A program made the position numbers and the translations under genes. A stretch of DNA of 64,000 nucleotides from Methylotenera sp. (GTDB lineage Bacteria; Pseudomonadota; Gammaproteobacteria; Burkholderiales; Methylophilaceae), in assembly GCF_030684185.1 (NCBI RefSeq), contig NZ_JAUXOY010000014.1:342001-406000 (forward strand). Reading direction: 5' to 3'. The notes under the pieces were generated by a model. The model saw only the letters and a list, made by a program, of their open reading frames with translations, searched no databases and was not told where the DNA came from. This document shows, piece after piece, positions 1 through 64,000 of the stretch. Position 1 is the stretch's first letter. Every line of letters begins with the position of its first letter.

Positions 1-1755
1 GAAATACCTACAGGCGAGTCTCAGCCTGCCGTTGAATTAGTCTTTGTCCAACTGCACGCGGGCGGTAAGTTTGATAAGGAAGACGAAAACAGCTCCTACA
101 GGTTCTCCGGAGGATTGCATGGTGTTGGTGTTTCTGTGACCAATGCGCTATCTACCAGACTAGAAGTAAAAGTCAAAAGAGACGGCAAGGTTCACGGGCT
201 AGTATTTGCTAATGGTGATTGCATAGAGCCGCTAAAAGAAATTGGCAAATGTTTGAAGAAAGATACTGGCACTTCAGTGAAATGCTGGCCAGATCCACAA
301 TATTTTGACTCTCCAAGAGTGTCGCTCTCGCAGCTAGAGCATCTAATTAAATCCAAGGCAGTACTTTTACGAGGCGTTAGCGTCACCTTAACGACTGAAG
401 GTGCTGATGGTTTCGATGAGCGTTCATGGACGTATGAAGGTGGGCTACCCCAATATTTAGAAGAAATGATTGGCGAGCGCGATGAGGTTGATAATGAGCC
501 GCCAATTCCTATTATTTCAGGCGAGTTTTACCATAACGAAAGTAATGACGGTATATCAAAAGGCGAAGGCGCTTTATGGGCATTGTCATTTGGCGCAGGC
601 GGTGCGCGCGGTGAATCCTACGTAAACCTTATTCCAACATTATCTGGCGGCACACATGAAGCCGGATTGCGTAATGGCGTATTTGAAGCTATCAAGTCGT
701 TTATGGAGCATCACAGTATGATGCAACGTGGCATTAAGGTTTCATCGGAAGATGTTTGGAATAATGTGTGTTACGTATTGGCGGCAAAAGTATTGGACCC
801 GCAATTCCAAGGACAAACTAAAGAAAAGCTGACTAATCGTGACGCCATGAAAATGGTGGCTTCATCAGTCAAGCCAATCATGGAAACTTGGCTTAGTCAG
901 AATGTTGAGTCTGCAAAGCGTATTTCTGATTTAGTGAATCGCTCTGCGGCTGCTCGAAATAAATCGACGCAGAAAATCGAGAAGCGTAAATCTTCTGGCG
1001 TCAATATGATGCCTTCCAAACTTACTGATTGTGAGGCGGCGGGCACGATGGCCGCTGAACTGTTTCTAGTTGAGGGTGATTCTGCTGGTGGTAGCGCCAA
1101 GATGGGGCGCAATAATGAATTCCAGTCATTGCTGCCGTTACGCGGCAAAGTGCTGAATACTTGGGAGGTCGATGCCGGGCGTATCTTTGGTAATTCTGAA
1201 GTTCATGACATTTTTGTAGCACTAGGTATTGAGCCTCATACCATCAAAGATAATCCTGACTTCTCAGGCCTGCGTTACGGCAAGTTATGCATATTATCCG
1301 ACGCTGATGTTGACGGCTCGCATATTCAGGTGTTGCTGCTTACCTTGTTATTGCGTCATGCGCCTAAATTGATTGAACGCGGTCATGTTTATATTTCACA
1401 ACCACCTCTTTATCGAATAGATGTTCCAGCACAGGGTAAGAGTAAGCCTGCCAGAAAAATTTACGTGTCAGATGATGCTGAAAAAGTGTCGACACTGGAA
1501 AAGCTCAAGAGAGAGGGTGTTTCCGAGGATAAAGTTGGCATTCAGCGTTTTAAAGGCCTAGGTGAAATGAACCCGGATCAGCTATGGGAAACCACGTTAT
1601 GTCCCGATACACGTCGGTTAGTGCAAGTGAGAATGCCTGAGGGTGAAGCTAACAGTGCGCATAAGATGTTTGACATGCTGATGGCTAAGAATGAATCTGC
1701 CGCCCGTAAAGAGTGGATTGAACGTCGTGGTAATGATGTTGAGGCGGACGTTTAA
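1..1755 (+). CDS. parE: DNA topoisomerase IV subunit B, 5' end missing
   Basis: ATPase subunit of topoisomerase IV, which decatenates daughter chromosomes together with ParC. The reading frame is open from base 1, so the gene starts before the window and about 584 C-terminal residues are present. The first residues carry the end of the GHKL ATPase domain, including the glycine-rich lid GGLHGVGVSVTNALS near base 112. The TOPRIM domain follows, with LVEGDSAGGSAK near base 1063 and the acidic metal-binding DADVDGSHI near base 1300. The C-terminal QRFKGLGEMNPDQLW block is typical of ParE/GyrB. The direct stop-start junction with parC (TAA then ATG, no gap) supports co-transcription and favours ParE over GyrB. 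Confidence 0.96.
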   Translation, partial: EIPTGESQPAVELVFVQLHAGGKFDKEDENSSYRFSGGLHGVGVSVTNALSTRLEVKVKRDGKVHGLVFANGDCIEPLKEIGKCLKKDTGTSVKCWPDPQYFDSPRVSLSQLEHLIKSKAVLLRGVSVTLTTEGADGFDERSWTYEGGLPQYLEEMIGERDEVDNEPPIPIISGEFYHNESNDGISKGEGALWALSFGAGGARGESYVNLIPTLSGGTHEAGLRNGVFEAIKSFMEHHSMMQRGIKVSSEDVWNNVCYVLAAKVLDPQFQGQTKEKLTNRDAMKMVASSVKPIMETWLSQNVESAKRISDLVNRSAAARNKSTQKIEKRKSSGVNMMPSKLTDCEAAGTMAAELFLVEGDSAGGSAKMGRNNEFQSLLPLRGKVLNTWEVDAGRIFGNSEVHDIFVALGIEPHTIKDNPDFSGLRYGKLCILSDADVDGSHIQVLLLTLLLRHAPKLIERGHVYISQPPLYRIDVPAQGKSKPARKIYVSDDAEKVSTLEKLKREGVSEDKVGIQRFKGLGEMNPDQLWETTLCPDTRRLVQVRMPEGEANSAHKMFDMLMAKNESAARKEWIERRGNDVEADV

Positions 1756-4050
1756 ATGGATAATAGCAATATGATTGAAAATAATGGTGATAATGAGGAT
1801 GGCGCTGTTGCTATTGGTGAGTATGCTGAAGAAGCCTATCTGGCTTATGCTGTCTCAGTTGTAAAAGGCCGCGCGTTACCGTCAGTAGAGGACGGCCAGA
1901 AGCCTGTACAACGACGCATCCTGTTTGCCATGAAAGAAATGGGTTTGGTTGCTGGCGTTAAGCCGGTTAAATCAGCGCGTGTTGTTGGTAATGTGCTTGG
2001 TATGTATCATCCGCATGGCGATAGTTCTGCATATGAAGCAGCCGTTCGTCTGGCGCAAGACTTTACACTGCGCTATCCACTTATCGATGGGCAAGGTAAC
2101 TTTGGCTCTCGAGATGGCGATGGTGCGGCTGCGATGCGATATACCGAAATGCGTTTATCGCCTATTGCTGACCTGCTGCTTTCTGAAATTGATCGTGGTA
2201 CGGTTGACTTTCAAAATAACTATGACGGTGCTTTTCAAGAGCCGGTAATGCTGCCCGCTAGACTGCCGATGATGCTGCTTAACGGCGCTTCTGGTATTGC
2301 TGTTGGTATGGCAACCGAGATGATTCCACATAACATGCGTGAGATCGCAAGCGCTGTTTTACATGTGATGGATAACCCTGATTGCACAACAGAAGAATTG
2401 ATGGTGCATGTGCCTGGTCCGGATTTTCCTGGCGGCGGACAGTTGATTTCACAAACATCTGATATTCACTCTGTTTATGAAACTGGAAGAGGCTCATTAA
2501 GATTGCGGGCTAGGTGGGTGGTTGAGCCAATGGCGCGTGGTCAGTGGCGCATTATCATCAATGAATTACCGCACGGGGTTTCAGTTGAAACGGTCATGGC
2601 TGAAATTGAGGCTATTTCTAATCCTAAGCCCAAAAAAGATAAAAAAACGATAGATCAGGATCAGTTGCTGGTTAAACAATCTGTTCTGAGTATGCTTGAT
2701 TCAGTCAAAAGTGAAGGTAAAAAAGATGTCCGATTAATTCTTGAGCCAAAGACCAGCAAGGTTCCTAGTGAAGAGTTAATGGCATTTCTATTAGTCCACA
2801 CCAGCATGGAAGTCTCATGCCCGGCCAATATGGTGATGATTGGTACAGATGGCCGTCCTGCGCAAAAAGGATTGGTTAAAATCCTGAAAGAGTGGATTGA
2901 GTTTCGTCTCAACGTTGTACGCAGGCGTTGCCAGTTTGACTTGGACAAGATTAATCGTCGCATTCATATTTTGGATGGCCGCTTAATTGCGTTCCTGCAT
3001 ATTGACGAAATCATTAAAGTGATTCGCAATTCAGATGACCCTAAGGCTGATTTGATTACCGCCTTTAAACTAAGTGAAATTCAGGCTGAAGATATTCTAG
3101 AAATTCGGTTGCGCCAATTGGCAAGGCTTGAAGGTTTCAAGATTGAACGAGAGTTAAAAGAACTTCGTGAAGAGGCAGGCCGATTGGAAGCGATTTTGGC
3201 CAGCGATACTAAATTACGTAGGCTAACAGCTAAAGAAATTAAACAGGATGCTGAAAAATATGGTGATGACCGTCGTACGTTGATTGAACCTGTTGAGCGC
3301 ATTCAAGGTGGTCAAAAGGCCTTTGTAGTAGATGAGCCTGTGACTATTATGCTTTCTAAGAACGGCTGGATTAGATCTAGGCAAGGCCACGGCGTTGACC
3401 GTGAATCTATTGTATGGAAAGCAGGAGACGGTGAATTCTCAGTTCTTGACACGCGAACTACGCTGCCAATTGTATTGATGGATACAAACGGTCGATGTTA
3501 CTCATTTGATGCATCTAGTGTTCCTGGCGGCAAGGGAGATGGCATTCCGGTTAGCTCTATTATAGAGATTCAGAACGGTGCAAAATTGGTGCATGCACTC
3601 TCTGGAAAGGATGAGGATAGATACCTGTTTAGCACATCAAATAGCTATGGATTCATTGCGCCATTGAAAGGGCTTATTGCCAGACCTAAGACAGGTAAGG
3701 CCTTTATGAAGCCTGAAGATGGTGCAACCATTAACCCGCCTATTAAATTGAATGAAAGTACCCATGTTGCGGTAACTTCGTCCGAGAATAAACTACTGGT
3801 ATTTCAAATCAGTGAAATAAATGAATATCCAAATGGCGGCAAAGGCGTGAGAATGATGGATATTCCTGATGGGGTATCAATTACACGAGTTGAATTGTGT
3901 GATGGAACATCTGCGAGCATTATTATCAAAGGTAAAACAAAAACAATTATCGGTGAAGATATGAGCAGATATCTGCTGAAGCGAGCCAGAAAGGGTTGTT
4001 TGATCAATACCAATAATAATAGTCAATCCAGACAGGGAAAATTGCTTTAG
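1756..4050 (+). CDS. parC: DNA topoisomerase IV subunit A
   Basis: Breakage-reunion subunit of topoisomerase IV. The 764-residue protein begins immediately after the parE stop. The N-terminal domain shows [18 protein letters not shown] and the catalytic tyrosine in [11 protein letters not shown], which I count as Tyr129. A coiled-coil/tower region follows (about residues 350-490), then a C-terminal beta-pinwheel of repeated blades ending near residue 740. The length is normal for ParC of beta- and gammaproteobacteria and shorter than GyrA. Its partner is the adjacent parE. No truncation or frameshift was seen. Confidence 0.96.
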
Positions 4051-4131
4051 ACGTGATAGTTTTGCAGTCAACGACAACCTAACAATTTGTTTAGGCAGTC
4101 TAGAATGCCTCAAAATAAGGAGATTCCACTT

Positions 4132-4500
4132 ATGGTCAATCACACTCCGAACCAAGCGCGACTTGACAGTATAGTTGCAGAAGCACGTCGTCATAGTTCT
4201 GAGCGTGAAGCAAAGTATCGTGAACGAGCGCTTAAGCTGTACCCATGGGTTTGTGTGCGATGCGCACGCGAGTTCTCTGGCGCACGTCTGCGTGAGCTAA
4301 CAGTTCATCATAAAGATCATAATCACGACAACAATCCGCTTGATGGCAGTAACTGGGAATTACTCTGTATCTACTGCCATGAGAATGAGCATGCACGCAT
4401 TCTGGATGAATCGTTACGGGGAAGGGTTATTGGTGACCAGGCGCCAGTGGCAACCCATAATCCCTTTGCGAATCTACAGGAAAAATTGAAGAAGAAGTGA
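4132..4500 (+). CDS. YajD-type HNH nuclease family protein
   Basis: Small HNH-fold protein of the YajD type. I place the start at ATG 4132 because AAGGAG lies 8 bases upstream; in-frame ATGs at 4087 and 4105 lack a ribosome binding site. This gives 122 residues. The core has two zinc-binding Cys pairs (CVRC and CIYC) around the HNH segment LTVHHKDHNHDNNPLDGSNW. The cellular role of this family is not established; related domains nick or cut DNA. It follows parC on the same strand after about 80 bases and converges with hflX. The family assignment is firm, the function is open. Confidence 0.8.
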   Translation: MVNHTPNQARLDSIVAEARRHSSEREAKYRERALKLYPWVCVRCAREFSGARLRELTVHHKDHNHDNNPLDGSNWELLCIYCHENEHARILDESLRGRVIGDQAPVATHNPFANLQEKLKKK

Positions 4501-4562
4501 ACTGGTTGTTGAATAGCGGCTAATGCCTATTTAACGTGATTGGATCAAAAGCGCTGACTTCA

Positions 4563-5891
4563 TCACATCTCACTAACCTGCTCGCGCAGACTTTTGATCG
4601 AACCTGGCTCGCCGCGAATTCTAAAGAATGCGCCTTCGGTATCTGAGCGCTCCTCCAGTACCTGACAGCTTGCGTAGATTTCTCCGCGCAGTTGCTGTGC
4701 CGTCCAAGGAAGAAAAAGCTCAGCCTCAATCAGATCTTGCTGGAAAAACGCGACGATTGTTTGGTGTAGCTTGGCAACATCATCAGGTCGACGAGCACTC
4801 ATCACCACGCAATCTGGATACTTAGCCCGCAAAGTCGCTTCACGTTCGGCTTGCGCCGTCGCATCGCCTACGTGGTCGATTTTGTTGAAAACGCGGATGC
4901 GTGGCACAATGTTCGCGCCGATTTCCTCAAGCACTTCATTGGTGACCTCAAGCTGACGCTCAAATCCAGGATCGCTTGCATCAATGACGTGTAGCAACAG
5001 TGATGCATCAAGTGCCTCGTCTAGCGTTGATTTGAATGAGGCAACGAGGCCGTGGGGCAGGTTTTTGATGAAACCTACTGTGTCGCTGACGAGCACTCGC
5101 GGTACGCTTTCCGGGTGAAGTGCCCGCACTGTTGTATCAAGTGTGGCGAAGAGTTTGTTTGCAACCAGCACCTCGCTTCCCGTAAGTGCGCGCATCAAGG
5201 TTGACTTGCCGGCATTCGTATAGCCAACGAGCGCCACAACAGCAAGCCCCTGTCGCTCTTGCCGACGGGCGCGCTGTGTGTTGCGTTCGACATCCATCGC
5301 GATAATCTCCTGTTGAAGTTCGGCGATACGGTCACGGATCTTGCGTCGGTCTAGTTCAGTGTGCGATTCTCCGGCTCCCCGGCCGCCTTCGCCACTGCGT
5401 TGCCGCCCTTGCGGTCCAGCAAGTTTCGCCGCCTCGCGCAGGCGCGGCGCCATGTAGCCAAGGCGGGCGATTTCTACCTGGGCGCGTGCTGCGCGAGATC
5501 GGGCATTGCGGTGAAAAATTTCGAGGATGACCATAGTCCGGTCCATCACCTCGCAGCCGACCTCAAGTTCAAGGTTGCGCGCCTGTGATGGTGAGATTTC
5601 GTGGTCGACCAAGAGGGTGTCAATATCCCAATCATTAGGCTTGGTATCTATTTCTTCGGATTCGTGGTTCACAAAGTCGCGTATTTCCTGCCGCTTACCC
5701 AAGCCAAGGTAGGCCGTCATGTCAAAGCCGGAACGTTTTTGCACGAAGGTTCTGACGACTTCGTATCCCAGTGTTTTTGCGAGCTCACGTAGCTCATTCA
5801 GTGACGCCTCAAACTCGACATCGCTCACGCTAGGCAGTTGAACTGACGCTACAACGGCGTATCTGGATTTTTCTTTGACTTCTTTTTGCAT
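4563..5891 (-). CDS. hflX: HflX-type ribosome-associated GTPase
   Basis: GTPase of the HflX family, which in other bacteria splits stalled or stress-hibernating 70S ribosomes. From ATG 5891 the protein has 442 residues. An in-frame extension to 5981 exists, but homologues begin near the chosen Met. The N-terminal HflX domain contains MTAYLGLGKRQEI and a glycine-rich linker AGPQGRQRSGEGGRGAGES. The G domain has P-loop GYTNAGKST, switch II DTVGFIKNLP and NKID. The DNA is clearly richer in GC than its neighbours: bases 5401-5460 hold 43 G/C of 60. HflX is usually found beside hfq, which is not here, so this may be a second or transferred copy. Confidence 0.9.
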   Translation of the reverse strand: MQKEVKEKSRYAVVASVQLPSVSDVEFEASLNELRELAKTLGYEVVRTFVQKRSGFDMTAYLGLGKRQEIRDFVNHESEEIDTKPNDWDIDTLLVDHEISPSQARNLELEVGCEVMDRTMVILEIFHRNARSRAARAQVEIARLGYMAPRLREAAKLAGPQGRQRSGEGGRGAGESHTELDRRKIRDRIAELQQEIIAMDVERNTQRARRQERQGLAVVALVGYTNAGKSTLMRALTGSEVLVANKLFATLDTTVRALHPESVPRVLVSDTVGFIKNLPHGLVASFKSTLDEALDASLLLHVIDASDPGFERQLEVTNEVLEEIGANIVPRIRVFNKIDHVGDATAQAEREATLRAKYPDCVVMSARRPDDVAKLHQTIVAFFQQDLIEAELFLPWTAQQLRGEIYASCQVLEERSDTEGAFFRIRGEPGSIKSLREQVSEM

Positions 5892-6067
5892 TAGGAGATT
5901 GCATCTATTGAGAGGGTGAAGCCAGATAGTACCTGAAAAGTAATGGTCGCCAGCATTAGACGTGTATAAATAGCAAGCCAAGTTGAGCTAAAAATGTTTG
6001 CGGACAAGTTGTCTGGCGCTGCTACATTACTTATAACGCCGCTACTCACACTTAGCCGTTTTGGTGC

Positions 6068-6508
6068 TTATACTAAATCCGTTCGATTAATCTTTATCCA
6101 ATCAAGCACGAATTGATATAAATTTTCTGCCTGCTTAATGCACTCAATCACCGCTTGGTCGCTAACCGGATCACCTTCATAATCACTGATATTTCGTTGC
6201 TTGCGTAGGCCGTCTAAAATAATTACGGTGCTTTGAGGCAAGCCAATGGTCGTCGGCAATGTCTGAATAGCAGTTTGATGGTGCCCAGGTTGACTGGTAG
6301 ATGTTCTATAGCCATTTACCCATAGTGCCACCATCGCGCATTGCATAATGCATTTATAAGCAGCATCGAACCTATTTTCTCCGCTGACTGCACTGATGTG
6401 TGCATCTGCGATGTTACGCTTGGCTGCTTCCAGCAAACGCAACGCAGCCTCACGCGTAACGGCGTGCACTTGGAGTTGATTTATTTTAAGTAGATTGTCT
6501 AAGCTCAT
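6068..6508 (-). CDS. HEPN-domain protein, partner of the adjacent nucleotidyltransferase (putative toxin)
   Basis: All-helical HEPN-type protein of 146 residues counted from ATG 6508 (a TTG at 6520 is also in frame). It overlaps the 3' end of the upstream nucleotidyltransferase gene by 23 bases, so translation is probably coupled. HEPN proteins paired with MNT nucleotidyltransferases are RNase-like toxins or substrate-binding partners. The motif region reads LRKQRNISDYEGD near residues 103-115: an RN pair followed by Tyr, where classical toxins have His in R-x4-6-H. In MntA-HepT systems the antitoxin AMPylates a Tyr near this site. Toxicity is therefore uncertain. This subfamily commonly pairs with HTH-fused MNT proteins. 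Confidence 0.75.
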   Translation of the reverse strand: MSLDNLLKINQLQVHAVTREAALRLLEAAKRNIADAHISAVSGENRFDAAYKCIMQCAMVALWVNGYRTSTSQPGHHQTAIQTLPTTIGLPQSTVIILDGLRKQRNISDYEGDPVSDQAVIECIKQAENLYQFVLDWIKINRTDLV

Positions 6509-7070
6509 TTTCAGTACCAATTATAAACAACTTCGGCTTAGCTAACACTTCATTAAGGAATGAATCGTTATTTTTAATGCGACGTTCAAATTCTTCTGCT
6601 GAATATACCGCTGGATTTATTTCACGCTGCAGGATAGCCTGAGTAGGGTGCAATAACTGTACGGCATCGCCAAAACTTAATGAGCCGATGATCATTATAT
6701 CTACGTCACTACTAGATTGTTGCTCGTCACGCGCAACCGAGCCGAATACAAATGCGACACTTATTTGATCTTTGACGCTAATCAATACCTTTGCTAACAC
6801 ATCAGCCAAGCCTGAGGTTTTACGGAGAATGCTGGCTAACTCTTCGTAGATTGGACATGCAAGATCGGCACTATAATGTACCTGGTTGCCAACCTTCTTG
6901 CTTTGCAATATGCCACCAACTGTTAGTTTGGCAAGCTCTTTATGTAGCGTACCAGGTGCAGTATTGGTGAGCCTGGCAAGCTCGCGCACATGATAGCTGG
7001 CATTAGGGTTAAGCAATAGCAAACCTAAGACACGCTTTCTGTATTCACTGAACAAAAGGGATGATAACAA
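6486..7070 (-). CDS. Winged-helix/MNT nucleotidyltransferase fusion (putative antitoxin and repressor)
   Basis: Protein of 194 residues with two parts. Residues about 1-75 form a winged helix-turn-helix (VRELARLTNTAPGTLHKELAKL). Residues about 90-194 form a minimal nucleotidyltransferase with the signature GSVARDEQQSSSDVDIMIIG, containing the G-S and D-x-D catalytic elements. The start is TTG 7070, supported by AAAGGA about 7 bases upstream. In known MNT-HEPN systems this enzyme modifies and neutralises the HEPN partner, encoded here directly downstream with overlap. The fused DNA-binding domain suggests the pair regulates itself; a palindrome lies 25 bases upstream. Confidence 0.82.
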   Translation of the reverse strand: MLSSLLFSEYRKRVLGLLLLNPNASYHVRELARLTNTAPGTLHKELAKLTVGGILQSKKVGNQVHYSADLACPIYEELASILRKTSGLADVLAKVLISVKDQISVAFVFGSVARDEQQSSSDVDIMIIGSLSFGDAVQLLHPTQAILQREINPAVYSAEEFERRIKNNDSFLNEVLAKPKLFIIGTENELRQST

Positions 7071-7094
7071 GACGTTTCCTTTATGGCTTCAAAT

Positions 7095-7111
7095 GTAGCT
7101 AATTATGCTAC
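7095..7111. promoter_or_regulatory. Palindrome upstream of the MNT/HEPN pair, candidate operator
   Basis: Perfect inverted repeat GTAGC-N7-GCTAC, 25 bases upstream of the TTG start of the HTH-MNT gene. Its position and symmetry suit a binding site for the fused winged helix. The function is inferred. Confidence 0.4.
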
Positions 7112-7145
7112 GTTATTGTTAGCTTATCAAGCTTTGATTTAACAC

Positions 7146-7349
7146 CCAAGGCAATTGTCCAACAGGCTGCTGGATAATTTCGGCATCCGGTCATGCCTCA
7201 GCAAAAGCGCGCATGTACATCATATTTGCGCGTGAAACTCCCTTCATACAGGGAAATACCGTGCGCAGATCATGCGCCAACTGCTCAATCACTTTGGCAC
7301 ACCAGCCCTTTTTGGCCTGCCGATCTAAAATGTCGCGATCAATATTGAC
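7146..7349 (-). pseudogene. Remnant of a DUF1016 (YhcG-type) nuclease N-terminal domain
   Basis: Read on the minus strand, 7349 to 7191 encodes about 52 residues that match the DUF1016 N-terminal region: DRDILDRQAKKGWCAKVIEQ, then AHDLRTVFPCMKGVSRANMM, then YMRAFAEA. An in-frame TGA at 7191-7193 stands where the family has Trp. After it the homology continues (PDAEIIQQPVGQLPW) to base 7146. The 5' end and the whole C-terminal PD-(D/E)XK nuclease domain are missing. DUF1016 proteins travel with mobile and defence loci. I regard this as a dead fragment. Confidence 0.75.
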
Positions 7350-7603
7350 TTGATGTATTGCTTTATTACCAAATAAATCAGACTATAGCCGTTATGGAAT
7401 TACTAAAGAACAGTACGATAGACTTGCCTCTGAAGAATGAATGGCCTTCAGAGCCGGAGCTTCCATTTTTTGCGCTTTGTGGCGGATTGAGAACGCCCTA
7501 CTCTCCAATGGGGTTGCAAAAAAACTTCAGAGAAGAAAGCTCTGCAAGCTTTATCGGGAAATCAATACAATACCCCTAAGGATTTACCCGGTACGGTTTA
7601 GCG
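7350..7603. other. Unassigned stretch within the remnant field
   Basis: Several overlapping short frames are open on the plus strand here, including one from 7441 to 7647 of 68 residues. None has a clear ribosome binding site or a family I recognise. It lies between the DUF1016 remnant and a small ORF and probably also derives from decayed mobile DNA. Confidence 0.3.
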
Positions 7604-7768
7604 ATGAAGAAAAATTCGTTACTACAACAGAATCCACATCTTGCTAATGCAAAACTCTATGAGCAAGCTTTGCGTATCAATGTGCTTTCATCTATAGCAA
7701 TTGAGGGCGTGAAAAAATCTGCCGAAAAAGCGCTCTCACCTTTTAACCTTAAATCGGTAAAACGATAA
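7604..7768 (+). CDS. Small hypothetical protein with a Fic-inhibitor-like motif
   Basis: Open frame of 54 residues starting MKKNSLLQQNPHLAN. It has the general look of small bacterial proteins with an N-P-x-L start and a central SxAIEG helix. The segment SIAIEG fits the [S/T]xxxE[G/N] pattern of the helix that inhibits Fic AMP-transferases. The tail is basic (NLKSVKR). No strong Shine-Dalgarno sequence is visible, and no Fic domain (HPFxxGNGR) is encoded nearby. It may be an orphan antitoxin-like gene or a chance frame. Confidence 0.45.
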   Translation: MKKNSLLQQNPHLANAKLYEQALRINVLSSIAIEGVKKSAEKALSPFNLKSVKR

Positions 7769-7770
7769 GT

Positions 7771-7878
7771 TTATGCCAGCGTATTTTTGAGCAATTCCCG
7801 CAATAACACTTTTCCTTTTTCGGTGAGCCTATATTGTTGCAAGCGACTATTCGGCTTATCGGGTAGTCGATACAAAAT
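7771..7878 (-). pseudogene. C-terminal tail of a winged-helix protein (remnant)
   Basis: On the minus strand, 7878 to 7771 reads YRLPDKPNSRLQQYRLTEKG followed by KVLLRELLKNTLA and a stop. This looks like the last third of a winged helix-turn-helix domain (wing plus final helix), as in regulator or toxin-antitoxin proteins. No upstream part is present: the homology stops next to base 7880, where a Sir2 tail starts in the opposite direction. This looks like a deletion junction. Confidence 0.5.
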
Positions 7879-7879
7879 A

Positions 7880-8104
7880 CAACGCCAAGCATTAAGCGAA
7901 TGGTTGGCTCGTGCTAAAAATGTAGTCATCATTGAATTAGGTGCAGGGCTGGATATTCCTACTGTGCGGAATTATGGCGAGATGATAGGCTGGCCGTTGA
8001 TTCGCATTAACCCACGTGATTCAGACCTAGGGTCATCTTCAGGGGTAAGTTTGCCAATGGGCGCGTTAGATGGATTAAAAGCTATTTGTTCCGCGCTGAA
8101 ATGA
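7880..8104 (+). pseudogene. C-terminal fragment of a Sir2-type NAD-dependent deacylase
   Basis: Plus-strand frame of 74 residues with VIIELGAGLDIPTVRNYGE, then LIRINPRDSD and GVSLPMGALDGLKAIC, ending in TGA at 8104. This corresponds to the last quarter of SIR2-family proteins of the kind found in mobile and defence loci. The NAD-binding N-terminal region (GAGxS, catalytic His) is absent, so the fragment cannot be an active sirtuin. Its 5' end abuts the reversed winged-helix tail at about 7879, suggesting a rearrangement scar. Confidence 0.65.
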
Positions 8105-8170
8105 CTATGTGATTCTATATGTATACGTTGCGTCATCATCGCTGGCCGTTGATACAAAAAGAACAAGTGA

Positions 8171-9477
8171 ATGATACATAGTAGAAAATTTGATAATTAC
8201 CCAGTTAAGCTCTATTCCAATTTGATTGAGTGGTTGCGTACGATTAGTATGCGCTCAGCACCTGCTCAACAGTGGATAGCGACTATCGTGTCTGCGAAAG
8301 GAGTGCGTGAAGAGGAAATCGAGAGGTCAGGATTATTACAATTTCTTGTTGAATTTGATGACGCGCATAAATTAACAAAGAGCAGTTGCTAGATATAGCA
8401 GCAGAAGGATTGTCTGCATGCCAATTCACGCTCAAAACAGAACGCTCGACAACTTATCGTCCTGCGTTGCAGTCGGCCGCTTTCTCAAGCGAAACCATTC
8501 CACAAAAGGTTCTCGATACTTTTTCTGATGCTGAGATTGTCAGCTGTCACAAGCTGGTATCTTTTAATTACAAGGTGGTTAGACTTAAGTTTGCGGGGAT
8601 GTTTGGTTGTGGTGAAAACAGGGTTGTTTTTGATGAGCATTGGCACCGATTCAAGCCTTATAAAGACTATATAAATGCTGTGGATGCAATAGATTTTCTC
8701 TACACAGTTGCAGCGGAGAGGTTTAGTGCATATAGCAGCAAGTCTCCTCACAATTATTATGAGCGATATTCATTGCTTGGCAAAAATAGTAGCTACAAAG
8801 AATGGGTCGTATGTCTGCCAGATTGGGCTGAGACCTTTGAGAACTCGCATTTTGACCTCAAAAATCTAGTCTTGCATATTCGCACCTCTGAATGGAAAGA
8901 TACTAAAGATCAGCCATTGTTATTGATTGATGAAATTCAAAGTGACTGGCATGCGCTTGGCCGAGATAATGGGTATTACGACATTGCCACTATATCGGAT
9001 GAGGGTAGTGATGCTGCGCCAGAAGCGCCGTTTAAAAAAGAATGGCATGAATTAGGCATTAAGTTGGCTGTTTGGATTGCACTACAATCAGGCCATCGCC
9101 GAGTTGCTTTTACAGCTGGTAATGTTCATAAATCTCGCTATGGGCGAGACCTTGAAGGGTTTCACTTACTTTATGATCAGCTTATTCCTAAAGCGCTGGC
9201 TAAATTAGCCGCTAAATTCAAATGTAGCCTAGAGCCGGGGCTAATTTTAATTAGCAAACCAACCGATACTATTCGTTTTAAAAGTGGCACTGGGTGGGAA
9301 TTACGTAAGCAGGGTAAAGGTGAAGATATTCAAATCATCAAAAACCAAGTGGTTGCCATGCGCTATTTGGAAAGTCGTGGGCAAAAGAAGTCGGAAGAAG
9401 TGCTGGTTTTTGAAATATCGCTTGAGCTTGCGGATTTGGTGAAAAGTAAAGGCTTACCGTTGTTCGGTTGGTGGTGA
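8171..9477 (+). pseudogene. Stand-alone polyvalent-protein-associated (LPD-type) domain protein, interrupted by a frameshift
   Basis: Two frames join into one protein of about 435 residues. Frame one (8171-8392) runs through a segment resembling KGVREEEIERSGL and ends DDAHKLTK. Frame two continues EQLLDIAAEGLSACQF and runs to 9477. Adding one base near 8380 (ACAAAG-AGCAG) restores a single frame. The body shows features I associate with domains of huge phage/plasmid polyvalent proteins: LLLIDEIQSDWHALGRDNG, APFKKEWHELGIKLA, AFTAGNVHKSRYG, and a C-terminal GLPLFG ending. Such domains usually sit among dozens of others, so a lone chromosomal copy is unusual. The biochemical role is unknown. The frameshift may be a real mutation or a sequence error. 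Confidence 0.7.
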
Positions 9478-9584
9478 ATGCTCATAAATCTCTGCGAAGC
9501 TATACCCCGCAGTATAGATGCCATATGAGTATATGACTTAAATCTTTTTAGGACGAGATTAGGACGCGGAAAGCTAGAAAGACA

Positions 9585-9622
9585 AAAGGCTCACAGTCGT
9601 TAAACTGTAAGCCTTTGTTTTT
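9585..9622. terminator. Rho-independent terminator, possibly used from both sides
   Basis: Near-perfect stem (AAAGGCT-ACAGT paired with ACTGT-AGCCTTT, one mismatched base per arm) with loop CGTTAA. GTTTTT follows on the plus strand. It can end the plus-strand polyvalent-domain gene. On the minus strand it lies just past tRNA-Arg, followed by TTTTGTCTTT. Confidence 0.75.
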
Positions 9623-9634
9623 ATTGCCGGTATT

Positions 9635-9711
9635 TGGTGCGCCCGGAGCGATTCGAACGCCCGACCCCTTGGTTCGTAGCCAAGTACTCTATCCAGCTGA
9701 GCTACGGGCGC
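9635..9711 (-). tRNA. tRNA-Arg (anticodon ACG)
   Basis: Complete 77-base tRNA including an encoded CCA. The acceptor arm is GCGCCCG paired with CGGGCGC. The anticodon loop CTACGAA is flanked by CTTGG/CCAAG and gives ACG. The T arm contains GTTCGAATC. It is transcribed after tRNA-Ser, in the lysC direction, and marks the right border of the accessory stretch 4132-9622. Confidence 0.96.
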
Positions 9712-9777
9712 ATGGGCAGTATTATACAACATACTGCTAATTTCTTAAAGTAAAAAACACAGTTTTTAAGTTAAAAC

Positions 9778-9871
9778 TGGCGGAGAGCGAGGGATTCGAA
9801 CCCTCGATACAGATTTAAGCCCGTATGCTTCCTTAGCAGGGAAGTGCCTTCGACCACTCGGCCAGCTCTCC
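9778..9871 (-). tRNA. tRNA-Ser (anticodon GCT)
   Basis: Class II tRNA of 94 bases with an encoded CCA. Acceptor GGAGAGC pairs with GCTCTCC, the anticodon loop is CTGCTAA between CTTCC and GGAAG, and there is a long variable arm (ACGGGCTTAAATCTGT region). It lies downstream of lysC, as is common in betaproteobacteria. Confidence 0.96.
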
Positions 9872-10061
9872 GTTTATTAGCAACAGTTGCCAGCATGCTG
9901 GCTTAGTAGTGCTTATCAGTTTTTCTGATTTTACTTACGCTTCAACTAATAATTCTTAATTGAGGCGCGATATTACTTGATAAGCACTCAAAAATCAATG
10001 GCATAATCAATCAAAAGCTAAATCAAGAACTGTAGCTAATTATTTAATATTGAAATTAAAT

Positions 10062-11288
10062 TTAAGCTTCTTCTAGCTCAAATGCTTTGTGTAGTACACG
10101 TACCGCTAGCTCTAAATATTTTTCATCTACAACTACGGCAATTTTAATTTCTGATGTGGAAATCATTTGTATGTTGATGCCTTCTTCAGCCAGAGTGCGG
10201 AACATCTGGCTAGCGATGCCTACGTGTGAACGCATGCCAACACCTACTACTGAGACTTTAGCAATTTTGTCATCGCCACTGATTTCGCGTGCGCCAATAT
10301 GCCCTTGAACTTTGTCACGTAAAATATTCAAGGCTTTGTTCATTTCGTTTTTGTGCACGGTAAATGTGAAGTCAGTTGTACCATCTGCACCGGTATTTTG
10401 AATAATCATGTCGACATCAATATTGGCATCAGCAATTGGGCCTAGAATTTGGTAAGCGATGCCTGGTTTGTCTGGCACGCCTAGTACGGTGATTTTGGCT
10501 TCATCACGGTTAAATGCAATGCCTGAAATAATGGGTTGTTCCATGTTTTCTTCTTCCTCAAATGTAATCAGTGTGCCATCGCCTTCGTCTTCAAAACTGG
10601 AGAGCACACGCAACTTAACTTTATATTTTCCTGCAAATTCAACAGAACGAATTTGTAGTACTTTTGAACCTTGGCTGGCTAACTCAAGCATTTCTTCAAA
10701 AGTGATTGATTTTAGGCGGCGCGCCTCAGGCACCACGCGAGGGTCTGTCGTGTATACGCCATCTACGTCTGTGTAGATCTGACATTCGTCTGCACCTAGC
10801 GCGGCGGCTAGCGCCACACCAGTCGTATCTGAACCGCCACGACCCAGCGTAGTGATGTTGCCGTTTTCATCTACACCTTGGAAGCCAGCAACGACGCATA
10901 CATAGCCAGCATCTAAATCTGCTTTAAGGTTGTGTTGATCAATGTTGAGAATGCGAGCTTTAGTGTATGAGTCATCAGTTAAAATTTTAACTTGGGCACC
11001 AGTATAGCTTTTTGCTTTGATGCCAAGCTCAATTAAAGCTAATGCTGTTAAGCCGATAGTCACTTGTTCGCCAGTTGAGACAATCATGTCTAATTCGCGC
11101 GGATCAGGCTCTGCCATGAGTTCCTTGGCTAGCGTAATCAACTTGTTGGTTTCGCCAGACATAGCTGATACTACCACCACAATCTGGTGCCCCATTGCTT
11201 TATAACGCGCTACACGTCTGGCGACATTACGGATGCGCTCTGGGTTGGCAACTGAAGTGCCGCCATATTTTTGTACGATTAATGCCAT
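10062..11288 (-). CDS. lysC: Aspartate kinase
   Basis: Catalyses ATP-dependent phosphorylation of L-aspartate, the first step toward lysine, threonine and methionine. The 408 residues begin with the kinase signature VQKYGGTSVAN, continue with the amino-acid-kinase fold (GRGGSDTTGVALAAALGA near residue 148), and end with two ACT regulatory domains (from about residue 265 and 345; VGVGMRSHVGIASQMF in the second). This length and the tandem ACT domains match the monofunctional lysine/threonine-sensitive enzyme. It lies 58 bases after alaS on the same strand. Confidence 0.96.
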   Translation of the reverse strand: MALIVQKYGGTSVANPERIRNVARRVARYKAMGHQIVVVVSAMSGETNKLITLAKELMAEPDPRELDMIVSTGEQVTIGLTALALIELGIKAKSYTGAQVKILTDDSYTKARILNIDQHNLKADLDAGYVCVVAGFQGVDENGNITTLGRGGSDTTGVALAAALGADECQIYTDVDGVYTTDPRVVPEARRLKSITFEEMLELASQGSKVLQIRSVEFAGKYKVKLRVLSSFEDEGDGTLITFEEEENMEQPIISGIAFNRDEAKITVLGVPDKPGIAYQILGPIADANIDVDMIIQNTGADGTTDFTFTVHKNEMNKALNILRDKVQGHIGAREISGDDKIAKVSVVGVGMRSHVGIASQMFRTLAEEGINIQMISTSEIKIAVVVDEKYLELAVRVLHKAFELEEA

Positions 11289-11346
11289 TTTTTGCTCTTA
11301 AATTACATGATTAAAGTTTAGTTAAATTAAATTTAGTTGTTATGGG

Positions 11347-13995
11347 TTAACTGATTTTACTCGCAACCCAGTCTTTTACACTCGCCAGTGCTTTTGGTAA
11401 CTGGCTAGCATCGATACCGCCTGCCATGGCCATATCTGGCTTGCCGCCACCTTTGCCACCCACTTGCTGTGCTACAAAATTCACTAATTCCCCCGCTTTT
11501 ATTTTAGCGATTAAATCTGCAGTGACACCTGCTGCTAAGCTGACTTTCCCATCATTGACGCTTGCTAGGACAATGGCGGCTGATTTTAGTTTGTCTTTTA
11601 GCTTATCCATCGTTTCGCGCAATGTGTTTGTATCAGCACCTTCTAGCGTTATGGCTAATATTTTTATACCAGCCATTTCAATGGCTTGTGTCGCTAAATC
11701 ATCACCCTGTGATGAAGCTAATTTAGATTTTAAACGCGCTAATTCTTTCTCTAATGATTTTGCATGATCACTCAATTGCGCAACCTTATTAGCAATCTCG
11801 TTAGCAGGCGCTTTAAGCTCGCTCGATAGCTGAATGATTAACGCTTGTTGTGTATTGATGAGCTTGAATGCACCGTTACCGGTCGTTGCTTCTAAACGAC
11901 GTACACCAGCAGCCACGCCAGATTCACCGATGATTTTGAATAAGCCAATGTCCCCTGTTCTTGTAACGTGTGTTCCGCCACATAACTCCCGACTTGAACC
12001 AATGTCCAGTACACGGACTTCATCGCCATATTTTTCACCAAACAGCATCATTGCGCCTGTTTTTTGTGCAGATTCAATATCCATCACGCGAGCTTGCGTT
12101 GGAGCATTGGCAAGAATTTCCGCATTTACAATGGTTTCAACCTGAGCAATTTCCGCATCGGTCATGGGTGCGTTATGCACAAAGTCGAAGCGAGTTTTTT
12201 CGGAGTCAACTAATGAACCTTTTTGCTGCACATGCTCGCCTAATGTTTCGCGAAGTGCTTTGTGCATTAAGTGTGTGGCTGAGTGATTGCGCATGATATT
12301 TGCGCGCGCAGTTAAATCTACATTGGCTTTTAAAAAATCACCAATCTTAAGGATACCTGTTTTTAAAATACCATGATGGCCGAATACGGCGGCTTGAATT
12401 TTTTGAGTATCTTCAACAGCAAAAATACTGTTATCGCTTTTTAGTGCGCCGCTATCACCAATCTGCCCACCAGATTCTGCATAGAAAGGTGTGTTGTCTA
12501 ACACTACAATACCCTGTTCGCCTTCTGTGAGGAGGTTCACATTAATACCATCTTTATAGAGAGATAAGACTTTGGCTGTTGCCTCTAGCGTGTCATAACC
12601 TTTGAACTCAGTATTGACGCCACTATATTCAAGGTTAACTGCCATTTTGAATTTGCCAGCAGCCCGAGCTTGTTCTTTTTGGCGAGTCATCGCTGCATCA
12701 AATGCAGCGCTATCTACGGTAACATTGCGCTCGCGGCAAATATCTGCTGTTAAATCAAGCGGGAAACCGAAAGTGTCGTGTAGTTTAAATGCAAGGTCAC
12801 CATTGAAGGTTGAATTGCTATCTTTATCCATAATGGAAAGCTCAGTTTCCAGAATTTCCATGCCATTTTCAATGGTTTCAAAAAAGCGGTCTTCTTCATT
12901 TCTAAGTATGTCAGTGATGCGTTTTTGTTCCGTTTTAAGTTCAGGGTAAGCATCACCCATTTCACGAATCAAGTCTGCCACTATTTTATGGAAGAAAGCA
13001 GTACGCGCGCCTAGTTTGTATCCATGACGAATGGCGCGACGAATGATGCGGCGTAGCACGTAACCCCGGCCCTCATTGCCAGGAATTACGCCATCAGCGA
13101 TTAAGAAGCTACAAGCGCGGATATGGTCAGCCAGTACTTTTAAACTCGGGCTAGATAAATCCGATATTTTGGTTTCACGCGCTGCGGCTGTGATTAAACC
13201 TTGGAAAATGTCAGTTTCGTAGTTGGCATGTACATGTTGCAATACGGCGGAAATGCGTTCCAATCCCATGCCGGTGTCTACAGATGGTTTTGGTAATGGA
13301 TGCATCACACCCGCTTCATCGCGGTTGAACTGCATGAATACGTTATTCCAAATTTCGATGAAACGGTCGCCGTCTTCATCTGGACTGCCCGGCGGGCCGC
13401 CAAAATGGTGGTCGCCGTGATCGTAGAATATTTCGGTACAGGGGCCGCATGGGCCGGTATCACCCATCATCCAGAAGTTGTCAGAAGCGTAACGAGCCCC
13501 TTTGTTATCGCCAATGCGAATGATACGCTCTGCAGGCACGCCTATTGAGTCGTGCCAAATGTTATAAGCTTCATCGTCATCAGCATAAACTGTGACAGTG
13601 AGTTTTTCTTTTGGCAGTTTGAAGACTTCAGTGAGCAATTCCCAAGCGTAGGCAATCGCTTCTTCTTTGAAATAATCGCCAAAGCTAAAGTTGCCCAGCA
13701 TCTCAAAAAACGTGTGATGGCGAGCAGTGTAGCCGACATTTTCAAGGTCGTTGTGTTTGCCGCCCGCCCGTACACACTTTTGGCTGGATGTGGCGCGGGT
13801 GTAGGGGCGTTTATCAAATCCTAAAAACACGTCTTTAAATTGGTTCATGCCTGCGTTGGTGAATAGCAGAGTAGGGTCGCCGTGAGGTACAAGCGAGCTG
13901 GACGCTACGATTTGATGGCCTTTTGATGCAAAAAAGTCGAGAAACGCTTGGCGGATTTCGTTGCTAGTTGGGTTGCTGCTAAGTTTAATTGTCAT
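11347..13995 (-). CDS. alaS: Alanyl-tRNA synthetase
   Basis: Charges tRNA-Ala and edits mischarged Ser/Gly. The 882 residues include the class II catalytic core with the first conserved motif [14 protein letters not shown] and the [13 protein letters not shown] block. The tRNA-recognition domain follows. The editing domain carries the zinc-binding signature [13 protein letters not shown] near residue 565 and CGGTHV near residue 665. The C-terminal DHH-associated domain holds the glycine-rich [13 protein letters not shown]. The length is normal. It follows recX on the same strand, the usual betaproteobacterial order recA-recX-alaS. Confidence 0.97.
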
Positions 13996-14028
13996 TGTTT
14001 AGTTGTCGTTGGATTTAATTCACACTGC

Positions 14029-14502
14029 TTAATTATCACTGGCCTGTTCGTTTAATACTTTTTTGATTACATCAAAACCAAAACCACGGCTTTGTAAAAA
14101 TCGTGCCTGTTTTGCCCAATCTTCACGACTACCAGGGCTGGCTTTAAATTTTTTGCGACATACTTCACGTGCGTTATCTAGTTCATTTACTTTTATTTCT
14201 TCAACGGCGTTGGCAATTAAATCATCCGCCACACCTTTTTCACGTAATTCATTAGCAACGCGTGTGCTGCCAAACTTTGATTGCCGTGCATGCACTAATT
14301 GTTCGGTAAATCTTGCGTCACTTAACCAGCCACGTTTTTTAAAATCATCCAGTATTACCGATATTTTATCATTGGCAGAGCTGTCATCGGATTCTTCTGC
14401 AAAAGACTTGAGTTTTTGCGCGAGTTCAAAATATGAATACTCGCGCTTACCCAAATAATCAAGCGCTCGCTGCCTTAGACTTTTTGGTTTAAATTCTATT
14501 AT
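14029..14502 (-). CDS. recX: Recombination regulator RecX, apparently started at AUA
   Basis: RecX binds RecA filaments and modulates recombination. The only common start codon in frame is TTG 14454, which would cut off the first conserved helix (KSLRQRALDYL). Extending the frame to ATA 14502 restores it and gives about 157 residues, the usual RecX length. ACGAGG lies 4 bases before the ATA-ATA pair and 17 bases separate the recA stop from it. The three-helix repeats include LKSFAEESDD, FTEQLVHARQSKFGSTRVANE and ARFLQSRGFGFDVIKKVL. Location directly after recA is diagnostic. The AUA start is an inference. Confidence 0.85.
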   Translation of the reverse strand: MIEFKPKSLRQRALDYLGKREYSYFELAQKLKSFAEESDDSSANDKISVILDDFKKRGWLSDARFTEQLVHARQSKFGSTRVANELREKGVADDLIANAVEEIKVNELDNAREVCRKKFKASPGSREDWAKQARFLQSRGFGFDVIKKVLNEQASDN

Positions 14503-14519
14503 GCAGCCTCGTTATTGGT

Positions 14520-15548
14520 TTAGTCTTCTTCAGAGCGTACTGCTGGCATTGCTTCGCTTAACGATTTCATGTTGGCGCGAATTTTTGCATCAATCTCATT
14601 GGCGATTGCTGGGTGAGACCTTAGATATTCACGGGCATTATCTTTACCTTGACCGATTTTTTCGCCATTGTAGCTATACCAAGAACCTGCTTTTTCAACC
14701 AGTTTCAAATTGGCGCCAAGTTCAATAATCTCGCCTTCGCGTGAAATACCTTCGCCATACAGAATATCAAATTCAGCTTGTTTGAATGGTGGAGCGACTT
14801 TGTTTTTAATGACTTTTACACGGGTTTCACTACCGATGACTTCATCGCCTTTTTTAATCGCACCCGTGCGACGTATATCTAAACGAACTGATGCGTAGAA
14901 CTTGAGTGCGTTACCTCCAGTGGTAGTTTCAGGATTGCCAAACATCACGCCAATTTTCATACGGATTTGGTTAATAAAAATCACCATGGTATTGGTACGC
15001 TTAATATTACCTGTAAGTTTGCGTAAAGCCTGACTCATTAAGCGAGCTTGTAAGCCCATATGAGAATCACCCATTTCACCTTCAATTTCGGCACGTGGAG
15101 TCAGCGCTGCCACTGAGTCAATGACTACAATGTCAACAGAGCCTGAACGCACTAGCATGTCGACAATTTCTAATGCCTGCTCACCAGTATCTGGCTGAGA
15201 TATAAGCAAATCTGGAACATTCACGCCTAGCTTAGCTGCATATTGCGGGTCTAAGGCATGCTCGGCATCAATAAATGCTGCAACTCCACCCGTTTTTTGC
15301 ATTTGTGCGATAACAGATAGCGTTAATGTTGTTTTACCGGATGACTCAGGGCCATAAATTTCAATCACGCGACCGCGCGGCAAACCGCCGATGCCCAAAG
15401 CAATATCAAGGCCTAATGAGCCGGTAGAAACGGCTTGAATATCTTCGCCAATATCGCTATCACCCATGCGCATAATGGAGCCCTTGCCAAACTGCTTTTC
15501 AATTTGCGCGAGTGCTGCGGTGAGTGCTTTGCTTTTATTTTCGTCCAT
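14520..15548 (-). CDS. recA: Recombinase A
   Basis: DNA strand-exchange ATPase and coprotease of the SOS response. The 342 residues show the Walker [10 protein letters not shown] (about residue 65), the Walker [21 protein letters not shown], the L2 loop containing [15 protein letters not shown] and the acidic C-terminus SEED. The start ATG is preceded by AGGG. No canonical CTG-N10-CAG LexA box was seen in the 250 bases upstream, so SOS control is not evident from sequence. recX follows directly. Confidence 0.98.
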
Positions 15549-15816
15549 GTGTCGCCCTTGATATTTGTTGCTAAGTTAATCGCATGATTATTCCATAAAT
15601 TCGCCCCTAAAGTAAGGCTCTAGTAGCTTTAGATTGCGATTAAATGTGAATTTAGTATGTGATTAAGTAATTGTAAATTATTGTTTTTGAGGTAAATGTA
15701 GTGACATCTAAATGCTGGTCCCAATTAAAATCGAGTGCTTACGTATAGTTTAGCTTTGAATCGTGTGCAATGGCATAATGCTTCTTGAATAAAAACAAAT
15801 GAATAAGGAATTTATT

Positions 15817-16434
15817 TTGCCTTCAGTCTACGATTTAAAACCACGATTTCAAGCTTTGCTAAGGCCAGTTGTGAATGTACTTGCGCACGCAGGCATTACT
15901 GCAAATCAAGTGACGATAGCGGCGGTAATCTTATCTTTTATTGGAGGAGCATTAATCGTTTGGCAGCCAAACGCCGCATGGTCTTTGTTGATTCTGCCTT
16001 TGGTGCTGTTTCTGCGCATGGGCTTAAATGCCATTGATGGCATGCTGGCGCGAGAACATGCTCAGCAATCGAAATTGGGCGCGATATTGAATGAGTTGGG
16101 TGATGTGGTTGCAGATGCGGCGCTTTATTTGCCACTGGCATTGCTATCAAATATATGGCCGATACTAGTAGTGATAGTGGTTTTATTAGCAACTATCAGT
16201 GAAATGATGGGCGTGGTTGCTGTGCAGATAGGCGCAAAACGCCAGTATCAAGGCCCTATGGGTAAAAGTGATAGAGCATTTTGGTTAGGTGCCATGGCTC
16301 TCGCATTGGGACTAGGCACCCCGTTTGGTGCTTGGGTGAATTGGCTATTGATGGTTGTGGTGCTGTTGTTACTAGTGACCATAATAAACCGTGCCAAAGG
16401 AGCGTTGAAAGAGGTAATACAAAGTAAATCATAA
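15817..16434 (+). CDS. CDP-alcohol phosphatidyltransferase, YnbA-like
   Basis: Inner-membrane enzyme that joins CDP-diacylglycerol to an unidentified alcohol. The signature NAIDGMLAREHAQQSKLGAI followed by LNELGDVVAD matches the CDP-alcohol transferase motif, with Asn in place of the first Asp, as I recall for E. coli YnbA. About six hydrophobic segments span the protein. I choose TTG 15817 over ATG 15799 because AAGGAA lies 7 bases upstream of TTG and the resulting start (PSVYDLKPRFQALLRP) aligns with the YnbA N-terminus. This gives 205 residues. The partner genes of the E. coli ynb cluster are not adjacent. The substrate is unknown. Confidence 0.78.
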   Translation: MPSVYDLKPRFQALLRPVVNVLAHAGITANQVTIAAVILSFIGGALIVWQPNAAWSLLILPLVLFLRMGLNAIDGMLAREHAQQSKLGAILNELGDVVADAALYLPLALLSNIWPILVVIVVLLATISEMMGVVAVQIGAKRQYQGPMGKSDRAFWLGAMALALGLGTPFGAWVNWLLMVVVLLLLVTIINRAKGALKEVIQSKS

Positions 16435-16546
16435 GCAGTTTTTGACTAGAAATGTAAAGGGCCCGTTAGTTAGTCATCAGGTCAACGATATTAAATGCAG
16501 CACGTTAAGTATTTATATATTTTAGATTTTTTGAACGGAGATAACG

Positions 16547-16936
16547 ATGAAAATATTACATTCAATAATTTTGGCTTTGACAATTTGTGTGACATCAGTT
16601 TCAAGCGCTTATGCGCGTGATTCATTTAGTGTAGGCATCAATGTTGGCGGGTACGGCTATCCAGCGCCTGCTATTGGCCATTCTCCAGGATATGTCATCG
16701 GATATTCGCAAGTGCCAACAGTGATATATCCTCAAACTATATACTATGGTGCGCCCACAGCCTATTACCAGCCAACGCAAGTCATACGTTATGCGCCAGT
16801 AGTGTCTTATGGATATCAAGGCGCTGGCTATCGTGACCGTCATCGAGGTTGGGGCCATGGTGGTCGTGAGCATCACGGCAGGGATTATAGTGGTTGGAAT
16901 CGTGGGGGTCATGAACACCACGGTGGGCGTCATTAA
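16547..16936 (+). CDS. Secreted Gly/Tyr/His-rich protein
   Basis: Protein of 129 residues with a clear signal peptide (MKILHSIILALTICVTSVSS, cleavage probably after AYA near residue 23). The middle is rich in Tyr, Pro and Gly. The last 35 residues are rich in His, Gly and Arg (HGGREHHGRDY, GGHEHHGGRH), which could bind metals. CGGAGA precedes ATG by a good distance. The stop overlaps the stop of convergent pncC by a few bases. No family function is recognised. Confidence 0.75.
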   Translation: MKILHSIILALTICVTSVSSAYARDSFSVGINVGGYGYPAPAIGHSPGYVIGYSQVPTVIYPQTIYYGAPTAYYQPTQVIRYAPVVSYGYQGAGYRDRHRGWGHGGREHHGRDYSGWNRGGHEHHGGRH

Positions 16937-17448
16937 TTCTGTAAAGGCTTAGCAGCTGAACGATTTAATCTGTCAAGAAGCCCCATCATCATAGCGATGG
17001 TGGCTTGTTGGCGAATTTCTTCGCGAGAGCCGCTGAAGTGTAGGGTAATTGTTGATATGGGTGTATTTTTTTCTGCCCAGGCAAAACAGACCGCACCAAC
17101 AGGCTTTTCTAATGTCCCGCCATCAGGCCCAGCAATTCCTGTAATGCTGCCAGCAATTTGCGCCTGACTGTTATTGATGGCACCTAATGCCATTTCTCTC
17201 GCTGCTTGTTCGCTGACCGCACCATATTTTTCTAAGGTTTGGCTTGATACGCCCAGCATCTCTACTTTAGCTTGGTTGCTGTAAGTCACAAAACCACGAT
17301 CAAACCACGCAGAGCTTCCAGCGATGCTAGTCACAGCTTGTGCAGCCATACCGCCAGTGCATGATTCAGCCAAAGCTAGCGTATAACCTCGTGCCTTAAG
17401 CGCGGCGCCAAGTTCAATCGCTAAGTTAGATAACGCAGCATCATTCAT
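16933..17448 (-). CDS. pncC: Nicotinamide-nucleotide amidase (CinA C-terminal family)
   Basis: Deamidates NMN to nicotinate mononucleotide in pyridine nucleotide recycling. From ATG 17448 the protein has 171 residues; a longer frame runs into pgpA and is unlikely. Family motifs are LAESCTGGMAAQAVTSIAGSS near the N-terminus and GSITGIAGPDGGTLEKPVG in the middle. It is the stand-alone CinA C-terminal domain, without the COG1058 half. It overlaps the pgpA 3' end by 8 bases, so both are probably translated from one message with thiL. Confidence 0.9.
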   Translation of the reverse strand: MNDAALSNLAIELGAALKARGYTLALAESCTGGMAAQAVTSIAGSSAWFDRGFVTYSNQAKVEMLGVSSQTLEKYGAVSEQAAREMALGAINNSQAQIAGSITGIAGPDGGTLEKPVGAVCFAWAEKNTPISTITLHFSGSREEIRQQATIAMMMGLLDRLNRSAAKPLQN

Positions 17449-17938
17449 GCGCAACTGCCCATACCAATCCCTGCAAGCCAATAATGGCGTAGATTGCAGC
17501 GAGTAAATCATCAAACATTACGCCGAATCCATTTTTGAGTTTGGCATCAAACTGCCTGATTGGAAATGGCTTCCAAATATCAAATAATCTAAATAATAGA
17601 AATGCAGCCAGCCACCATTGCCATTGGTTAGGTGTGAAAGTAAGCACTAGCATCATCGCTACAATTTCATCCCAAACAATACTGCCGTGGTCAGATACTC
17701 CCAGGGATTTTCCCGTGATATCGCAAAAGTAAATGCCGATTAAAAATAGCACGGCAATGACGATGAGCTGCGTCGACAAAGCATAAACAGAAACAAGCCA
17801 AAACAAGGGCAGGCCAACCAGCGTGCCGAATGTGCCGGGCGCTTTGGGGGCTAAGCCGCTGCCAAAGCCTAATCCAAAAAAATGAGCGGGGTTCTGTAAT
17901 AAAAACTGCACGTTTGGCTGTTTAATTGAAGTGGTCAA
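17441..17938 (-). CDS. pgpA: Phosphatidylglycerophosphatase A
   Basis: Dephosphorylates phosphatidylglycerol phosphate in the inner membrane. The 165 residues contain the family blocks GFGSGLAPKAPGTFGTLVGLP (N-terminal), DHGSIVWDEIVAMM (metal-binding acidic residues) and a late FDDLLAAIYA. About four hydrophobic segments are present. It overlaps the thiL stop by 17 bases and the pncC start by 8 bases. The thiL-pgpA-pncC order is common in proteobacteria. Confidence 0.94.
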   Translation of the reverse strand: MTTSIKQPNVQFLLQNPAHFFGLGFGSGLAPKAPGTFGTLVGLPLFWLVSVYALSTQLIVIAVLFLIGIYFCDITGKSLGVSDHGSIVWDEIVAMMLVLTFTPNQWQWWLAAFLLFRLFDIWKPFPIRQFDAKLKNGFGVMFDDLLAAIYAIIGLQGLVWAVAHE

Positions 17939-18875
17939 AACCAGTTTCCTTAATATCTAAAATTTCATTATCAAGTCCACGCACAATCAGATCTGTGTTA
18001 GCCGTAATTTGCCCAATATGACTTAAAGCCAGATTCAAGGTTTTACTTAAGTTTGCAATTTCAGCATGTTGATTAGAAGGCGCAGTAAAACATAGTTCAT
18101 AATCATCACCACCAGCAAGCACCATGTTTTTTACTTGTTTAAGATGAAGGTTTTTATGCACAGTGTCCGATATTGGCACTTGGTCTAAACGGATAATTGC
18201 ACCAAGTTTAGAGGCTTTTAATATGTGCCCTAAGTCTGCCAGCAAGCCATCAGAAATATCAATTGCGCTGTTTGCTACACCATGTAACGCCTGACCTAGC
18301 GCCACTCTAGGTTGCGGCGTGTGTAAGGCATTTTCGATTTGGTTTAAATCTGAGCGGGCTAAATTAAAGCGTTGTTGCATTACCGCTAAAGCCATTGCCG
18401 CATCACCAAGCGTACCACTTACCCAAATCTCATCATTCACTTTGGCACCACTGCGTTTAATTGCCTTGCCCGCTGGAACTTCACCCATAATCTGCACGCT
18501 GATAGTGAGTGGTCCACGTGTCGTATCACCGCCGATTAAATCGACATTAAAATCATCTGCACAGGCAAAAAAGCCTTTTGAAAATTCAGCTAGCCATGGT
18601 TGATTGACTTCAGGTAGTGCAATCGCTAATGTTGCCCATTTCGGATTGGCACCCATCGCCGCCATGTCAGATACATTCACTGCCAGTGATTTCCAGCCTA
18701 ATTGGTATGGGTCGCAATCTGCAAAAAAGTGAGTGCCTGCTACCAGCATATCTGCCGAAATGGCGAGTTCCATACCTTTAGTTATGGAAATCAAAGCTGC
18801 GTCATCACCCACACTCAAATTGGTGTGGCGAGTTGGGCGGGTGAAGTACTGATGAATTAAATCAAATTCGGACAT
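17922..18875 (-). CDS. thiL: Thiamine-monophosphate kinase
   Basis: Phosphorylates thiamine monophosphate to the active cofactor TPP. The 317 residues show the N-terminal SVGDDAALI, the substrate/ATP site blocks AVNVSDMAAMGANP and LIGGDTTRGPL, and the later SNSAIDISDGLLADLGH-like segment and LAGGDDYELCFTAP. This matches the AIRS-related ThiL fold over its full length. It is followed with overlap by pgpA and preceded at 5 bases by mogA. Confidence 0.96.
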   Translation of the reverse strand: MSEFDLIHQYFTRPTRHTNLSVGDDAALISITKGMELAISADMLVAGTHFFADCDPYQLGWKSLAVNVSDMAAMGANPKWATLAIALPEVNQPWLAEFSKGFFACADDFNVDLIGGDTTRGPLTISVQIMGEVPAGKAIKRSGAKVNDEIWVSGTLGDAAMALAVMQQRFNLARSDLNQIENALHTPQPRVALGQALHGVANSAIDISDGLLADLGHILKASKLGAIIRLDQVPISDTVHKNLHLKQVKNMVLAGGDDYELCFTAPSNQHAEIANLSKTLNLALSHIGQITANTDLIVRGLDNEILDIKETGFDHFN

Positions 18876-18880
18876 GGTAT

Positions 18881-19486
18881 TTAAGCTGGAGATTTCAGGG
18901 CTGATTTAGGTCTGAACGCTTTAACGATGGCCTCGTTGGTTTCAATATAGGGTGTTGGTGTTTCTTTTGTGCCAAGTAAATCTAAGCAATAGGGCACAGC
19001 GGCAAATATACCGTGAACCATTTGGTTGCCAGCGTCATCTTTTAAACCTTCTAGAGTCTGTGCGATGGCTTTGGGTTGCCCAGGTAAGTTAATGATTAGA
19101 GATTGCTTGCGGATGACTGCAACTTGTCGCGATAAAATAGCCGTGGGTACAAAATTTAAACTGATTTGCCGCATTTGCTCACCAAAGCCCGGCATTTCTC
19201 TATCTGCAACTGCCAGGGTGGCTTCTGGCGTTACATCGCGTAATGCTGGGCCTGTACCGCCTGTGGTTAAAATCAAGCTGCAGTTTTCGTGGTCTACTAA
19301 ATCAATGAGGGTAGATTCAATCTCGGTTTGTTCGTCGGCAATCAATCGCGCAACAATTTGTGAAGGCGTTATCAGTGCGTTATCTAGCCAGTTTTTGAGG
19401 GTTGGTAATCCAAGGTCTTCATATACACCGCTACTTGCACGGTCGCTAATGGAAACTAAACCAATTTTAATGAATTCTTTTGTCAT
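18881..19486 (-). CDS. mogA: Molybdopterin adenylyltransferase
   Basis: Activates molybdopterin by adenylylation before molybdenum insertion. The 201-residue protein shows IGLVSISDRASSGVYEDLG at the N-terminus, the MPT-binding LILTTGGTGPALRDVTPEAT, the MPGFGEQMR segment and NLPGQPKAI. Length and the C-terminal extension fit MogA rather than short MoaB. It ends 5 bases before thiL on the same strand. No other molybdenum cofactor gene is in the window. Confidence 0.92.
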   Translation of the reverse strand: MTKEFIKIGLVSISDRASSGVYEDLGLPTLKNWLDNALITPSQIVARLIADEQTEIESTLIDLVDHENCSLILTTGGTGPALRDVTPEATLAVADREMPGFGEQMRQISLNFVPTAILSRQVAVIRKQSLIINLPGQPKAIAQTLEGLKDDAGNQMVHGIFAAVPYCLDLLGTKETPTPYIETNEAIVKAFRPKSALKSPA

Positions 19487-19550
19487 TCGTCTGTCAGTAG
19501 TAATACGTTAAGTTTCAATCATACCATTACCAACATTAAAGGATTTTTTC

Positions 19551-20387
19551 ATGCTGCCTAATGCTCAAAATTTTACCAATAAATCTTCGGCCAGAGCTCA
19601 AATATTGGCTAGAAAAAAAATAACGACAGGATTAATGCTGTGCTGCCTACTTGGCTTAGGCACTTTACTTGTTGTCACGCAATTACATGCGGCAGAAGCT
19701 AATATAGCCAAGCAAAATTTATATGCAAAAAACTATAAAGAGCAAAATGGTTATCAACTAAAGTCTCAAACCGCTAACCCCGATACCAAAATGTATTTGA
19801 GTAATCATAAAGAAGATGACAATATCAGCATGCTTGAAGATGGCTATGACATGATGGGTTCAACTGGCTTTAACGAGATAGATGCACCTGTTGAAGATGC
19901 TTTGCAGCATGGCAAAGCTATTAAAGCTGACACGGTTCTAGTCTACAGGAAATATGGATCAGCTAAAAAGAGTAACTCTAAAATTGAATTGATTAAAGAG
20001 GCTGCCAAAAAGGGTGGTGAAGTTGATGAAAAAGATATGGTAGAAGGGCCAACTGAATACCAATATTATGCAAGTTACTGGGCTAAGTTGCCTATGCCAC
20101 TATTTGGCGTGCATGTGATTAAGCTTGTAAAAGCGGCTTCGGATGACAGTGAAGTTAAAATAGAAGAAAAAGGTTTGAAAGTGATTGCAGTGATAAAAGA
20201 TTCGCCAGCGGCAAAAGCAAATATAGTAAAAGGCGATACGCTGCTGAAAGTTGGCGACATTGAGTTGGTTAAAGCCGATGATTTGTTTGCTGCTGTGAAG
20301 CGCTATGCCGGGCAGATAGTGCCTGTTGAGTTGCAGCAGAGTGGAACGGAAATTAAAACTAAAGTAGCATTAAATTCACGTAAATAG
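19551..20387 (+). CDS. Exported or membrane-anchored PDZ-domain protein
   Basis: Protein of 278 residues. A hydrophobic segment at about residues 25-45 (TTGLMLCCLLGLGTLLVVT), preceded by basic residues, is a signal anchor or signal peptide ending near LHAAEA. The C-terminal third is a PDZ domain: LKVIAVIKDSPAAKANIVKG followed by DTLLKVGDIELV. No protease domain is present, so it is not a DegP-type enzyme. The middle region (about residues 50-190) is charged and unfamiliar. Starts after AAAGGA. Its function is unknown; a periplasmic adaptor role is a guess. Confidence 0.7.
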   Translation: MLPNAQNFTNKSSARAQILARKKITTGLMLCCLLGLGTLLVVTQLHAAEANIAKQNLYAKNYKEQNGYQLKSQTANPDTKMYLSNHKEDDNISMLEDGYDMMGSTGFNEIDAPVEDALQHGKAIKADTVLVYRKYGSAKKSNSKIELIKEAAKKGGEVDEKDMVEGPTEYQYYASYWAKLPMPLFGVHVIKLVKAASDDSEVKIEEKGLKVIAVIKDSPAAKANIVKGDTLLKVGDIELVKADDLFAAVKRYAGQIVPVELQQSGTEIKTKVALNSRK

Positions 20388-20509
20388 CGTATTAAACAGG
20401 GTTGAACTCGACAAAGTTTAGCCCTTAAAACTCTAAAATGGATGTTTGTTAAGAAGTCAATTTGTGCTGATGCTGGTTTGAATATTTTATCAAGCAAACA
20501 GTGGTAATT

Positions 20510-20830
20510 TTACTCTTCAGCTTTCTTTGGTATCGCAGCCAGCGATTTCAATCGCAGGTGCAGAGCGGCTTTAGCGAGAAGGTGGGCGCTCACCGGGGCG
20601 GTAATGAACAGGAACAGCGTAATCAGCATTTCATGCAGGCTAAGTTGTTCGCCCTGAGTGCTGAAAAAAACAGCAGATGCTATCAGCAGGCAGCCTACGC
20701 CCAGCGTTGTCGCCTTGGTCGGGCCGTGCAGGCGGGTATAAAAATCACGCAGCCGTGCCAGACCCAGCGAGCCGATAAAGGTGAAGACGGCACCCGTCAC
20801 AATCAGAAATGATAAAAGATATTCTTGCAT
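20510..20830 (-). CDS. mrpG: Mrp Na+/H+ antiporter subunit G
   Basis: Small membrane subunit (106 residues, three hydrophobic segments) of the multisubunit Mrp cation/proton antiporter. Family block: FTFIGSLGLARLRDFYTRLHGPTKATTLG. It is the last gene of the mrpAB-C-D-E-F-G operon and starts 4 bases after mrpF. Confidence 0.9.
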   Translation of the reverse strand: MQEYLLSFLIVTGAVFTFIGSLGLARLRDFYTRLHGPTKATTLGVGCLLIASAVFFSTQGEQLSLHEMLITLFLFITAPVSAHLLAKAALHLRLKSLAAIPKKAEE

Positions 20831-20834
20831 AGTC

Positions 20835-21104
20835 TTATTCGATGATGTCGCCTCTTAGCAGATACTTGCACAATGCAACGGTACCAACAAAGCCCATCAG
20901 GGCGATCAGTAGCGCCGCTTCAAAATACAGTGCGCTTTTCAGGTAAATGCCAAGCAATATCAGCAAAGCAATGGTATTGATATATAGGGTGTCCAGAGCC
21001 AGTATGCGGTCAGGTGTATCCGGCCCGCGGAACAGTCGCCAGAAACTAAGGGCAACCGCGGCCGAGACCAATGCAAATGCAATCATCAGTGCGTAGTTCA
21101 GCAT
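20835..21104 (-). CDS. mrpF: Mrp Na+/H+ antiporter subunit F
   Basis: Membrane subunit of 89 residues with three predicted helices. The block RLFRGPDTPDRILALDTLYINTIA is characteristic of MrpF. It overlaps the mrpE 3' end by 7 bases and is followed by mrpG. Confidence 0.92.
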   Translation of the reverse strand: MLNYALMIAFALVSAAVALSFWRLFRGPDTPDRILALDTLYINTIALLILLGIYLKSALYFEAALLIALMGFVGTVALCKYLLRGDIIE

Positions 21105-21589
21105 TTTTCAAAAATCTCCTTTAACGGTTTTTCGTAACGTTCTTTAATGGCCGCTATCAGGCTGGCAGCATCATCAACATCCAAGGCATGTACAACCAGG
21201 TGCTGGCGGTCTGCCGTCAGCAGGGCTGACACTGTGCCCGGCGTCAGGCTGATGGTGTTGGCGAGCAGGCTGATGGCGATATCTGACTTCAGCGCCAGCG
21301 GGATTGCCACGAAAGCCGGTTTGAGCCGACTTGGGCTGCCAAGAATCAGGCGTGCCACAATAAAATTGGCCAGTAAAATATCAATGAAGACGATAGCAGT
21401 GAAGCGCAGCAGGGTCAGCGGCTTGTAAATGGTGACTTTGTCCGGCCAGAATTGCAAGGTAAAGAAGGGGATAGCCCAGCCCAGCAATATCCCCAAAAGA
21501 ATATGCCCGGCACCAGTGCTATTCACCAGTAGCAGCCAAATAACGGCGAGGACAGGTGTGACGATCGGATGGGGGAGTAAACGTCGCAT
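21098..21589 (-). CDS. mrpE: Mrp Na+/H+ antiporter subunit E
   Basis: Subunit of 163 residues with N-terminal membrane helices and a soluble C-terminal half. The conserved SLTPGTVSALLTADRQHLVVHALD is typical of MrpE. It lies 6 bases after mrpD and overlaps mrpF. Confidence 0.92.
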   Translation of the reverse strand: MRRLLPHPIVTPVLAVIWLLLVNSTGAGHILLGILLGWAIPFFTLQFWPDKVTIYKPLTLLRFTAIVFIDILLANFIVARLILGSPSRLKPAFVAIPLALKSDIAISLLANTISLTPGTVSALLTADRQHLVVHALDVDDAASLIAAIKERYEKPLKEIFEKC

Positions 21590-21595
21590 GATCAG

Positions 21596-23113
21596 TTAAA
21601 TTCTCCCGCCTAACACGGCATGAATGTAGTGATATGGTTGCAGCAGTTGCAATGCGGTTGAATTTGCATATTGCAGCACAGGTTCAGCCCAGATGGTCAG
21701 CACTAGGCATAGGCCAAGCAGACCAACAATCGGTGCCAGTTCATTGAAGCAAGGCTTATCAACGTTTGAGGATTGATTGTCTGCAGATGCGGCGTGTACC
21801 CGATAGAACAATAAACTGCCAGTTCTTGCCAGTGCGATCAGGGCAAGCAGACCGCTGATCAACACGACTGCCATCACCCAGGGCAATGCCGGGTGGTCAA
21901 GCGCGGCGCGCAGCAGCATGAACTTGCCGAGAAAACCAGACAGCGGCGGCAGCCCGGCCATCAAAATGGCGGTGATCATAAACAGCCCGCCGAACAGCCT
22001 GGGTGATGCGATGACGGGGCCCGGGTCAAGCCGATCCGCCATTTCTCCGCGGCGTCTGGCTATGGCATCGGCCAGCAGGAACAGTGCGGCTGAGGCAAAA
22101 GTGGTATGCGGCAGGTAATAGAGGCCGGTGGCGATGCCTGCTTGTGAATTCAGGCCGAACGCGATCAATAACGTGCCGACGGAAGCTATTACCAGATAAG
22201 CCGTTTGCAGGCGCAAGTGCTTGCTGCCCACTGCCCCCAGTACACCTATCACCAATGTTGCCAGTGCCAGCGGAAGCAGCCAGTTTTCTATCAGGTTTGC
22301 CGCCGGACCGGCCTGTTCGCCGTAAATCAATGTGTAAATGCGCAGAATGCAGTAAGCCCCCACCTTGGTCATGATGGCAAAAAGCGCAGCCACCGGTGCG
22401 CTGGTGTGAGCATAGGCGGCGGGCAGCCACAGATAAAGTGGCAGCAGCGCAGCTTTCAGCGCAAATACACCAAACAGCAGCAGGCCGGCGGCACGTACCA
22501 GCGGCAGGTTTTCCGGCGGAACAGACGCGACTTTCAGCGCCAGATCGGCCATGTTGAGCGTGCCAAGTATGCCGTATAGCGTACCAACCGCGAACAGGAA
22601 CAGGGTGGATCCTGCCAGGTTGATGACGACAAAATGCAGACCTGCCTTGGTGCGAAGTCGGCCTCCGCCATGTAGCAGAAGACCGTAGGAGGCCAGCAGC
22701 AGGATTTCAAAGAATACAAACAGGTTGAACAAGTCGCCGGTGAGAAACGCGCCATTCAGGCCGAACAGCTGCAACTGGAATAAAGCGTGAAAATGTCGCC
22801 CGGCCTTGTCGGTGCTATGCATCGCATAAATGAAGGCAAATATCGACAGCAGTGCAGTGGTGGATAGCATCCATACTGTGAGGCGGTCGGCCACCAGCAC
22901 AATACCGAATGGCGCTGCCCAGTTGCCAAGGGCGTAGACAAAAATATCGCCAGTATTGACGGTTTTAACAAGCAAAAGCGCCAATCCAAGCTGAGCAATC
23001 AGGCTGCCAAGGCTAAGCAGGCGTTTGATAGCAACGTCTTGTTCGCGCAGCAGAAGCAACAGGATGCCAGCCAAAAGCGGCACTACAACAGGGGTAATGA
23101 TCAGGTGGTTCAA
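21596..23113 (-). CDS. mrpD: Mrp Na+/H+ antiporter subunit D
   Basis: Polytopic subunit of 505 residues, homologous to the NuoL/M/N proton-pumping subunits of complex I. The helix GDLFNLFVFFEILLLASYGL carries the essential membrane Glu. Later helices contain ALLPLYLWLPAAYAHTSAPV with the conserved Lys/His set. It overlaps the mrpC stop by 4 bases. The DNA is GC-rich compared with flanking genes. Confidence 0.95.
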   Translation of the reverse strand: MNHLIITPVVVPLLAGILLLLLREQDVAIKRLLSLGSLIAQLGLALLLVKTVNTGDIFVYALGNWAAPFGIVLVADRLTVWMLSTTALLSIFAFIYAMHSTDKAGRHFHALFQLQLFGLNGAFLTGDLFNLFVFFEILLLASYGLLLHGGGRLRTKAGLHFVVINLAGSTLFLFAVGTLYGILGTLNMADLALKVASVPPENLPLVRAAGLLLFGVFALKAALLPLYLWLPAAYAHTSAPVAALFAIMTKVGAYCILRIYTLIYGEQAGPAANLIENWLLPLALATLVIGVLGAVGSKHLRLQTAYLVIASVGTLLIAFGLNSQAGIATGLYYLPHTTFASAALFLLADAIARRRGEMADRLDPGPVIASPRLFGGLFMITAILMAGLPPLSGFLGKFMLLRAALDHPALPWVMAVVLISGLLALIALARTGSLLFYRVHAASADNQSSNVDKPCFNELAPIVGLLGLCLVLTIWAEPVLQYANSTALQLLQPYHYIHAVLGGRI

Positions 23114-23439
23114 GCTTCTTCCTTCCCGTCCACGTGGTCATTGCCGAGGTCGGTGCGCGCCTTGAGCGCGAGTACGATGACAAATGCCGTCATCGCAAAA
23201 CTGATGACGATAGCGGTGAGTACCAATGCCTGCGGAATGGGGTCTGCATATGCCGAACTGGAACCGGTGATGACAGGAGGCTGGCCGATGACAAGGCGGC
23301 CCATGACAAACAGGAACAGATTAACCGCGTATGAGAGAAAAGTGAGTCCCAGCACTACCGGAAAAGTACGGTTGCGCAAGCAGAGGTAAACCCCGCAGGC
23401 AGTCAACACACCAATCATGATGGCGATTAGCGCTTCCAT
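23110..23439 (-). CDS. mrpC: Mrp Na+/H+ antiporter subunit C
   Basis: Subunit of 109 residues, a NuoK homologue with three membrane helices. It contains ACGVYLCLRNRTFPVVLGLTFLSYAVNLFLF and DPIPQALVLTAIVISFAMTAF, as usual for MrpC. It overlaps mrpA by 13 bases and mrpD by 4 bases, so translation is tightly coupled. Confidence 0.94.
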   Translation of the reverse strand: MEALIAIMIGVLTACGVYLCLRNRTFPVVLGLTFLSYAVNLFLFVMGRLVIGQPPVITGSSSAYADPIPQALVLTAIVISFAMTAFVIVLALKARTDLGNDHVDGKEEA

Positions 23440-26246
23440 TTTTGTGATTCCTTCATGGCCTTTGATTGCCGGCTGGTTTGATGCAACAGCCCAAGATTGA
23501 TTAAAATCAGCAGCGTTGAGCCAACCACCACCAGATAGACCCCCAGATCAAAAGCCATCGCTGAAGCCAGTTCAAAATCACCTATCAGCGGCCAATTAAT
23601 GTGGCCGAAGGTGGAGGTCAGGAATGGATGCCGGAACAACCAGCTTCCTAGCCCGGTTATGACGGCAATTAGCAGGCCGGCAGCAATCAGCGGATGCATG
23701 TTGGCCGGCAGGCGGTTCTGCGTCCAGACCACACCATTGGCAAGGTATTGCATGACCAGTGCCACCGACGTGATAAGGCCTGCGATAAAGCCGCCGCCGG
23801 GCTGGTTGTGGCCGCGTAGAAGAATGAACACCGCAACCAGCAGCGCAAGTGGCAGCAGCAGGCGGCTAAATGTCGTCATAATGACCGGATAGGCATCCCA
23901 ATTCCAGCGCCGGTTGTCTTTGTCATGTTTTGGCCCGGTCAGCAGCAGACGGTCGAGCATGGCGTAGATGCCAAGGGCGGCCAACGCCAGTACGGTGATT
24001 TCACCTAAGGTGTCGTAGCCACGGAAATCGACCAGGATCACGTTGACCACATTGGCACCACCGCCTTCCGGCAGACTTTTTTCCAGGAAATAACCGGCGA
24101 TGCTTTCGTAAGGTCTTGTCAGGATTGCCCAAGTGAGTGCCGCTGCGCCGCTGCCTGCAACGGCAGCCAGCATCAGGTCTTTGCCATGACGCAAGAAGCC
24201 CGGTTCGGCAGGGCTTTGCTGTGGCAGGAAGTAAAGCGCGAGCAGCAGTAATACTATGGTCACCACTTCAACCGATAGCTGCGTCAAAGCGAGGTCAGGC
24301 GCAGAGAATTTGATGAAAACAAGTGCTACTGCCAGCCCCACGGCGCCGAGCAGGATCAGGGCGGTCAGGCGTTGCCGGTGTAGCATGACCGCAGCAAGAG
24401 CGGCGGCGATGGAGCCGATTGCCACCAGCAAGCTCAGGGCATCGACTGGCAATAACTCGCGGGTGCCAGTGAGCGGTGTATCGGCGTTGATAAATGCGGT
24501 TGAACCAAGTGCGAGTGCTGATGCAAAGAAAATGAACAGCATGCGCTGCAGCGAATTTGTATTAAGTAATTTGGTAATTTTGCCGGCAAAGCTGAATAAC
24601 ATCTCAAGCAGATGATTATAGATGGCCTTTGCTTCAAATCGACCGTCAAAACGCTCATGCAGTGCGAACAATGGCTGTCTGCCAAGATAAACCAGGCTGC
24701 CGCCAGCAAGTGCAATCATGCTCATCCATAGTGCAGGATTGAATCCGTGCCAGATGGCCAGACTATATTTGGGGAGCGTCGTTTGCAGCACACTTGCTGC
24801 CGCAGCTGCCAGAATGGGCTGGACGGTGAATGTCGGAAAAATCCCTACCAGCAGACACAATACCACCAGCACTTCGATCGGCACTTTCATCCAGCGCGGC
24901 GGTTCATGCGGCGTTTTTGACAGGTTTTTTGGTTCGCCGTTGAAGAAAACATCATGGATGAAGCGCAGTGAATAGGCCACGGCAAAGATGCCGGCCAAAG
25001 TCACCGTTGCCGGCAGCAGCCACCCCCAAGCCAGACCGGTAGTAAGATGCACGGCTTCAGCAAAAAACATTTCTTTGGAAAGAAAACCATTGAGCAATGG
25101 TACGCCTGCCATGGATGCCGATGCAATCATCGCCAGCAATGCGGTATGCGGCATATATTTCCATAGTCCGTTAAGTTGCCGCATATCGCGAGTACCAGTT
25201 TCGTGGTCAATGATGCCGGCTGCCATGAACAATGATGCCTTGAAAATGGCGTGGTTGATGATGTGGAATACGCCCGCCACGGCGGCCAGTGGCGTGCCGA
25301 TGCCGAACAGCAGGGTAATCAGCCCCAAATGACTGATGGTGGAATAGGCCAGAAGGCCTTTGAGGTCGTGCTTGAATAAGGCAAAATAAGCACCTAGGCA
25401 GAGCGTAATCAATCCGGCCCCACCCACCAACCAAGACCACTCTGGTGTGCCAGACAAAGCTGGAAACAGGCGTGCCAGTAAAAAAACACCAGCCTTGACC
25501 ATAGTGGCTGAATGCAGATAGGCAGAAACTGGTGTCGGTGCTGCCATGGCGTTTGGCAGCCAGAAATGGAATGGAAACTGAGCGGATTTGGTGAAGGCGC
25601 CCAGCAGTATCAGCACCAGTGTTGGCTGGTATAAGGCATGGGCACGGATAATGTCGCCTGAGGCCAGTATCACGGACAAGTTATAGCTGCCAGTGATCTC
25701 GCCAAGCAGGATAAACCCGCCAAGCAGCGCAAGGCCGCCGGCGCCAGTTACTGCCAGTGCCATACGCGCACCGTTACGGGCTTCTTCCCGTTGTTGCCAG
25801 TAACTGATCAGCAGGAAAGAAGATACGCTAGTCAGCTCCCAGAAAATAAGCAATTGAATGACATTCTCGGAGAGGGCAATCCCCAGCATGGAGCCCATGA
25901 ACAGCAACAGATACGCGTAAAAACGCCCCATGCTGTCTCGCGCCGACAGGTAATAGCGAGCGTAGAGGATAATCAGCAGACCAATGCCGAGTATCAGCAA
26001 GGCAAACAGCAGGCCGAGCCCGTCAAGGCGAAAAGCCAGATCCAGGCCCAGTGACGGTATCCAGCTTAGGTGTTGGATAACCGTTTGGCCTTGCAGGGAA
26101 GCCGAGGCCAGCGGCAATAGCCATGCAATAGCAAGCAGCGTTATGGCGCCCGCCATCCAGGCAGCATGCAGCCGACCCAAGCGTGAAACCCAGGCTGTAA
26201 TGGCAGAACCTATAAAAGGTGTGAGGACGACAAAGGCTAAACTCAT
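23427..26246 (-). CDS. mrpA: Mrp Na+/H+ antiporter subunit A fused to subunit B
   Basis: Large membrane subunit of 939 residues. The N-terminal two thirds is the NuoL-like MrpA, with IQLLIFWELTSVSSFLLIS (membrane Glu) and QFPFHFWLPNAMAAPTPVSAYLHSA (Lys/His channel residues). The C-terminal part (from about residue 600) holds the MrpA tail (APDLALTQLSVEVVTIVLL) and the MrpB domain (GGGFIAGLITSVALVMQYLANG). The A-B fusion defines the six-gene (group 2) Mrp operon. No convincing Shine-Dalgarno sequence is seen before ATG. The complex extrudes Na+ or K+ against protons and helps with alkaline or salt stress. Confidence 0.94.
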   Translation of the reverse strand: MSLAFVVLTPFIGSAITAWVSRLGRLHAAWMAGAITLLAIAWLLPLASASLQGQTVIQHLSWIPSLGLDLAFRLDGLGLLFALLILGIGLLIILYARYYLSARDSMGRFYAYLLLFMGSMLGIALSENVIQLLIFWELTSVSSFLLISYWQQREEARNGARMALAVTGAGGLALLGGFILLGEITGSYNLSVILASGDIIRAHALYQPTLVLILLGAFTKSAQFPFHFWLPNAMAAPTPVSAYLHSATMVKAGVFLLARLFPALSGTPEWSWLVGGAGLITLCLGAYFALFKHDLKGLLAYSTISHLGLITLLFGIGTPLAAVAGVFHIINHAIFKASLFMAAGIIDHETGTRDMRQLNGLWKYMPHTALLAMIASASMAGVPLLNGFLSKEMFFAEAVHLTTGLAWGWLLPATVTLAGIFAVAYSLRFIHDVFFNGEPKNLSKTPHEPPRWMKVPIEVLVVLCLLVGIFPTFTVQPILAAAAASVLQTTLPKYSLAIWHGFNPALWMSMIALAGGSLVYLGRQPLFALHERFDGRFEAKAIYNHLLEMLFSFAGKITKLLNTNSLQRMLFIFFASALALGSTAFINADTPLTGTRELLPVDALSLLVAIGSIAAALAAVMLHRQRLTALILLGAVGLAVALVFIKFSAPDLALTQLSVEVVTIVLLLLALYFLPQQSPAEPGFLRHGKDLMLAAVAGSGAAALTWAILTRPYESIAGYFLEKSLPEGGGANVVNVILVDFRGYDTLGEITVLALAALGIYAMLDRLLLTGPKHDKDNRRWNWDAYPVIMTTFSRLLLPLALLVAVFILLRGHNQPGGGFIAGLITSVALVMQYLANGVVWTQNRLPANMHPLIAAGLLIAVITGLGSWLFRHPFLTSTFGHINWPLIGDFELASAMAFDLGVYLVVVGSTLLILINLGLLHQTSRQSKAMKESQKWKR

Positions 26247-26294
26247 GGGAGGCGTGAATTTTTCATCTTAACTTAAGTGAAGCATGGCCCTTTG

Positions 26295-26876
26295 TTAAAA
26301 ATCTGATTGCTCTTCAGGTTGTTGCGGGTTTGTTATTTCGCGTAGCAACTTAAAAAGCTCGCGACTACTTTTAGGCGGCTTGTTGGCCTCAAGTTCTTTT
26401 TGCGCATTACGGACTAAGGTGCGTAGCTGCTGAATGTCAACTTGAGGGTAAAGCGCAATAAACTCAGAAAGCACATTGTTGTCAGCAATCATACGGTCGC
26501 GCCAGCGTTCTAAGCCGTGGAAATAGGCGTTTTCAGCGGTATGCTTGCCATCCCAGCGAGCAAGTTGTTCCAGTATCGGCGCGTTGTCAACGTCACGCAT
26601 TAAGCGGCCCAGATATTGGCGATGGCGACGAATCGCACCGTTAGCAGTGATTTTTTTTGTGTCAAGCACAGCCGTGATTACCGCATCTGGCAAATCTAAT
26701 TTAAGTAGCTTATCTTTAGGAAGCTCAGACAATCTCACACCAAGTGCTTGCTGCGCGTCAGCTTCAGCTTTAAGCTTGGTTTTGCTGATGGGCTCATCAG
26801 CGCTTGAACCTACTTCATAGTTGAGTTCGCTGTCTTTAATTGTCTTTTTAGGTTTAGCTGTTATTTGGGGTTTCAT
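26295..26876 (-). CDS. darP: Ribosome biogenesis factor DarP (YjgA family)
   Basis: Protein of 193 residues of the YjgA/DUF615 family, which binds late 50S assembly intermediates. Family features: SKTKLKAEADAQQALGVRLSEL, then LPDAVITAVLDTKKI, NGAIRRHRQYLGRLMRDVD and FHGLERWRDRMI. The N-terminal 30 residues are charged and variable. It is divergent from pmbA, an arrangement widespread in beta- and gammaproteobacteria that helps both calls. Confidence 0.93.
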   Translation of the reverse strand: MKPQITAKPKKTIKDSELNYEVGSSADEPISKTKLKAEADAQQALGVRLSELPKDKLLKLDLPDAVITAVLDTKKITANGAIRRHRQYLGRLMRDVDNAPILEQLARWDGKHTAENAYFHGLERWRDRMIADNNVLSEFIALYPQVDIQQLRTLVRNAQKELEANKPPKSSRELFKLLREITNPQQPEEQSDF

Positions 26877-26956
26877 AGTGCGGTATTATAACAGTCTGGA
26901 AGTTTATAATGATTCCGTTTGGTTTTTAGTGTGCATTTTTTATAGTAGAAAGCGTT

Positions 26957-28297
26957 ATGGCAGATTCTAGGTTTAGTTATTCGTTAGATGAAATTAAGCA
27001 GATGTCGGAAGATGTGCTTAAAGTGGCAAAGTCTTTAGGCGCTAGTTCAGCTGAAGCAGAACTTAGCTTGAGTGTGGGTCAAAATGTTTCGGTGCGCCTG
27101 AATGAGGTTGAGAATATTGAATACAACCGCGATAAGGGCATGTCCGTTACCGTATATTTTGGGCAACAAAAAGGCCATGCCAGTTCATCTGATTTAAGTC
27201 AGCAAGCAATTAAAGACACAGTTTCTGCAGCTTGCAATATTGCTAAATACACTGCAAAAGATGAGTTTTGTGGTTTGGCTGATGCTAATTTGATGGCAAA
27301 AGATATTCTGGATTTAGACTTGTATCATCCCTGGGATATTTCAGTAGATGAGGCGATTGCTATTGCAAAAGAATGCGAAGCTGCGGCTTTAAATGTTGAT
27401 GCCAGAATTACTAATTCTGAAGGTGCGAGTGTTTCAACAGGTGAAGGCTATTTTGCCTATAGCAATAGCCACGGCTTTACAGGAGGCTACTCCAGTTCAC
27501 GACATGGCGTGAGTTGCTCGGTAATCGCTGAATCCGGCGATAGTATGCAGCGTGATTACTGGTACAGTACGGCGCGCGCAGCTGCAGATTTAGAATCAGC
27601 AGCTGATATTGGAAAAAAAGCAGGTGAGCGCACTATCAGGCGTTTGAATTCTCAAAAAATTAAAACCTGCCAAGTGCCGGTGCTATTTGAAGCGCCATTA
27701 GCAAGTGGGCTAATTTCCAGCTTGGTGAGTGCTATTTCAGGTGGTAATTTATACCGTAAATCGTCATTCTTGTTAGATAGTTTGGGTAAGCAAATCGCCT
27801 CACCGTTACTCAATATCTATGAGGAGCCACATCTCATAAAAGGTTTGGCAAGTAGCCCATTTGACAGCGAAGGCGTGGCAACAAAGCCGCGGCAGCTGGT
27901 TAAAAATGGCGTGCTGCAAGGTTATGTGTTGGGTAGTTATTCAGCACGTAAGTTAGGCATGCAAACTACAGGTAATGCGGGCGGTAATCATAATTTAATC
28001 GTGCAATCTGGGACACATGATTTTGCTGGACTGCTGAAGCAAATGGGAACCGGCTTGTTAGTGACCGAGTTGTTGGGTAGCGGCATCAATATGGTGACTG
28101 GTGATTATTCCAGGGGCGCAGCTGGATTTTGGGTTGAAAATGGATTAATTATTCATCCGATAGAAGAAATTACCATCGCCGGTAATATGGCCGAGATGCT
28201 TAAAACGATAGTCGCAATTGGTAATGATGTTGTCATACAAGGCTCAAAGCAGGTGGGTTCTATTTTGATAGAGCGCATGACTGTAGCGTGTGAATAA
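26957..28297 (+). CDS. pmbA: PmbA/TldE metalloprotease subunit
   Basis: Partner of TldD in the heterodimeric protease that processes peptides such as microcin and some TA products. The 446 residues cover the whole family: N-terminal SSAEAELSLSVGQNVSVRL, central YFAYSNSHGFTGGYSSSRH, then PFDSEGVATKPRQLVKNGVL and the C-terminal GDYSRGAAGFWVENG. TldD is not in the window. Divergent from darP. Confidence 0.95.
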   Translation: MADSRFSYSLDEIKQMSEDVLKVAKSLGASSAEAELSLSVGQNVSVRLNEVENIEYNRDKGMSVTVYFGQQKGHASSSDLSQQAIKDTVSAACNIAKYTAKDEFCGLADANLMAKDILDLDLYHPWDISVDEAIAIAKECEAAALNVDARITNSEGASVSTGEGYFAYSNSHGFTGGYSSSRHGVSCSVIAESGDSMQRDYWYSTARAAADLESAADIGKKAGERTIRRLNSQKIKTCQVPVLFEAPLASGLISSLVSAISGGNLYRKSSFLLDSLGKQIASPLLNIYEEPHLIKGLASSPFDSEGVATKPRQLVKNGVLQGYVLGSYSARKLGMQTTGNAGGNHNLIVQSGTHDFAGLLKQMGTGLLVTELLGSGINMVTGDYSRGAAGFWVENGLIIHPIEEITIAGNMAEMLKTIVAIGNDVVIQGSKQVGSILIERMTVACE

Positions 28298-28414
28298 TTT
28301 GGTTTCGCGCACGGATGATCTGTATTTAAGTATGAGTAGCCGATTTTAGTTGTTCTATTTTAAGGTCAATATTTTTGGGTTTCTGCTTTTGATTAAGCCG
28401 ATAATTAGAATAAT

Positions 28415-28443
28415 AAAAAGCCGACTCGTTGTCGGCTTTTTTT
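28415..28443. terminator. Bidirectional rho-independent terminator between pmbA and mlaA
   Basis: Perfect stem AAAAAGCCGAC / GTCGGCTTTTT with loop TCGTT, with A and T tracts on both sides. It lies between convergent pmbA and mlaA and can serve both. Confidence 0.92.
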
Positions 28444-28468
28444 AGCTTTAAAATTTACTATTCAAAAT

Positions 28469-29236
28469 TTATTTTGCGGTAGTTTCTGAATCGACCTCAT
28501 CAAAATCGCCATTAATGAGTTCTTGAGGCACTAAGCCATCCTGTACTAAACTTGCTCGTTTTTGAAGATAGGCGTCACGCGTAAATGCATAGGGGTCTAA
28601 AGACGCTTCATCAACCAAGTCTGTTGCGGTAAGTAGTTCAGTACGTTTGTCTAAAAATTGCGCAGCACGAAGCTGGTTGGCTAACCTGATTTCACCAAGG
28701 TTTCGAGGGTAGGTGATGGGGTCAGTGGTAAATGTATCAAATACCAGTCCAGTAGTGTCACGTATGCTGGATGGGCCAATAAGGGGCAAGACCAAGTAGG
28801 CGCCGTTGCCAACGCCCCAGTGACCAAGTGTTTGACCAAAGTCTTCTTTACGTAACGCAATTTTATCCATGCCTGCCACATCAATAAAACCTGCAAGGCC
28901 AAATGTACTATTGATGACAAAGCGACCCGCATCAGTAAAGGCATTCGCAAACTTAAGCTGTAGTAAGTCATTTAAAACGGTAGTAATAGAGCCCAAATTA
29001 TTGAAAAAGTTGTTAAAGCCAGTACGAATTGGCGTCGGTGCTACGGCTTTGTAAGCTTTAGCTACAGGTTTAATCACAGCTTTATCGGCAACATCGTTGA
29101 ATTTATAAATGCCACGATTAAAGCCTTCTAGCGGGTCTTTATTATTGGCTTGCGAAGCACACCCTGACAGCAGGGAAAATGTGAATAGGCAAGTGAAGAC
29201 TATTGTTTTATAAAATGTTATTGTTTTAGTGCGCAT
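28469..29236 (-). CDS. mlaA: Outer-membrane lipid-asymmetry lipoprotein MlaA (VacJ)
   Basis: Outer-membrane lipoprotein that removes misplaced phospholipids from the outer leaflet. From ATG 29236 the protein has 255 residues. The lipobox LLSGC ends the signal peptide near residue 26. The mature part contains DPLEGFNRGIYKFND, RTGFNNFFNNLGSITTVLND, GRFVINSTFGLAGFIDVAG and LGHWGVGNGAYLVLPLIGPS, all hallmarks of MlaA. The acidic tail is variable. The other mla genes are not adjacent, a common situation. Confidence 0.95.
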   Translation of the reverse strand: MRTKTITFYKTIVFTCLFTFSLLSGCASQANNKDPLEGFNRGIYKFNDVADKAVIKPVAKAYKAVAPTPIRTGFNNFFNNLGSITTVLNDLLQLKFANAFTDAGRFVINSTFGLAGFIDVAGMDKIALRKEDFGQTLGHWGVGNGAYLVLPLIGPSSIRDTTGLVFDTFTTDPITYPRNLGEIRLANQLRAAQFLDKRTELLTATDLVDEASLDPYAFTRDAYLQKRASLVQDGLVPQELINGDFDEVDSETTAK

Positions 29237-29510
29237 TCTAAAGACCCCAAGTTGTGGTTTTCTCAAATTCCATCATAAGATATAGCTTGCATCATTAAAC
29301 CTAGGAATATCGACGGAAAACCTCTTGTAACTTTAACTTAGCGCGTCTAAGTTGTCCAGCAATTTGCTTATCCTTGCAGTTTGTTTTATTGGAATATATC
29401 TATTAGTTTTTACTAAATATGTTTACTTAAGTGGGACAATTTGCTATTAAATGAATTTAATATTCAATTTTTCAGAAAATTAAATGATCATACATAATCA
29501 GGAAAATCAT

Positions 29511-30515
29511 GTGACTACATTTATCAATATTTCAGAATTTTTAAAGCATCATTTACAAGGTGAACACAGCGTTGCGTTGAATACTATATTAAGTGACGTG
29601 ATTGAAGCGTGCAAAAACATTACAGTTGTAATTGATAAGGGTGCATTAACTGGCAATATGGGTAATTTAGGCTCTGAGAATATTCAGGGTGAGGTTCAGA
29701 AAGCCCTTGACGTTATCACTGACGATATTTTTATTAAGACCTGTCAGCAAAGTGGGTATGTTGCGGGCATGGCATCAGAAGAGCTGGTCGATGTGATTGA
29801 AATCGCTGACAATAATCGAAAAAATGGACAATATTTGTTGTTGTTCGATCCGCTCGACGGCTCATCAAATGTAAATGTGAATATCTCGGTAGGCACTATC
29901 TTCTCTATTCTGAAGAGTTCGAATAAAAAGCCGGAATTAAGTGATTTTTTGCAGGCGGGTACTGAGCAGATCTGTGCTGGTTATGCTTTGTATGGAACAT
30001 CTACTATGCTTGTGCTGACAACTGGCAATGGTGTAAATGGGTTTACCTTAGATGTAGATTCCAATGAATTCTTGCTGACTCACCCTGATATGCAAATCGC
30101 AAAGGATACGCAAGAGTTTGCCATTAATATGTCAAATTACCGTTTTTGGCGAGAACCTGTGCAGCGCTATATTGATGAATGTTTGCAGGGTGAAGAGGGT
30201 GATCGTAAAAAAGACTTTAATATGCGATGGGTGGCATCGATGGTGGCTGAGATACATCGCATATTGATTCGTGGCGGTGTATTTATGTACCCGACTGACA
30301 GCAAATCCAGATCTGGGAAACTGCGTTTAATGTATGAGGCGAATCCGATGAGTTTTATTGTGGAGCAAGCTGGTGGCGCTTCGACTACTGGTACGCAGCG
30401 AATTTTAGAAGTGAAACCTAGCGGTATACACCAGCGCGTACCTGTGATGATGGGGAGCAAAAATGAAATTGAGCGTATTGCGGCATATCATCAAGCCAAA
30501 TCAAAGCGAAAATAA
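29511..30515 (+). CDS. fbp: Fructose-1,6-bisphosphatase class 1
   Basis: Hydrolyses fructose 1,6-bisphosphate to fructose 6-phosphate, used in gluconeogenesis and sugar-phosphate recycling. Motifs: metal site LLFDPLDGSSNVNVNISVG, GYALYGTSTMLVLTTG, and the late GGVFMYPTDSKSRSGKLRLM with YEANPMSFIVEQAGG. I prefer GTG 29511 (334 residues) because AGGA lies 7 bases upstream and the N-terminus TTFINISEFL fits the family; ATG 29484 is an alternative with no clear ribosome binding site. In a methylotroph this enzyme would serve the ribulose monophosphate cycle. Confidence 0.93.
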   Translation: MTTFINISEFLKHHLQGEHSVALNTILSDVIEACKNITVVIDKGALTGNMGNLGSENIQGEVQKALDVITDDIFIKTCQQSGYVAGMASEELVDVIEIADNNRKNGQYLLLFDPLDGSSNVNVNISVGTIFSILKSSNKKPELSDFLQAGTEQICAGYALYGTSTMLVLTTGNGVNGFTLDVDSNEFLLTHPDMQIAKDTQEFAINMSNYRFWREPVQRYIDECLQGEEGDRKKDFNMRWVASMVAEIHRILIRGGVFMYPTDSKSRSGKLRLMYEANPMSFIVEQAGGASTTGTQRILEVKPSGIHQRVPVMMGSKNEIERIAAYHQAKSKRK

Positions 30516-30542
30516 CCTGAATTGAATTATTTACAGGTTATT
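30511..30542. terminator. Stem-loop between convergent fbp and trxC
   Basis: Nine-base stem AATAACCTG / CAGGTTATT with a 14-base loop, overlapping the fbp stop region. The following T-rich tract is weak, so terminator strength is uncertain. Confidence 0.45.
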
Positions 30543-30550
30543 GGTTGATT

Positions 30551-30988
30551 TTATTTCGTTTTAACTGACTGAATAACCTTTTCAGTTAACTCTTTCAACT
30601 GCTCTGGTGCAAGGGCACCGCTTACTCGACCAAGCTCTTTACCCTTCCAAAAATAGGCGAGCGTAGGGATTGATCTGATGTTGTATTTAGTACCTAACAT
30701 CTGCTCAGCCTCCGTATCCACTTTGGCATAAATCACTTGGTTAACAAACTTTGCTGCGCTTGCTTTAAATGTAGGCGCAAACATTTTGCAGGGGCCGCAC
30801 CAAGGTGCCCAAAAATCAATAATCACTGGCAAAATATTTTGTGACAGCACTTCATTGATGTTCGTTTGATTAAGCACTATTGGCTCGGACAATAAACTCT
30901 TACGGCAAGCGCCACAGATTGGATTCGCTCCAACCTTCTCAATAGGAAAACGATTTTCTTTTCCACAGTGTGGGCACTTAATTTGCAT
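30551..30988 (-). CDS. trxC: Thioredoxin 2 with zinc-ribbon N-terminus
   Basis: Cytoplasmic disulfide reductase of 145 residues. Two CxxC pairs at the N-terminus (CPHCGKENR and CGACRKS) form the zinc ribbon typical of TrxC. The thioredoxin active site FWAPWCGPCKMFAP is near residue 65, followed by the cis-Pro segment IRSIPTLAYFWKG. It starts 2 bases after the pqqC stop and is the last gene of a run downstream of the FisR-like regulator. In that setting a role in persulfide or disulfide reduction is plausible. Confidence 0.94.
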   Translation of the reverse strand: MQIKCPHCGKENRFPIEKVGANPICGACRKSLLSEPIVLNQTNINEVLSQNILPVIIDFWAPWCGPCKMFAPTFKASAAKFVNQVIYAKVDTEAEQMLGTKYNIRSIPTLAYFWKGKELGRVSGALAPEQLKELTEKVIQSVKTK

Positions 30989-30990
30989 AA

Positions 30991-31740
30991 TTACTTCATT
31001 TGATCCTGTCGTAAATAATGTACGCCATTTTCGATGCTGACATCACAGCAGGCCAACATAATAGAATCTGAGATGACCCAAAGTACATTGAGTTTAAACT
31101 GCAGAATTTCAAGAGCCCTTTCCTGCATTTCTCGTGATTTCCCAAAGTGGCTTAATGTCACAGCTAAACCTTGTTCTACGTCACGACGTGCTTCTGTCAG
31201 TCTTTTCTTAAAATAGATCATGCCTTCTTCTTTGACCCAAGGATACATCTCGGGCCAGGAACTTATGCGTTGCTGGTGAATATGTGGCGCAAATAGTTCA
31301 GTGAGTGAGGAGCATACTGACTCTTGCCAGGGGCGCTGACGTGCAAAATTGATGTAGGCATCGACAGCAAAACGTACGCCAGGGCTAACAAATTTAAGTG
31401 AAGTTACATCTTCACGGGTGAGACCTACAGCCTCGCCAAGTTTAATCCACGCTTCGATACCACCTTCTGCTTTATCATCTCCGTCATGGTCGGTAATGCG
31501 TAATATCCAGCTACGACGAATTTCTCTATCGGGGCAGTTGGACATGATGGCAGCATCTTTCTGCGGGATGCCAATCTGATAATAGAATCTGTTAGCGACC
31601 CAACACTGCAATTGTTCTCGTGTCAGCTTACCTTCATACATTAATACGTTAAATGGGTGATGGCTGTGATAGCCTTTTCCTTTTTCACGTAACTTGTTCT
31701 CAAATTCCTCACGTGTCCATGGTGTTAGTACTGCTGTCAT
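30991..31740 (-). CDS. pqqC: Pyrroloquinoline-quinone synthase
   Basis: Catalyses the final ring closure and oxidation in PQQ biosynthesis, making the cofactor of methanol dehydrogenases. The 249 residues match PqqC throughout: [75 protein letters not shown] and [15 protein letters not shown]. The tail after [10 protein letters not shown] is longer than usual and contains two adjacent Cys. No pqqA, B, D or E is adjacent. The gene instead sits between a persulfide-reductase-like gene and trxC. Confidence 0.93.
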
Positions 31741-31801
31741 ACTATTCTCCGTTAAGATTAATCATTTATGTCGACTATGGAAATATTTAACAATTACTTA
31801 C

Positions 31802-33532
31802 TCATGAACAATTAGCAGCTATAGCTTGCTCTGCAAGTTGTTCTTCAGCATGTGCCACAAAGGGAATCCCTGGTCTGCCAGTGCAAAGTGGCGTGCGATG
31901 GAAGCTACAGAAAGTCTTGGAACCGCCAGCTAAAGTTTTAACTTGATTGAATCCTGACTGAACCAGAATCCGGTAAGCTAAGTAACTGCGGAATCCAACA
32001 CGGCAATAAAGAAATATTGGTTTATCCTTCGGTAGTGAATCTAGTTGAGTCCGCAGTTGCCCCAAAGGGGTATTAATTGCACCCGGAATATGCCAAGTTT
32101 TAAATTCATTCGCACTGCGTACGTCAATCGTGAGCCCATTTTCCATTGCTGCAGGATAATCCTCGGCATACCAGAAATTGACATCTCCTTTTAATAAATT
32201 AGCTGCCACAAATCCTGCCATATTGACTGGATCTTTAGCTGAACCATAGGGAGGAGCGTAAGCCAATTCCAGCTCCTCCAAATCATAAACTGTCAGCCCT
32301 GCACGAATAGCTGTAGCAAATATGTCGATTCGTTTATCCACACCATCGTAGCCCACGACTTGTGCACCTAGAATCTTCCCATCGCCTGGTGCAAATAGAA
32401 GTTTGATATGCATCGAGGTTGAGCCTGGGTAATAACTCGCATGCCCTGATGGATGGATATACACTTTGTGATATGGCAATTTATTGCTTTTTAAGAGCTT
32501 TTCAGATGCCCCTGTAACTCCACCTGTCATCTCAAACACTTTAACTATGGCAGTGCCTTGCGTAGAAGAATAGGCACTTTTTCTTCCTAGAATGTGTTCG
32601 GCAACGATTCTTCCTTGTCGGTTAGCAGGCCCAGCAAGCGCAATCAATGACTGAGCACCTGTAATTGTATCCATCACCTCAACCACATCACCAGCCGCAT
32701 AAATATTGGGGTCAGAAGTTTGCATGTGCGCGTTTACCTCAATGCCGCCAAGAGGTCCGAGGGTGATGCCTGCTTGGCGAGCCAAATGAGCATCTGGGCG
32801 CACACCCACAGCCAGCAGTACAATATCTGCTAATAAGATTGTGCCGTCTTGCAGGGTAACGTGAACATTCCCATTTTCATCATCAAAGCTGACTGCGGCA
32901 GTTCCGAGCTTTAACTGAACACTGTGATATTCAAGGTGGTACTGAAGATCGCGCGCCATTTCTTGATCTAAAGGTGGCATGATTTGGTCAGCAAGTTCTA
33001 CAAGTGTTACAGCTACACCCCTGTTTCGTAAACTTTCAGCCATCTCAACACCTATATAGCCACCGCCAACGACGACAGCATGCAGAATGCCTTGATCAAC
33101 AATCGCTTTAATGACGTCCATGTCTTCGATGTTGCGAAGGGTAAATATACGCGGATGATTAATACCTGGAAGTTTTGGCCTAATTGGACTTGCACCTGGG
33201 CAAAGCACCAACTTGTCGTATGCCTCATGGTATGGCTCACCAGTCATTAAGTCTTTAATCGTGATGGTTTGCTTACTGCGATCAATAGAAATAACTTCGT
33301 GTCCGGTTCGAACGTCGAGGTTCAGGTTTTCTGCTAAGGTTTGTGGAGTTTGAAGTAACAATTGGTCGCGATCTTTAATATCACCGCCAATATGGTAGGG
33401 CAAGCCGCAGTTTGCAAAAGAAACATACTGGCTTCGTTCCAATACTACAATCTCTGCTTTTTCGCTAAGCCTGCGTGCGCGTGCTGCTGCAGACATCCCG
33501 GCAGCCACTCCGCCAACAATAACTATTTTCAT
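31802..33532 (-). CDS. CoA-disulfide/persulfide reductase with C-terminal rhodanese domain
   Basis: Flavoprotein of 576 residues (start ATG 33532). The FAD domain begins IVIVGGVAAGMSAAARARRL. The active-site Cys lies in SFANCGLPYH at about residue 42, as in CoA-disulfide reductases. The NAD(P)H domain has VVVGGGYIGVEMAESL, and AAGDVVEVMD follows. The C-terminal rhodanese domain has its catalytic loop LYCRVGFRSY at about residue 510. This architecture matches the CoADR-RHD/Npsr enzymes that reduce CoA- or other persulfides with NADH. It lies 142 bases downstream of the FisR-like regulator in the same direction. Confidence 0.88.
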   Translation of the reverse strand: MKIVIVGGVAAGMSAAARARRLSEKAEIVVLERSQYVSFANCGLPYHIGGDIKDRDQLLLQTPQTLAENLNLDVRTGHEVISIDRSKQTITIKDLMTGEPYHEAYDKLVLCPGASPIRPKLPGINHPRIFTLRNIEDMDVIKAIVDQGILHAVVVGGGYIGVEMAESLRNRGVAVTLVELADQIMPPLDQEMARDLQYHLEYHSVQLKLGTAAVSFDDENGNVHVTLQDGTILLADIVLLAVGVRPDAHLARQAGITLGPLGGIEVNAHMQTSDPNIYAAGDVVEVMDTITGAQSLIALAGPANRQGRIVAEHILGRKSAYSSTQGTAIVKVFEMTGGVTGASEKLLKSNKLPYHKVYIHPSGHASYYPGSTSMHIKLLFAPGDGKILGAQVVGYDGVDKRIDIFATAIRAGLTVYDLEELELAYAPPYGSAKDPVNMAGFVAANLLKGDVNFWYAEDYPAAMENGLTIDVRSANEFKTWHIPGAINTPLGQLRTQLDSLPKDKPIFLYCRVGFRSYLAYRILVQSGFNQVKTLAGGSKTFCSFHRTPLCTGRPGIPFVAHAEEQLAEQAIAANCS

Positions 33533-33674
33533 GTTCGATACCAACTTATACGAAAAATTAAGCCTAAGTATACGTCAATAAACTATTAACTGTATAGCTA
33601 TATAGTTATATGTTTAATAATTTATTGGCTATAGGCTCAATTCTTTGAAATAGCCGCATTAGATGAATGGAAAC

Positions 33675-34967
33675 TTATATTTGAAGCTTGCGATACAAGG
33701 TGCGCTCACTAATGCCAAGCGTTTTAGCGAGTGCACGTCGGTCTCCCTTATGTTGCGAAACAGCCCATTGCAAATAGTGTTGTTCAGCTTGTTCCAGCGG
33801 GATAATAGCTTGCGACATGACATTCTCTGACTGCTTGGGCTCCTTGTAGTCTAAGGCTAGATGCTCAGGCATGATGATGTCACTATTAGCCATCAAGCTT
33901 GCACGTTCAAGAATGTTACGCAGTTCGCGGATATTGCCCGGAAAATCACATGCCTCAAGTTGAGCCAGAGCATCTGAATGTAGATTAAGTTTACGCTCAG
34001 GACTGATACGTGCGAGCAATGTTGCTGATAATAGTGGAATGTCTTCGCGACGCTGTGAGAGTGAAGGTAAGTGAATTGGAAAGGTGCTGATACGATAATA
34101 CAAATCTTTGCGGAAACTTTCTTGTTTTACCATCTGTTTTAAATCGCGATGTGTAGCGGACACCAACCGAAAATCCGCTCTCAATGGATCAACACCTCCA
34201 ACTCGGCGATAGGTTCCAGTTTCAAGTAAACGTAATAGTTTCACCTGCAAACTAAGAGGGATATCGCCCACCTCATCTAGAAATAATGTGCCGCCACTAG
34301 CACTTTCTACCAGGCCATGCTTGCGTTGAGTAGCGCCTGTGAATGCGCCTTTTTCATAGCCAAATAATTCACTCTCAAATAGAGTTTCTGTTAAACCAGA
34401 GCAATCCACCGCCACAAAGGGCTCGTTTGCTCGTTTACTCGCATTATGAACTGCCTGCGCGACGAGCTCTTTGCCAGTGCCGGATTCACCGAGTAGTAAA
34501 ACAGATGCCTCAGATGGAGCTACCCGTTCTATTAAACCCAGCATATTATTAAACACCGCTGAGCGCCCGACTAAACCGCGCGAGGATGGGTGAGTACTAG
34601 CGTCGCGGATAGTCTGTATCATTTCCACGAAATAGACGATTTCGCCGCTACTGTTATGAATAGGTGTTAATTCAACATCAACATGCTCTTCACCGCGTGG
34701 AGTTTGATGCAGGTGCAGCACGCGCTGAGAGCGGCCTGTGCTAGCACTGAGTTTAAGTGGACATGACTCCCCGACTTCATCGCATGGACGGTCAAAATGA
34801 TGAGACACTTCGTAGCAATGTCGCCCTACTAAAGGTACTGAATTGCCATATTCGCTATGATAAGCTGCATTAGCAGCAATGATGATGTAATTCTTGTCCA
34901 TCACAATGCGAGGTTCTGGCTGGCTGTCTAAATAAGACAGGAGTTCGGATATTTGAGAAGCGTCCAT
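33675..34967 (-). CDS. FisR-like sigma54-dependent activator with a three-cysteine PAS sensor
   Basis: Protein of 430 residues. An N-terminal PAS-like domain (about 15-125) carries Cys51, Cys62 and Cys69 in HCYEVSH, RPCDEVG and SCPL. The 11- and 7-residue spacing is that of the sulfane-sulfur-sensing cysteines reported for FisR (Cys53, Cys64, Cys71). The AAA+ domain has Walker [12 protein letters not shown], the sigma54-contact loop GAFTGA and Walker [12 protein letters not shown]. The C-terminus is a Fis-type helix-turn-helix ([19 protein letters not shown]). Its neighbours (persulfide reductase, thioredoxin) agree with a reactive-sulfur signal. Two palindromic sites lie just upstream of its start and may also mediate autoregulation. 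Confidence 0.88.
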
Positions 34968-34985
34968 TTAAACCTTCAATATAAA

Positions 34986-34999
34986 TGCCAAATATGGCA
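34986..34999. promoter_or_regulatory. Palindromic upstream activator site 1
   Basis: Perfect palindrome TGCCAAATATGGCA, 19 bases upstream of the FisR-like start codon. A related inverted copy lies 41 bases away centre to centre. Suits dimer binding by the Fis-type activator. The assignment to this regulator is inferred. Confidence 0.6.
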
Positions 35000-35026
35000 G
35001 TTTACTCTAATGTAAAACAATAAATC

Positions 35027-35040
35027 CGCCATATTTGACA
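35027..35040. promoter_or_regulatory. Palindromic upstream activator site 2
   Basis: CGCCATATTTGACA, whose reverse complement TGTCAAATATGGCG differs from site 1 in two of 14 positions. The centre is 41 bases from site 1, close to four helical turns, and about 106 bases before the -24 element, a typical enhancer distance for sigma54 promoters. Confidence 0.6.
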
Positions 35041-35139
35041 TAAACGTTATTAACTTTAACTTTAATATTGTCTATAGTTAATGGATTTAAATAAATTTAA
35101 TTGAATTAAAACAATGTCCTAAATATTTCAGTTAAATTT

Positions 35140-35155
35140 TGGCACAATTAATGCA
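35140..35155 (+). promoter_or_regulatory. Sigma54 (-24/-12) promoter directed at ccoG
   Basis: TGGCACAATTAATGCA matches the sigma54 consensus TGGCACRNNNNTTGCW at every defined position except one T. The invariant GG and GC are correctly spaced. The start point would fall near 35167, leaving a leader of about 100 bases that contains a perfect palindrome AACATTAATAATGTT (35171-35185). Confidence 0.75.
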
Positions 35156-35267
35156 GTACATTGTCAACGCAACATTAATAATGTTAGCCAAACGTAAAGC
35201 GATACCGTGATATTCCTAGTCCATGTAAAGCCATTGCTAGCAAAGATATTTAAAGAAAGTTGGATGT

Positions 35268-36737
35268 ATGAACGAAACGCCTGTGAACAATACAGCAGAA
35301 AAATCAACGCCGGTGAATGAAGTTGTAATTTCACTATATGCAGCTCAAGACAAGGTCTATCCTCGAAGCACATTTGGATTTTTCACCAAATGGCGCTGGG
35401 CAATGATATGGCTAACTCAGATAGTTTTTTATGGCATCCCTTGGCTGGAGTGGGGACATCGTCAGGCTTTATTATTTGATTTAGGTGCAAGGCGCTTTTA
35501 TATCTTCAACCTAGTACTGTACCCGCAAGATTTGATTTACCTCACCGCCATTCTAATCATTTCCGCGCTATCGCTATTCTTATTTACCGCAATCGCCGGG
35601 CGTTTATGGTGCGGTTATACCTGCCCTCAAACCGTTTATACGGAAATATTCTTATGGATTGAGCATAAAATCGAGGGTGAACGCGGTGCACGAATGAAGC
35701 TTGATTCTGCAGGTATGTCCACCAATAAATTAGCTAAAAAGGGTGCTAAACATTTTATATGGATTGCATTTGCCTTGTGGACCGGCTTTACTTTTGTTGG
35801 ATATTTCACCCCGATCCGTGAACTTAGTCAATCAGTATTGAGCATGAGCCTGGGGCCATGGGAAACTTTCTGGGTATGTTTTTATGGCTTTGCAACTTAT
35901 GGTAATGCTGGTTTTATGCGTGAACAAGTCTGCAAATATATGTGCCCTTATGCCCGCTTTCAAAGCGCGATGTTTGATGATGACACTTTAATCGTGACTT
36001 ACGATGAGGCTCGCGGTGAACCACGCGGGCCTCGTTCACGTAAGGATGAAGCAAAGTCCAAAGAATTAGGTTCTTGTATCGATTGCGGTTTGTGCGTCCA
36101 AGTATGCCCAACAGGGATTGATATACGAAAAGGACTGCAATACGAATGTATTGGCTGTGGTGCCTGTGCCGATGTATGTGATACGGTCATGGATAAAGTT
36201 GGCTATGAGCGTGGTTTGGTTAAATACTCAACACAAAATGCTATCAACAATAAATGGTCACATAAACAAATGTTGCAACGTATTATGCGACCACGTGTCT
36301 TAATTTACTCTGCAATTCTGACATTGTTAATTGTGAGCTTGCTGGCAAGCTTGTGGTATCGAACGCCATTTAGAGTGAACGTTATACGTGATCGTGGTGT
36401 GATGGCGCGCTTGACTGATGACGGTATGCTGGAAAATATATACCGTTTACAAATAATGAATGGCACAGAAAAAACTCAACAGTATCAGATCAGCGTCAGC
36501 GGTGTTAAAGATCTAGAAATCAAAGCAGAAGCGGCAAAAGAGAATCATGATAGTAAAGACAAAGAACAGAGTAATACAATTACAGTGAAACCTGCAGAAT
36601 CACGTTGGATTATCGTTGATTTAAAAATTCCTGACGGCTCACTTAAATCCGGCTCTCACAAAATTCATTTTGAAATTCAAGCAGTTGAGAGTAAGCAAAT
36701 TGTGACTGAAAAATCTATATTCTTGGTGCCTAGATAA
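35268..36737 (+). CDS. ccoG: Cytochrome c oxidase accessory protein CcoG (FixG/RdxA)
   Basis: Membrane iron-sulfur protein of 489 residues, reported in other bacteria to reduce Cu(II) for assembly of cbb3 oxidase. Five or six membrane helices are visible. RLWCGYTCPQTVYTE and QVCKYMCPYARFQ lie in the membrane part. The ferredoxin part has CIDCGLCVQVCPTGIDIR and CIGCGACADVC, giving two 4Fe-4S sites. The C-terminal third is an immunoglobulin-like periplasmic domain. No ccoNOP genes are in the window. The upstream sigma54 promoter and palindromic sites suggest control by the divergent FisR-like activator. Confidence 0.93.
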   Translation: MNETPVNNTAEKSTPVNEVVISLYAAQDKVYPRSTFGFFTKWRWAMIWLTQIVFYGIPWLEWGHRQALLFDLGARRFYIFNLVLYPQDLIYLTAILIISALSLFLFTAIAGRLWCGYTCPQTVYTEIFLWIEHKIEGERGARMKLDSAGMSTNKLAKKGAKHFIWIAFALWTGFTFVGYFTPIRELSQSVLSMSLGPWETFWVCFYGFATYGNAGFMREQVCKYMCPYARFQSAMFDDDTLIVTYDEARGEPRGPRSRKDEAKSKELGSCIDCGLCVQVCPTGIDIRKGLQYECIGCGACADVCDTVMDKVGYERGLVKYSTQNAINNKWSHKQMLQRIMRPRVLIYSAILTLLIVSLLASLWYRTPFRVNVIRDRGVMARLTDDGMLENIYRLQIMNGTEKTQQYQISVSGVKDLEIKAEAAKENHDSKDKEQSNTITVKPAESRWIIVDLKIPDGSLKSGSHKIHFEIQAVESKQIVTEKSIFLVPR

Positions 36738-36803
36738 TGATATAGCTGAAAGTGGTTGCCAATTTGCGGGATATTAAGGAAATGTTTACTTATTTCTCGC
36801 TTG

Positions 36804-37571
36804 CTAATTCGCTAGCTTGCATATGGCTATAAATTCGGACGCTTCTAAAGAAGCGCCGCCCACCAGCCCGCCATCTACATCTGGCATGTTAAATAATTGG
36901 GCTGCATTTTGTGCTTTTACGCTGCCGCCATAAATAATACGCACCTTTGAGGCCGCTTCTGCATTGCGGCGAGCAATACGCTGACGAATAAATTGATGTA
37001 CTTCCTGAGCTTGTTGAGGAGTTGCTGTTTTTCCTGTACCTACCGCCCATACTGGCTCATAGGCAAATACCATATTGAGCTGCATTGCTTTGGCGAAACC
37101 TTCATCGCTAAGCGTCGCCATCACTGCATCCATCTGGCTGGCAACGATGACTTCGGTAAGTCCTGCGTCATGTTCTGCAAGTGTTTCACCTACACATAAG
37201 ATAGGGGTTATGCTTGCCTTTATTGCAGCATCGAATCTTGCGGCGGCTGACAGGTTGGTTTCATGAAATAATACGCGTCTTTCGGAGTGGCCAAGTAATA
37301 CATAGGTACAGCCAAGGTCGGTGAGCATGTGTGGTGACACAGCACCAGTAAAAGCCCCTTCTTCAAACTGATTTACATTTTGACCGCCCCATGCAATATT
37401 GGTATTTTCCAGTAATGATCTGGTTTGATGCAAATAGGGGTTGGGTACGCACACCACATAATCCGCATTTTTATAATCATGCAGACCATGGATGAGTTCG
37501 TTAAGCAGCAATTGGTTGCTGTGAATGTCGCCATGCATTTTCCAATTACCCACTACCAGGTTGCGTCGCAT
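36804..37571 (-). CDS. tpiA: Triosephosphate isomerase
   Basis: Interconverts dihydroxyacetone phosphate and glyceraldehyde 3-phosphate. The 255 residues show NWKMHGD (active-site Asn/Lys), LLGHSERR (catalytic His), FAYEPVWAVGTGKTA (catalytic Glu) and IYGGSVKAQN with GGLVGGASL. Normal length. It lies 30 bases downstream of fbaA on the same strand, joining two consecutive steps of triose metabolism. Confidence 0.97.
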   Translation of the reverse strand: MRRNLVVGNWKMHGDIHSNQLLLNELIHGLHDYKNADYVVCVPNPYLHQTRSLLENTNIAWGGQNVNQFEEGAFTGAVSPHMLTDLGCTYVLLGHSERRVLFHETNLSAAARFDAAIKASITPILCVGETLAEHDAGLTEVIVASQMDAVMATLSDEGFAKAMQLNMVFAYEPVWAVGTGKTATPQQAQEVHQFIRQRIARRNAEAASKVRIIYGGSVKAQNAAQLFNMPDVDGGLVGGASLEASEFIAICKLAN

Positions 37572-37601
37572 TTCACAGTTCCTTATTATTATATTTGATA
37601 T

Positions 37602-38675
37602 TTATATCGACGACTTGACGATTGCCTGTAATTCGCCCGCTCTGTAGCGTACTGCCATCTGCTCGCATGATATTGGTTTAATCAGAGACGCTTGTCCTGC
37701 TGAGCCAAATGCTTCATAGCGTTCTTTGCAAATCGCCCGCATCGCAATAGTGGAGGCGCTGAGGAATTTTCTAGGATCAAATTCTTTTCTTTTTTCAGTA
37801 AAAAACTTGCGTATCGAGCCTGTGTACGCCATGCGCAAATCAGTATCAATGTTGATTTTACGCACACCATGCTTGATACCTTCAACAATTTCCTCTACTG
37901 GAACACCGTAAGTTTCACCCATGTCGCCACCAAATTCATTGATGATATGCAACCATTCCTGAGGTACGGAGGATGAGCCATGCATGACTAAATGTGTATT
38001 TGGGATTCGCTCATGGATTTCTTTAATGCGGCTGATGGCCAGTGTTTTACCCGTGGGTGGTTTGCTGAACTTATAAGCTCCGTGGGAAGTGCCAATCGCT
38101 ATCGCCAATGCATCTACACCTGTTTGCCTTACAAAGTCGGCTGCCTCTTCAGGGTCTGTCAGCATTTGGTCATGGCTTAATATGCCAGCAGCACCAGAGC
38201 CATCTTCTTCGCCCGCTAATCCCGTTTCTAAAGAACCAAGCACACCCAGTTCGCCTTCTACAGACACGCCAATAGCATGTGCTATTTCTACGATTTTTCT
38301 GGTTACGTCAACATTGTATTGGTATGAGGAGGGCGTTTTAGCATCCTCCATCAGCGAGCCGTCCATCATCACGCTAGAAAAGCCTGAGCGAATCGCTTGA
38401 ATACACACGGCTGGAGATTGGCCATGATCCTGATGCATGACGACAGGGATGTGTGGATAAGTTTCAATGGCAGCTAACACCAGATGCCGCAAAAATGCTT
38501 CGCCAGCATACTTGCGCGCGCCTGCCGAGCCTTGCAGAATCACGGGGCTGTTCGTTTCATCAGCCGCCTGCATTATGGCGTGAACTTGTTCCATGTTGTT
38601 AACATTAAAAGCCGCCAGACCATAGTCGTGTTCAGCAGCGTGATCTAGCAGTTGACGTAACGAAACGAGTGCCAT
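37602..38675 (-). CDS. fbaA: Class II fructose-bisphosphate aldolase
   Basis: Zinc aldolase of 357 residues that cleaves or condenses fructose 1,6-bisphosphate. Motifs: [11 protein letters not shown] (zinc His pair), [47 protein letters not shown] and the C-terminal [13 protein letters not shown]. The sequence fits the Calvin-type class II branch found in autotrophs and methylotrophs (also named cbbA/fbaC elsewhere). It is followed by tpiA. In a methylotroph it would serve cleavage in the ribulose monophosphate cycle. Confidence 0.94.
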
Positions 38676-38788
38676 GATGATCTTTCAAATAATTAAAACA
38701 TCGGTATGAGTGTACTCTGGTTTTGCAATAGCGCGAGCTTTGTCATCACGCGTAAATTATATAACACTTATGTCTTATATAAAACATA

Positions 38789-40228
38789 TTATATATTTTT
38801 ATAGAGCGCTAGTGCTTGAACTCTTTGCGTTGCGTGGTCGACTACAGGTGCTGCGTAGTCATTACCGATGGATATATTGAGCGCCTGCAGCCGCATTGGA
38901 GGGATTAGCCAAGGTGCGTGAATTTCCTTGTCGTTGCATTTTGCCAATTCTGGCACATACTTACGAATGAATTTTCCTTGGGCATCAAAACGTTCACTCT
39001 GCGTGATTGGGTTAAAGATTCGAAACCAAGGCTGCGCATCGCAGCCCGTGCTGGCGGCCCATTGCCAGCCACCATTGTTAGCGCTTAAGTCGAAGTCGAT
39101 TAACTTTTCAGCAAAATAACGTTCACCCCAACGCCAGTCTATGAGTAAATCTTTCACCAAAAAGCTTGCTGCCACCATTCGTAAACGATTATGCATAAAT
39201 CCAGTGGTGTTAAGTTGGCGCATGGCCGCATCTACCAGTGGGTAGCCAGTTTTGCCATCGCACCAAGCTTGAAAAAGTGCAGGGTTATTTGGAAACTTCA
39301 AAGCCTCGAATTCAGATTTATAAGCTTTACCTACGGCAACACTTGGGTTGTGATGTAATATTTGCACATAAAAATCACGCCAAATAAGCTCGCTTAACCA
39401 CGTCTGCGCGCCAGTATTGGCTGCTTGCATGGCCTCACGTGCTAGATGGCGTATTGATATAGTGCCAAAACGTAAATGTACCGATAAATATGAAACACCT
39501 TTTATGGATGGAAAATCTCTCGCATCTTTGTAACGACTCATACGTTCTTTAAAGTCGTTAAATAGCGTTAGACCGCCTTGCATGCCAGTTGGCAAACGCA
39601 TGCTGGCTAGGTTGGTGCGTATAAAGCCCAACTCTTCTAAACTCATTAACTGACTAACATTAAGTTTAGCTAAGTTTCTTAAATAGGCATCCACTGGGTA
39701 AGCTTTGATAAAGAAATCATTCACCGTTTTAAGCCACATGTTTTTATACGGTGTAAACACACTATAAGGCTTGCCAGAGAGATTTAAAACTTCATCCTTT
39801 TCAAAAATCACATGGTCTTTGTAATGATGAAAAGTGATGTTGCTAATTTTGAGTTGCTCGGCCACATGCGCATCGCGAGCAATGGTACTAGGCTCGTAAT
39901 CATGGTTGGTGAACACGGCATTGACTAAAAGTGAGTTGGCTAATTTTGGAATTTCATTGCCAGCATTACCGTGCAACACAATTAAGTCACTACCGTGGCT
40001 TTGCAGCGAGACTTTTAACTCACGCACACTTTCCCAAATAAACTCTACGCGGCGATCTGCCTTTTCATTCAGCTGATTGAGAATAGTGGTATCGAAAACA
40101 AAGGCGCAATATACATTTTTAGAGGATTTTAATGCGTGGTATAGCGCGGCATGGTCGTAATCTCGTAAGTCACGTCTAAACCAAACTAAAGATTTTTCAT
40201 AGGTTGATTTATGTTGTGCTTGAGACAT
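38789..40228 (-). CDS. phrB: Deoxyribodipyrimidine photolyase
   Basis: Light-driven repair of cyclobutane pyrimidine dimers. From ATG 40228 the protein has 479 residues; an upstream in-frame extension would overlap rlmH by about 120 bases and is unlikely. The N-terminal antenna domain begins LVWFRRDLRDYDHAALYHAL. The FAD-binding domain includes LRFGTISIRHLAREA, WLSELIWRDFYVQILHHNP, DGKTGYPLVDAAMRQLNTTG, MHNRLRMVAASFL and NNGGWQWAASTGCDAQPWFR, including the conserved electron-transfer Trp region. It starts 2 bases after the rlmH stop, an unusual coupling for a light-repair enzyme. Confidence 0.94.
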   Translation of the reverse strand: MSQAQHKSTYEKSLVWFRRDLRDYDHAALYHALKSSKNVYCAFVFDTTILNQLNEKADRRVEFIWESVRELKVSLQSHGSDLIVLHGNAGNEIPKLANSLLVNAVFTNHDYEPSTIARDAHVAEQLKISNITFHHYKDHVIFEKDEVLNLSGKPYSVFTPYKNMWLKTVNDFFIKAYPVDAYLRNLAKLNVSQLMSLEELGFIRTNLASMRLPTGMQGGLTLFNDFKERMSRYKDARDFPSIKGVSYLSVHLRFGTISIRHLAREAMQAANTGAQTWLSELIWRDFYVQILHHNPSVAVGKAYKSEFEALKFPNNPALFQAWCDGKTGYPLVDAAMRQLNTTGFMHNRLRMVAASFLVKDLLIDWRWGERYFAEKLIDFDLSANNGGWQWAASTGCDAQPWFRIFNPITQSERFDAQGKFIRKYVPELAKCNDKEIHAPWLIPPMRLQALNISIGNDYAAPVVDHATQRVQALALYKNI

Positions 40229-40230
40229 AT

Positions 40231-40698
40231 TTACTCGCGATGATAAGGGTGATTTGTAATGACAGAATGCGCGCGATAAAGTTGCTCGGCTAGTAGCACT
40301 CTCACCATGGCGTGCGGCAATGTAAGCTTGGAAAGTCCCCATAACCAATCGGCTTTTTGTTTAACTGAGGAATGCAGTCCGTCAGCGCCGCCAATAATAA
40401 GTGACACATCACGCCCTGAAATTTGCCAATCTTTGAATTTATCTGCAAGTTGCAGTGTGGTGACTTCCTGCCCACGTTCATCTAGAGCAATGCAAAAATC
40501 TTTACCAACCGCTTCTAGAATGCGTTTAGCTTCAATAAGCTGAATATTATCAGTACTATTGCCTGCGGCACGCTTTTCAGGCTTGATGTCGACGATTTCA
40601 ACATTGGCTTCGCGCGGCATGCGCTTGGTGTACTCAGCACAAGCGGTTTCAACCCAACTTGGCATTTTGTTGCCGACAGAGATAATACGCAGTTTCAA
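40231..40698 (-). CDS. rlmH: 23S rRNA pseudouridine-1915 N3-methyltransferase RlmH
   Basis: SPOUT methyltransferase of 155 residues that modifies helix 69 of 23S rRNA. Motifs: KLRIISVGNKMPSWVETACAEY at the start, CIALDERGQEVTTLQLAD, LIIGGADGLHSSVKQKAD and the C-terminal LPHAMVRVLLAEQLYRAHSVITNHPYHRE. Full length. It follows rsfS as in most bacteria. Confidence 0.97.
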   Translation of the reverse strand: MKLRIISVGNKMPSWVETACAEYTKRMPREANVEIVDIKPEKRAAGNSTDNIQLIEAKRILEAVGKDFCIALDERGQEVTTLQLADKFKDWQISGRDVSLIIGGADGLHSSVKQKADWLWGLSKLTLPHAMVRVLLAEQLYRAHSVITNHPYHRE

Positions 40699-40728
40699 GC
40701 ACTACCTCTGTGGACGAATAAAAGTAAG

Positions 40729-41148
40729 TTACTCGGCTTTAATATGCCCACGGCGGCTTTCAGCCTCACCACTGTCTGATTTGATGTGGCCTCTACGGCT
40801 TTCAGCCTCGCCCCATAACTGTTCTAGGTTGTAGTAAGCACGTGTGGTTGGCACCATGATGTGTACGACGATGTCATCTAAATCGACCAGTACCCATTCA
40901 CCTTCTTTTTCGCCTTCAGTACCGCGAATGTGATAGCCTTTTTCTTTAAGCTTTTCACGTACGTTATCGGCCACGGCTTTTGCCTGACGGCTGGAGTTTG
41001 CAGAGGCAACAATCATGTAGCTCGTCATACTAGTCAGTTTGCGTACATCCATTACGGTAATGTCGAAGCCTTTAATATCTTCAATAGCGTCGACTACCGC
41101 TTGTTTCATGGTTTCTAAATAATTTACTGCGTTTACATCAAGTGTCAT
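40729..41148 (-). CDS. rsfS: Ribosomal silencing factor RsfS with a repeated basic tail
   Basis: Binds protein L14 and blocks subunit joining in starvation. Residues 1-110 are the conserved domain (VVDAIEDIKGFDITVMDVRK, SYMIVASANSSRQAKAVADN, GEWVLVDLDDIVVHIM, YYNLEQLWG). The C-terminus then adds a tandem repeat: GEAESRRGHIK, SDS, GEAESRRGHIK, AE. Homologues usually end soon after LWG. The DNA repeats are similar but not identical. It begins directly at the panD stop; nadD, often its upstream neighbour, is replaced here by panD. Confidence 0.94.
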   Translation of the reverse strand: MTLDVNAVNYLETMKQAVVDAIEDIKGFDITVMDVRKLTSMTSYMIVASANSSRQAKAVADNVREKLKEKGYHIRGTEGEKEGEWVLVDLDDIVVHIMVPTTRAYYNLEQLWGEAESRRGHIKSDSGEAESRRGHIKAE

Positions 41149-41529
41149 TTAAGCGGCCTGTGCTGGAATTGCATTGCGTTGAGATTGTATGCGGTTTTGA
41201 TTATCCACATACACAAGTTGAGGTGAGAACTTTTGCAGTTCAATTTCGTTGTAATTCGCATAGCTGGCAATAATCATAATATCGCCAGGAGCGGCTTTAT
41301 GAGCAGCAGCACCATTCACGGAAATAATCCCTGAGTTACGTTCAGCAAGAATAGCGTAAGTGCTAAAGCGCTCGCCATTGGTCACGTTATAAAGATGAAT
41401 TTGTTCGTATTCACTGATATTAGCGGCTTCAAGCAAGTTTTCATCAATGGCACAACTGCCTTCATAGTGAAGTTCACTGTGCGTTACATGCACTCGGTGA
41501 AGTTTAGATTTAAGCATGGTTCTTTGCAT
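41149..41529 (-). CDS. panD: Aspartate 1-decarboxylase
   Basis: Pyruvoyl enzyme that makes beta-alanine for pantothenate. The 126-residue proenzyme shows the self-cleavage site HYEGSCAID (Gly-Ser at about 24-25), [28 protein letters not shown] and [10 protein letters not shown]. Lies in the order panB-panC-panD, so the beta-alanine and pantoate branches are joined in one run. Stop codon abuts the rsfS start. Confidence 0.96.
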
Positions 41530-41578
41530 AAGCTTAACCGTTTGTCAAAAGGGACTGCATTATAGTCTTTTCAAGTAC

Positions 41579-42427
41579 TTAGCGCAAAAATTCAATATTA
41601 TCTATCAGTCGGGTGTTAGCCAGTTTGGCAGCACCTAGTACCACTAATTGGCTATCAGTATCTTTTGCAGGGGCTAAAGTAAGGCTTGAGCGTATTGAAA
41701 TATAGTCAACAAGCCAGCCTTGCTGTATGAGTGTGGTTTTGGCTTGTTGCTCTAACTTGGGATAGTCATTGGCCCCAGAATTCACTAAATTTACTATGTC
41801 CTGCAAAGTGTTATTTAATTGACTTGCCTGATTGCGTTGTTCTGAAGTTAAATAACCGTTGCGTGAACTCATTGCCAAACTGCTGGGCTCGCGAACGGTA
41901 TGTACGCCAATAACCTCAATAGGTAAATTAAACTGTTTCACTAATTGCTCGATGATGAAAAGTTGTTGAAAGTCTTTTTTACCAAATACCGCAACGGTCG
42001 GCTGGACTATATTAAATAGTTTCATTACCACCGTAGCAACACCTGAAAAATGTCCTGGTCGAGATGCGCCACATAGTTCATTAGCAATTGGGGGCGGTGT
42101 AATTGTCATGGTTTGATTGAGGTTTCCTCCATCAAAGTCTGGGTACATTTCCTCAACTTTAGGTGCAAATACGATGGACGTACCCGCAGCTTCGAGTTTT
42201 TTACAATCAGCATCTAGCGTGCGTGGATAACTGGCTAAATCTTCATTCACACCAAACTGTAATGGATTCACAAAAATACTTACCACAACGCATTGTGCAT
42301 GCCGTTTTGCAACCTCGACTAATTGAATATGGCCAGCATGCAAGTTACCCATGGTCGGCACAAAGGCAACGCTAGTTTGCTTTTCAAGTGCGCTTCTTAA
42401 TTCATTGATGGTGTTAATGATTTGCAT
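41579..42427 (-). CDS. panC: Pantothenate synthetase
   Basis: Condenses pantoate and beta-alanine with ATP. The 282 residues include VAFVPTMGNLHAGHIQLVEVA (HIGH-like nucleotide site), VVSIFVNPLQFGVNEDLASYPRT, RPGHFSGVATVVMKLFNIVQPT, FGKKDFQQL and SSRNGYLT (KMSKS-like). Full length. It stands 49 bases before panD and 33 bases after panB. Confidence 0.97.
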   Translation of the reverse strand: MQIINTINELRSALEKQTSVAFVPTMGNLHAGHIQLVEVAKRHAQCVVVSIFVNPLQFGVNEDLASYPRTLDADCKKLEAAGTSIVFAPKVEEMYPDFDGGNLNQTMTITPPPIANELCGASRPGHFSGVATVVMKLFNIVQPTVAVFGKKDFQQLFIIEQLVKQFNLPIEVIGVHTVREPSSLAMSSRNGYLTSEQRNQASQLNNTLQDIVNLVNSGANDYPKLEQQAKTTLIQQGWLVDYISIRSSLTLAPAKDTDSQLVVLGAAKLANTRLIDNIEFLR

Positions 42428-42460
42428 TTGTCTCTATTTTAAAACTAGTTTTAAAATTGG

Positions 42461-43273
42461 TTAATAACTATGTTCGGCTGCGGGAAAGCTTTTATCTTTC
42501 ACTGCCGCTACATAAGCCTCAACAGCTGCTTGTACGCTGTTGGTCTCTTTTAAAAAGTTACGCACAAAACGCGGAGATTTGAATTCGCTAGGTTTCTTGT
42601 GTGCAGGACCTGTGTATATGCCAAGCAAATCTTGAACAACCAATACTTGCCCGTTGCAATCAACGCCAGCACCTATGCCTATGGTTGGGGTTTTAATGGT
42701 TTCTGTGATTTTTTTAGCCAATGCGGCAGGCACCATCTCAAGTACGATAAACCCTACGCCAGCTTCGCTCATGGCCATTGCATCCTGCATGATTTGGTGA
42801 GCACTTTCATCTGTCTTGCCCTGAATTTTATATCCGCCAAGCTGATTCACTGATTGTGGCGTAAAGCCTAAATGCGCGCAGACGGGAATGCCACGCTCAA
42901 CCAAGTAGCGCGCAGTGTTGACCTTGTTACCGCCGCCTTCAAATTTCACCATGTGTGCGCCAGATCTAATGAGCCACTCTGCATTTTTATAGGCGGCTTC
43001 GTTGTCATGCTCATAGCTGCCAAGTGACATATCGGCAATAATAAAGGTGTTAAGCGCCCCTGCAGCGACACTTTTGGTGTGATAGGTCATGTGGTGCATA
43101 CTGACATTTAGCGTGTTTTCTGCACCTTGCAGCACCATGCCTAGTGAATCGCCCACCAGTAATATATCCACGCCTGCTGCCTCTGAAAGTTTAGCAAATG
43201 TAGCATCGTAGCAAGTCAGCATGGCGATTTTTTCGCCTCTTGAGGCCATTTCTTGTAATTGAGCTAAATTCAT
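42461..43273 (-). CDS. panB: 3-methyl-2-oxobutanoate hydroxymethyltransferase
   Basis: First committed step to pantothenate: adds a hydroxymethyl group from methylene-tetrahydrofolate to ketoisovalerate. The 270 residues show IAMLTCYDATFAKL, LLVGDSLGMVLQG, MVKFEGGG, HLGFTPQSVNQLGGYKIQGK, IVLEMVPAAL and TIGIGAGVDCNGQVLVVQDLLG. Full length, 15 bases after the deoxynucleoside kinase gene. Confidence 0.97.
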   Translation of the reverse strand: MNLAQLQEMASRGEKIAMLTCYDATFAKLSEAAGVDILLVGDSLGMVLQGAENTLNVSMHHMTYHTKSVAAGALNTFIIADMSLGSYEHDNEAAYKNAEWLIRSGAHMVKFEGGGNKVNTARYLVERGIPVCAHLGFTPQSVNQLGGYKIQGKTDESAHQIMQDAMAMSEAGVGFIVLEMVPAALAKKITETIKTPTIGIGAGVDCNGQVLVVQDLLGIYTGPAHKKPSEFKSPRFVRNFLKETNSVQAAVEAYVAAVKDKSFPAAEHSY

Positions 43274-43288
43274 GAAGCGCTTTTTAAT

Positions 43289-43936
43289 TTAATCAAAGTT
43301 TGGATTAAAGAATTCGCGCTGACCTTTAATCTGCATAATACGGTTAAGCAGTAGATCGAGTGCACTATCATTTTTTAAAATATTGAGTTTTTGGTTATTC
43401 ACTATCAATACAGGCGACGCATCGTAGTTATGAAAAAACTCGCTATACGCATTGGCTAAGCGCTCTATGTACTCACGCGGAATATCTTGTTCATAGCTGA
43501 CACTGCGTTCTTCAATGCGCTCCATCAATGCATCAATGGGTGTTTGCAGGTAAATGACTAAATCAGGTTTTGGCGCTTTTAATTGCAAATGCTGATAAAT
43601 CTGATGATATAAAGCATATTCTTCATCATCTAAATTCAGTCGCGCAAATATTGGGTCTTTCTCTAAAAAGAAGTCGGCAATAATAGGCTTGGCAAACATG
43701 TCGCGCTGACTTAAATCCTTAATCTGATTTGCACGCTGAAATAAAAAGAACAGCTGTGTAGGCAATGAGTAGCGCTGTGCATCTTGATAAAAGCGCGGCA
43801 AAAATGGATTGGACTCAGCTTTTTCAGATAAATAGTCGACAGGAAATTTATCTGCCAGCATTTTTGCTAACGTAGTTTTTCCGCAGCCAATAGGGCCTTC
43901 AACAACAATGTAAGGGTATTTGTTAAAAATGCTCAT
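43289..43936 (-). CDS. Deoxynucleoside (deoxyadenosine/deoxyguanosine-type) kinase
   Basis: Protein of 215 residues in the dNK family. P-loop VVEGPIGCGKTTLAKML near the N-terminus, FFLFQRANQIKDLSQ, the ADFFLEKDPIFA segment in place of the common DRS region, and LVIYLQTPIDALMERIEERS with REYIERLANAYSEFFHNY. It sits between folK and panB, a position common in beta- and gammaproteobacteria. Whether it acts in nucleoside salvage or another role is not clear from sequence. Confidence 0.87.
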   Translation of the reverse strand: MSIFNKYPYIVVEGPIGCGKTTLAKMLADKFPVDYLSEKAESNPFLPRFYQDAQRYSLPTQLFFLFQRANQIKDLSQRDMFAKPIIADFFLEKDPIFARLNLDDEEYALYHQIYQHLQLKAPKPDLVIYLQTPIDALMERIEERSVSYEQDIPREYIERLANAYSEFFHNYDASPVLIVNNQKLNILKNDSALDLLLNRIMQIKGQREFFNPNFD

Positions 43937-43952
43937 GCGGTTAGTTTTTAGC

Positions 43953-44444
43953 CTATAGTTTTTTTATGCCAGTAAATTGACTGTTGTGAATCAATGTTGC
44001 TATTTTGCCATGATTCGGGATGGATAAATGCGGTGCTATTTCAAATAATGGTAATAAAACAAAGCCACGTGTATGCATACGCGGGTGCGGCAATGTGAGC
44101 TTGTTAGTATTGATGACCATATTTTCGTATAGCAGCAAGTCACAGTCTAATACACGCGGCGCATTTGGGTAAGGTCGCTCGCGTCCAGCCTGGTTTTCAA
44201 TCTCGAATAAAGCGTCCAGTAATTCTAGTGGTGTTAAATCTGTTTCCAGTTCAACCACTGCATTGATAAAGTCGGGCACTTGTTTTATTTGGGCGTCATC
44301 GTAGCCTATTGGCGCAGTTTGATACAAAGATGATTGTTTTAACACATGCGTATCAGGGATTTTAGATAAAGCCACAAAAGCTGTTTGTACTTGTAAAACA
44401 GGATTAACCAAATTACTGCCGAGTGCGACAAAAGCTTGTTTCAT
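43953..44444 (-). CDS. folK: HPPK, 6-hydroxymethyl-dihydropterin pyrophosphokinase
   Basis: Transfers pyrophosphate to hydroxymethyl-dihydropterin in folate synthesis. The 163 residues show AFVALGSNLVNP, SSLYQTAPIGYDDAQIKQVPDFINAVVEL, ENQAGRERPYPNAPRVLDCDLLLY and LPHPRMHTRGFVLLPLFEIAP, which cover the catalytic Asp pair and arginines. It follows pcnB after 12 bases, a very common arrangement. Confidence 0.96.
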   Translation of the reverse strand: MKQAFVALGSNLVNPVLQVQTAFVALSKIPDTHVLKQSSLYQTAPIGYDDAQIKQVPDFINAVVELETDLTPLELLDALFEIENQAGRERPYPNAPRVLDCDLLLYENMVINTNKLTLPHPRMHTRGFVLLPLFEIAPHLSIPNHGKIATLIHNSQFTGIKKL

Positions 44445-44456
44445 AAAAATCTAGGC

Positions 44457-45923
44457 TTATTCCGCTAAGCCAGATCCAGCAGGACTAGGTGTGCCAGCAT
44501 TTGCCATACTTGTTTTTTTGCGGTTTCTTTTTTTACGTTTTTTTGGATTTGTATCGGCTTGCAGCATGGTTGCGCGCGCCTCACCGTCAGCATTGGCGAA
44601 TGCCGTCCACCATTCACCAAGTTCCATTGGTAGCTCGCCAGACTCACAACGCAATAGCAAGAAGTCATAGCCAGCCCGGTAGCGTGGATGCGCAAGCAAA
44701 CCAAAAGGGCGCTTGCCAGCACGCTGTTCAAAACGCGGTTGCATGCCCCAAATCTCTTTCATAGTAGCGGTGTAGCGGTTATGAATCGCCAGTTTTTCCG
44801 CTTGCGTAGCGATTACTTCAGACATTGCCATGTGCAATGCTGGAATCGCATGATGGCCGTCAGCTTTGTATACCTCCCAAGCGGCCAGCATTTCGTGCCA
44901 AAGCAAGGTTGCAAATAAAAAGCTCGGGTTGGCAGATTTTCCAGACAGTATGCGGTCGTCCGTATTCTTTAAAGCCAGCATGATAAAACGCTCGCCCATA
45001 GGCTGTTCTAAAACCACATCCAGCATAGGCAATAAACCGTGGTGTAAATGCTGTTCGCGCAATGCACTCACGCTTTCCATAGCGTGGCCTGATAAAAATA
45101 GCTTGAGCATTTCATCAAATAGGCGGCTAGGTGGCACGTCTTGCAATAAATCTGCCATTTTGGCGATAGGTGCCTGAGTGGCAGAGTCAATCTTTAAGCC
45201 TAATTTGGCAGATAAACGCACAGCGCGCAACATTCGCACAGGGTCTTCGGCAAAGCGCGTTTCCGGCTTGCCTATCATGCGTAGTACACCTGCTTTTATA
45301 TCGGCATAACCATTGTGAAAGTCGAGTACTTCTTGGCTGGCAGGGTCGTAATACAGCGCATTGGCAGTAAAGTCGCGGCGCACTGCATCATCTACAATCG
45401 AACCAAATACGTTGTCACGAATAATGCGGCCAGAATCAGTGACTTTAGAATCACCTTCAGCTTCAAGATGACTGCCACGAAACGTAGAAACCTCTATGGT
45501 TTCATCGCCAAATAGCACGTGCACTAATCTAAATCTTTTGCCAATAAGACGCGAGCGTCTAAAGATGCGGTTTACTTCTTCAGGTGTAGCGTCAGTGGCC
45601 ACATCAAAATCTTTAGGCGTGCGATTAAGTAATAAGTCACGCACCGCACCGCCAACAATATAGGCCTCAAAACCCGCTTTATGAAGACCCTCAGTAGTTT
45701 TAAGCGCAGCATTACTTAATAAATTGCGGTCAATTTTGTGGGTTTTTAGTGGAATGGTAAGTGCGCCATGATTGACGCAATCTGCATGTTTACGAAGCGA
45801 ATTTTTGGTTCTGAGAACAGGTCTGTGTGGCTGATTTTGTTGCGGCTTAGCAGTCGCAACATGATTGTGCTCGGGTTTAGCGTGTTTGGGCTTAAAAATT
45901 CTATCTAGCAGTTTTTTAATCAT
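44457..45923 (-). CDS. pcnB: Poly(A) polymerase I
   Basis: Adds poly(A) tails to RNA, promoting decay. From ATG 45923 the protein has 488 residues. The head domain has AYIVGGAVRDLLLNRTPKDFDVATDATPEEV (class II nucleotidyltransferase G-G and D-x-D) and RRSRLIGKRFRLVHVLFG. The neck has RRDFTANALYYDPASQEVLDF and EDPVRMLRAVRLSAKLGL. The C-terminus ends in a lysine/arginine-rich stretch (KKRKKRNRKK) likely to bind RNA. The long N-terminal and C-terminal basic regions distinguish it from CCA-adding enzyme. Confidence 0.94.
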   Translation of the reverse strand: MIKKLLDRIFKPKHAKPEHNHVATAKPQQNQPHRPVLRTKNSLRKHADCVNHGALTIPLKTHKIDRNLLSNAALKTTEGLHKAGFEAYIVGGAVRDLLLNRTPKDFDVATDATPEEVNRIFRRSRLIGKRFRLVHVLFGDETIEVSTFRGSHLEAEGDSKVTDSGRIIRDNVFGSIVDDAVRRDFTANALYYDPASQEVLDFHNGYADIKAGVLRMIGKPETRFAEDPVRMLRAVRLSAKLGLKIDSATQAPIAKMADLLQDVPPSRLFDEMLKLFLSGHAMESVSALREQHLHHGLLPMLDVVLEQPMGERFIMLALKNTDDRILSGKSANPSFLFATLLWHEMLAAWEVYKADGHHAIPALHMAMSEVIATQAEKLAIHNRYTATMKEIWGMQPRFEQRAGKRPFGLLAHPRYRAGYDFLLLRCESGELPMELGEWWTAFANADGEARATMLQADTNPKKRKKRNRKKTSMANAGTPSPAGSGLAE

Positions 45924-45943
45924 GGTTAAATTATAACTTAAAT

Positions 45944-46492
45944 TCAATCATGCTCATTTTTCCAAAGCACGTCACTTACGTTGGCCTCTTTGTTAATAAT
46001 GCGGCACATCACAAATAACAGATCCGATAAACGGTTTAAGTATTGTAATGAAATATCGGTTACCTTTTCATTGCGATGAAGCTCGACTAATTTACGTTCT
46101 GCACGACGACAAACGGTGCGTGCCAGATGGCAATATGCGGCTGCCTTTGTGCCACCTGGTAAAATAAATTCCTTTAGCGGCGCTAGGCTGCCGTTCAAAG
46201 CATCTATTGACTCTTCTAAATTTTCAATACGTTCTTTATGTAATATTACGTAACCAGGGATGCAGATTTCGCCACCCACATTAAATAAATCGTGCTGAAT
46301 TTGAATGAGCGTTGCCACCAAAATATCAGGCACAGCTTCTGTTAACAAAATACCAATAACTGAATTTAACTCGTCGACATCACCCATTGCATCTACACGC
46401 AAGCTATCTTTGTTGATGCGACTACCGTCGCCTAAGCCTGTGGTGCCATCGTCACCTGTTCGCGTATAAATTTTGCTTAGTCTGTTTCCCAT
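45944..46492 (-). CDS. PduO-type cob(I)alamin adenosyltransferase
   Basis: Converts cob(I)alamin to adenosylcobalamin. From ATG 46492 the protein has 182 residues. Motifs: KIYTRTGDDGTTGLGDGSRINKDS (ATP-binding N-terminus), VDELNSVIGIL, HDLFNVGGEIC, FILPGGTKAAAYCHLARTVCRRAE and YLNRLSDLLFVMCRIINKE. It is of the PduO/MMAB fold rather than CobA. It diverges from murI with about 47 bases between the starts, so their promoters must overlap. Which B12 enzyme it serves is not seen here. Confidence 0.93.
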   Translation of the reverse strand: MGNRLSKIYTRTGDDGTTGLGDGSRINKDSLRVDAMGDVDELNSVIGILLTEAVPDILVATLIQIQHDLFNVGGEICIPGYVILHKERIENLEESIDALNGSLAPLKEFILPGGTKAAAYCHLARTVCRRAERKLVELHRNEKVTDISLQYLNRLSDLLFVMCRIINKEANVSDVLWKNEHD

Positions 46493-46539
46493 AACATTTC
46501 CTCTATAATATGCACATTGTAACTGATGACGACCTTGCA

Positions 46540-47361
46540 ATGAGCGCTCAACCCATTAAGTCTGATGAAAGAAATGTTGAAAAACCCGTCGCCGTATTCG
46601 ACTCTGGCGTTGGCGGTATTTCCGTTTTAAAGCATATTCATGCATTATTGCCGCACGAGCAATTGCTCTACGTGGCAGATAGCAAATATGCGCCTTATGG
46701 CAATAAAACACCTGAAGAAATTCAAGCGCGCTGCTTTGAAATAGCAGACTTTTTAATTGCAAAAGAGGCTAAAGCTCTGGTGGTAGCCTGCAATACCGCT
46801 ACTGCTGCGGCAATTGATGCGTTGCGAGACAAATACACCTTGCCAATTATAGGTATGGAGCCCGCAGTAAAACCAGCTGCAGAAGCTTCTAAAAACGGCA
46901 TCATTGGCGTGCTTGCTACAACAGGAACACTTAAAAGCGCGCAATTTGCAGGGTTGCTGGAAAGTTATGGCCGTAACGTGAAAGTGGTCACACAAGCTTG
47001 TGTAGGCTTGGTGGAATGCATTGAGCGTGGAGAATTAAACACCGTCAGTACAAGGTCGCTTATTCAACAATATTGCGCACCATTGCTGGCAGAAGGTGCA
47101 GATACTATTGTGCTGGGTTGTACGCATTATCCATTTGTACGAGAGGTGATTCGAGAAATTGTGGGTGAAAAAATTAGTTTGATTGATACAGGCGCAGCAG
47201 TTGCGAAGCAATTAAAACGTCAGCTGGAAGAGCAAGCTTTGTTGTCCGCCAGTAAACAGCCTGCGGACGTAAAGTTCTGGACAAACAGCGAAGCAGAAAA
47301 TTCCAAGCAAGTGATTGAAGCTTTGTGGGGAAGTGGTGCTGATGTGAGTGTTATATTGTAA
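46540..47361 (+). CDS. murI: Glutamate racemase
   Basis: Makes D-glutamate for peptidoglycan. I choose ATG 46540 (273 residues); an upstream start at 46510 would extend into the opposite promoter. Motifs: VAVFDSGVGGISVLKHI, YVADSKYAPYGNKT, VVACNTATAAAIDALR with the first catalytic Cys, and IVLGCTHYPF with the second. Full length. Confidence 0.95.
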   Translation: MSAQPIKSDERNVEKPVAVFDSGVGGISVLKHIHALLPHEQLLYVADSKYAPYGNKTPEEIQARCFEIADFLIAKEAKALVVACNTATAAAIDALRDKYTLPIIGMEPAVKPAAEASKNGIIGVLATTGTLKSAQFAGLLESYGRNVKVVTQACVGLVECIERGELNTVSTRSLIQQYCAPLLAEGADTIVLGCTHYPFVREVIREIVGEKISLIDTGAAVAKQLKRQLEEQALLSASKQPADVKFWTNSEAENSKQVIEALWGSGADVSVIL

Positions 47362-47478
47362 GTGTTTAGCAAAGCATAATGCGGTAGATACGGATTAAAC
47401 TTTGCCTCGATACCCAGTGAGGTGATGCCAGAGGGCATCGCGGAGCAGTTTTATGTGAAATATGTAAAATTACTGCAT

Positions 47479-47682
47479 TTAATGATGTTTTACAATTTCA
47501 CCCGCTTTAAGCTTATATTTTGTGCCGCAGTAAGGGCAAGATACTAGTCCTGTTTTAGCGACATCTAAAAACACACGCGGGTGAGATGACCAAAGTGCAA
47601 CCTCATCTGTTGGGCAATGTAAAGGCAGGTCTTTTGCTGAGACTTCAGTGAACTTAATTTCACGCTCTTTTATATCAGACAT
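47479..47682 (-). CDS. Zinc-finger domain protein (CHCC type)
   Basis: Small protein of 67 residues from ATG 47682 (an earlier ATG at 47691 gives 70). Contains HCPTDEVALWSSHPRVFLDV followed by SCPYCGTKYKL, the Cys-His-Cys-Cys arrangement of the zf-CHCC family related to the complex I NDUFS6 subunit. Such genes often stand beside ilvE in betaproteobacteria, as here. The exact function is not known. Confidence 0.85.
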   Translation of the reverse strand: MSDIKEREIKFTEVSAKDLPLHCPTDEVALWSSHPRVFLDVAKTGLVSCPYCGTKYKLKAGEIVKHH

Positions 47683-47699
47683 ATTATTCACTCAATTCT

Positions 47700-47775
47700 T
47701 AATTGTCATTGCGGAACAAGCCCGCAATCTCGTATATAAGGAAGCTAGATTCTGATTCTTATCAGAATGACAGTA
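47700..47775. repeat. Candidate intergenic repeat element with hairpins
   Basis: The stretch between the zinc-finger gene and ilvE holds TTGCGGAACAAGCCCGCAA, which folds on itself, and TTCTGATTCTTATCAGAA, a second hairpin. It resembles short dispersed palindromic elements of proteobacterial intergenic DNA. No second copy was noticed within this window. Confidence 0.35.
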
Positions 47776-47786
47776 ATTAATGGAAT

Positions 47787-48719
47787 TTACACCAAAGTTA
47801 GCCAATCGGCATGCTTGGCGGATTTTCCTGTCACTACATCAAAGTACATTTTTTGTAACTGTTTGGTGATTGGCCCAGCAGTGCCTGTGCCAATGTTACG
47901 GCGGTCTAGTTCGCGAATCGGCGTCACTTCAGCGGCTGTACCTGTGAAAAAGGCTTCATCGGCTGAATATACCTCATCACGTGTGATGCGTTTTTCGATT
48001 ACAGTTAAGCCGATTTCAGCAGCTAACTGCAATATCGTATCGCGAGTGATTCCTTCCAGCGCGCTAGTGAGGTCTGGCGTATAGAGCTTGCCGTTGCGTA
48101 CGATAAATACGTTTTCGCCCGAACCTTCAGCAACAAAGCCATCTACATCGAGTAGTAAGGCTTCTTCATAGCCATCTTGCGCAGCTTCCTGGTGCGCCAA
48201 AATGCTGTTCATGTAGTTGCCGTTTGCTTTGGCCTTACACATGGTGATATTGACGTGGTGACGTGAGAATGACGATGTTTTAACTCGAATGCCGTTATCC
48301 AAAGCCTCTTGACCCATGTAGGCACCCCATTTCCAGGCGGCTACAATTACGTGGGTTGACAGTGTTTTTGCAGAAATACCCATCGCTTCAGCACCGTAAA
48401 ATGCCATTGGTCGCATGTAGGCTGATTCCAGGTTGTTTTCACGCACTGCTGCTTTTTGCGCTTCCATCATTTCTTCTTTGCTGTAAGGCATTTTCATTTG
48501 CAATATGTGCGCACTGCGGAATAGTCTGTCTGTATGTTCTTTTAAACGGAATATCGCTGTACCTTTGTCAGTTTTATATGCGCGCACGCCTTCAAATACA
48601 CCCATACCATAGTGTAAGGTGTGGGTTAATACGTGAGTGGTGGCATCGCGCCAGTTTACCATTTTGCCGTCATACCAAATTACGCCATCGCGGTCTGCCA
48701 TTGAGGTTGGAATTGCCAT
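47787..48719 (-). CDS. ilvE: Branched-chain amino acid aminotransferase
   Basis: PLP enzyme for the last step of leucine, isoleucine and valine synthesis. The 310 residues of fold-type IV include DGVIWYDGKMVNWRDATTHV, HTLHYGMGVFEGVRAYKTD, KANGNYMNSILAHQEA (PLP Lys region), YEEALLLDVDGFVAEGSGEN and RDEVYSADEAFFTGTAAEVTPI. Full length. Confidence 0.95.
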   Translation of the reverse strand: MAIPTSMADRDGVIWYDGKMVNWRDATTHVLTHTLHYGMGVFEGVRAYKTDKGTAIFRLKEHTDRLFRSAHILQMKMPYSKEEMMEAQKAAVRENNLESAYMRPMAFYGAEAMGISAKTLSTHVIVAAWKWGAYMGQEALDNGIRVKTSSFSRHHVNITMCKAKANGNYMNSILAHQEAAQDGYEEALLLDVDGFVAEGSGENVFIVRNGKLYTPDLTSALEGITRDTILQLAAEIGLTVIEKRITRDEVYSADEAFFTGTAAEVTPIRELDRRNIGTGTAGPITKQLQKMYFDVVTGKSAKHADWLTLV

Positions 48720-48833
48720 GTTGCTGCCTTTTTAACGAATTTTGTAAAAGCATTATTGTAAACTAAAGGGCGTTATTCTTGTCGCATGTTAAAATTAAAT
48801 GACTAACTATTTGAAACTTAATTGAGGATTAAC

Positions 48834-49421
48834 GTGCAACATATACTTAAAGCAATATGTCTCATTCTATTGATAAGTTTTTTATCTGCCTGCAAGCCGT
48901 CAGGTGAGGCGAATAAGTTTGTGGCCACGGATATTACTGGTGCAGATTTTGGACAATCATTTAGCCTGACTGACCACACAGGCAAGCTGCGTTCTATGGC
49001 TGATTTTAAAGGTAAAGTAGTAGCTTTGTTTTTTGGTTATACGCATTGCCCGGATGTTTGCCCCACTACGATGCATGACTTAAAACTGGCGATGAAGTTG
49101 TTGGGTGATCAATCAGATCAAGTGCAAGTGTTGTTTGTAACACTAGATCCAGTGCGAGATAGCCAAGCATTGCTGGCTCAATTCATCCCGTCTTTTGACC
49201 CGCGATTTATTGCCTTACGCGGTAGTGAGGAGGAAATCGCAGCGACCGCTGCCGTTTTTAAAATATACGCAAAAAAGATAGAGGCGCAAGGCAAGGGCGG
49301 CTATACCGTTGATCATAGTGCGGGAATGTATGTGTTTGATAAAGAAGGAAAAATAAGGCTGTACGTTGATTATGGTGAAAAGCCGGCCGATATTGCGAAT
49401 GATATTAAACAGTTACTTTGA
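48834..49421 (+). CDS. SCO1/SenC-family copper chaperone lipoprotein
   Basis: Periplasmic thioredoxin-fold protein for copper delivery to cytochrome oxidase. I choose GTG 48834 because GAGG lies 6 bases upstream; the TTG at 48822 has no ribosome binding site. This gives 195 residues. Lipoprotein signal with LLISFLSACKP. The copper site is CPDVC in FGYTHCPDVCPTTMHDL plus the later His in VDHSAGMYVF. With ccoG it makes two oxidase-assembly genes in the window. Confidence 0.92.
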   Translation: MQHILKAICLILLISFLSACKPSGEANKFVATDITGADFGQSFSLTDHTGKLRSMADFKGKVVALFFGYTHCPDVCPTTMHDLKLAMKLLGDQSDQVQVLFVTLDPVRDSQALLAQFIPSFDPRFIALRGSEEEIAATAAVFKIYAKKIEAQGKGGYTVDHSAGMYVFDKEGKIRLYVDYGEKPADIANDIKQLL

Positions 49422-49455
49422 TAAATCACTCACGATTTGAATTCGTCAGGAATTT

Positions 49456-49496
49456 AAAAAGGGGCATTGGGTGTAGTTCAAAGTGCCCCTTTTATT
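49456..49496. terminator. Rho-independent terminator after the SCO1 gene
   Basis: Stem AAAAAGGGGCA paired with TGCCCCTTTT, loop of about 18 bases, then TTATTTGT. Its symmetry also lets it serve the convergent DUF805 gene. Confidence 0.8.
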
Positions 49497-49514
49497 TGTA
49501 CGATGATTAAGTAT

Positions 49515-49850
49515 TTAGTTTGCTGCTACTTCACCATATTGATTTTCTGCTGCATCACCAGGCTGCACTAGCAAGTAGATCATGGCAATCCAGCCTAGAA
49601 TTGGAATAATCCAAATCAATTGAAACCAGCCACTCTTGTTGGTATCGTGTAAACGGCGTGAGCCAACAGCCAATGAAGGTATTATAGTTGCAAGTGAAAA
49701 AACCCATGAAATGTTGCTACTCACTACTTCTAAGGCTAGCGCAACAAGAAAACAAAACAGAAAAAACCACCAGAACTCAGGTCGTTTTGCGCGACCATTA
49801 AAATCTGCGTATTTTTGAAAGCATAGTTTTACAGCATCTTGAAAGTTCAT
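49515..49850 (-). CDS. DUF805 inner-membrane protein
   Basis: Membrane protein of 111 residues. The start AVKLCFQKYADFNGRAKRPEFWWFFLF and the block LAVGSRRLHDTNKSGWFQLI are diagnostic of DUF805 (YhaH/YhaI family). Three or four hydrophobic helices. The physiological role of the family is not established. Stands alone between two terminators or gaps. Confidence 0.88.
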   Translation of the reverse strand: MNFQDAVKLCFQKYADFNGRAKRPEFWWFFLFCFLVALALEVVSSNISWVFSLATIIPSLAVGSRRLHDTNKSGWFQLIWIIPILGWIAMIYLLVQPGDAAENQYGEVAAN

Positions 49851-49958
49851 TATTACCCCCTAATTATTATGGTGATTAAAATACTAGCACGCCAATCGTA
49901 TAATGAATATTAAATATGATTCACTTTAAGTCTCTATCTTGAAATATGCGATGACATT

Positions 49959-50666
49959 TTAAAAACGGTGCAATTTTGGGGATAGCGCTTTTAACTCTTT
50001 TTCTGCTGATTTGTAATCTGGGAAAATGCTGGCCACTGTCGCCCAAAACTTGGCCGAATGATTCATTTCTTTTAAGTGGGCAAGCTCATGGCAAACTACG
50101 TAGTTGATGATATGTGGTGGCGCTTGTAACAAACGCCAATTCAGCCGGATTTCTTTTCTTGAGTTGCAGCTTCCCCAACGTGAGCTGGCATTAGATAAAC
50201 TCAGCGACGCGAAATTTACACCTAACTTACTGGAAAATATTTCTAAACGCCTAGTAAAGTCTGTAATGGCTTGCTTTTTATACCATTGAATCACTTTGCG
50301 TGATACTAATGCTTGGTCATGGTGATTAGGCATCGCTAATTGTAAAACACCAGGTTCATATTCAACTGCTTTTGAGCGCACATGATGCTCTACAGTCAAT
50401 GTGATTGCATTGCCCAAAAATAGCAATTGCTCTCCATGTTGCCATTGCATGTCCGGAATTTTATTGGCAGTAAGTGCGGCTAATTTTTTGCGTATCCAAT
50501 CCGCTTTCAGCACAATAATGCCTTCAAGATGAGATTGTGAAATACGCTTTGGCGCATGAATGACCAAACCAGCCGCAGTGATTTTTAAGCCGACAGTGCG
50601 ACGCTGGCGACGCTCTAACTGGTATTGTAATTGTTGCCCACTGGGCAGTGTGAGGGTGTGGCTCAT
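49959..50666 (-). CDS. YgjP-type (DUF45/M48-like) metallopeptidase
   Basis: Protein of 235 residues with a C-terminal zinc-peptidase motif VVCHELAHLKEMNHSAKFW (HExxH plus a downstream His). SLSNASSRWGSCNSRKEIRLNWRL precedes it, as in the YgjP/SprT-like group. The N-terminal half is a small beta-rich domain (RRTVGLKITAAGLVIHAPKR). The substrate is unknown. It follows plsC by 7 bases on the same strand. Confidence 0.9.
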   Translation of the reverse strand: MSHTLTLPSGQQLQYQLERRQRRTVGLKITAAGLVIHAPKRISQSHLEGIIVLKADWIRKKLAALTANKIPDMQWQHGEQLLFLGNAITLTVEHHVRSKAVEYEPGVLQLAMPNHHDQALVSRKVIQWYKKQAITDFTRRLEIFSSKLGVNFASLSLSNASSRWGSCNSRKEIRLNWRLLQAPPHIINYVVCHELAHLKEMNHSAKFWATVASIFPDYKSAEKELKALSPKLHRF

Positions 50667-50673
50667 GTGTTAA

Positions 50674-51381
50674 TCACACGCTTAATGTTGCCATTTCGGT
50701 TTCAATCCAATGCTCAACTTGATGGTTTAATGCGTCGGTTTTTATACCTACCATTTGAATAGGTTTTCCGATGTGTATCTGGATAATCCCTGGTTTTTTG
50801 ATAAATGAATTTTTAGCCCAATACTCACCTGCGTTATGTGCAACTGGTACAACTTGAGTTTGCGTATGTGTGGCCAACCATGCACCACCAATATGATATT
50901 TTCCACGCTCACCAGGTGCTTTGCGCGTACCTTCTGGAAATATGACGACCCAAAACCCCTTATCTAATCTTGCTTTTCCGTTGGCGACCAGCTTTTTCAA
51001 TGCTTCGCGCCCGGCACTGCGGTCAATTGCGATTGGGGATGACATCGCTAAACCCCAGCCGAATATCGGAATCATTAATAGCTCACGTTTGAGCACATAA
51101 ACCTGAGTAGGAAAAATGGCTTGAAACGCCAGTGTTTCCCAAGCAGATTGATGCTTTGCAAGAATGATACTGGGCGAATTTGGAATATTTTCAAGGCCGG
51201 TAATTTCATGGCGAATGTTGCAGGTGATTTTCAACCACCACAACATGCTACGCGCCCAGCCAGAGATTAAATCATTACGCGTAATCGGGTTAAGCGGCAA
51301 CGCAAGTAACGCGATGAGAGTGAATATCGGCGCAGTAAGCACTTGACCCACAAAGAACAAGAGTGAACGCAAAAACAGCAT
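50674..51381 (-). CDS. plsC: 1-acyl-sn-glycerol-3-phosphate acyltransferase
   Basis: Makes phosphatidic acid in the inner membrane. The 235 residues have a hydrophobic N-terminus, KHQSAWETLAFQ (the HxxxxE form of the HX4D acyltransferase motif seen in this subgroup), IDRSAGREALKKL and VVIFPEGTRKAPGERG. Ends 7 bases before the YgjP-type gene and starts 16 bases after gmhB. The gmhB-plsC pair is conserved downstream of glyS in betaproteobacteria. Confidence 0.94.
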   Translation of the reverse strand: MLFLRSLLFFVGQVLTAPIFTLIALLALPLNPITRNDLISGWARSMLWWLKITCNIRHEITGLENIPNSPSIILAKHQSAWETLAFQAIFPTQVYVLKRELLMIPIFGWGLAMSSPIAIDRSAGREALKKLVANGKARLDKGFWVVIFPEGTRKAPGERGKYHIGGAWLATHTQTQVVPVAHNAGEYWAKNSFIKKPGIIQIHIGKPIQMVGIKTDALNHQVEHWIETEMATLSV

Positions 51382-51397
51382 ATATATAACCTTTTAG

Positions 51398-51958
51398 TTA
51401 CTCTTGTTCTGCAATAATTCGCTGCGCAGCTTCGGCTAAGTCAGCACAAATCCAAGTGTTGGCAGGTAATGCTTTATCGGCATCCTGTTGAGATGCCGCT
51501 AATGTTGCTTCACCTTTGCCTGTACGCACTAAAATAGGCTGACAGCCCGAGCTGGCAAAAGCTTGCAAATCACGTAATGCGTCACCCACCGCAGGTACGC
51601 CGCTCAATTCCATAGAAAAACGTAAGCCAATTTCTTCTATCATGCCTGTCTCTGGTTTACGGCAATGGCAATGCTCATCTGCAGCATGAGGGCAATAAAA
51701 TATCGCGTCAATGCGACCACCCACCTGCGCTAATTCACGGTGCATTTTGTCATGAATACTGTTAAGTGTTGTCATGTCAAACAAACCGCGGCTCACACCA
51801 GATTGGTTGGTTGCAATTGCCACTCTGAAACCAGATTGATTGAGTAAGGCAATCGCTTCAAGGCTACCCGCAATGGGAATCCATTCGTTAGGATTTTTGA
51901 TGAAATTGGCGGAATCTTGGTTGATTACACCGTCTCTATCTAAAATCACTAATTTCAT
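51398..51958 (-). CDS. gmhB: Heptose-1,7-bisphosphate 7-phosphatase
   Basis: HAD phosphatase of LPS heptose synthesis, 186 residues. Motifs: VILDRDGVINQDSANFI (nucleophile Asp), VAIATNQSGVSRGLFD, zinc loop CPHAADEHCHCRKPETGM and AVGDALRDLQAFASSG. Full length. The gene lies 19 bases after glyS. Confidence 0.94.
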   Translation of the reverse strand: MKLVILDRDGVINQDSANFIKNPNEWIPIAGSLEAIALLNQSGFRVAIATNQSGVSRGLFDMTTLNSIHDKMHRELAQVGGRIDAIFYCPHAADEHCHCRKPETGMIEEIGLRFSMELSGVPAVGDALRDLQAFASSGCQPILVRTGKGEATLAASQQDADKALPANTWICADLAEAAQRIIAEQE

Positions 51959-51977
51959 CAGTCAGCTCGCTTTTATA

Positions 51978-54107
51978 TTAACTGGCTAGTTTGGATAAAT
52001 CTGCAACGCGGTTCATGGCCTGATGCAAGGATGCCAATAATCCAAGACGGTTCGCTTTCAGCGCAGGATCATCTGCGTTCACCATTACGCTATCAAAAAA
52101 TGCATCCACAGGTGCTTTTAGAGCCGCAAGGGATTTAAGTGCTGCGGTGTAATCACCGCCCTCGAATAACTTGTCAGCTTCAGGTTTTACTTTGCCTAAT
52201 GCAGTATTCAGCGCGATTTCCGCTGGTTCTTGCAGTAAACTAACATTAACTTCCGACTTAACTTCACCCTCAATTTTTTTCAAGATATTGCCTACGCGCT
52301 TGTTGGCGGCGGCGAGGGCAGGAGCTTCGTCAAGTGCAGAGAAAGTTCGTACAGCAGCAAGACGTTGAGGAATATCACTTAAAATTTCTGGATTAAGTGA
52401 CAGCACCGCATCAACTTCTTGTGGACTTGCACCTTGTTCACGTAAGTTCACACTCAATCGGTCAAAACAGAACTCTTTAATTGCCTGTATTGTCGCTGCT
52501 TGTGTGCTTGATTCGGCATTAAACTGGCTAAGTACATCTTGAATGAGGCTGCTAAATGTCAATGGCAGTTTGCATTCAATCAGCATGCGAATAATACCCA
52601 GTGCCTGCCTGCGTAAACCGAATGGGTCTTTGTCGCCCGTTGGTTTTTCACCTATGCTAAATAAGCCAACCAGGGTTTCTAGTTTATCTGCTAAAGCAAC
52701 GACCACACCTACTTGATTGCGCGCTAATTCATCCCCTGCGAAGCGAGGTTTATAGTGGTCTTCAATCGCAAAAGCGACTTCGTCATCCAAGCCTTCATGT
52801 TGAGCATAATAGCGCCCCATAATGCCTTGCAGTTCGGGGAATTCTCCCACCATGTCTGTAATTAAATCGGTTTTTGCAAGTTGCGCAGCAAGGCCGGCTT
52901 TTGCAGCTAATTCAGCATCTCCTAGTTGTAGACTAATGGCGATGGCGATTGCACTGACGCGCTCTGTACGTTGACCTTGTGAGCCAAGTTTATTGTGGTA
53001 AACCACTTTATCTAAGCTGGAAATACGTGATTCCAACGACTTTTTACGGTCTTGGTCGAAGAAGAATTTTGCATCAGCTAAACGAGGACGCACCACACGT
53101 TCGTTGCCACCGATCACTGCACTTGCGTCATCTGGGCTGATGTTAGAAACGATTAAAAACTTATTAGTCAGTTTGTCGTTTGCATCTAATAACGGAAAAT
53201 ACTTTTGATTTGCCTTCATGGTAAGAATCAAACACTCTTGCGGGACTTCTAAATACACTTCTTCAAACTGGCCGAGTAGCACATTGGGGCGCTCAACCAG
53301 TGCGGTGACTTCATCCAGCAAAGCATCGTCTTCAATCGGTTTTAGACTTGTGCTGAGACCGGTCGAAACATTTTGTGCCGCAGCATTGAGTTGGCGCACA
53401 ATCTCAGCGCGACGCTCAGTAAAGCTGGCAATCACAGCACCTTCGGTTTTGAGTTGTTCTGCGTAAGTATCTGCATTTTTTAAAATAACAGGCGACACGG
53501 AAGCTTCAAATCGGTGGCCTTGTGTTTGGTTGCCTGCAGTTAAGCCGAGCGCAGTAACTGCGACAACATCGTTACCATGCAAAGCCACCAAGCTATGCGC
53601 AGGGCGAACAAAATTTACGTTGCTCCAGCCATCCGCCAATTGATAGGTCATGACTTTTGGAATCGGCAACTTTGTGATGGCGTCGTTTAACGCGATTTGT
53701 AAGCCATCTTTAAGTGAAATGCCTTTTTGCATCACATCTAAAAACAAAGCCTCACTTTTACCGTCCATTTGCTTAGTGAGGTTCGCTACTGAAGCTTCGG
53801 TTAAGCCCATACTATTTAAGCGTTTGATTAAAGCCGGGGTTGCGTTGCCGCTGGCGTCCATCCCTACGCTTACAGGCATGAGTTTTTGCATAGAGGTTTT
53901 ATTTGGTGCAACAGCGAGTATATTTGTAGCATGCACAGCAAGGCGACGTGGTGAAGCGTATGCCGTTACAGCGGCAGTATCTGCGGCTAAACCTTGTGAT
54001 TTGAGTGTTTCAAACAATACACTGGCAAATGCCTCGCCTAGTTTATTTAAGGCTTTTGGTGGTAGTTCTTCAACAAATAGTTCTACTAATAGATTTTTCG
54101 TGCTCAT
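51978..54107 (-). CDS. glyS: Glycyl-tRNA synthetase beta subunit
   Basis: tRNA-binding subunit of the tetrameric glycyl-tRNA synthetase. From ATG 54107 the protein has 709 residues and overlaps the glyQ stop as ATGA. It starts [20 protein letters not shown], with later [30 protein letters not shown] and the HD-like [27 protein letters not shown], and ends in the anticodon-binding-like domain. Normal length. Confidence 0.96.
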
Positions 54108-55027
54108 GCTGCTGCTTTCTTGGCTAAATCTGTTAACACTTCTTCCGCCCAATCTTTTGGAGCCATTGGAAAGCCAAGTCTGGCACGGCTATCCAGGTAA
54201 CTCGCAGCGACTGACCGCGCCAGATTGCGAATGCGACCAATGTAGCCCGCACGTTCGGTAACAGAGATTGCACCGCGTGCATCAAGCAAGTTAAAGGTAT
54301 GTGCGGCTTTAAGCACTTGCTCATAAGCAGGCAGTGCGAGTTTATTCTCCATCAAATGTTGCGCTTGTTTTTCATGTGCGGTAAATGCGGTAAATAAAAA
54401 GTCTGCATCTGAATGTTCAAAGTTATATGCCGATTGCTCTTTTTCATTTTGCAGATAGACGTCACCGTAGCTCAGACCGTCTGTCCAAGTTAAGTCGTAT
54501 ACGTTATCTACGCCTTGCAGATACATAGCCAGACGTTCTAAACCGTAGGTGATTTCGCCCGTGATAGGTTTGCAGTTAATGCCGCCTACTTGCTGAAAGT
54601 AGGTGAATTGCGTGACTTCCATTCCATTCAGCCAGACCTCCCAACCCAGCCCCCACGCGCCTAGTGTCGGGTTTTCCCAGTCATCTTCAACAAAACGTAT
54701 GTCGTTCTTTTTAAGGTCAAAACCAAGCGCTTCAAGTGAGCCTAAATAAAGCTCAAGAATGTCCGCAGGCGCAGGTTTTAATACCACCTGAAATTGGTAG
54801 TAATGCTGCAAACGATTAGGGTTTTCACCGTAGCGACCATCTTTTGGCCGGCGGCTAGGCTGCACGTAAGCGGCTTTCCAAGGTTCTGGGCCAAGTGAGC
54901 GCAAGAATGTAGCGGTGTGCGAAGTGCCAGCACCTACTTCCATGTCATAAGGTTGCAGTAAGGCACAGCCGCGTTCCGACCAGTAGTTTTGCAGGGTTAA
55001 GATGATTTGCTGAAAAGTTAAAGCCAT
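54104..55027 (-). CDS. glyQ: Glycyl-tRNA synthetase alpha subunit
   Basis: Catalytic subunit of glycyl-tRNA synthetase, 307 residues. Diagnostic blocks: [57 protein letters not shown] and [27 protein letters not shown]-type core with [16 protein letters not shown]. It precedes glyS with a 4-base overlap and follows lnt after 32 bases. Confidence 0.97.
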
Positions 55028-55059
55028 AATTCAAATCTGTTTGGGCGAAAAGGTTAATT

Positions 55060-56583
55060 TTACTTTGTTTTGCGCCTGCTTACCAAGAGTTTAGGCGCGC
55101 TGATAAAGATTATTCCAATGAAGCAGATGACGAGAAACAGCCAGTTACCCCAACGTACATATGGTGTGCTGCCAGTATAGCCTTGCGCCATGACATTGAG
55201 TGTGGTTTCAGTAAAGTGTGGTGCTTGGGCAAGTATGTTGCCATGAGGGTCTATCATGGCAGTTGCTCCAGTGTTGGTAGCGCGTAACATTGTGCGGCCG
55301 GTCTCTAAAGCACGGGCTTGTGAAAACTGCATATGCTGATGCGCGGCATTTGATTGACCATACCATGCATCGTTACTGGCATTTACCAATAAAGTGGCTT
55401 CTGGTAGCTGGCGTATAATCTCCTCACCAAATACGTCTTCGTAGCAGATATTGATAGCCACTTTTTCACCTGCGATATTCATCGGCCTTTGGTGAATATT
55501 ACCGCGCGATAAGTCACTTAACGGCATATTAAGCCAATCGCGGTATATCCAGCCAAAAGCGATCTTCAGCGGAATAAACTCCCCAAACGGTACTAAATGT
55601 GATTTACGATAGGCTTCAGGATTTGCGCTGCCAATATTTAACATACTATTGAAGTATTCACCATTCTCACGTTCTATCATTCCTGCCAAAATGGCACCCT
55701 GATTTTGAGTTGCAAGTCGTTGTAATCGTAAGATAAGTTCAGCTGGCAACTCGCTTGAGATAACTGGCATCGCAGTTTCAGGCATGATGATAAGTTTAGC
55801 CTGGCTAGCTTCCGCCATTTGCAGGTATTTGTTTATGATGTGCTCTGCGGTCTCAGGCGCCCATTTCAGGTCTTGTGGAATATTGCCTTGAAGTAAAGCT
55901 ACAGAGGTCGGCTTGGAGGTTGGTATGGTCCACTCAATGAGTTTTAATAGGTTGCCAGAAACTAAAATTAGCACCAATAAGACAATGGTATTGCGTCGCC
56001 AAAGGTGTGAAGATGGCCTTTTCGCAAGCCAGAAACCTGCAAAGCTGGCAATAAGCCCAGTTATTAAAGAAACGCCATATACGCCTAAAATAGGCATATA
56101 GCCTGCCAGAGGACTCTGCGGCACTTGGCTGTAACCAATGGTAAGCCAAGGAAATCCAGTAAAAATCCAGCTTCTTGTCCAGTCAGCCAAAGCCCAAAAC
56201 ACTGGAATGGTAATGAGCATGTGCTGAGGTTTTGTGCCGGACAATTTAACACTTAACCACCCAGTCAGCGCAGGAAATAACGCCATAAATGCGCATAATA
56301 AAAATGTAGCCAAGCCAGCCATTAAGCTGGGCATATTGCCAAAATCATGTAGGCTGATGTAAATCCAATAAATGCCTGTGGAAAACAAGCCTAAGCCGAA
56401 AACAAAACCTGAAATAGCGGCTTGCTTTGGCGAATAGTCTTGGTGCCAATAATAAAACAAACCGATAAGCGAGAGGATGCTGGCAGCGTAAAAATAGAAA
56501 GGCGCAAAGCCTAGAACACATACAGCACCTAGTAAAAATATAATGAGCGGCTTAACGTATTTGTTGTGAGTGATTAATTGCAT
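55060..56583 (-). CDS. lnt: Apolipoprotein N-acyltransferase
   Basis: Adds the third acyl chain to bacterial lipoproteins in the inner membrane. From ATG 56583 the protein has 507 residues; CAGGG precedes the start and the upstream extension is unlikely. The N-terminal half has about six membrane helices (FGLGLFSTGIYWIYISLHDFG). The nitrilase domain shows the catalytic Glu in IIMPETAMP, a Lys in the SHLVPFGEFIPL region, and the catalytic Cys in AINICYEDVFGEEI, with LVNASNDAWYGQSNA. In related genomes it follows corC; here mscL and a small secreted-protein gene stand between. Confidence 0.94.
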   Translation of the reverse strand: MQLITHNKYVKPLIIFLLGAVCVLGFAPFYFYAASILSLIGLFYYWHQDYSPKQAAISGFVFGLGLFSTGIYWIYISLHDFGNMPSLMAGLATFLLCAFMALFPALTGWLSVKLSGTKPQHMLITIPVFWALADWTRSWIFTGFPWLTIGYSQVPQSPLAGYMPILGVYGVSLITGLIASFAGFWLAKRPSSHLWRRNTIVLLVLILVSGNLLKLIEWTIPTSKPTSVALLQGNIPQDLKWAPETAEHIINKYLQMAEASQAKLIIMPETAMPVISSELPAELILRLQRLATQNQGAILAGMIERENGEYFNSMLNIGSANPEAYRKSHLVPFGEFIPLKIAFGWIYRDWLNMPLSDLSRGNIHQRPMNIAGEKVAINICYEDVFGEEIIRQLPEATLLVNASNDAWYGQSNAAHQHMQFSQARALETGRTMLRATNTGATAMIDPHGNILAQAPHFTETTLNVMAQGYTGSTPYVRWGNWLFLVICFIGIIFISAPKLLVSRRKTK

Positions 56584-56778
56584 GCCCTGAATTGTAGCTT
56601 GATACGGCATAAGATAACAAAAATTTACATTGTATCCACTATTAAAAATAGGCACGTGATTGACAGGAAGTGAGTTTAAGACCTATATTTAGCCTTGTAA
56701 TAATATTAAAGTTAAATGGTAAGTTTAGTAACTTTAATTTTTAGGAGTTTTTTAGGAATTATTTTTTGGGAGAAGAGT

Positions 56779-57201
56779 ATGAGTATTTCGTCTGAGTTTA
56801 AAGAGTTTGCCCTAAAAGGCAACGTCATGGATTTAGCGGTCGGTGTCATAATCGGTGCGGCATTCGGTAAAATTGTGGACTCATTAGTTGGCGATATTAT
56901 TATGCCTTTAATCGGCAAAGTTATCGGAAGCGTAGATTTTACAAATCTGTTTGTGCCGTTAGCTGACATTCCTGCGGGTAATGCAGGTACATTTGCCGCA
57001 CTAAAAGCAGCTGGTGTGCCAATGCTGGCTTATGGTAACTTTTTGACAATCGTGATTAACTTTATCATCTTAGCGTTTGTGATTTTTATGTTGGTAAAAC
57101 AAATGAATAAAATGAAAAGAGCCGAGCCAGCTCCAGCCCCGGCACCTACGCCAGAAGACGTTGTATTGTTGCGTGAAATTCGTGATTCTTTGAAAAAATA
57201 A
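56779..57201 (+). CDS. mscL: Large-conductance mechanosensitive channel
   Basis: Pentameric emergency-release channel. From ATG 56779 (GGGAGAAGAGT upstream) the protein has 140 residues: [20 protein letters not shown] with the first membrane helix, [23 protein letters not shown], then the second helix [22 protein letters not shown] and a Pro/Ala-rich linker before the C-terminal helix [15 protein letters not shown]. It is on the opposite strand to the surrounding cluster and interrupts it. Confidence 0.96.
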
Positions 57202-57230
57202 GCTTAATTTTCTGTATTAGATTAGCTGTG

Positions 57231-57257
57231 AAAAAAGGGCTTAACAGCCCTTTTTTT
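57231..57257. terminator. Terminator after mscL
   Basis: Stem AAAAAAGGGC / GCCCTTTTTT with loop TTAACA and a long T run. Symmetric, so it may also end the convergent small secreted-protein gene. Confidence 0.92.
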
Positions 57258-57283
57258 ACGAATTAAATGTTTAATCTTAATAT

Positions 57284-57679
57284 TTATAGTTCAGGCGAGG
57301 TTGTCGGAACTTCAAATGTTTGAGCCTTATCTGACCCTTCAGAACCATCGTTATTCATGAAAACCACCTGTACCACTTTGTCATCAATAAAGTCTAACTC
57401 AGTCGTTTCATAGTATGAGCCATCAGGCGCTGTATTAATAAAGTGATATTGCCAAATAGAGGCGACCACTTTTTGTGACCCTTTAATCTTTACGTCATCA
57501 GCTTTGGCGGGTTCGCCAAATTGGGCGATGATTTTGGCTTTATCAAAGCCGTGAATGGCATTCACAAAATCTCGTTCCAGCGTAGGAATTTCAGTCGTAT
57601 CTTTTGCTTCTTCCGCAGTCGCAGCTTGCATGAATGCCATCTGTGTGAAAATAACGACAATTAATGCTATAGGTTTCAT
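57284..57679 (-). CDS. Small secreted protein of unknown function
   Basis: From ATG 57679 (GGAG 6-7 bases upstream) the product has 131 residues. A signal peptide (MKPIALIVVIFTQMAFMQAA) is followed by a mature domain of about 105 residues with IAQFGEPAKADDVKI and VVASIWQYHF, then DGSYYETTELDFIDDKVVQVVF. The pattern of a beta-strand-rich domain with an FGEPxK turn resembles outer-membrane-assembly-type SmpA/OmlA folds, but that is only an impression. No function is assigned. Confidence 0.7.
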   Translation of the reverse strand: MKPIALIVVIFTQMAFMQAATAEEAKDTTEIPTLERDFVNAIHGFDKAKIIAQFGEPAKADDVKIKGSQKVVASIWQYHFINTAPDGSYYETTELDFIDDKVVQVVFMNNDGSEGSDKAQTFEVPTTSPEL

Positions 57680-57842
57680 TGCAATCTCCAATAACGAAAA
57701 AATATTATTTAATTTACATAACTTCTGAGAGCCCGTAAATTAAAGATAAGTTCCGTTAATAAATGCATAAATTGGACATGCATTTATCTCGGCATAATGA
57801 TTGAAGTATTTTTAAATGAAGTTTGTAGATAAAAAATTAAAA

Positions 57843-58694
57843 TTAAGCTAAATCTGCTGAATCAGGAAGTACTTCGACCATAAGTGTGTGCAAACGGCGA
57901 CTGTCGGCACGCAATACCCTAAAGCGTAAACCATTTAGCACAATTTCATCATCGCGCTTGGGTAAATGGCCAAACTGATGCACGACTAAGCCGCCAATCG
58001 TAGAGAATTCTTCATCACTTAATGCTGACCCAATAATTTCATTAAAGTCGGCGATTTCTGTCAGCGCTTTTACGCGATACTGCCCATCTGCATTTTGGAT
58101 GATGTTATCTTCATCCTCATCATAGTCGTACTCATCTTCAATGTCACCGACGATTTGTTCCAGCACATCTTCAATCGTCACCATGCCAGCTACGCCGCCG
58201 TACTCATCTACAACAATGGCGATATGATTGCGGTTGCTGCGAAATTCCTTGAGCAATATATTTAAGCGCTTTGATTCAGGGATAAACACTGCAGGGCGCA
58301 GCATGTCACGCACTTCAAAATCTTCACCTGCATAGTAACGCAGTAAATCTTTGGCAAGCAAAATGCCGATAACGTCGTTTTTGTCGTCTTCAATCACAGG
58401 AAACCGCGAGTGAGCTGTTTCAATGACATGCGGGATAAAAGTTTCAGGTGGGTCGGTGATGTCAATGACATCCATTTGAGAGCGCGGAATCATGATGTCG
58501 CGCACTTGCATTTCACTGACTTGCAGCACACCTTCTATCATGGCGAGTGAGTCTGCATCCATCAAACTGTTTTCGTAAGCGCCATGTAACAGCGCAACTA
58601 GTTGCTCGCGGTCTTCTGGTTCACGCAGTAAAAAGTGGCTTAAGCGTTCTAATAAACTTGGTTTGTTGCTTGGTTTTTCCGACTCGGCAGCCAT
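57843..58694 (-). CDS. corC: CorC-type CBS-domain protein
   Basis: Soluble member of the HlyC/CorC family linked to magnesium and cobalt efflux, 283 residues. Two CBS motifs: VRDIMIPRSQMDVIDI and VRDMLRPAVFIPESKRLNIL with HIAIVVDEYGGVAGMVTIEDVLEQIVGDIEDEYD. A C-terminal CorC/HlyC domain follows (EFSTIGGLVVHQFGHLPKR). No membrane DUF21 domain is present. The gene is part of the conserved ybeY-corC-lnt order, here broken by two genes before lnt. Confidence 0.94.
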   Translation of the reverse strand: MAAESEKPSNKPSLLERLSHFLLREPEDREQLVALLHGAYENSLMDADSLAMIEGVLQVSEMQVRDIMIPRSQMDVIDITDPPETFIPHVIETAHSRFPVIEDDKNDVIGILLAKDLLRYYAGEDFEVRDMLRPAVFIPESKRLNILLKEFRSNRNHIAIVVDEYGGVAGMVTIEDVLEQIVGDIEDEYDYDEDEDNIIQNADGQYRVKALTEIADFNEIIGSALSDEEFSTIGGLVVHQFGHLPKRDDEIVLNGLRFRVLRADSRRLHTLMVEVLPDSADLA

Positions 58695-58705
58695 TAGCAG
58701 GCGTC

Positions 58706-59143
58706 CTATGTAATGAGATAGGGGTTAGCATACCCTAATTTCGTGACTATTGCAGTCTCTAAACTTTCCATTAACTCTGCTTGAGCATCAATTTCGTGAT
58801 CATAACCGTGTAAATGTAAAATACCATGCACGGTTAAATGGGCATAATGTGCTTCAAGGGGCTTGTTTTGTGCAAGTGCTTCAGCCGCAACTACTGGCGC
58901 ACAAATGATAATGTCGCCCATCAGATGGGGTTCATCTGTTAACGAAAATGTCAGCACGTTGGTTGCATAATCTTTGCCGCGATAGGTTTTGTTGAGCTCG
59001 CGGCCTTCTGCCTCATCGACGATGCGTATTGTCACTTCTGTATCAACGCGCAACGTGGCTTTAGCCCATTTGCGGAATTGGCTTTGTGTAGGCAAATTAG
59101 TATGACTTGAGGCGTATTGAGTGCTGATGTTTAGCTGCGGCAT
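58706..59143 (-). CDS. ybeY: Endoribonuclease/rRNA maturation factor YbeY
   Basis: Zinc-dependent RNase that matures 16S rRNA 3' ends, 145 residues. Motifs: [24 protein letters not shown] and the metal site [15 protein letters not shown] (three His), followed by [14 protein letters not shown]. Lies 11 bases before corC. phoH, normally directly upstream, is separated here by psiE and ppk2. Confidence 0.96.
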
Positions 59144-59218
59144 AGCTTGTTTGGCTCATATCTTGATTGGGTGCTTGTGGTAAGGAAGATTAATCTGCAG
59201 TAGCTCACTTTACAGCAG

Positions 59219-59247
59219 CTCACTAGGGGAAGCCTAACCCCTAGTGA
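59219..59247. terminator. Perfect 11-base stem-loop downstream of psiE
   Basis: CTCACTAGGGG paired with CCCCTAGTGAG around loop AAGCCTAA, 8 bases after the psiE stop on the minus strand. No U tract follows on that strand, so it may stabilise or end the psiE message; on the plus strand an ATTTAAT tract follows. Confidence 0.55.
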
Positions 59248-59255
59248 GATTTAAT

Positions 59256-59672
59256 CTATTGTTTTGAATGGGTATCTACGTCATCGTTATAGGGGAATCG
59301 CACATGCCCGTAACGCACTACCAAAATTGCCAGCGCAATTAAGAGTATCGAACTGGATAGCGCAAACATCCGCCAGGCATCAAGTTCATGGATATCAAGT
59401 ACCAAAAAGCGTGCCAGGGCAATAATGCCAATATAAAGCGGATATCTGACTGGTAGATTGCCAGTACCAAGATAATGATTAAGCATGGACATGACTTCGA
59501 GATACAAAAACAGCAAAAGCAGATCGCCAATAGAAATTGCACGTGCTTGCCATATATGCATGATTGCCTGAAACACGGCAAAAATAGTGGCAACGGCAAT
59601 GATAATAAGCACGCCCTGCCCAACGATGGCAAGGCCGCGTTGCGTTAATCTGCTAAATTTATTGGGTGTCAT
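59256..59672 (-). CDS. psiE: PsiE-family phosphate-starvation-inducible membrane protein
   Basis: Membrane protein of 138 residues with four predicted helices. The segment AISIGDLLLLFLYLEVMSML and RYPLYIGIIALARFLVLDIHEL are characteristic of the PsiE family. The role is unknown beyond phosphate-starvation induction in E. coli. It follows ppk2 after about 60 bases, an arrangement that fits a shared phosphate theme. Confidence 0.85.
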   Translation of the reverse strand: MTPNKFSRLTQRGLAIVGQGVLIIIAVATIFAVFQAIMHIWQARAISIGDLLLLFLYLEVMSMLNHYLGTGNLPVRYPLYIGIIALARFLVLDIHELDAWRMFALSSSILLIALAILVVRYGHVRFPYNDDVDTHSKQ

Positions 59673-59730
59673 TTCGTACCTGAGTCGTTGTAATGGATGT
59701 TAAATTATACAGTCAGTACGCAGTAACTGA

Positions 59731-60888
59731 CTATAGTAGCGGTTGATGATCGTGTTCACCGCGCTCATAAACAATGTGCGCACGGCCAACCAATAGTGGA
59801 TCCAAAGCACCAATCGCTGCTAGTTCTTTATTTGCGTAAGGTAGTTTATGGAGTACATAACGCATGGCGTTAAGGCGGGCACGTTTTTTACAGTCAGACT
59901 TAATCACAGTCCAGGGTGAATCTGCCGTATCTGTATGAAAAAACATGGCTTCTTTAGCTTTAGTATAGTCCTCCCACTTGTCGAGAGAAGCCAAGTCAAT
60001 GGGGCTGAGTTTCCACTGTTTAAGTGGATGCATTTCGCGCTCTTTGAAGCGACGGCGCTGTTCTTCGCGGCTAACGGAGAACCAAAACTTGATGATATGA
60101 ATGCCGCTTCGAGTTAAATTGCGCTCGAATTCCGGTGCTTGACGCATAAATTCGAGGTATTCATCGTTGTTGCAAAAACCCATGACGCGCTCAACCCCGG
60201 CACGGTTATACCATGAACGGTCGAACAATGTGATTTCGCCTGCGGTAGGTAGTTGTGACACATAACGCTGAAAATACCATTGACCACGTTCAACTTCACT
60301 GGGTTTTTCTAACGCCACTACACGCGCACCACGTGGGTTCAGATGTTCCATAAAACGCCGGATGGTGCCGCCTTTACCCGCCGCATCGCGACCCTCGAAT
60401 AAAATAACGACACGTTGACCAGTCTCTTTAACCCATGCTTGTAGTTTGAGTAATTCAACTTGCAGATGGTATTTTTGTTTTTCGTAACTACGGCGTGACA
60501 ACAGGTTTTTGTAAGGATAAGCACCATCGCGCCAATCGCGTGCGAGTTCATCGTCAGCATGGGCTCTAGCTTTTGAGCTTTCAATATTCGGCATGTTAGC
60601 GATAGCTTTGCTTAATGCCGCTGCGTCATCAGGCGATGCGCCATCCAGAATGGCTTGCAAAGCTTCAGGTAGCGTTGCAATATCGGTGCCTGTTGAAATG
60701 CGATGGATAATATCCTGCACTGCGACAGATTTTGATTCGCGTGATGCAGAGATTTTTTCGCCCACCGAGAAGTTTTCTATGCCTTGATTGCTGTTATTTG
60801 GCGGCGTATCACCTTTAGCTACGCGGCGCGCCCTTGGAGATTTTTTTGGAGTATTGGTGATTCCAGCAGGTTTTTTTTCCATCAACAT
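59731..60888 (-). CDS. ppk2: Polyphosphate kinase 2
   Basis: Transfers phosphate between polyphosphate and nucleotides. The 385 residues have a charged low-complexity N-terminus (KKSPRARRVAKGD, about 1-100), then the PPK2 core: Walker A FEGRDAAGKGGTIRRF, LEKPSEVERGQWYFQRYV, Walker B FDRSWYNRAGVERVMGF and the lid RRFKEREMHPLKQWKLSPID. Single-domain PPK2 with an N-terminal extension. Which nucleotide class it prefers cannot be read from these motifs. Located between phoH and psiE. Confidence 0.94.
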   Translation of the reverse strand: MLMEKKPAGITNTPKKSPRARRVAKGDTPPNNSNQGIENFSVGEKISASRESKSVAVQDIIHRISTGTDIATLPEALQAILDGASPDDAAALSKAIANMPNIESSKARAHADDELARDWRDGAYPYKNLLSRRSYEKQKYHLQVELLKLQAWVKETGQRVVILFEGRDAAGKGGTIRRFMEHLNPRGARVVALEKPSEVERGQWYFQRYVSQLPTAGEITLFDRSWYNRAGVERVMGFCNNDEYLEFMRQAPEFERNLTRSGIHIIKFWFSVSREEQRRRFKEREMHPLKQWKLSPIDLASLDKWEDYTKAKEAMFFHTDTADSPWTVIKSDCKKRARLNAMRYVLHKLPYANKELAAIGALDPLLVGRAHIVYERGEHDHQPLL

Positions 60889-60968
60889 AAAGACCTCATT
60901 TTAAATACGATATGACTATACTTATCCTTTATTGCCTTTATGTAAATGACATAAGTCATGAACCAGTC

Positions 60969-61916
60969 TTATTTCTCATTGTTTTTTTCGTATTCTTCAT
61001 ACGCATTCACAATTTTTTGTACCAATGGATGCCGTACTACATCGGCCGATAAAAAGTGTGTCATCGCGATGCCTTTAATATCCTTTAAGACCTTTTGAGC
61101 TTCTACCAAACCACTTTTTTGATGTTTTTGTAAGTCAATTTGCGTAACATCGCCTGTAATCACAGCTTTGGTTCCAAAACCTATACGTGTTAAAAACATC
61201 TTCATTTGTTCTGGCGTGGTATTTTGCGCTTCATCCAAAATAATAAAACTTTGGTTAAGCGTACGACCACGCATATAGGCAAGCGGGGCGACTTCAATTG
61301 CGCCGCGTTCAAACATCTTGTTGACCGTGTCGTAACCCGCCAAATCGTATAGCGCGTCATACAAAGGGCGTAAATAGGGGTCAACTTTCTGGTTTAAATC
61401 ACCTGGTAAAAAGCCTAATTTTTCGCCGGCTTCTACCGCAGGGCGAACCAATACAATACGCTTTACGCGATCGCGGCTCATGGCATCCACCGCGCTGGCT
61501 ACTGCTAAATAGGTTTTGCCTGTACCCGCCGGGCCTATGCCAAAGGTAATGTCGTGATCTTGAATCTGTTGTAAATAAGCTATTTGCCTGGGGGTGCGAC
61601 CATGTAACTCAGTACGGCGTGTCATCAAAACTGGCGCGTTAGATGTCGCAATATCTTCAGGCTTTAATTTATCTATTTCTACTAAGCCTAATTGAATTTC
61701 ATCTAAGCCAATTGGACTTTTTGCGCGTGTGTAAAAATTTTCAAGCAATTGCACTGCTAAGCGCATATTGTGCGTGTCACCGGAAAATTTAAAATTAGCG
61801 CCGCGCCGCGCGATATTCACGTCTAGTGCATCTGCAATTTGCTTAATGTTTTCATCTAGCGCACCACATAAATTGGCTAGCTTGATATTGTCTTCAGGGG
61901 TTAAAGTAATTTCCAT
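60969..61916 (-). CDS. phoH: PhoH-family ATPase (YbeZ type)
   Basis: Cytoplasmic ATPase linked to RNA processing with YbeY, 315 residues. Motifs: N-terminal RGANFKFSGD (KH-like), Walker A FGIGPAGTGKTYLAVA, the segment VRPAVEAGEKLGFLPGDLNQKVDPYLRPLYDAL, Walker B SFIILDEAQNTTPEQMKMFLTR and GFGTKAVITGDVTQIDL. It lies 8 bases after miaB, the usual miaB-phoH order. Confidence 0.95.
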   Translation of the reverse strand: MEITLTPEDNIKLANLCGALDENIKQIADALDVNIARRGANFKFSGDTHNMRLAVQLLENFYTRAKSPIGLDEIQLGLVEIDKLKPEDIATSNAPVLMTRRTELHGRTPRQIAYLQQIQDHDITFGIGPAGTGKTYLAVASAVDAMSRDRVKRIVLVRPAVEAGEKLGFLPGDLNQKVDPYLRPLYDALYDLAGYDTVNKMFERGAIEVAPLAYMRGRTLNQSFIILDEAQNTTPEQMKMFLTRIGFGTKAVITGDVTQIDLQKHQKSGLVEAQKVLKDIKGIAMTHFLSADVVRHPLVQKIVNAYEEYEKNNEK

Positions 61917-61924
61917 TTTTTCTA

Positions 61925-63316
61925 TCAGCTATCTATTAATGATCCAGTGATAATTTCGCCGCGTAAGCGCTTGGGATTACTTACATCGATAATGCGTATA
62001 TTTACAAATTGATGAATTAAATCAGCGCCGCCAACAATATCTACAATGCGGTTGTTGTCAGTTTTACCAGCCAGTTCATTGGCATTTTTCCACGATGTGC
62101 TTTCAATCAGCACGCGTTGCACAGTGCCTAGCATCGCTTCGCTAATTTGCTTACCTTGCGTCTCGTTAAGCGCTTGTAATTTGGCTAAACGTGCCAGCTT
62201 AATTTCTTGCGAAGTTTCGTCACTTAGGTATGAGGCTGGTGTGCCAGGTCGCGGGCTGTATAAAAAGCTAAAGCTGTAATCAAACCCGACGTCTTGCATT
62301 AGTTTTGCCGTGGCTTCAAATTCAGCTTCGGTTTCACCCGGAAAGCCCACAATAAAATCAGAAGTAAATGTGAGGTTTGAGTTAGCAGCACGTAATTTCC
62401 GTATGGTCGATTTAAATTGCAAGCCAGTGTAATTGCGCTTCATGGCCATTAGCACGCGGTCTGCACCTGCCTGCACAGGTAAGTGTAATTGCACCGCTAA
62501 TTTTGGAATATTGGCGAAACAATCAATCAGGCGCTGATTCATCTCATTTGGGTGGCTAGTGGTAAAACGGATACGCTCAATCCGGGGGATTTCTGCGACA
62601 TATTCAATCAGCATGGCTAAATCTGCTTCCAGGCCGTTATATTGGGCGCGGTAGGCGTTTACGTTTTGCCCAAGTAAGGTGATTTCTTTTACGCCTTGCT
62701 CTGCAAGCTGTGCAGCTTCGGTCAAAATGGCTTCAAACGGACGTGATACTTCTTCACCGCGTGTATATGGTACTACGCAAAAGCTGCAATATTTACTGCA
62801 GCCTTCCATAATGCTTAAAAATGCACTGACGCCTTCTACCCGTGGTGGTGGTAAATGGTCAAATTTTTCAATTTCAGGGAATGAAATATCTACCTGGGAT
62901 TGGCCGCTGCTTTGGCTGCTTTTAATCATTTCAGGCAGGCGATGCAAAGTCTGCGGGCCAAACACCACATCCACATAAGGTGCGCGCTTGATGATATTGT
63001 CGCCTTCCTGGCTGGCTACGCAGCCACCCACGCCAATCACTAAATTAGGATTTGCTTTTTTTAGTGGGATAAAACGCCCAAGGTGGCTAAATACTTTATC
63101 TTCTGCTTTTTCACGCACTGAACAGGTGTTGAGTAAAATAACATCAGCATCTTCAGGGGTGAGCGTTTCCACCATGCCGTTTGCCGCACTTAGCATATCT
63201 GCCATGCGTGAAGAGTCGTACTCATTCATCTGGCAGCCAAAAGTTTTAATAAATACTTTTTTTGGGGCTGATGAGCTTGTGACAACGGGTGTTGATTTTT
63301 CTTTAGTAGGATTCAA
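61925..63316 (-). CDS. miaB: tRNA-2-methylthio-N6-dimethylallyladenosine synthase
   Basis: Radical-SAM methylthiotransferase acting on A37 of tRNAs. The 463 residues have the N-terminal UPF0004 domain ([19 protein letters not shown] with the first cluster Cys, [17 protein letters not shown] and [12 protein letters not shown]), the radical-SAM site [30 protein letters not shown] and a C-terminal TRAM domain. Starts 111 bases from the divergent cysG gene. Confidence 0.97.
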
Positions 63317-63427
63317 GGGTTGGCTGCAAATTTATAAAGGTTAATTTTAGCGCATTTGGCCATTTGCTTCACGTAAAGTTGCTCAGTGCAAGGTAAAATA
63401 GGTGTTATTCAGGCAGGCGAAAATCAA

Positions 63428-64000
63428 ATGCAAGCACTTCCCATTTTTATCAAAATTACAAATCGTCTATGCGTTGTCATTGGCGGTGGCGATGTTGCTT
63501 CACGTAAAGTGAATATGCTATTAAAAGCCAATGCGGCCGTGCTTGTCATCTCGCCAAATATTTGCCATGAGTTACAGGCGCTGGCTGAAGCGCAAAAAAT
63601 CCAATATATGCAAGCCAGCTATGCGACTGCACAGTTGCAAGGCGCTTGTTTGGTAATTGCCGCTACAGATGACGCGGCGGCAAATGCTGCTGTTTCGCGT
63701 GATGCGCAGGCATTTAATATACCCGTGAATGTCGTGGATTCGCCAGGCTTGTGTACGTTTACCATGGCATCTATTGTTGAGAGATCGCCCATAGTGATTG
63801 CGATTTCAAGCGAGGGTAATGCGCCAGTGCTTGCCCGATACATTCGCACCAAGATTGAGACAATGCTGCCAACGGGGTATGGACGTATTGCGGCAATAGC
63901 GGGTGAGTTCAGAGATAAGGTGAAAGCAAAGTTTGCCACAACTCAAGAGCGTCGTATTTTTTGGGAAGGCGTTTTGCAAGGGCCAATTATAGAGCGGATA
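63428..64000 (+). CDS. cysG: Siroheme synthase/precorrin-2 dehydrogenase, 3' end beyond window
   Basis: Open frame of 191 codons running off the right edge. The N-terminal NAD-binding domain has VVIGGGDVASRKVNMLLKANA, LVIAATDDAAANAAVSRDA and VNVVDSPGLCTFTMASIVERSPIVIAISSEGNAPVLAR, followed by the dimerisation helices (LPTGYGRIAAIAGEFRDKVK). This is the dehydrogenase/ferrochelatase half; whether the methyltransferase half follows, making CysG rather than a stand-alone enzyme, cannot be seen. It makes siroheme for sulfite/nitrite reduction. Confidence 0.9.
   Translation, partial: MQALPIFIKITNRLCVVIGGGDVASRKVNMLLKANAAVLVISPNICHELQALAEAQKIQYMQASYATAQLQGACLVIAATDDAAANAAVSRDAQAFNIPVNVVDSPGLCTFTMASIVERSPIVIAISSEGNAPVLARYIRTKIETMLPTGYGRIAAIAGEFRDKVKAKFATTQERRIFWEGVLQGPIIERI

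Follow-up and report, generated by a model that had tools for sequence, protein, structure and literature searches.

What does a FisR-type regulator control when it lies away from the sulfide oxidation genes? The question is raised by a gene on the reverse strand (33675..34967) of the window analysed here, a stretch of 64,000 nucleotides of Methylotenera DNA. A preliminary description had taken its product for a FisR-like sulfane-sulfur sensor with no sqr or pdo among its neighbours, and had proposed a variant regulon centred on reduction and on cofactor and oxidase maintenance.

The gene encodes a 430-aa product in which Pfam finds PAS_4 (residues 13-122), Sigma54_activat (132-299; 34071..34574, reverse strand), AAA_lid_14 (305-382) and the Fis-type helix-turn-helix HTH_8 (391-429; 33681..33797, reverse strand). 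The PAS-type sensor domain spans residues 1-125 (34593..34967, reverse strand), and the GAFTGA loop of the sigma54-interaction AAA+ domain occupies residues 207-212 (34332-34349). As had been described, the sensor carries Cys51, Cys62 and Cys69 at spacings of 11 and 7, and these cysteines and the GAFTGA loop are all present in the translated ORF. FisR of C. pinatubonensis, the activator of pdo-sqr, has the same domain order, sigma54 type and cysteine spacing. The agreement in spacing with Cupriavidus FisR, asserted earlier, holds with C71 as what we take to be the third sensing cysteine of that protein. Its C53 and C64 are joined by a tetrasulfide according to the available part of PMC8614764, and three conserved cysteines with polysulfide links between them are reported for FisR in that of PMC9774590.

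Family placement was taken from a quick maximum-likelihood tree of 115 rows with SH-aLRT but no bootstrap support, for which the program warned of long branches in some rows; C. pinatubonensis FisR and a locus with a partial fisR gene at a contig end (L102/L145) were left out. Among the first 80 loci, L012-L029 were checked for neighbours, and L035, L047, L051 and L080 for cysteines only. A clade of 101 rows (SH-aLRT 99), which holds the window protein together with the pdo-sqr-linked FisR proteins, is set apart from 14 rows: 11 outgroup sigma54 activators (L030, L033, L038, L043 and L055 among the outgroup loci) and L047, L051 and L080. The window protein thus falls within the FisR clade and is 55% identical over 99% to the pdo-sqr-linked FisR of C. 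metallidurans (L092) in the same clade. Nine pdo-sqr loci, including those of C. metallidurans, Burkholderia and Pseudomonas, form with L017 a subclade of ten rows (SH-aLRT 99), and the pdo loci L231 and L234 are placed elsewhere in the 101-row clade. The window protein lies in an 11-row subclade of its own (SH-aLRT 99) with three congeners and seven regulators that face cydAB (L179-L185). Since this differs from the subclade of the nine pdo-sqr loci, we place it in the FisR family but off the main sulfide-oxidation branch. Judged by its domains, cysteines and place in the tree, the product of 33675-34967 belongs to the FisR family with three cysteines. Facing pdo-sqr is a mark of the best studied FisR loci, not of the wider clade.

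The gene that diverges from the regulator is ccoG (35268..36737, forward strand) instead of pdo-sqr; its product scores 523.8 bits against TIGR02745, above the cut-off of 316.7. The 300-bp gap between the two genes holds two 14-bp inverted repeats, box 1 (34986..34999), an exact match to TGYCA-N4-TGRCA and a probable activator site, and box 2 (35027..35040), which has one mismatch and lies 41 bp from box 1, together with a sigma54-type -24/-12 site facing ccoG (35140..35155, forward strand). In an alignment of the window with three congeners (four species in all), both boxes and the promoter site form three conserved islands in a diverged gap. The box pair arose in 0 of 20000 dinucleotide shuffles of the gap, and a -24/-12 score of 13.5 or better in 33 of 20000. 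Across the whole window, 13 boxes with at most one mismatch compare with 10.6 expected, and 18 promoter matches with at most one mismatch with 14.4 expected; as neither pattern is enriched, the argument depends on where the sites lie and on their conservation. Genome-wide there are 33 exact boxes against 6 in the control; ORFs of at least 80 aa, some perhaps not genes, contain 29 of the 33, and boxes by themselves are not specific. Exact boxes with a sigma54 site of at least 13 within 300 bp occur twice in the genome, which also contains rpoN: at the fisR-ccoG locus and before a glnA-like gene (named by eye), where the sigma54 site is probably an NtrC promoter. The latter was the only further candidate for a FisR target that the exact-box search gave, and was set aside.

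To see how far this arrangement extends, two sets of loci were surveyed, both without L102/L145: a first set of 28, and a second of 73 besides the window's own, from an order-wide search with hits in 55 of 399 genomes (that of the window among them). The 73 loci span 28 genera, within each of which they are non-independent. In the first set the box was found at 19 of 28 loci (shuffle mean 0.36) and a divergent promoter score of at least 13 at nine (shuffle mean 0.76). In the second, a promoter of that score faced the divergent gene at 52 of 73 loci (shuffle mean 1.97, largest 6) and the box was present at 33 (shuffle mean 1.05, largest 5), each in at least one locus of 17 of the 28 genera; of the 400-bp stretches taken as controls, those inside fisR carried the box at one locus and those downstream at none. 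Counting against the explanation that we favour below, 21 of the 73 loci fall short of the promoter score and 40 have no box, and at five ccoG-facing loci of another genus (g97) box and promoter are both absent (0/5). The score was likewise reached on the divergent side at none of the pdo-sqr loci (0/8 in the first set, 0/3 in the second); because these are sigma54-controlled according to the literature, the score must miss true sites or sites of another form.

The divergent partners were named by similarity to reference genes, by a profile or structure-sequence test of a single group member, and for the remaining members by eye from matching N-termini. In the first set they include pdo-sqr (L018-L023, L025, L092) and cydAB (L014-L016, L093, L094), L093 being annotated with cydP, cydB, cydX and a YbgE-type gene. 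In the second set cydAB is the commonest partner (24 of 73 loci, in 12 genera); cydA gave a long match at 23 of these and cydB a match at 23, L179 stopping at a contig end and L191 carrying an internal deletion. The others are SQR or SQR-like proteins (11), ccoG (5), a PhsA-like molybdoenzyme below the PhsA cut-off (4), pdo with or without sqr (3), a TDT transporter (2), an octahaem or multihaem cytochrome (2) and a CcoG-type protein with ferredoxin (2), with 20 of the 73 unnamed. In two species of the window's family (L143:7002-8357 and L144:8115-9470) the gene that diverges from the FisR-type regulator encodes an SBP56-type methanethiol oxidase, and a sigma54 site scoring 14 lies between the two. 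Genomes of group g96 have up to four FisR-family paralogues (in G558, for example, L186, L208, L213 and L240), whose divergent partners vary from the molybdoenzyme, an SQR-like protein and cydAB to others unnamed.

How ccoG came to face this regulator is suggested by its relatives. The window genome has two ccoG genes, 79% identical, one of them after ccoNOP (ccoN named by TIGR00780, ccoO and ccoP by eye) and the other in the window. The window CcoG is of the CcoG/RdxA/FixG family, and differs in being an additional copy that is separate from ccoNOP and lies opposite a FisR-type regulator. The ccoNOP-ccoG operon lies on contig C10 (L254:4365-12660) beside genes for an NtrC-type response regulator-like and a histidine kinase-like protein. 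Its own ccoG was considered as a FisR target and rejected, the 17-kb stretch around it containing no exact box and five one-mismatch boxes against 2.8 expected. In the closest congener (L139) fisR faces ccoG followed by cydAB, and in two others (L140, L141) it faces ccoG as in the window. No cydA match was found in the window genome at E<=0.001; six of eight relatives tested gave one, in one of the six only as a remnant. This remnant, in congener G145 (L141:12584-12767), consists of the first 39 cydA codons after ccoG and then, out of frame, the last 26 cydB codons; the small gene that ends the operon of G144 (DUF202-type by eye) lies about 0.9 kb beyond it in G145, and the remnant may be an assembly error. 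A comparable fusion lies at L191 (genome G349), between 613 and 1636 bases upstream of where the regulator gene starts; there the first 82 cydA codons run into cydB from codon 22 as a single open frame of 420 aa, with most of cydA missing. For the window and G145 it is simplest to suppose that a ccoG-cydAB operon, putatively under FisR, has been reduced to ccoG. The window ccoG groups with the fisR-linked ccoG of G144 (SH-aLRT 99), and those of G136 and G145 fall elsewhere in the ccoG tree, so that a single fisR-linked ancestor does not account for all the ccoG copies, unless there has been exchange between them.

The observation that sqr and pdo are missing applies to the neighbourhood and not to the genome, where sqr is elsewhere. 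A first impression of a genome without sqr was overturned when two weak matches to Pseudomonas SQR turned out to be ORFs for an SQR (C10:660.8k; nearest solved structure 3sz0, E 1.3e-186) and for the flavin subunit of a flavocytochrome c sulfide dehydrogenase (C10:578.2k; nearest structure 3vrd, E 5.8e-100). No pdo was found in this genome, the sole match being 83 residues at 31% in an ORF that by eye looks like glyoxalase II. Neither sqr nor fccA has a box within its upstream 1.5 kb, whether gaps of 3 to 6 or one mismatch are allowed, or a sigma54 site there of at least 12; weak sigma54 sites (12 and 12.5) lie inside a gene further upstream of sqr, which may be part of a longer operon. A row of three genes on the same contig (L286:4686-7045) comprises one for a rhodanese, one that by eye probably encodes a haem protein, and sqr.

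The explanation that we favour, at slightly better than even chances, is that this FisR-family regulator responds to a sulfane-sulfur signal by sigma54 activation of the second ccoG, in a lineage in which it formerly acted on cydAB. Sulfane sulfur, of which the genome's SQR and FccAB could be the makers, would modify the cysteines of the PAS-type sensor as in Cupriavidus FisR, and the AAA+ activator, bound at the two inverted repeats, would act on sigma54-RNA polymerase at 35140 to turn ccoG on. CcoG is a cupric reductase and cbb3 assembly factor (PMC7558416, in part), and extra CcoG would supply Cu(I) to the haem-copper oxidase when sulfide poisons respiration, and so sustain the use of oxygen during sulfide or polysulfide stress. 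Earlier, the lineage would have controlled cytochrome bd (cydAB), a quinol oxidase described as sulfide-resistant (PMC8148161, in part); a within-genus ancestor would have had ccoG between the regulator and cydAB, from which the window genome lost cydAB and kept ccoG. At the level of sequence this explanation draws on the domains and cysteines, the clade, the boxes, the promoter and their conservation, the partnership of the nearest relatives with cydAB and the absence of cydA; we infer the signal, box binding by the activator, the advantage gained and the succession of evolutionary steps.

The same wiring from regulator to ccoG could also serve another signal, if three cysteines and three histidines made the sensor a metal or cofactor site reading copper, iron, NO, oxygen or thiol oxidation. 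All 73 order-level relatives, chosen by similarity (E<=1e-110), have the three cysteines aligned, in keeping with the sensor assignment made at the outset, and C-x10-C-x6-C[PS] is matched by 100 of 104 non-outgroup tree rows. When four odd rows (L029, L047, L051, L080) are omitted beforehand, His56, His85 and His87 are as invariant as Cys51, Cys62 and Cys69, each being identical in 100 of 100 family rows, as are N33, S55, P61, G66, E67, P70 and E115 (the GAFTGA loop is exact in 81 of the 100). These histidines beside the cysteines (34706-34817, reverse strand) hint at a metal or cofactor site, and we found no mention of them in a limited search of the FisR literature, as far as its available text goes; a metal centre is possible on this pattern. 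A model of residues 1-127 (mean pLDDT 87.3) has PAS and LOV domains as its best PDB matches, among them cofactor-binding relatives such as NifL, and ccoG and cydAB would be equally suitable targets under copper, oxygen or NO stress. Nor is FisR kinship alone proof of cysteine sensing, since A. baumannii FisR lacks the regulatory cysteines and is yet needed for sulfide induction (PMC7315123, in part). However, other members of the family often partner sulfur genes (SQR or SQR-like, pdo-sqr, PhsA-like molybdoenzyme, mtoX), and the polysulfide links reviewed for the Cupriavidus cysteines (PMC9774590, PMC8614764, each in part) speak against a different signal, which we consider unlikely but worth keeping in mind.

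We give much less credence to the regulon first proposed, in which fisR would drive the downstream genes, with or without ccoG, as a programme of reduction and cofactor supply. Those neighbours were correctly named, as Pfam and TIGR profiles confirm: on the reverse strand follow a CoA-persulfide-reductase-like protein with a rhodanese domain (31802..33544), pqqC (30991..31740; TIGR02111 335.6 bits, cut-off 240) and trxC, a thioredoxin with an N-terminal zinc ribbon (30551..30988; Zn_ribbon_Thio2 and thioredoxin domains). The reductase-rhodanese falls below the cut-off of TIGR03385 for CoA-disulfide reductase (493.1 against 578.8 bits) and matches the two-domain structures 3nta (E 2.8e-177) and 8a56, a CoA-persulfide reductase (E 3.5e-151). 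The genes share strand and order, may be co-transcribed with fisR, and as persulfide reductase and thioredoxin would suit the removal of sulfane sulfur; ccoG, the reductase and trxC are neighbours in G137 too. Yet in the 130 bp that separate fisR from the reductase gene there is no exact or one-mismatch box and no -24/-12 match, the reductase-rhodanese occurs in two of the 52 genomes of the genus, and near fisR in congeners trxC is found at L140, L141 and L145, pqqC at L141 and L145, and neither at L139. The oxidase-maintenance part of the proposed regulon therefore keeps its basis in ccoG with its boxes and promoter, whereas the reduction and cofactor part, with its motif-free gap and patchy genes, does not, and the sequence evidence points to the divergent ccoG, and not to the reductase, pqqC or trxC, as the probable target. 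Boxes, promoter and the tie to cydAB had gone unremarked in the preliminary description. The other genome with the reductase-rhodanese, G137, is outside the set in which fisR was matched at E<=1e-100; its ccoG, truncated at the end of the contig, directly faces the reductase-rhodanese gene with no fisR in between, and trxC comes next (L252:1-3127). In the window an AT-rich dyad with 26-nt arms, 81% complementary, lies upstream of the reductase-rhodanese gene (33576-33627) and may be an operator for another regulator. It is also conceivable, if a shade more improbable again, that regulator and second ccoG are a relic with little function left after the loss of cydAB: cydA is gone from the window genome and a remnant in G145, fisR is matched in five of the 52 genomes at E<=1e-100, and another ccoG is present. 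Against decay stand the open frames, the retained signature residues, and boxes and promoter kept in four aligned species while the rest of the gap diverged.

Set beside known systems, the window regulator resembles A. baumannii FisR in being a sigma54 activator that diverges from its target operon, and differs in having the cysteines and in facing ccoG, the A. baumannii protein controlling pdo1-sqr-tauE (PMC7315123, in part; a likeness by description only). The cydAB-facing regulators of the same clade (L180-L185, L014-L016, L093) share its domains and cysteines and in many cases have a box and a sigma54 site before the divergent gene, but their target would be cytochrome bd, not ccoG; a limited literature search returned no reported function for them. 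Induction of cydAB by sulfide is described in A. baumannii, E. coli and M. tuberculosis (PMC7315123, in part), and a limited search of available text found no sulfur sensor tied to a cydAB promoter. A partial search of open-licence literature gave no paper in which cydAB, ccoG or mtoX is linked to FisR or to a sigma54 activator; the main text of a sigma54 regulon survey (PMC12316311) mentions neither cydA nor ccoG nor cytochrome, and a thiocyanate-linked Fis regulator is described, in the available part of PMC5744179, as part of a two-component system.

A FisR variant with a probable respiratory target opens a hypothesis for the whole family. A conserved module of regulator, box and promoter facing cydAB or ccoG would directly link a sulfur sensor to respiratory rewiring, the 14-bp box could be used for mapping FisR-type regulons in other species, and the three invariant histidines are candidates for testing beside the three cysteines. 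In a broader reading, which we offer tentatively and rate at somewhat under even chances, three-cysteine FisR would be largely a respiratory sulfide-stress switch in beta- and some gammaproteobacteria, and not only a regulator of sulfide oxidation: it would turn on cytochrome bd or, after the loss of bd, a spare CcoG that helps in rebuilding the poisoned haem-copper oxidase, through an invariant Cys3-His3 PAS centre that may hold a metal.
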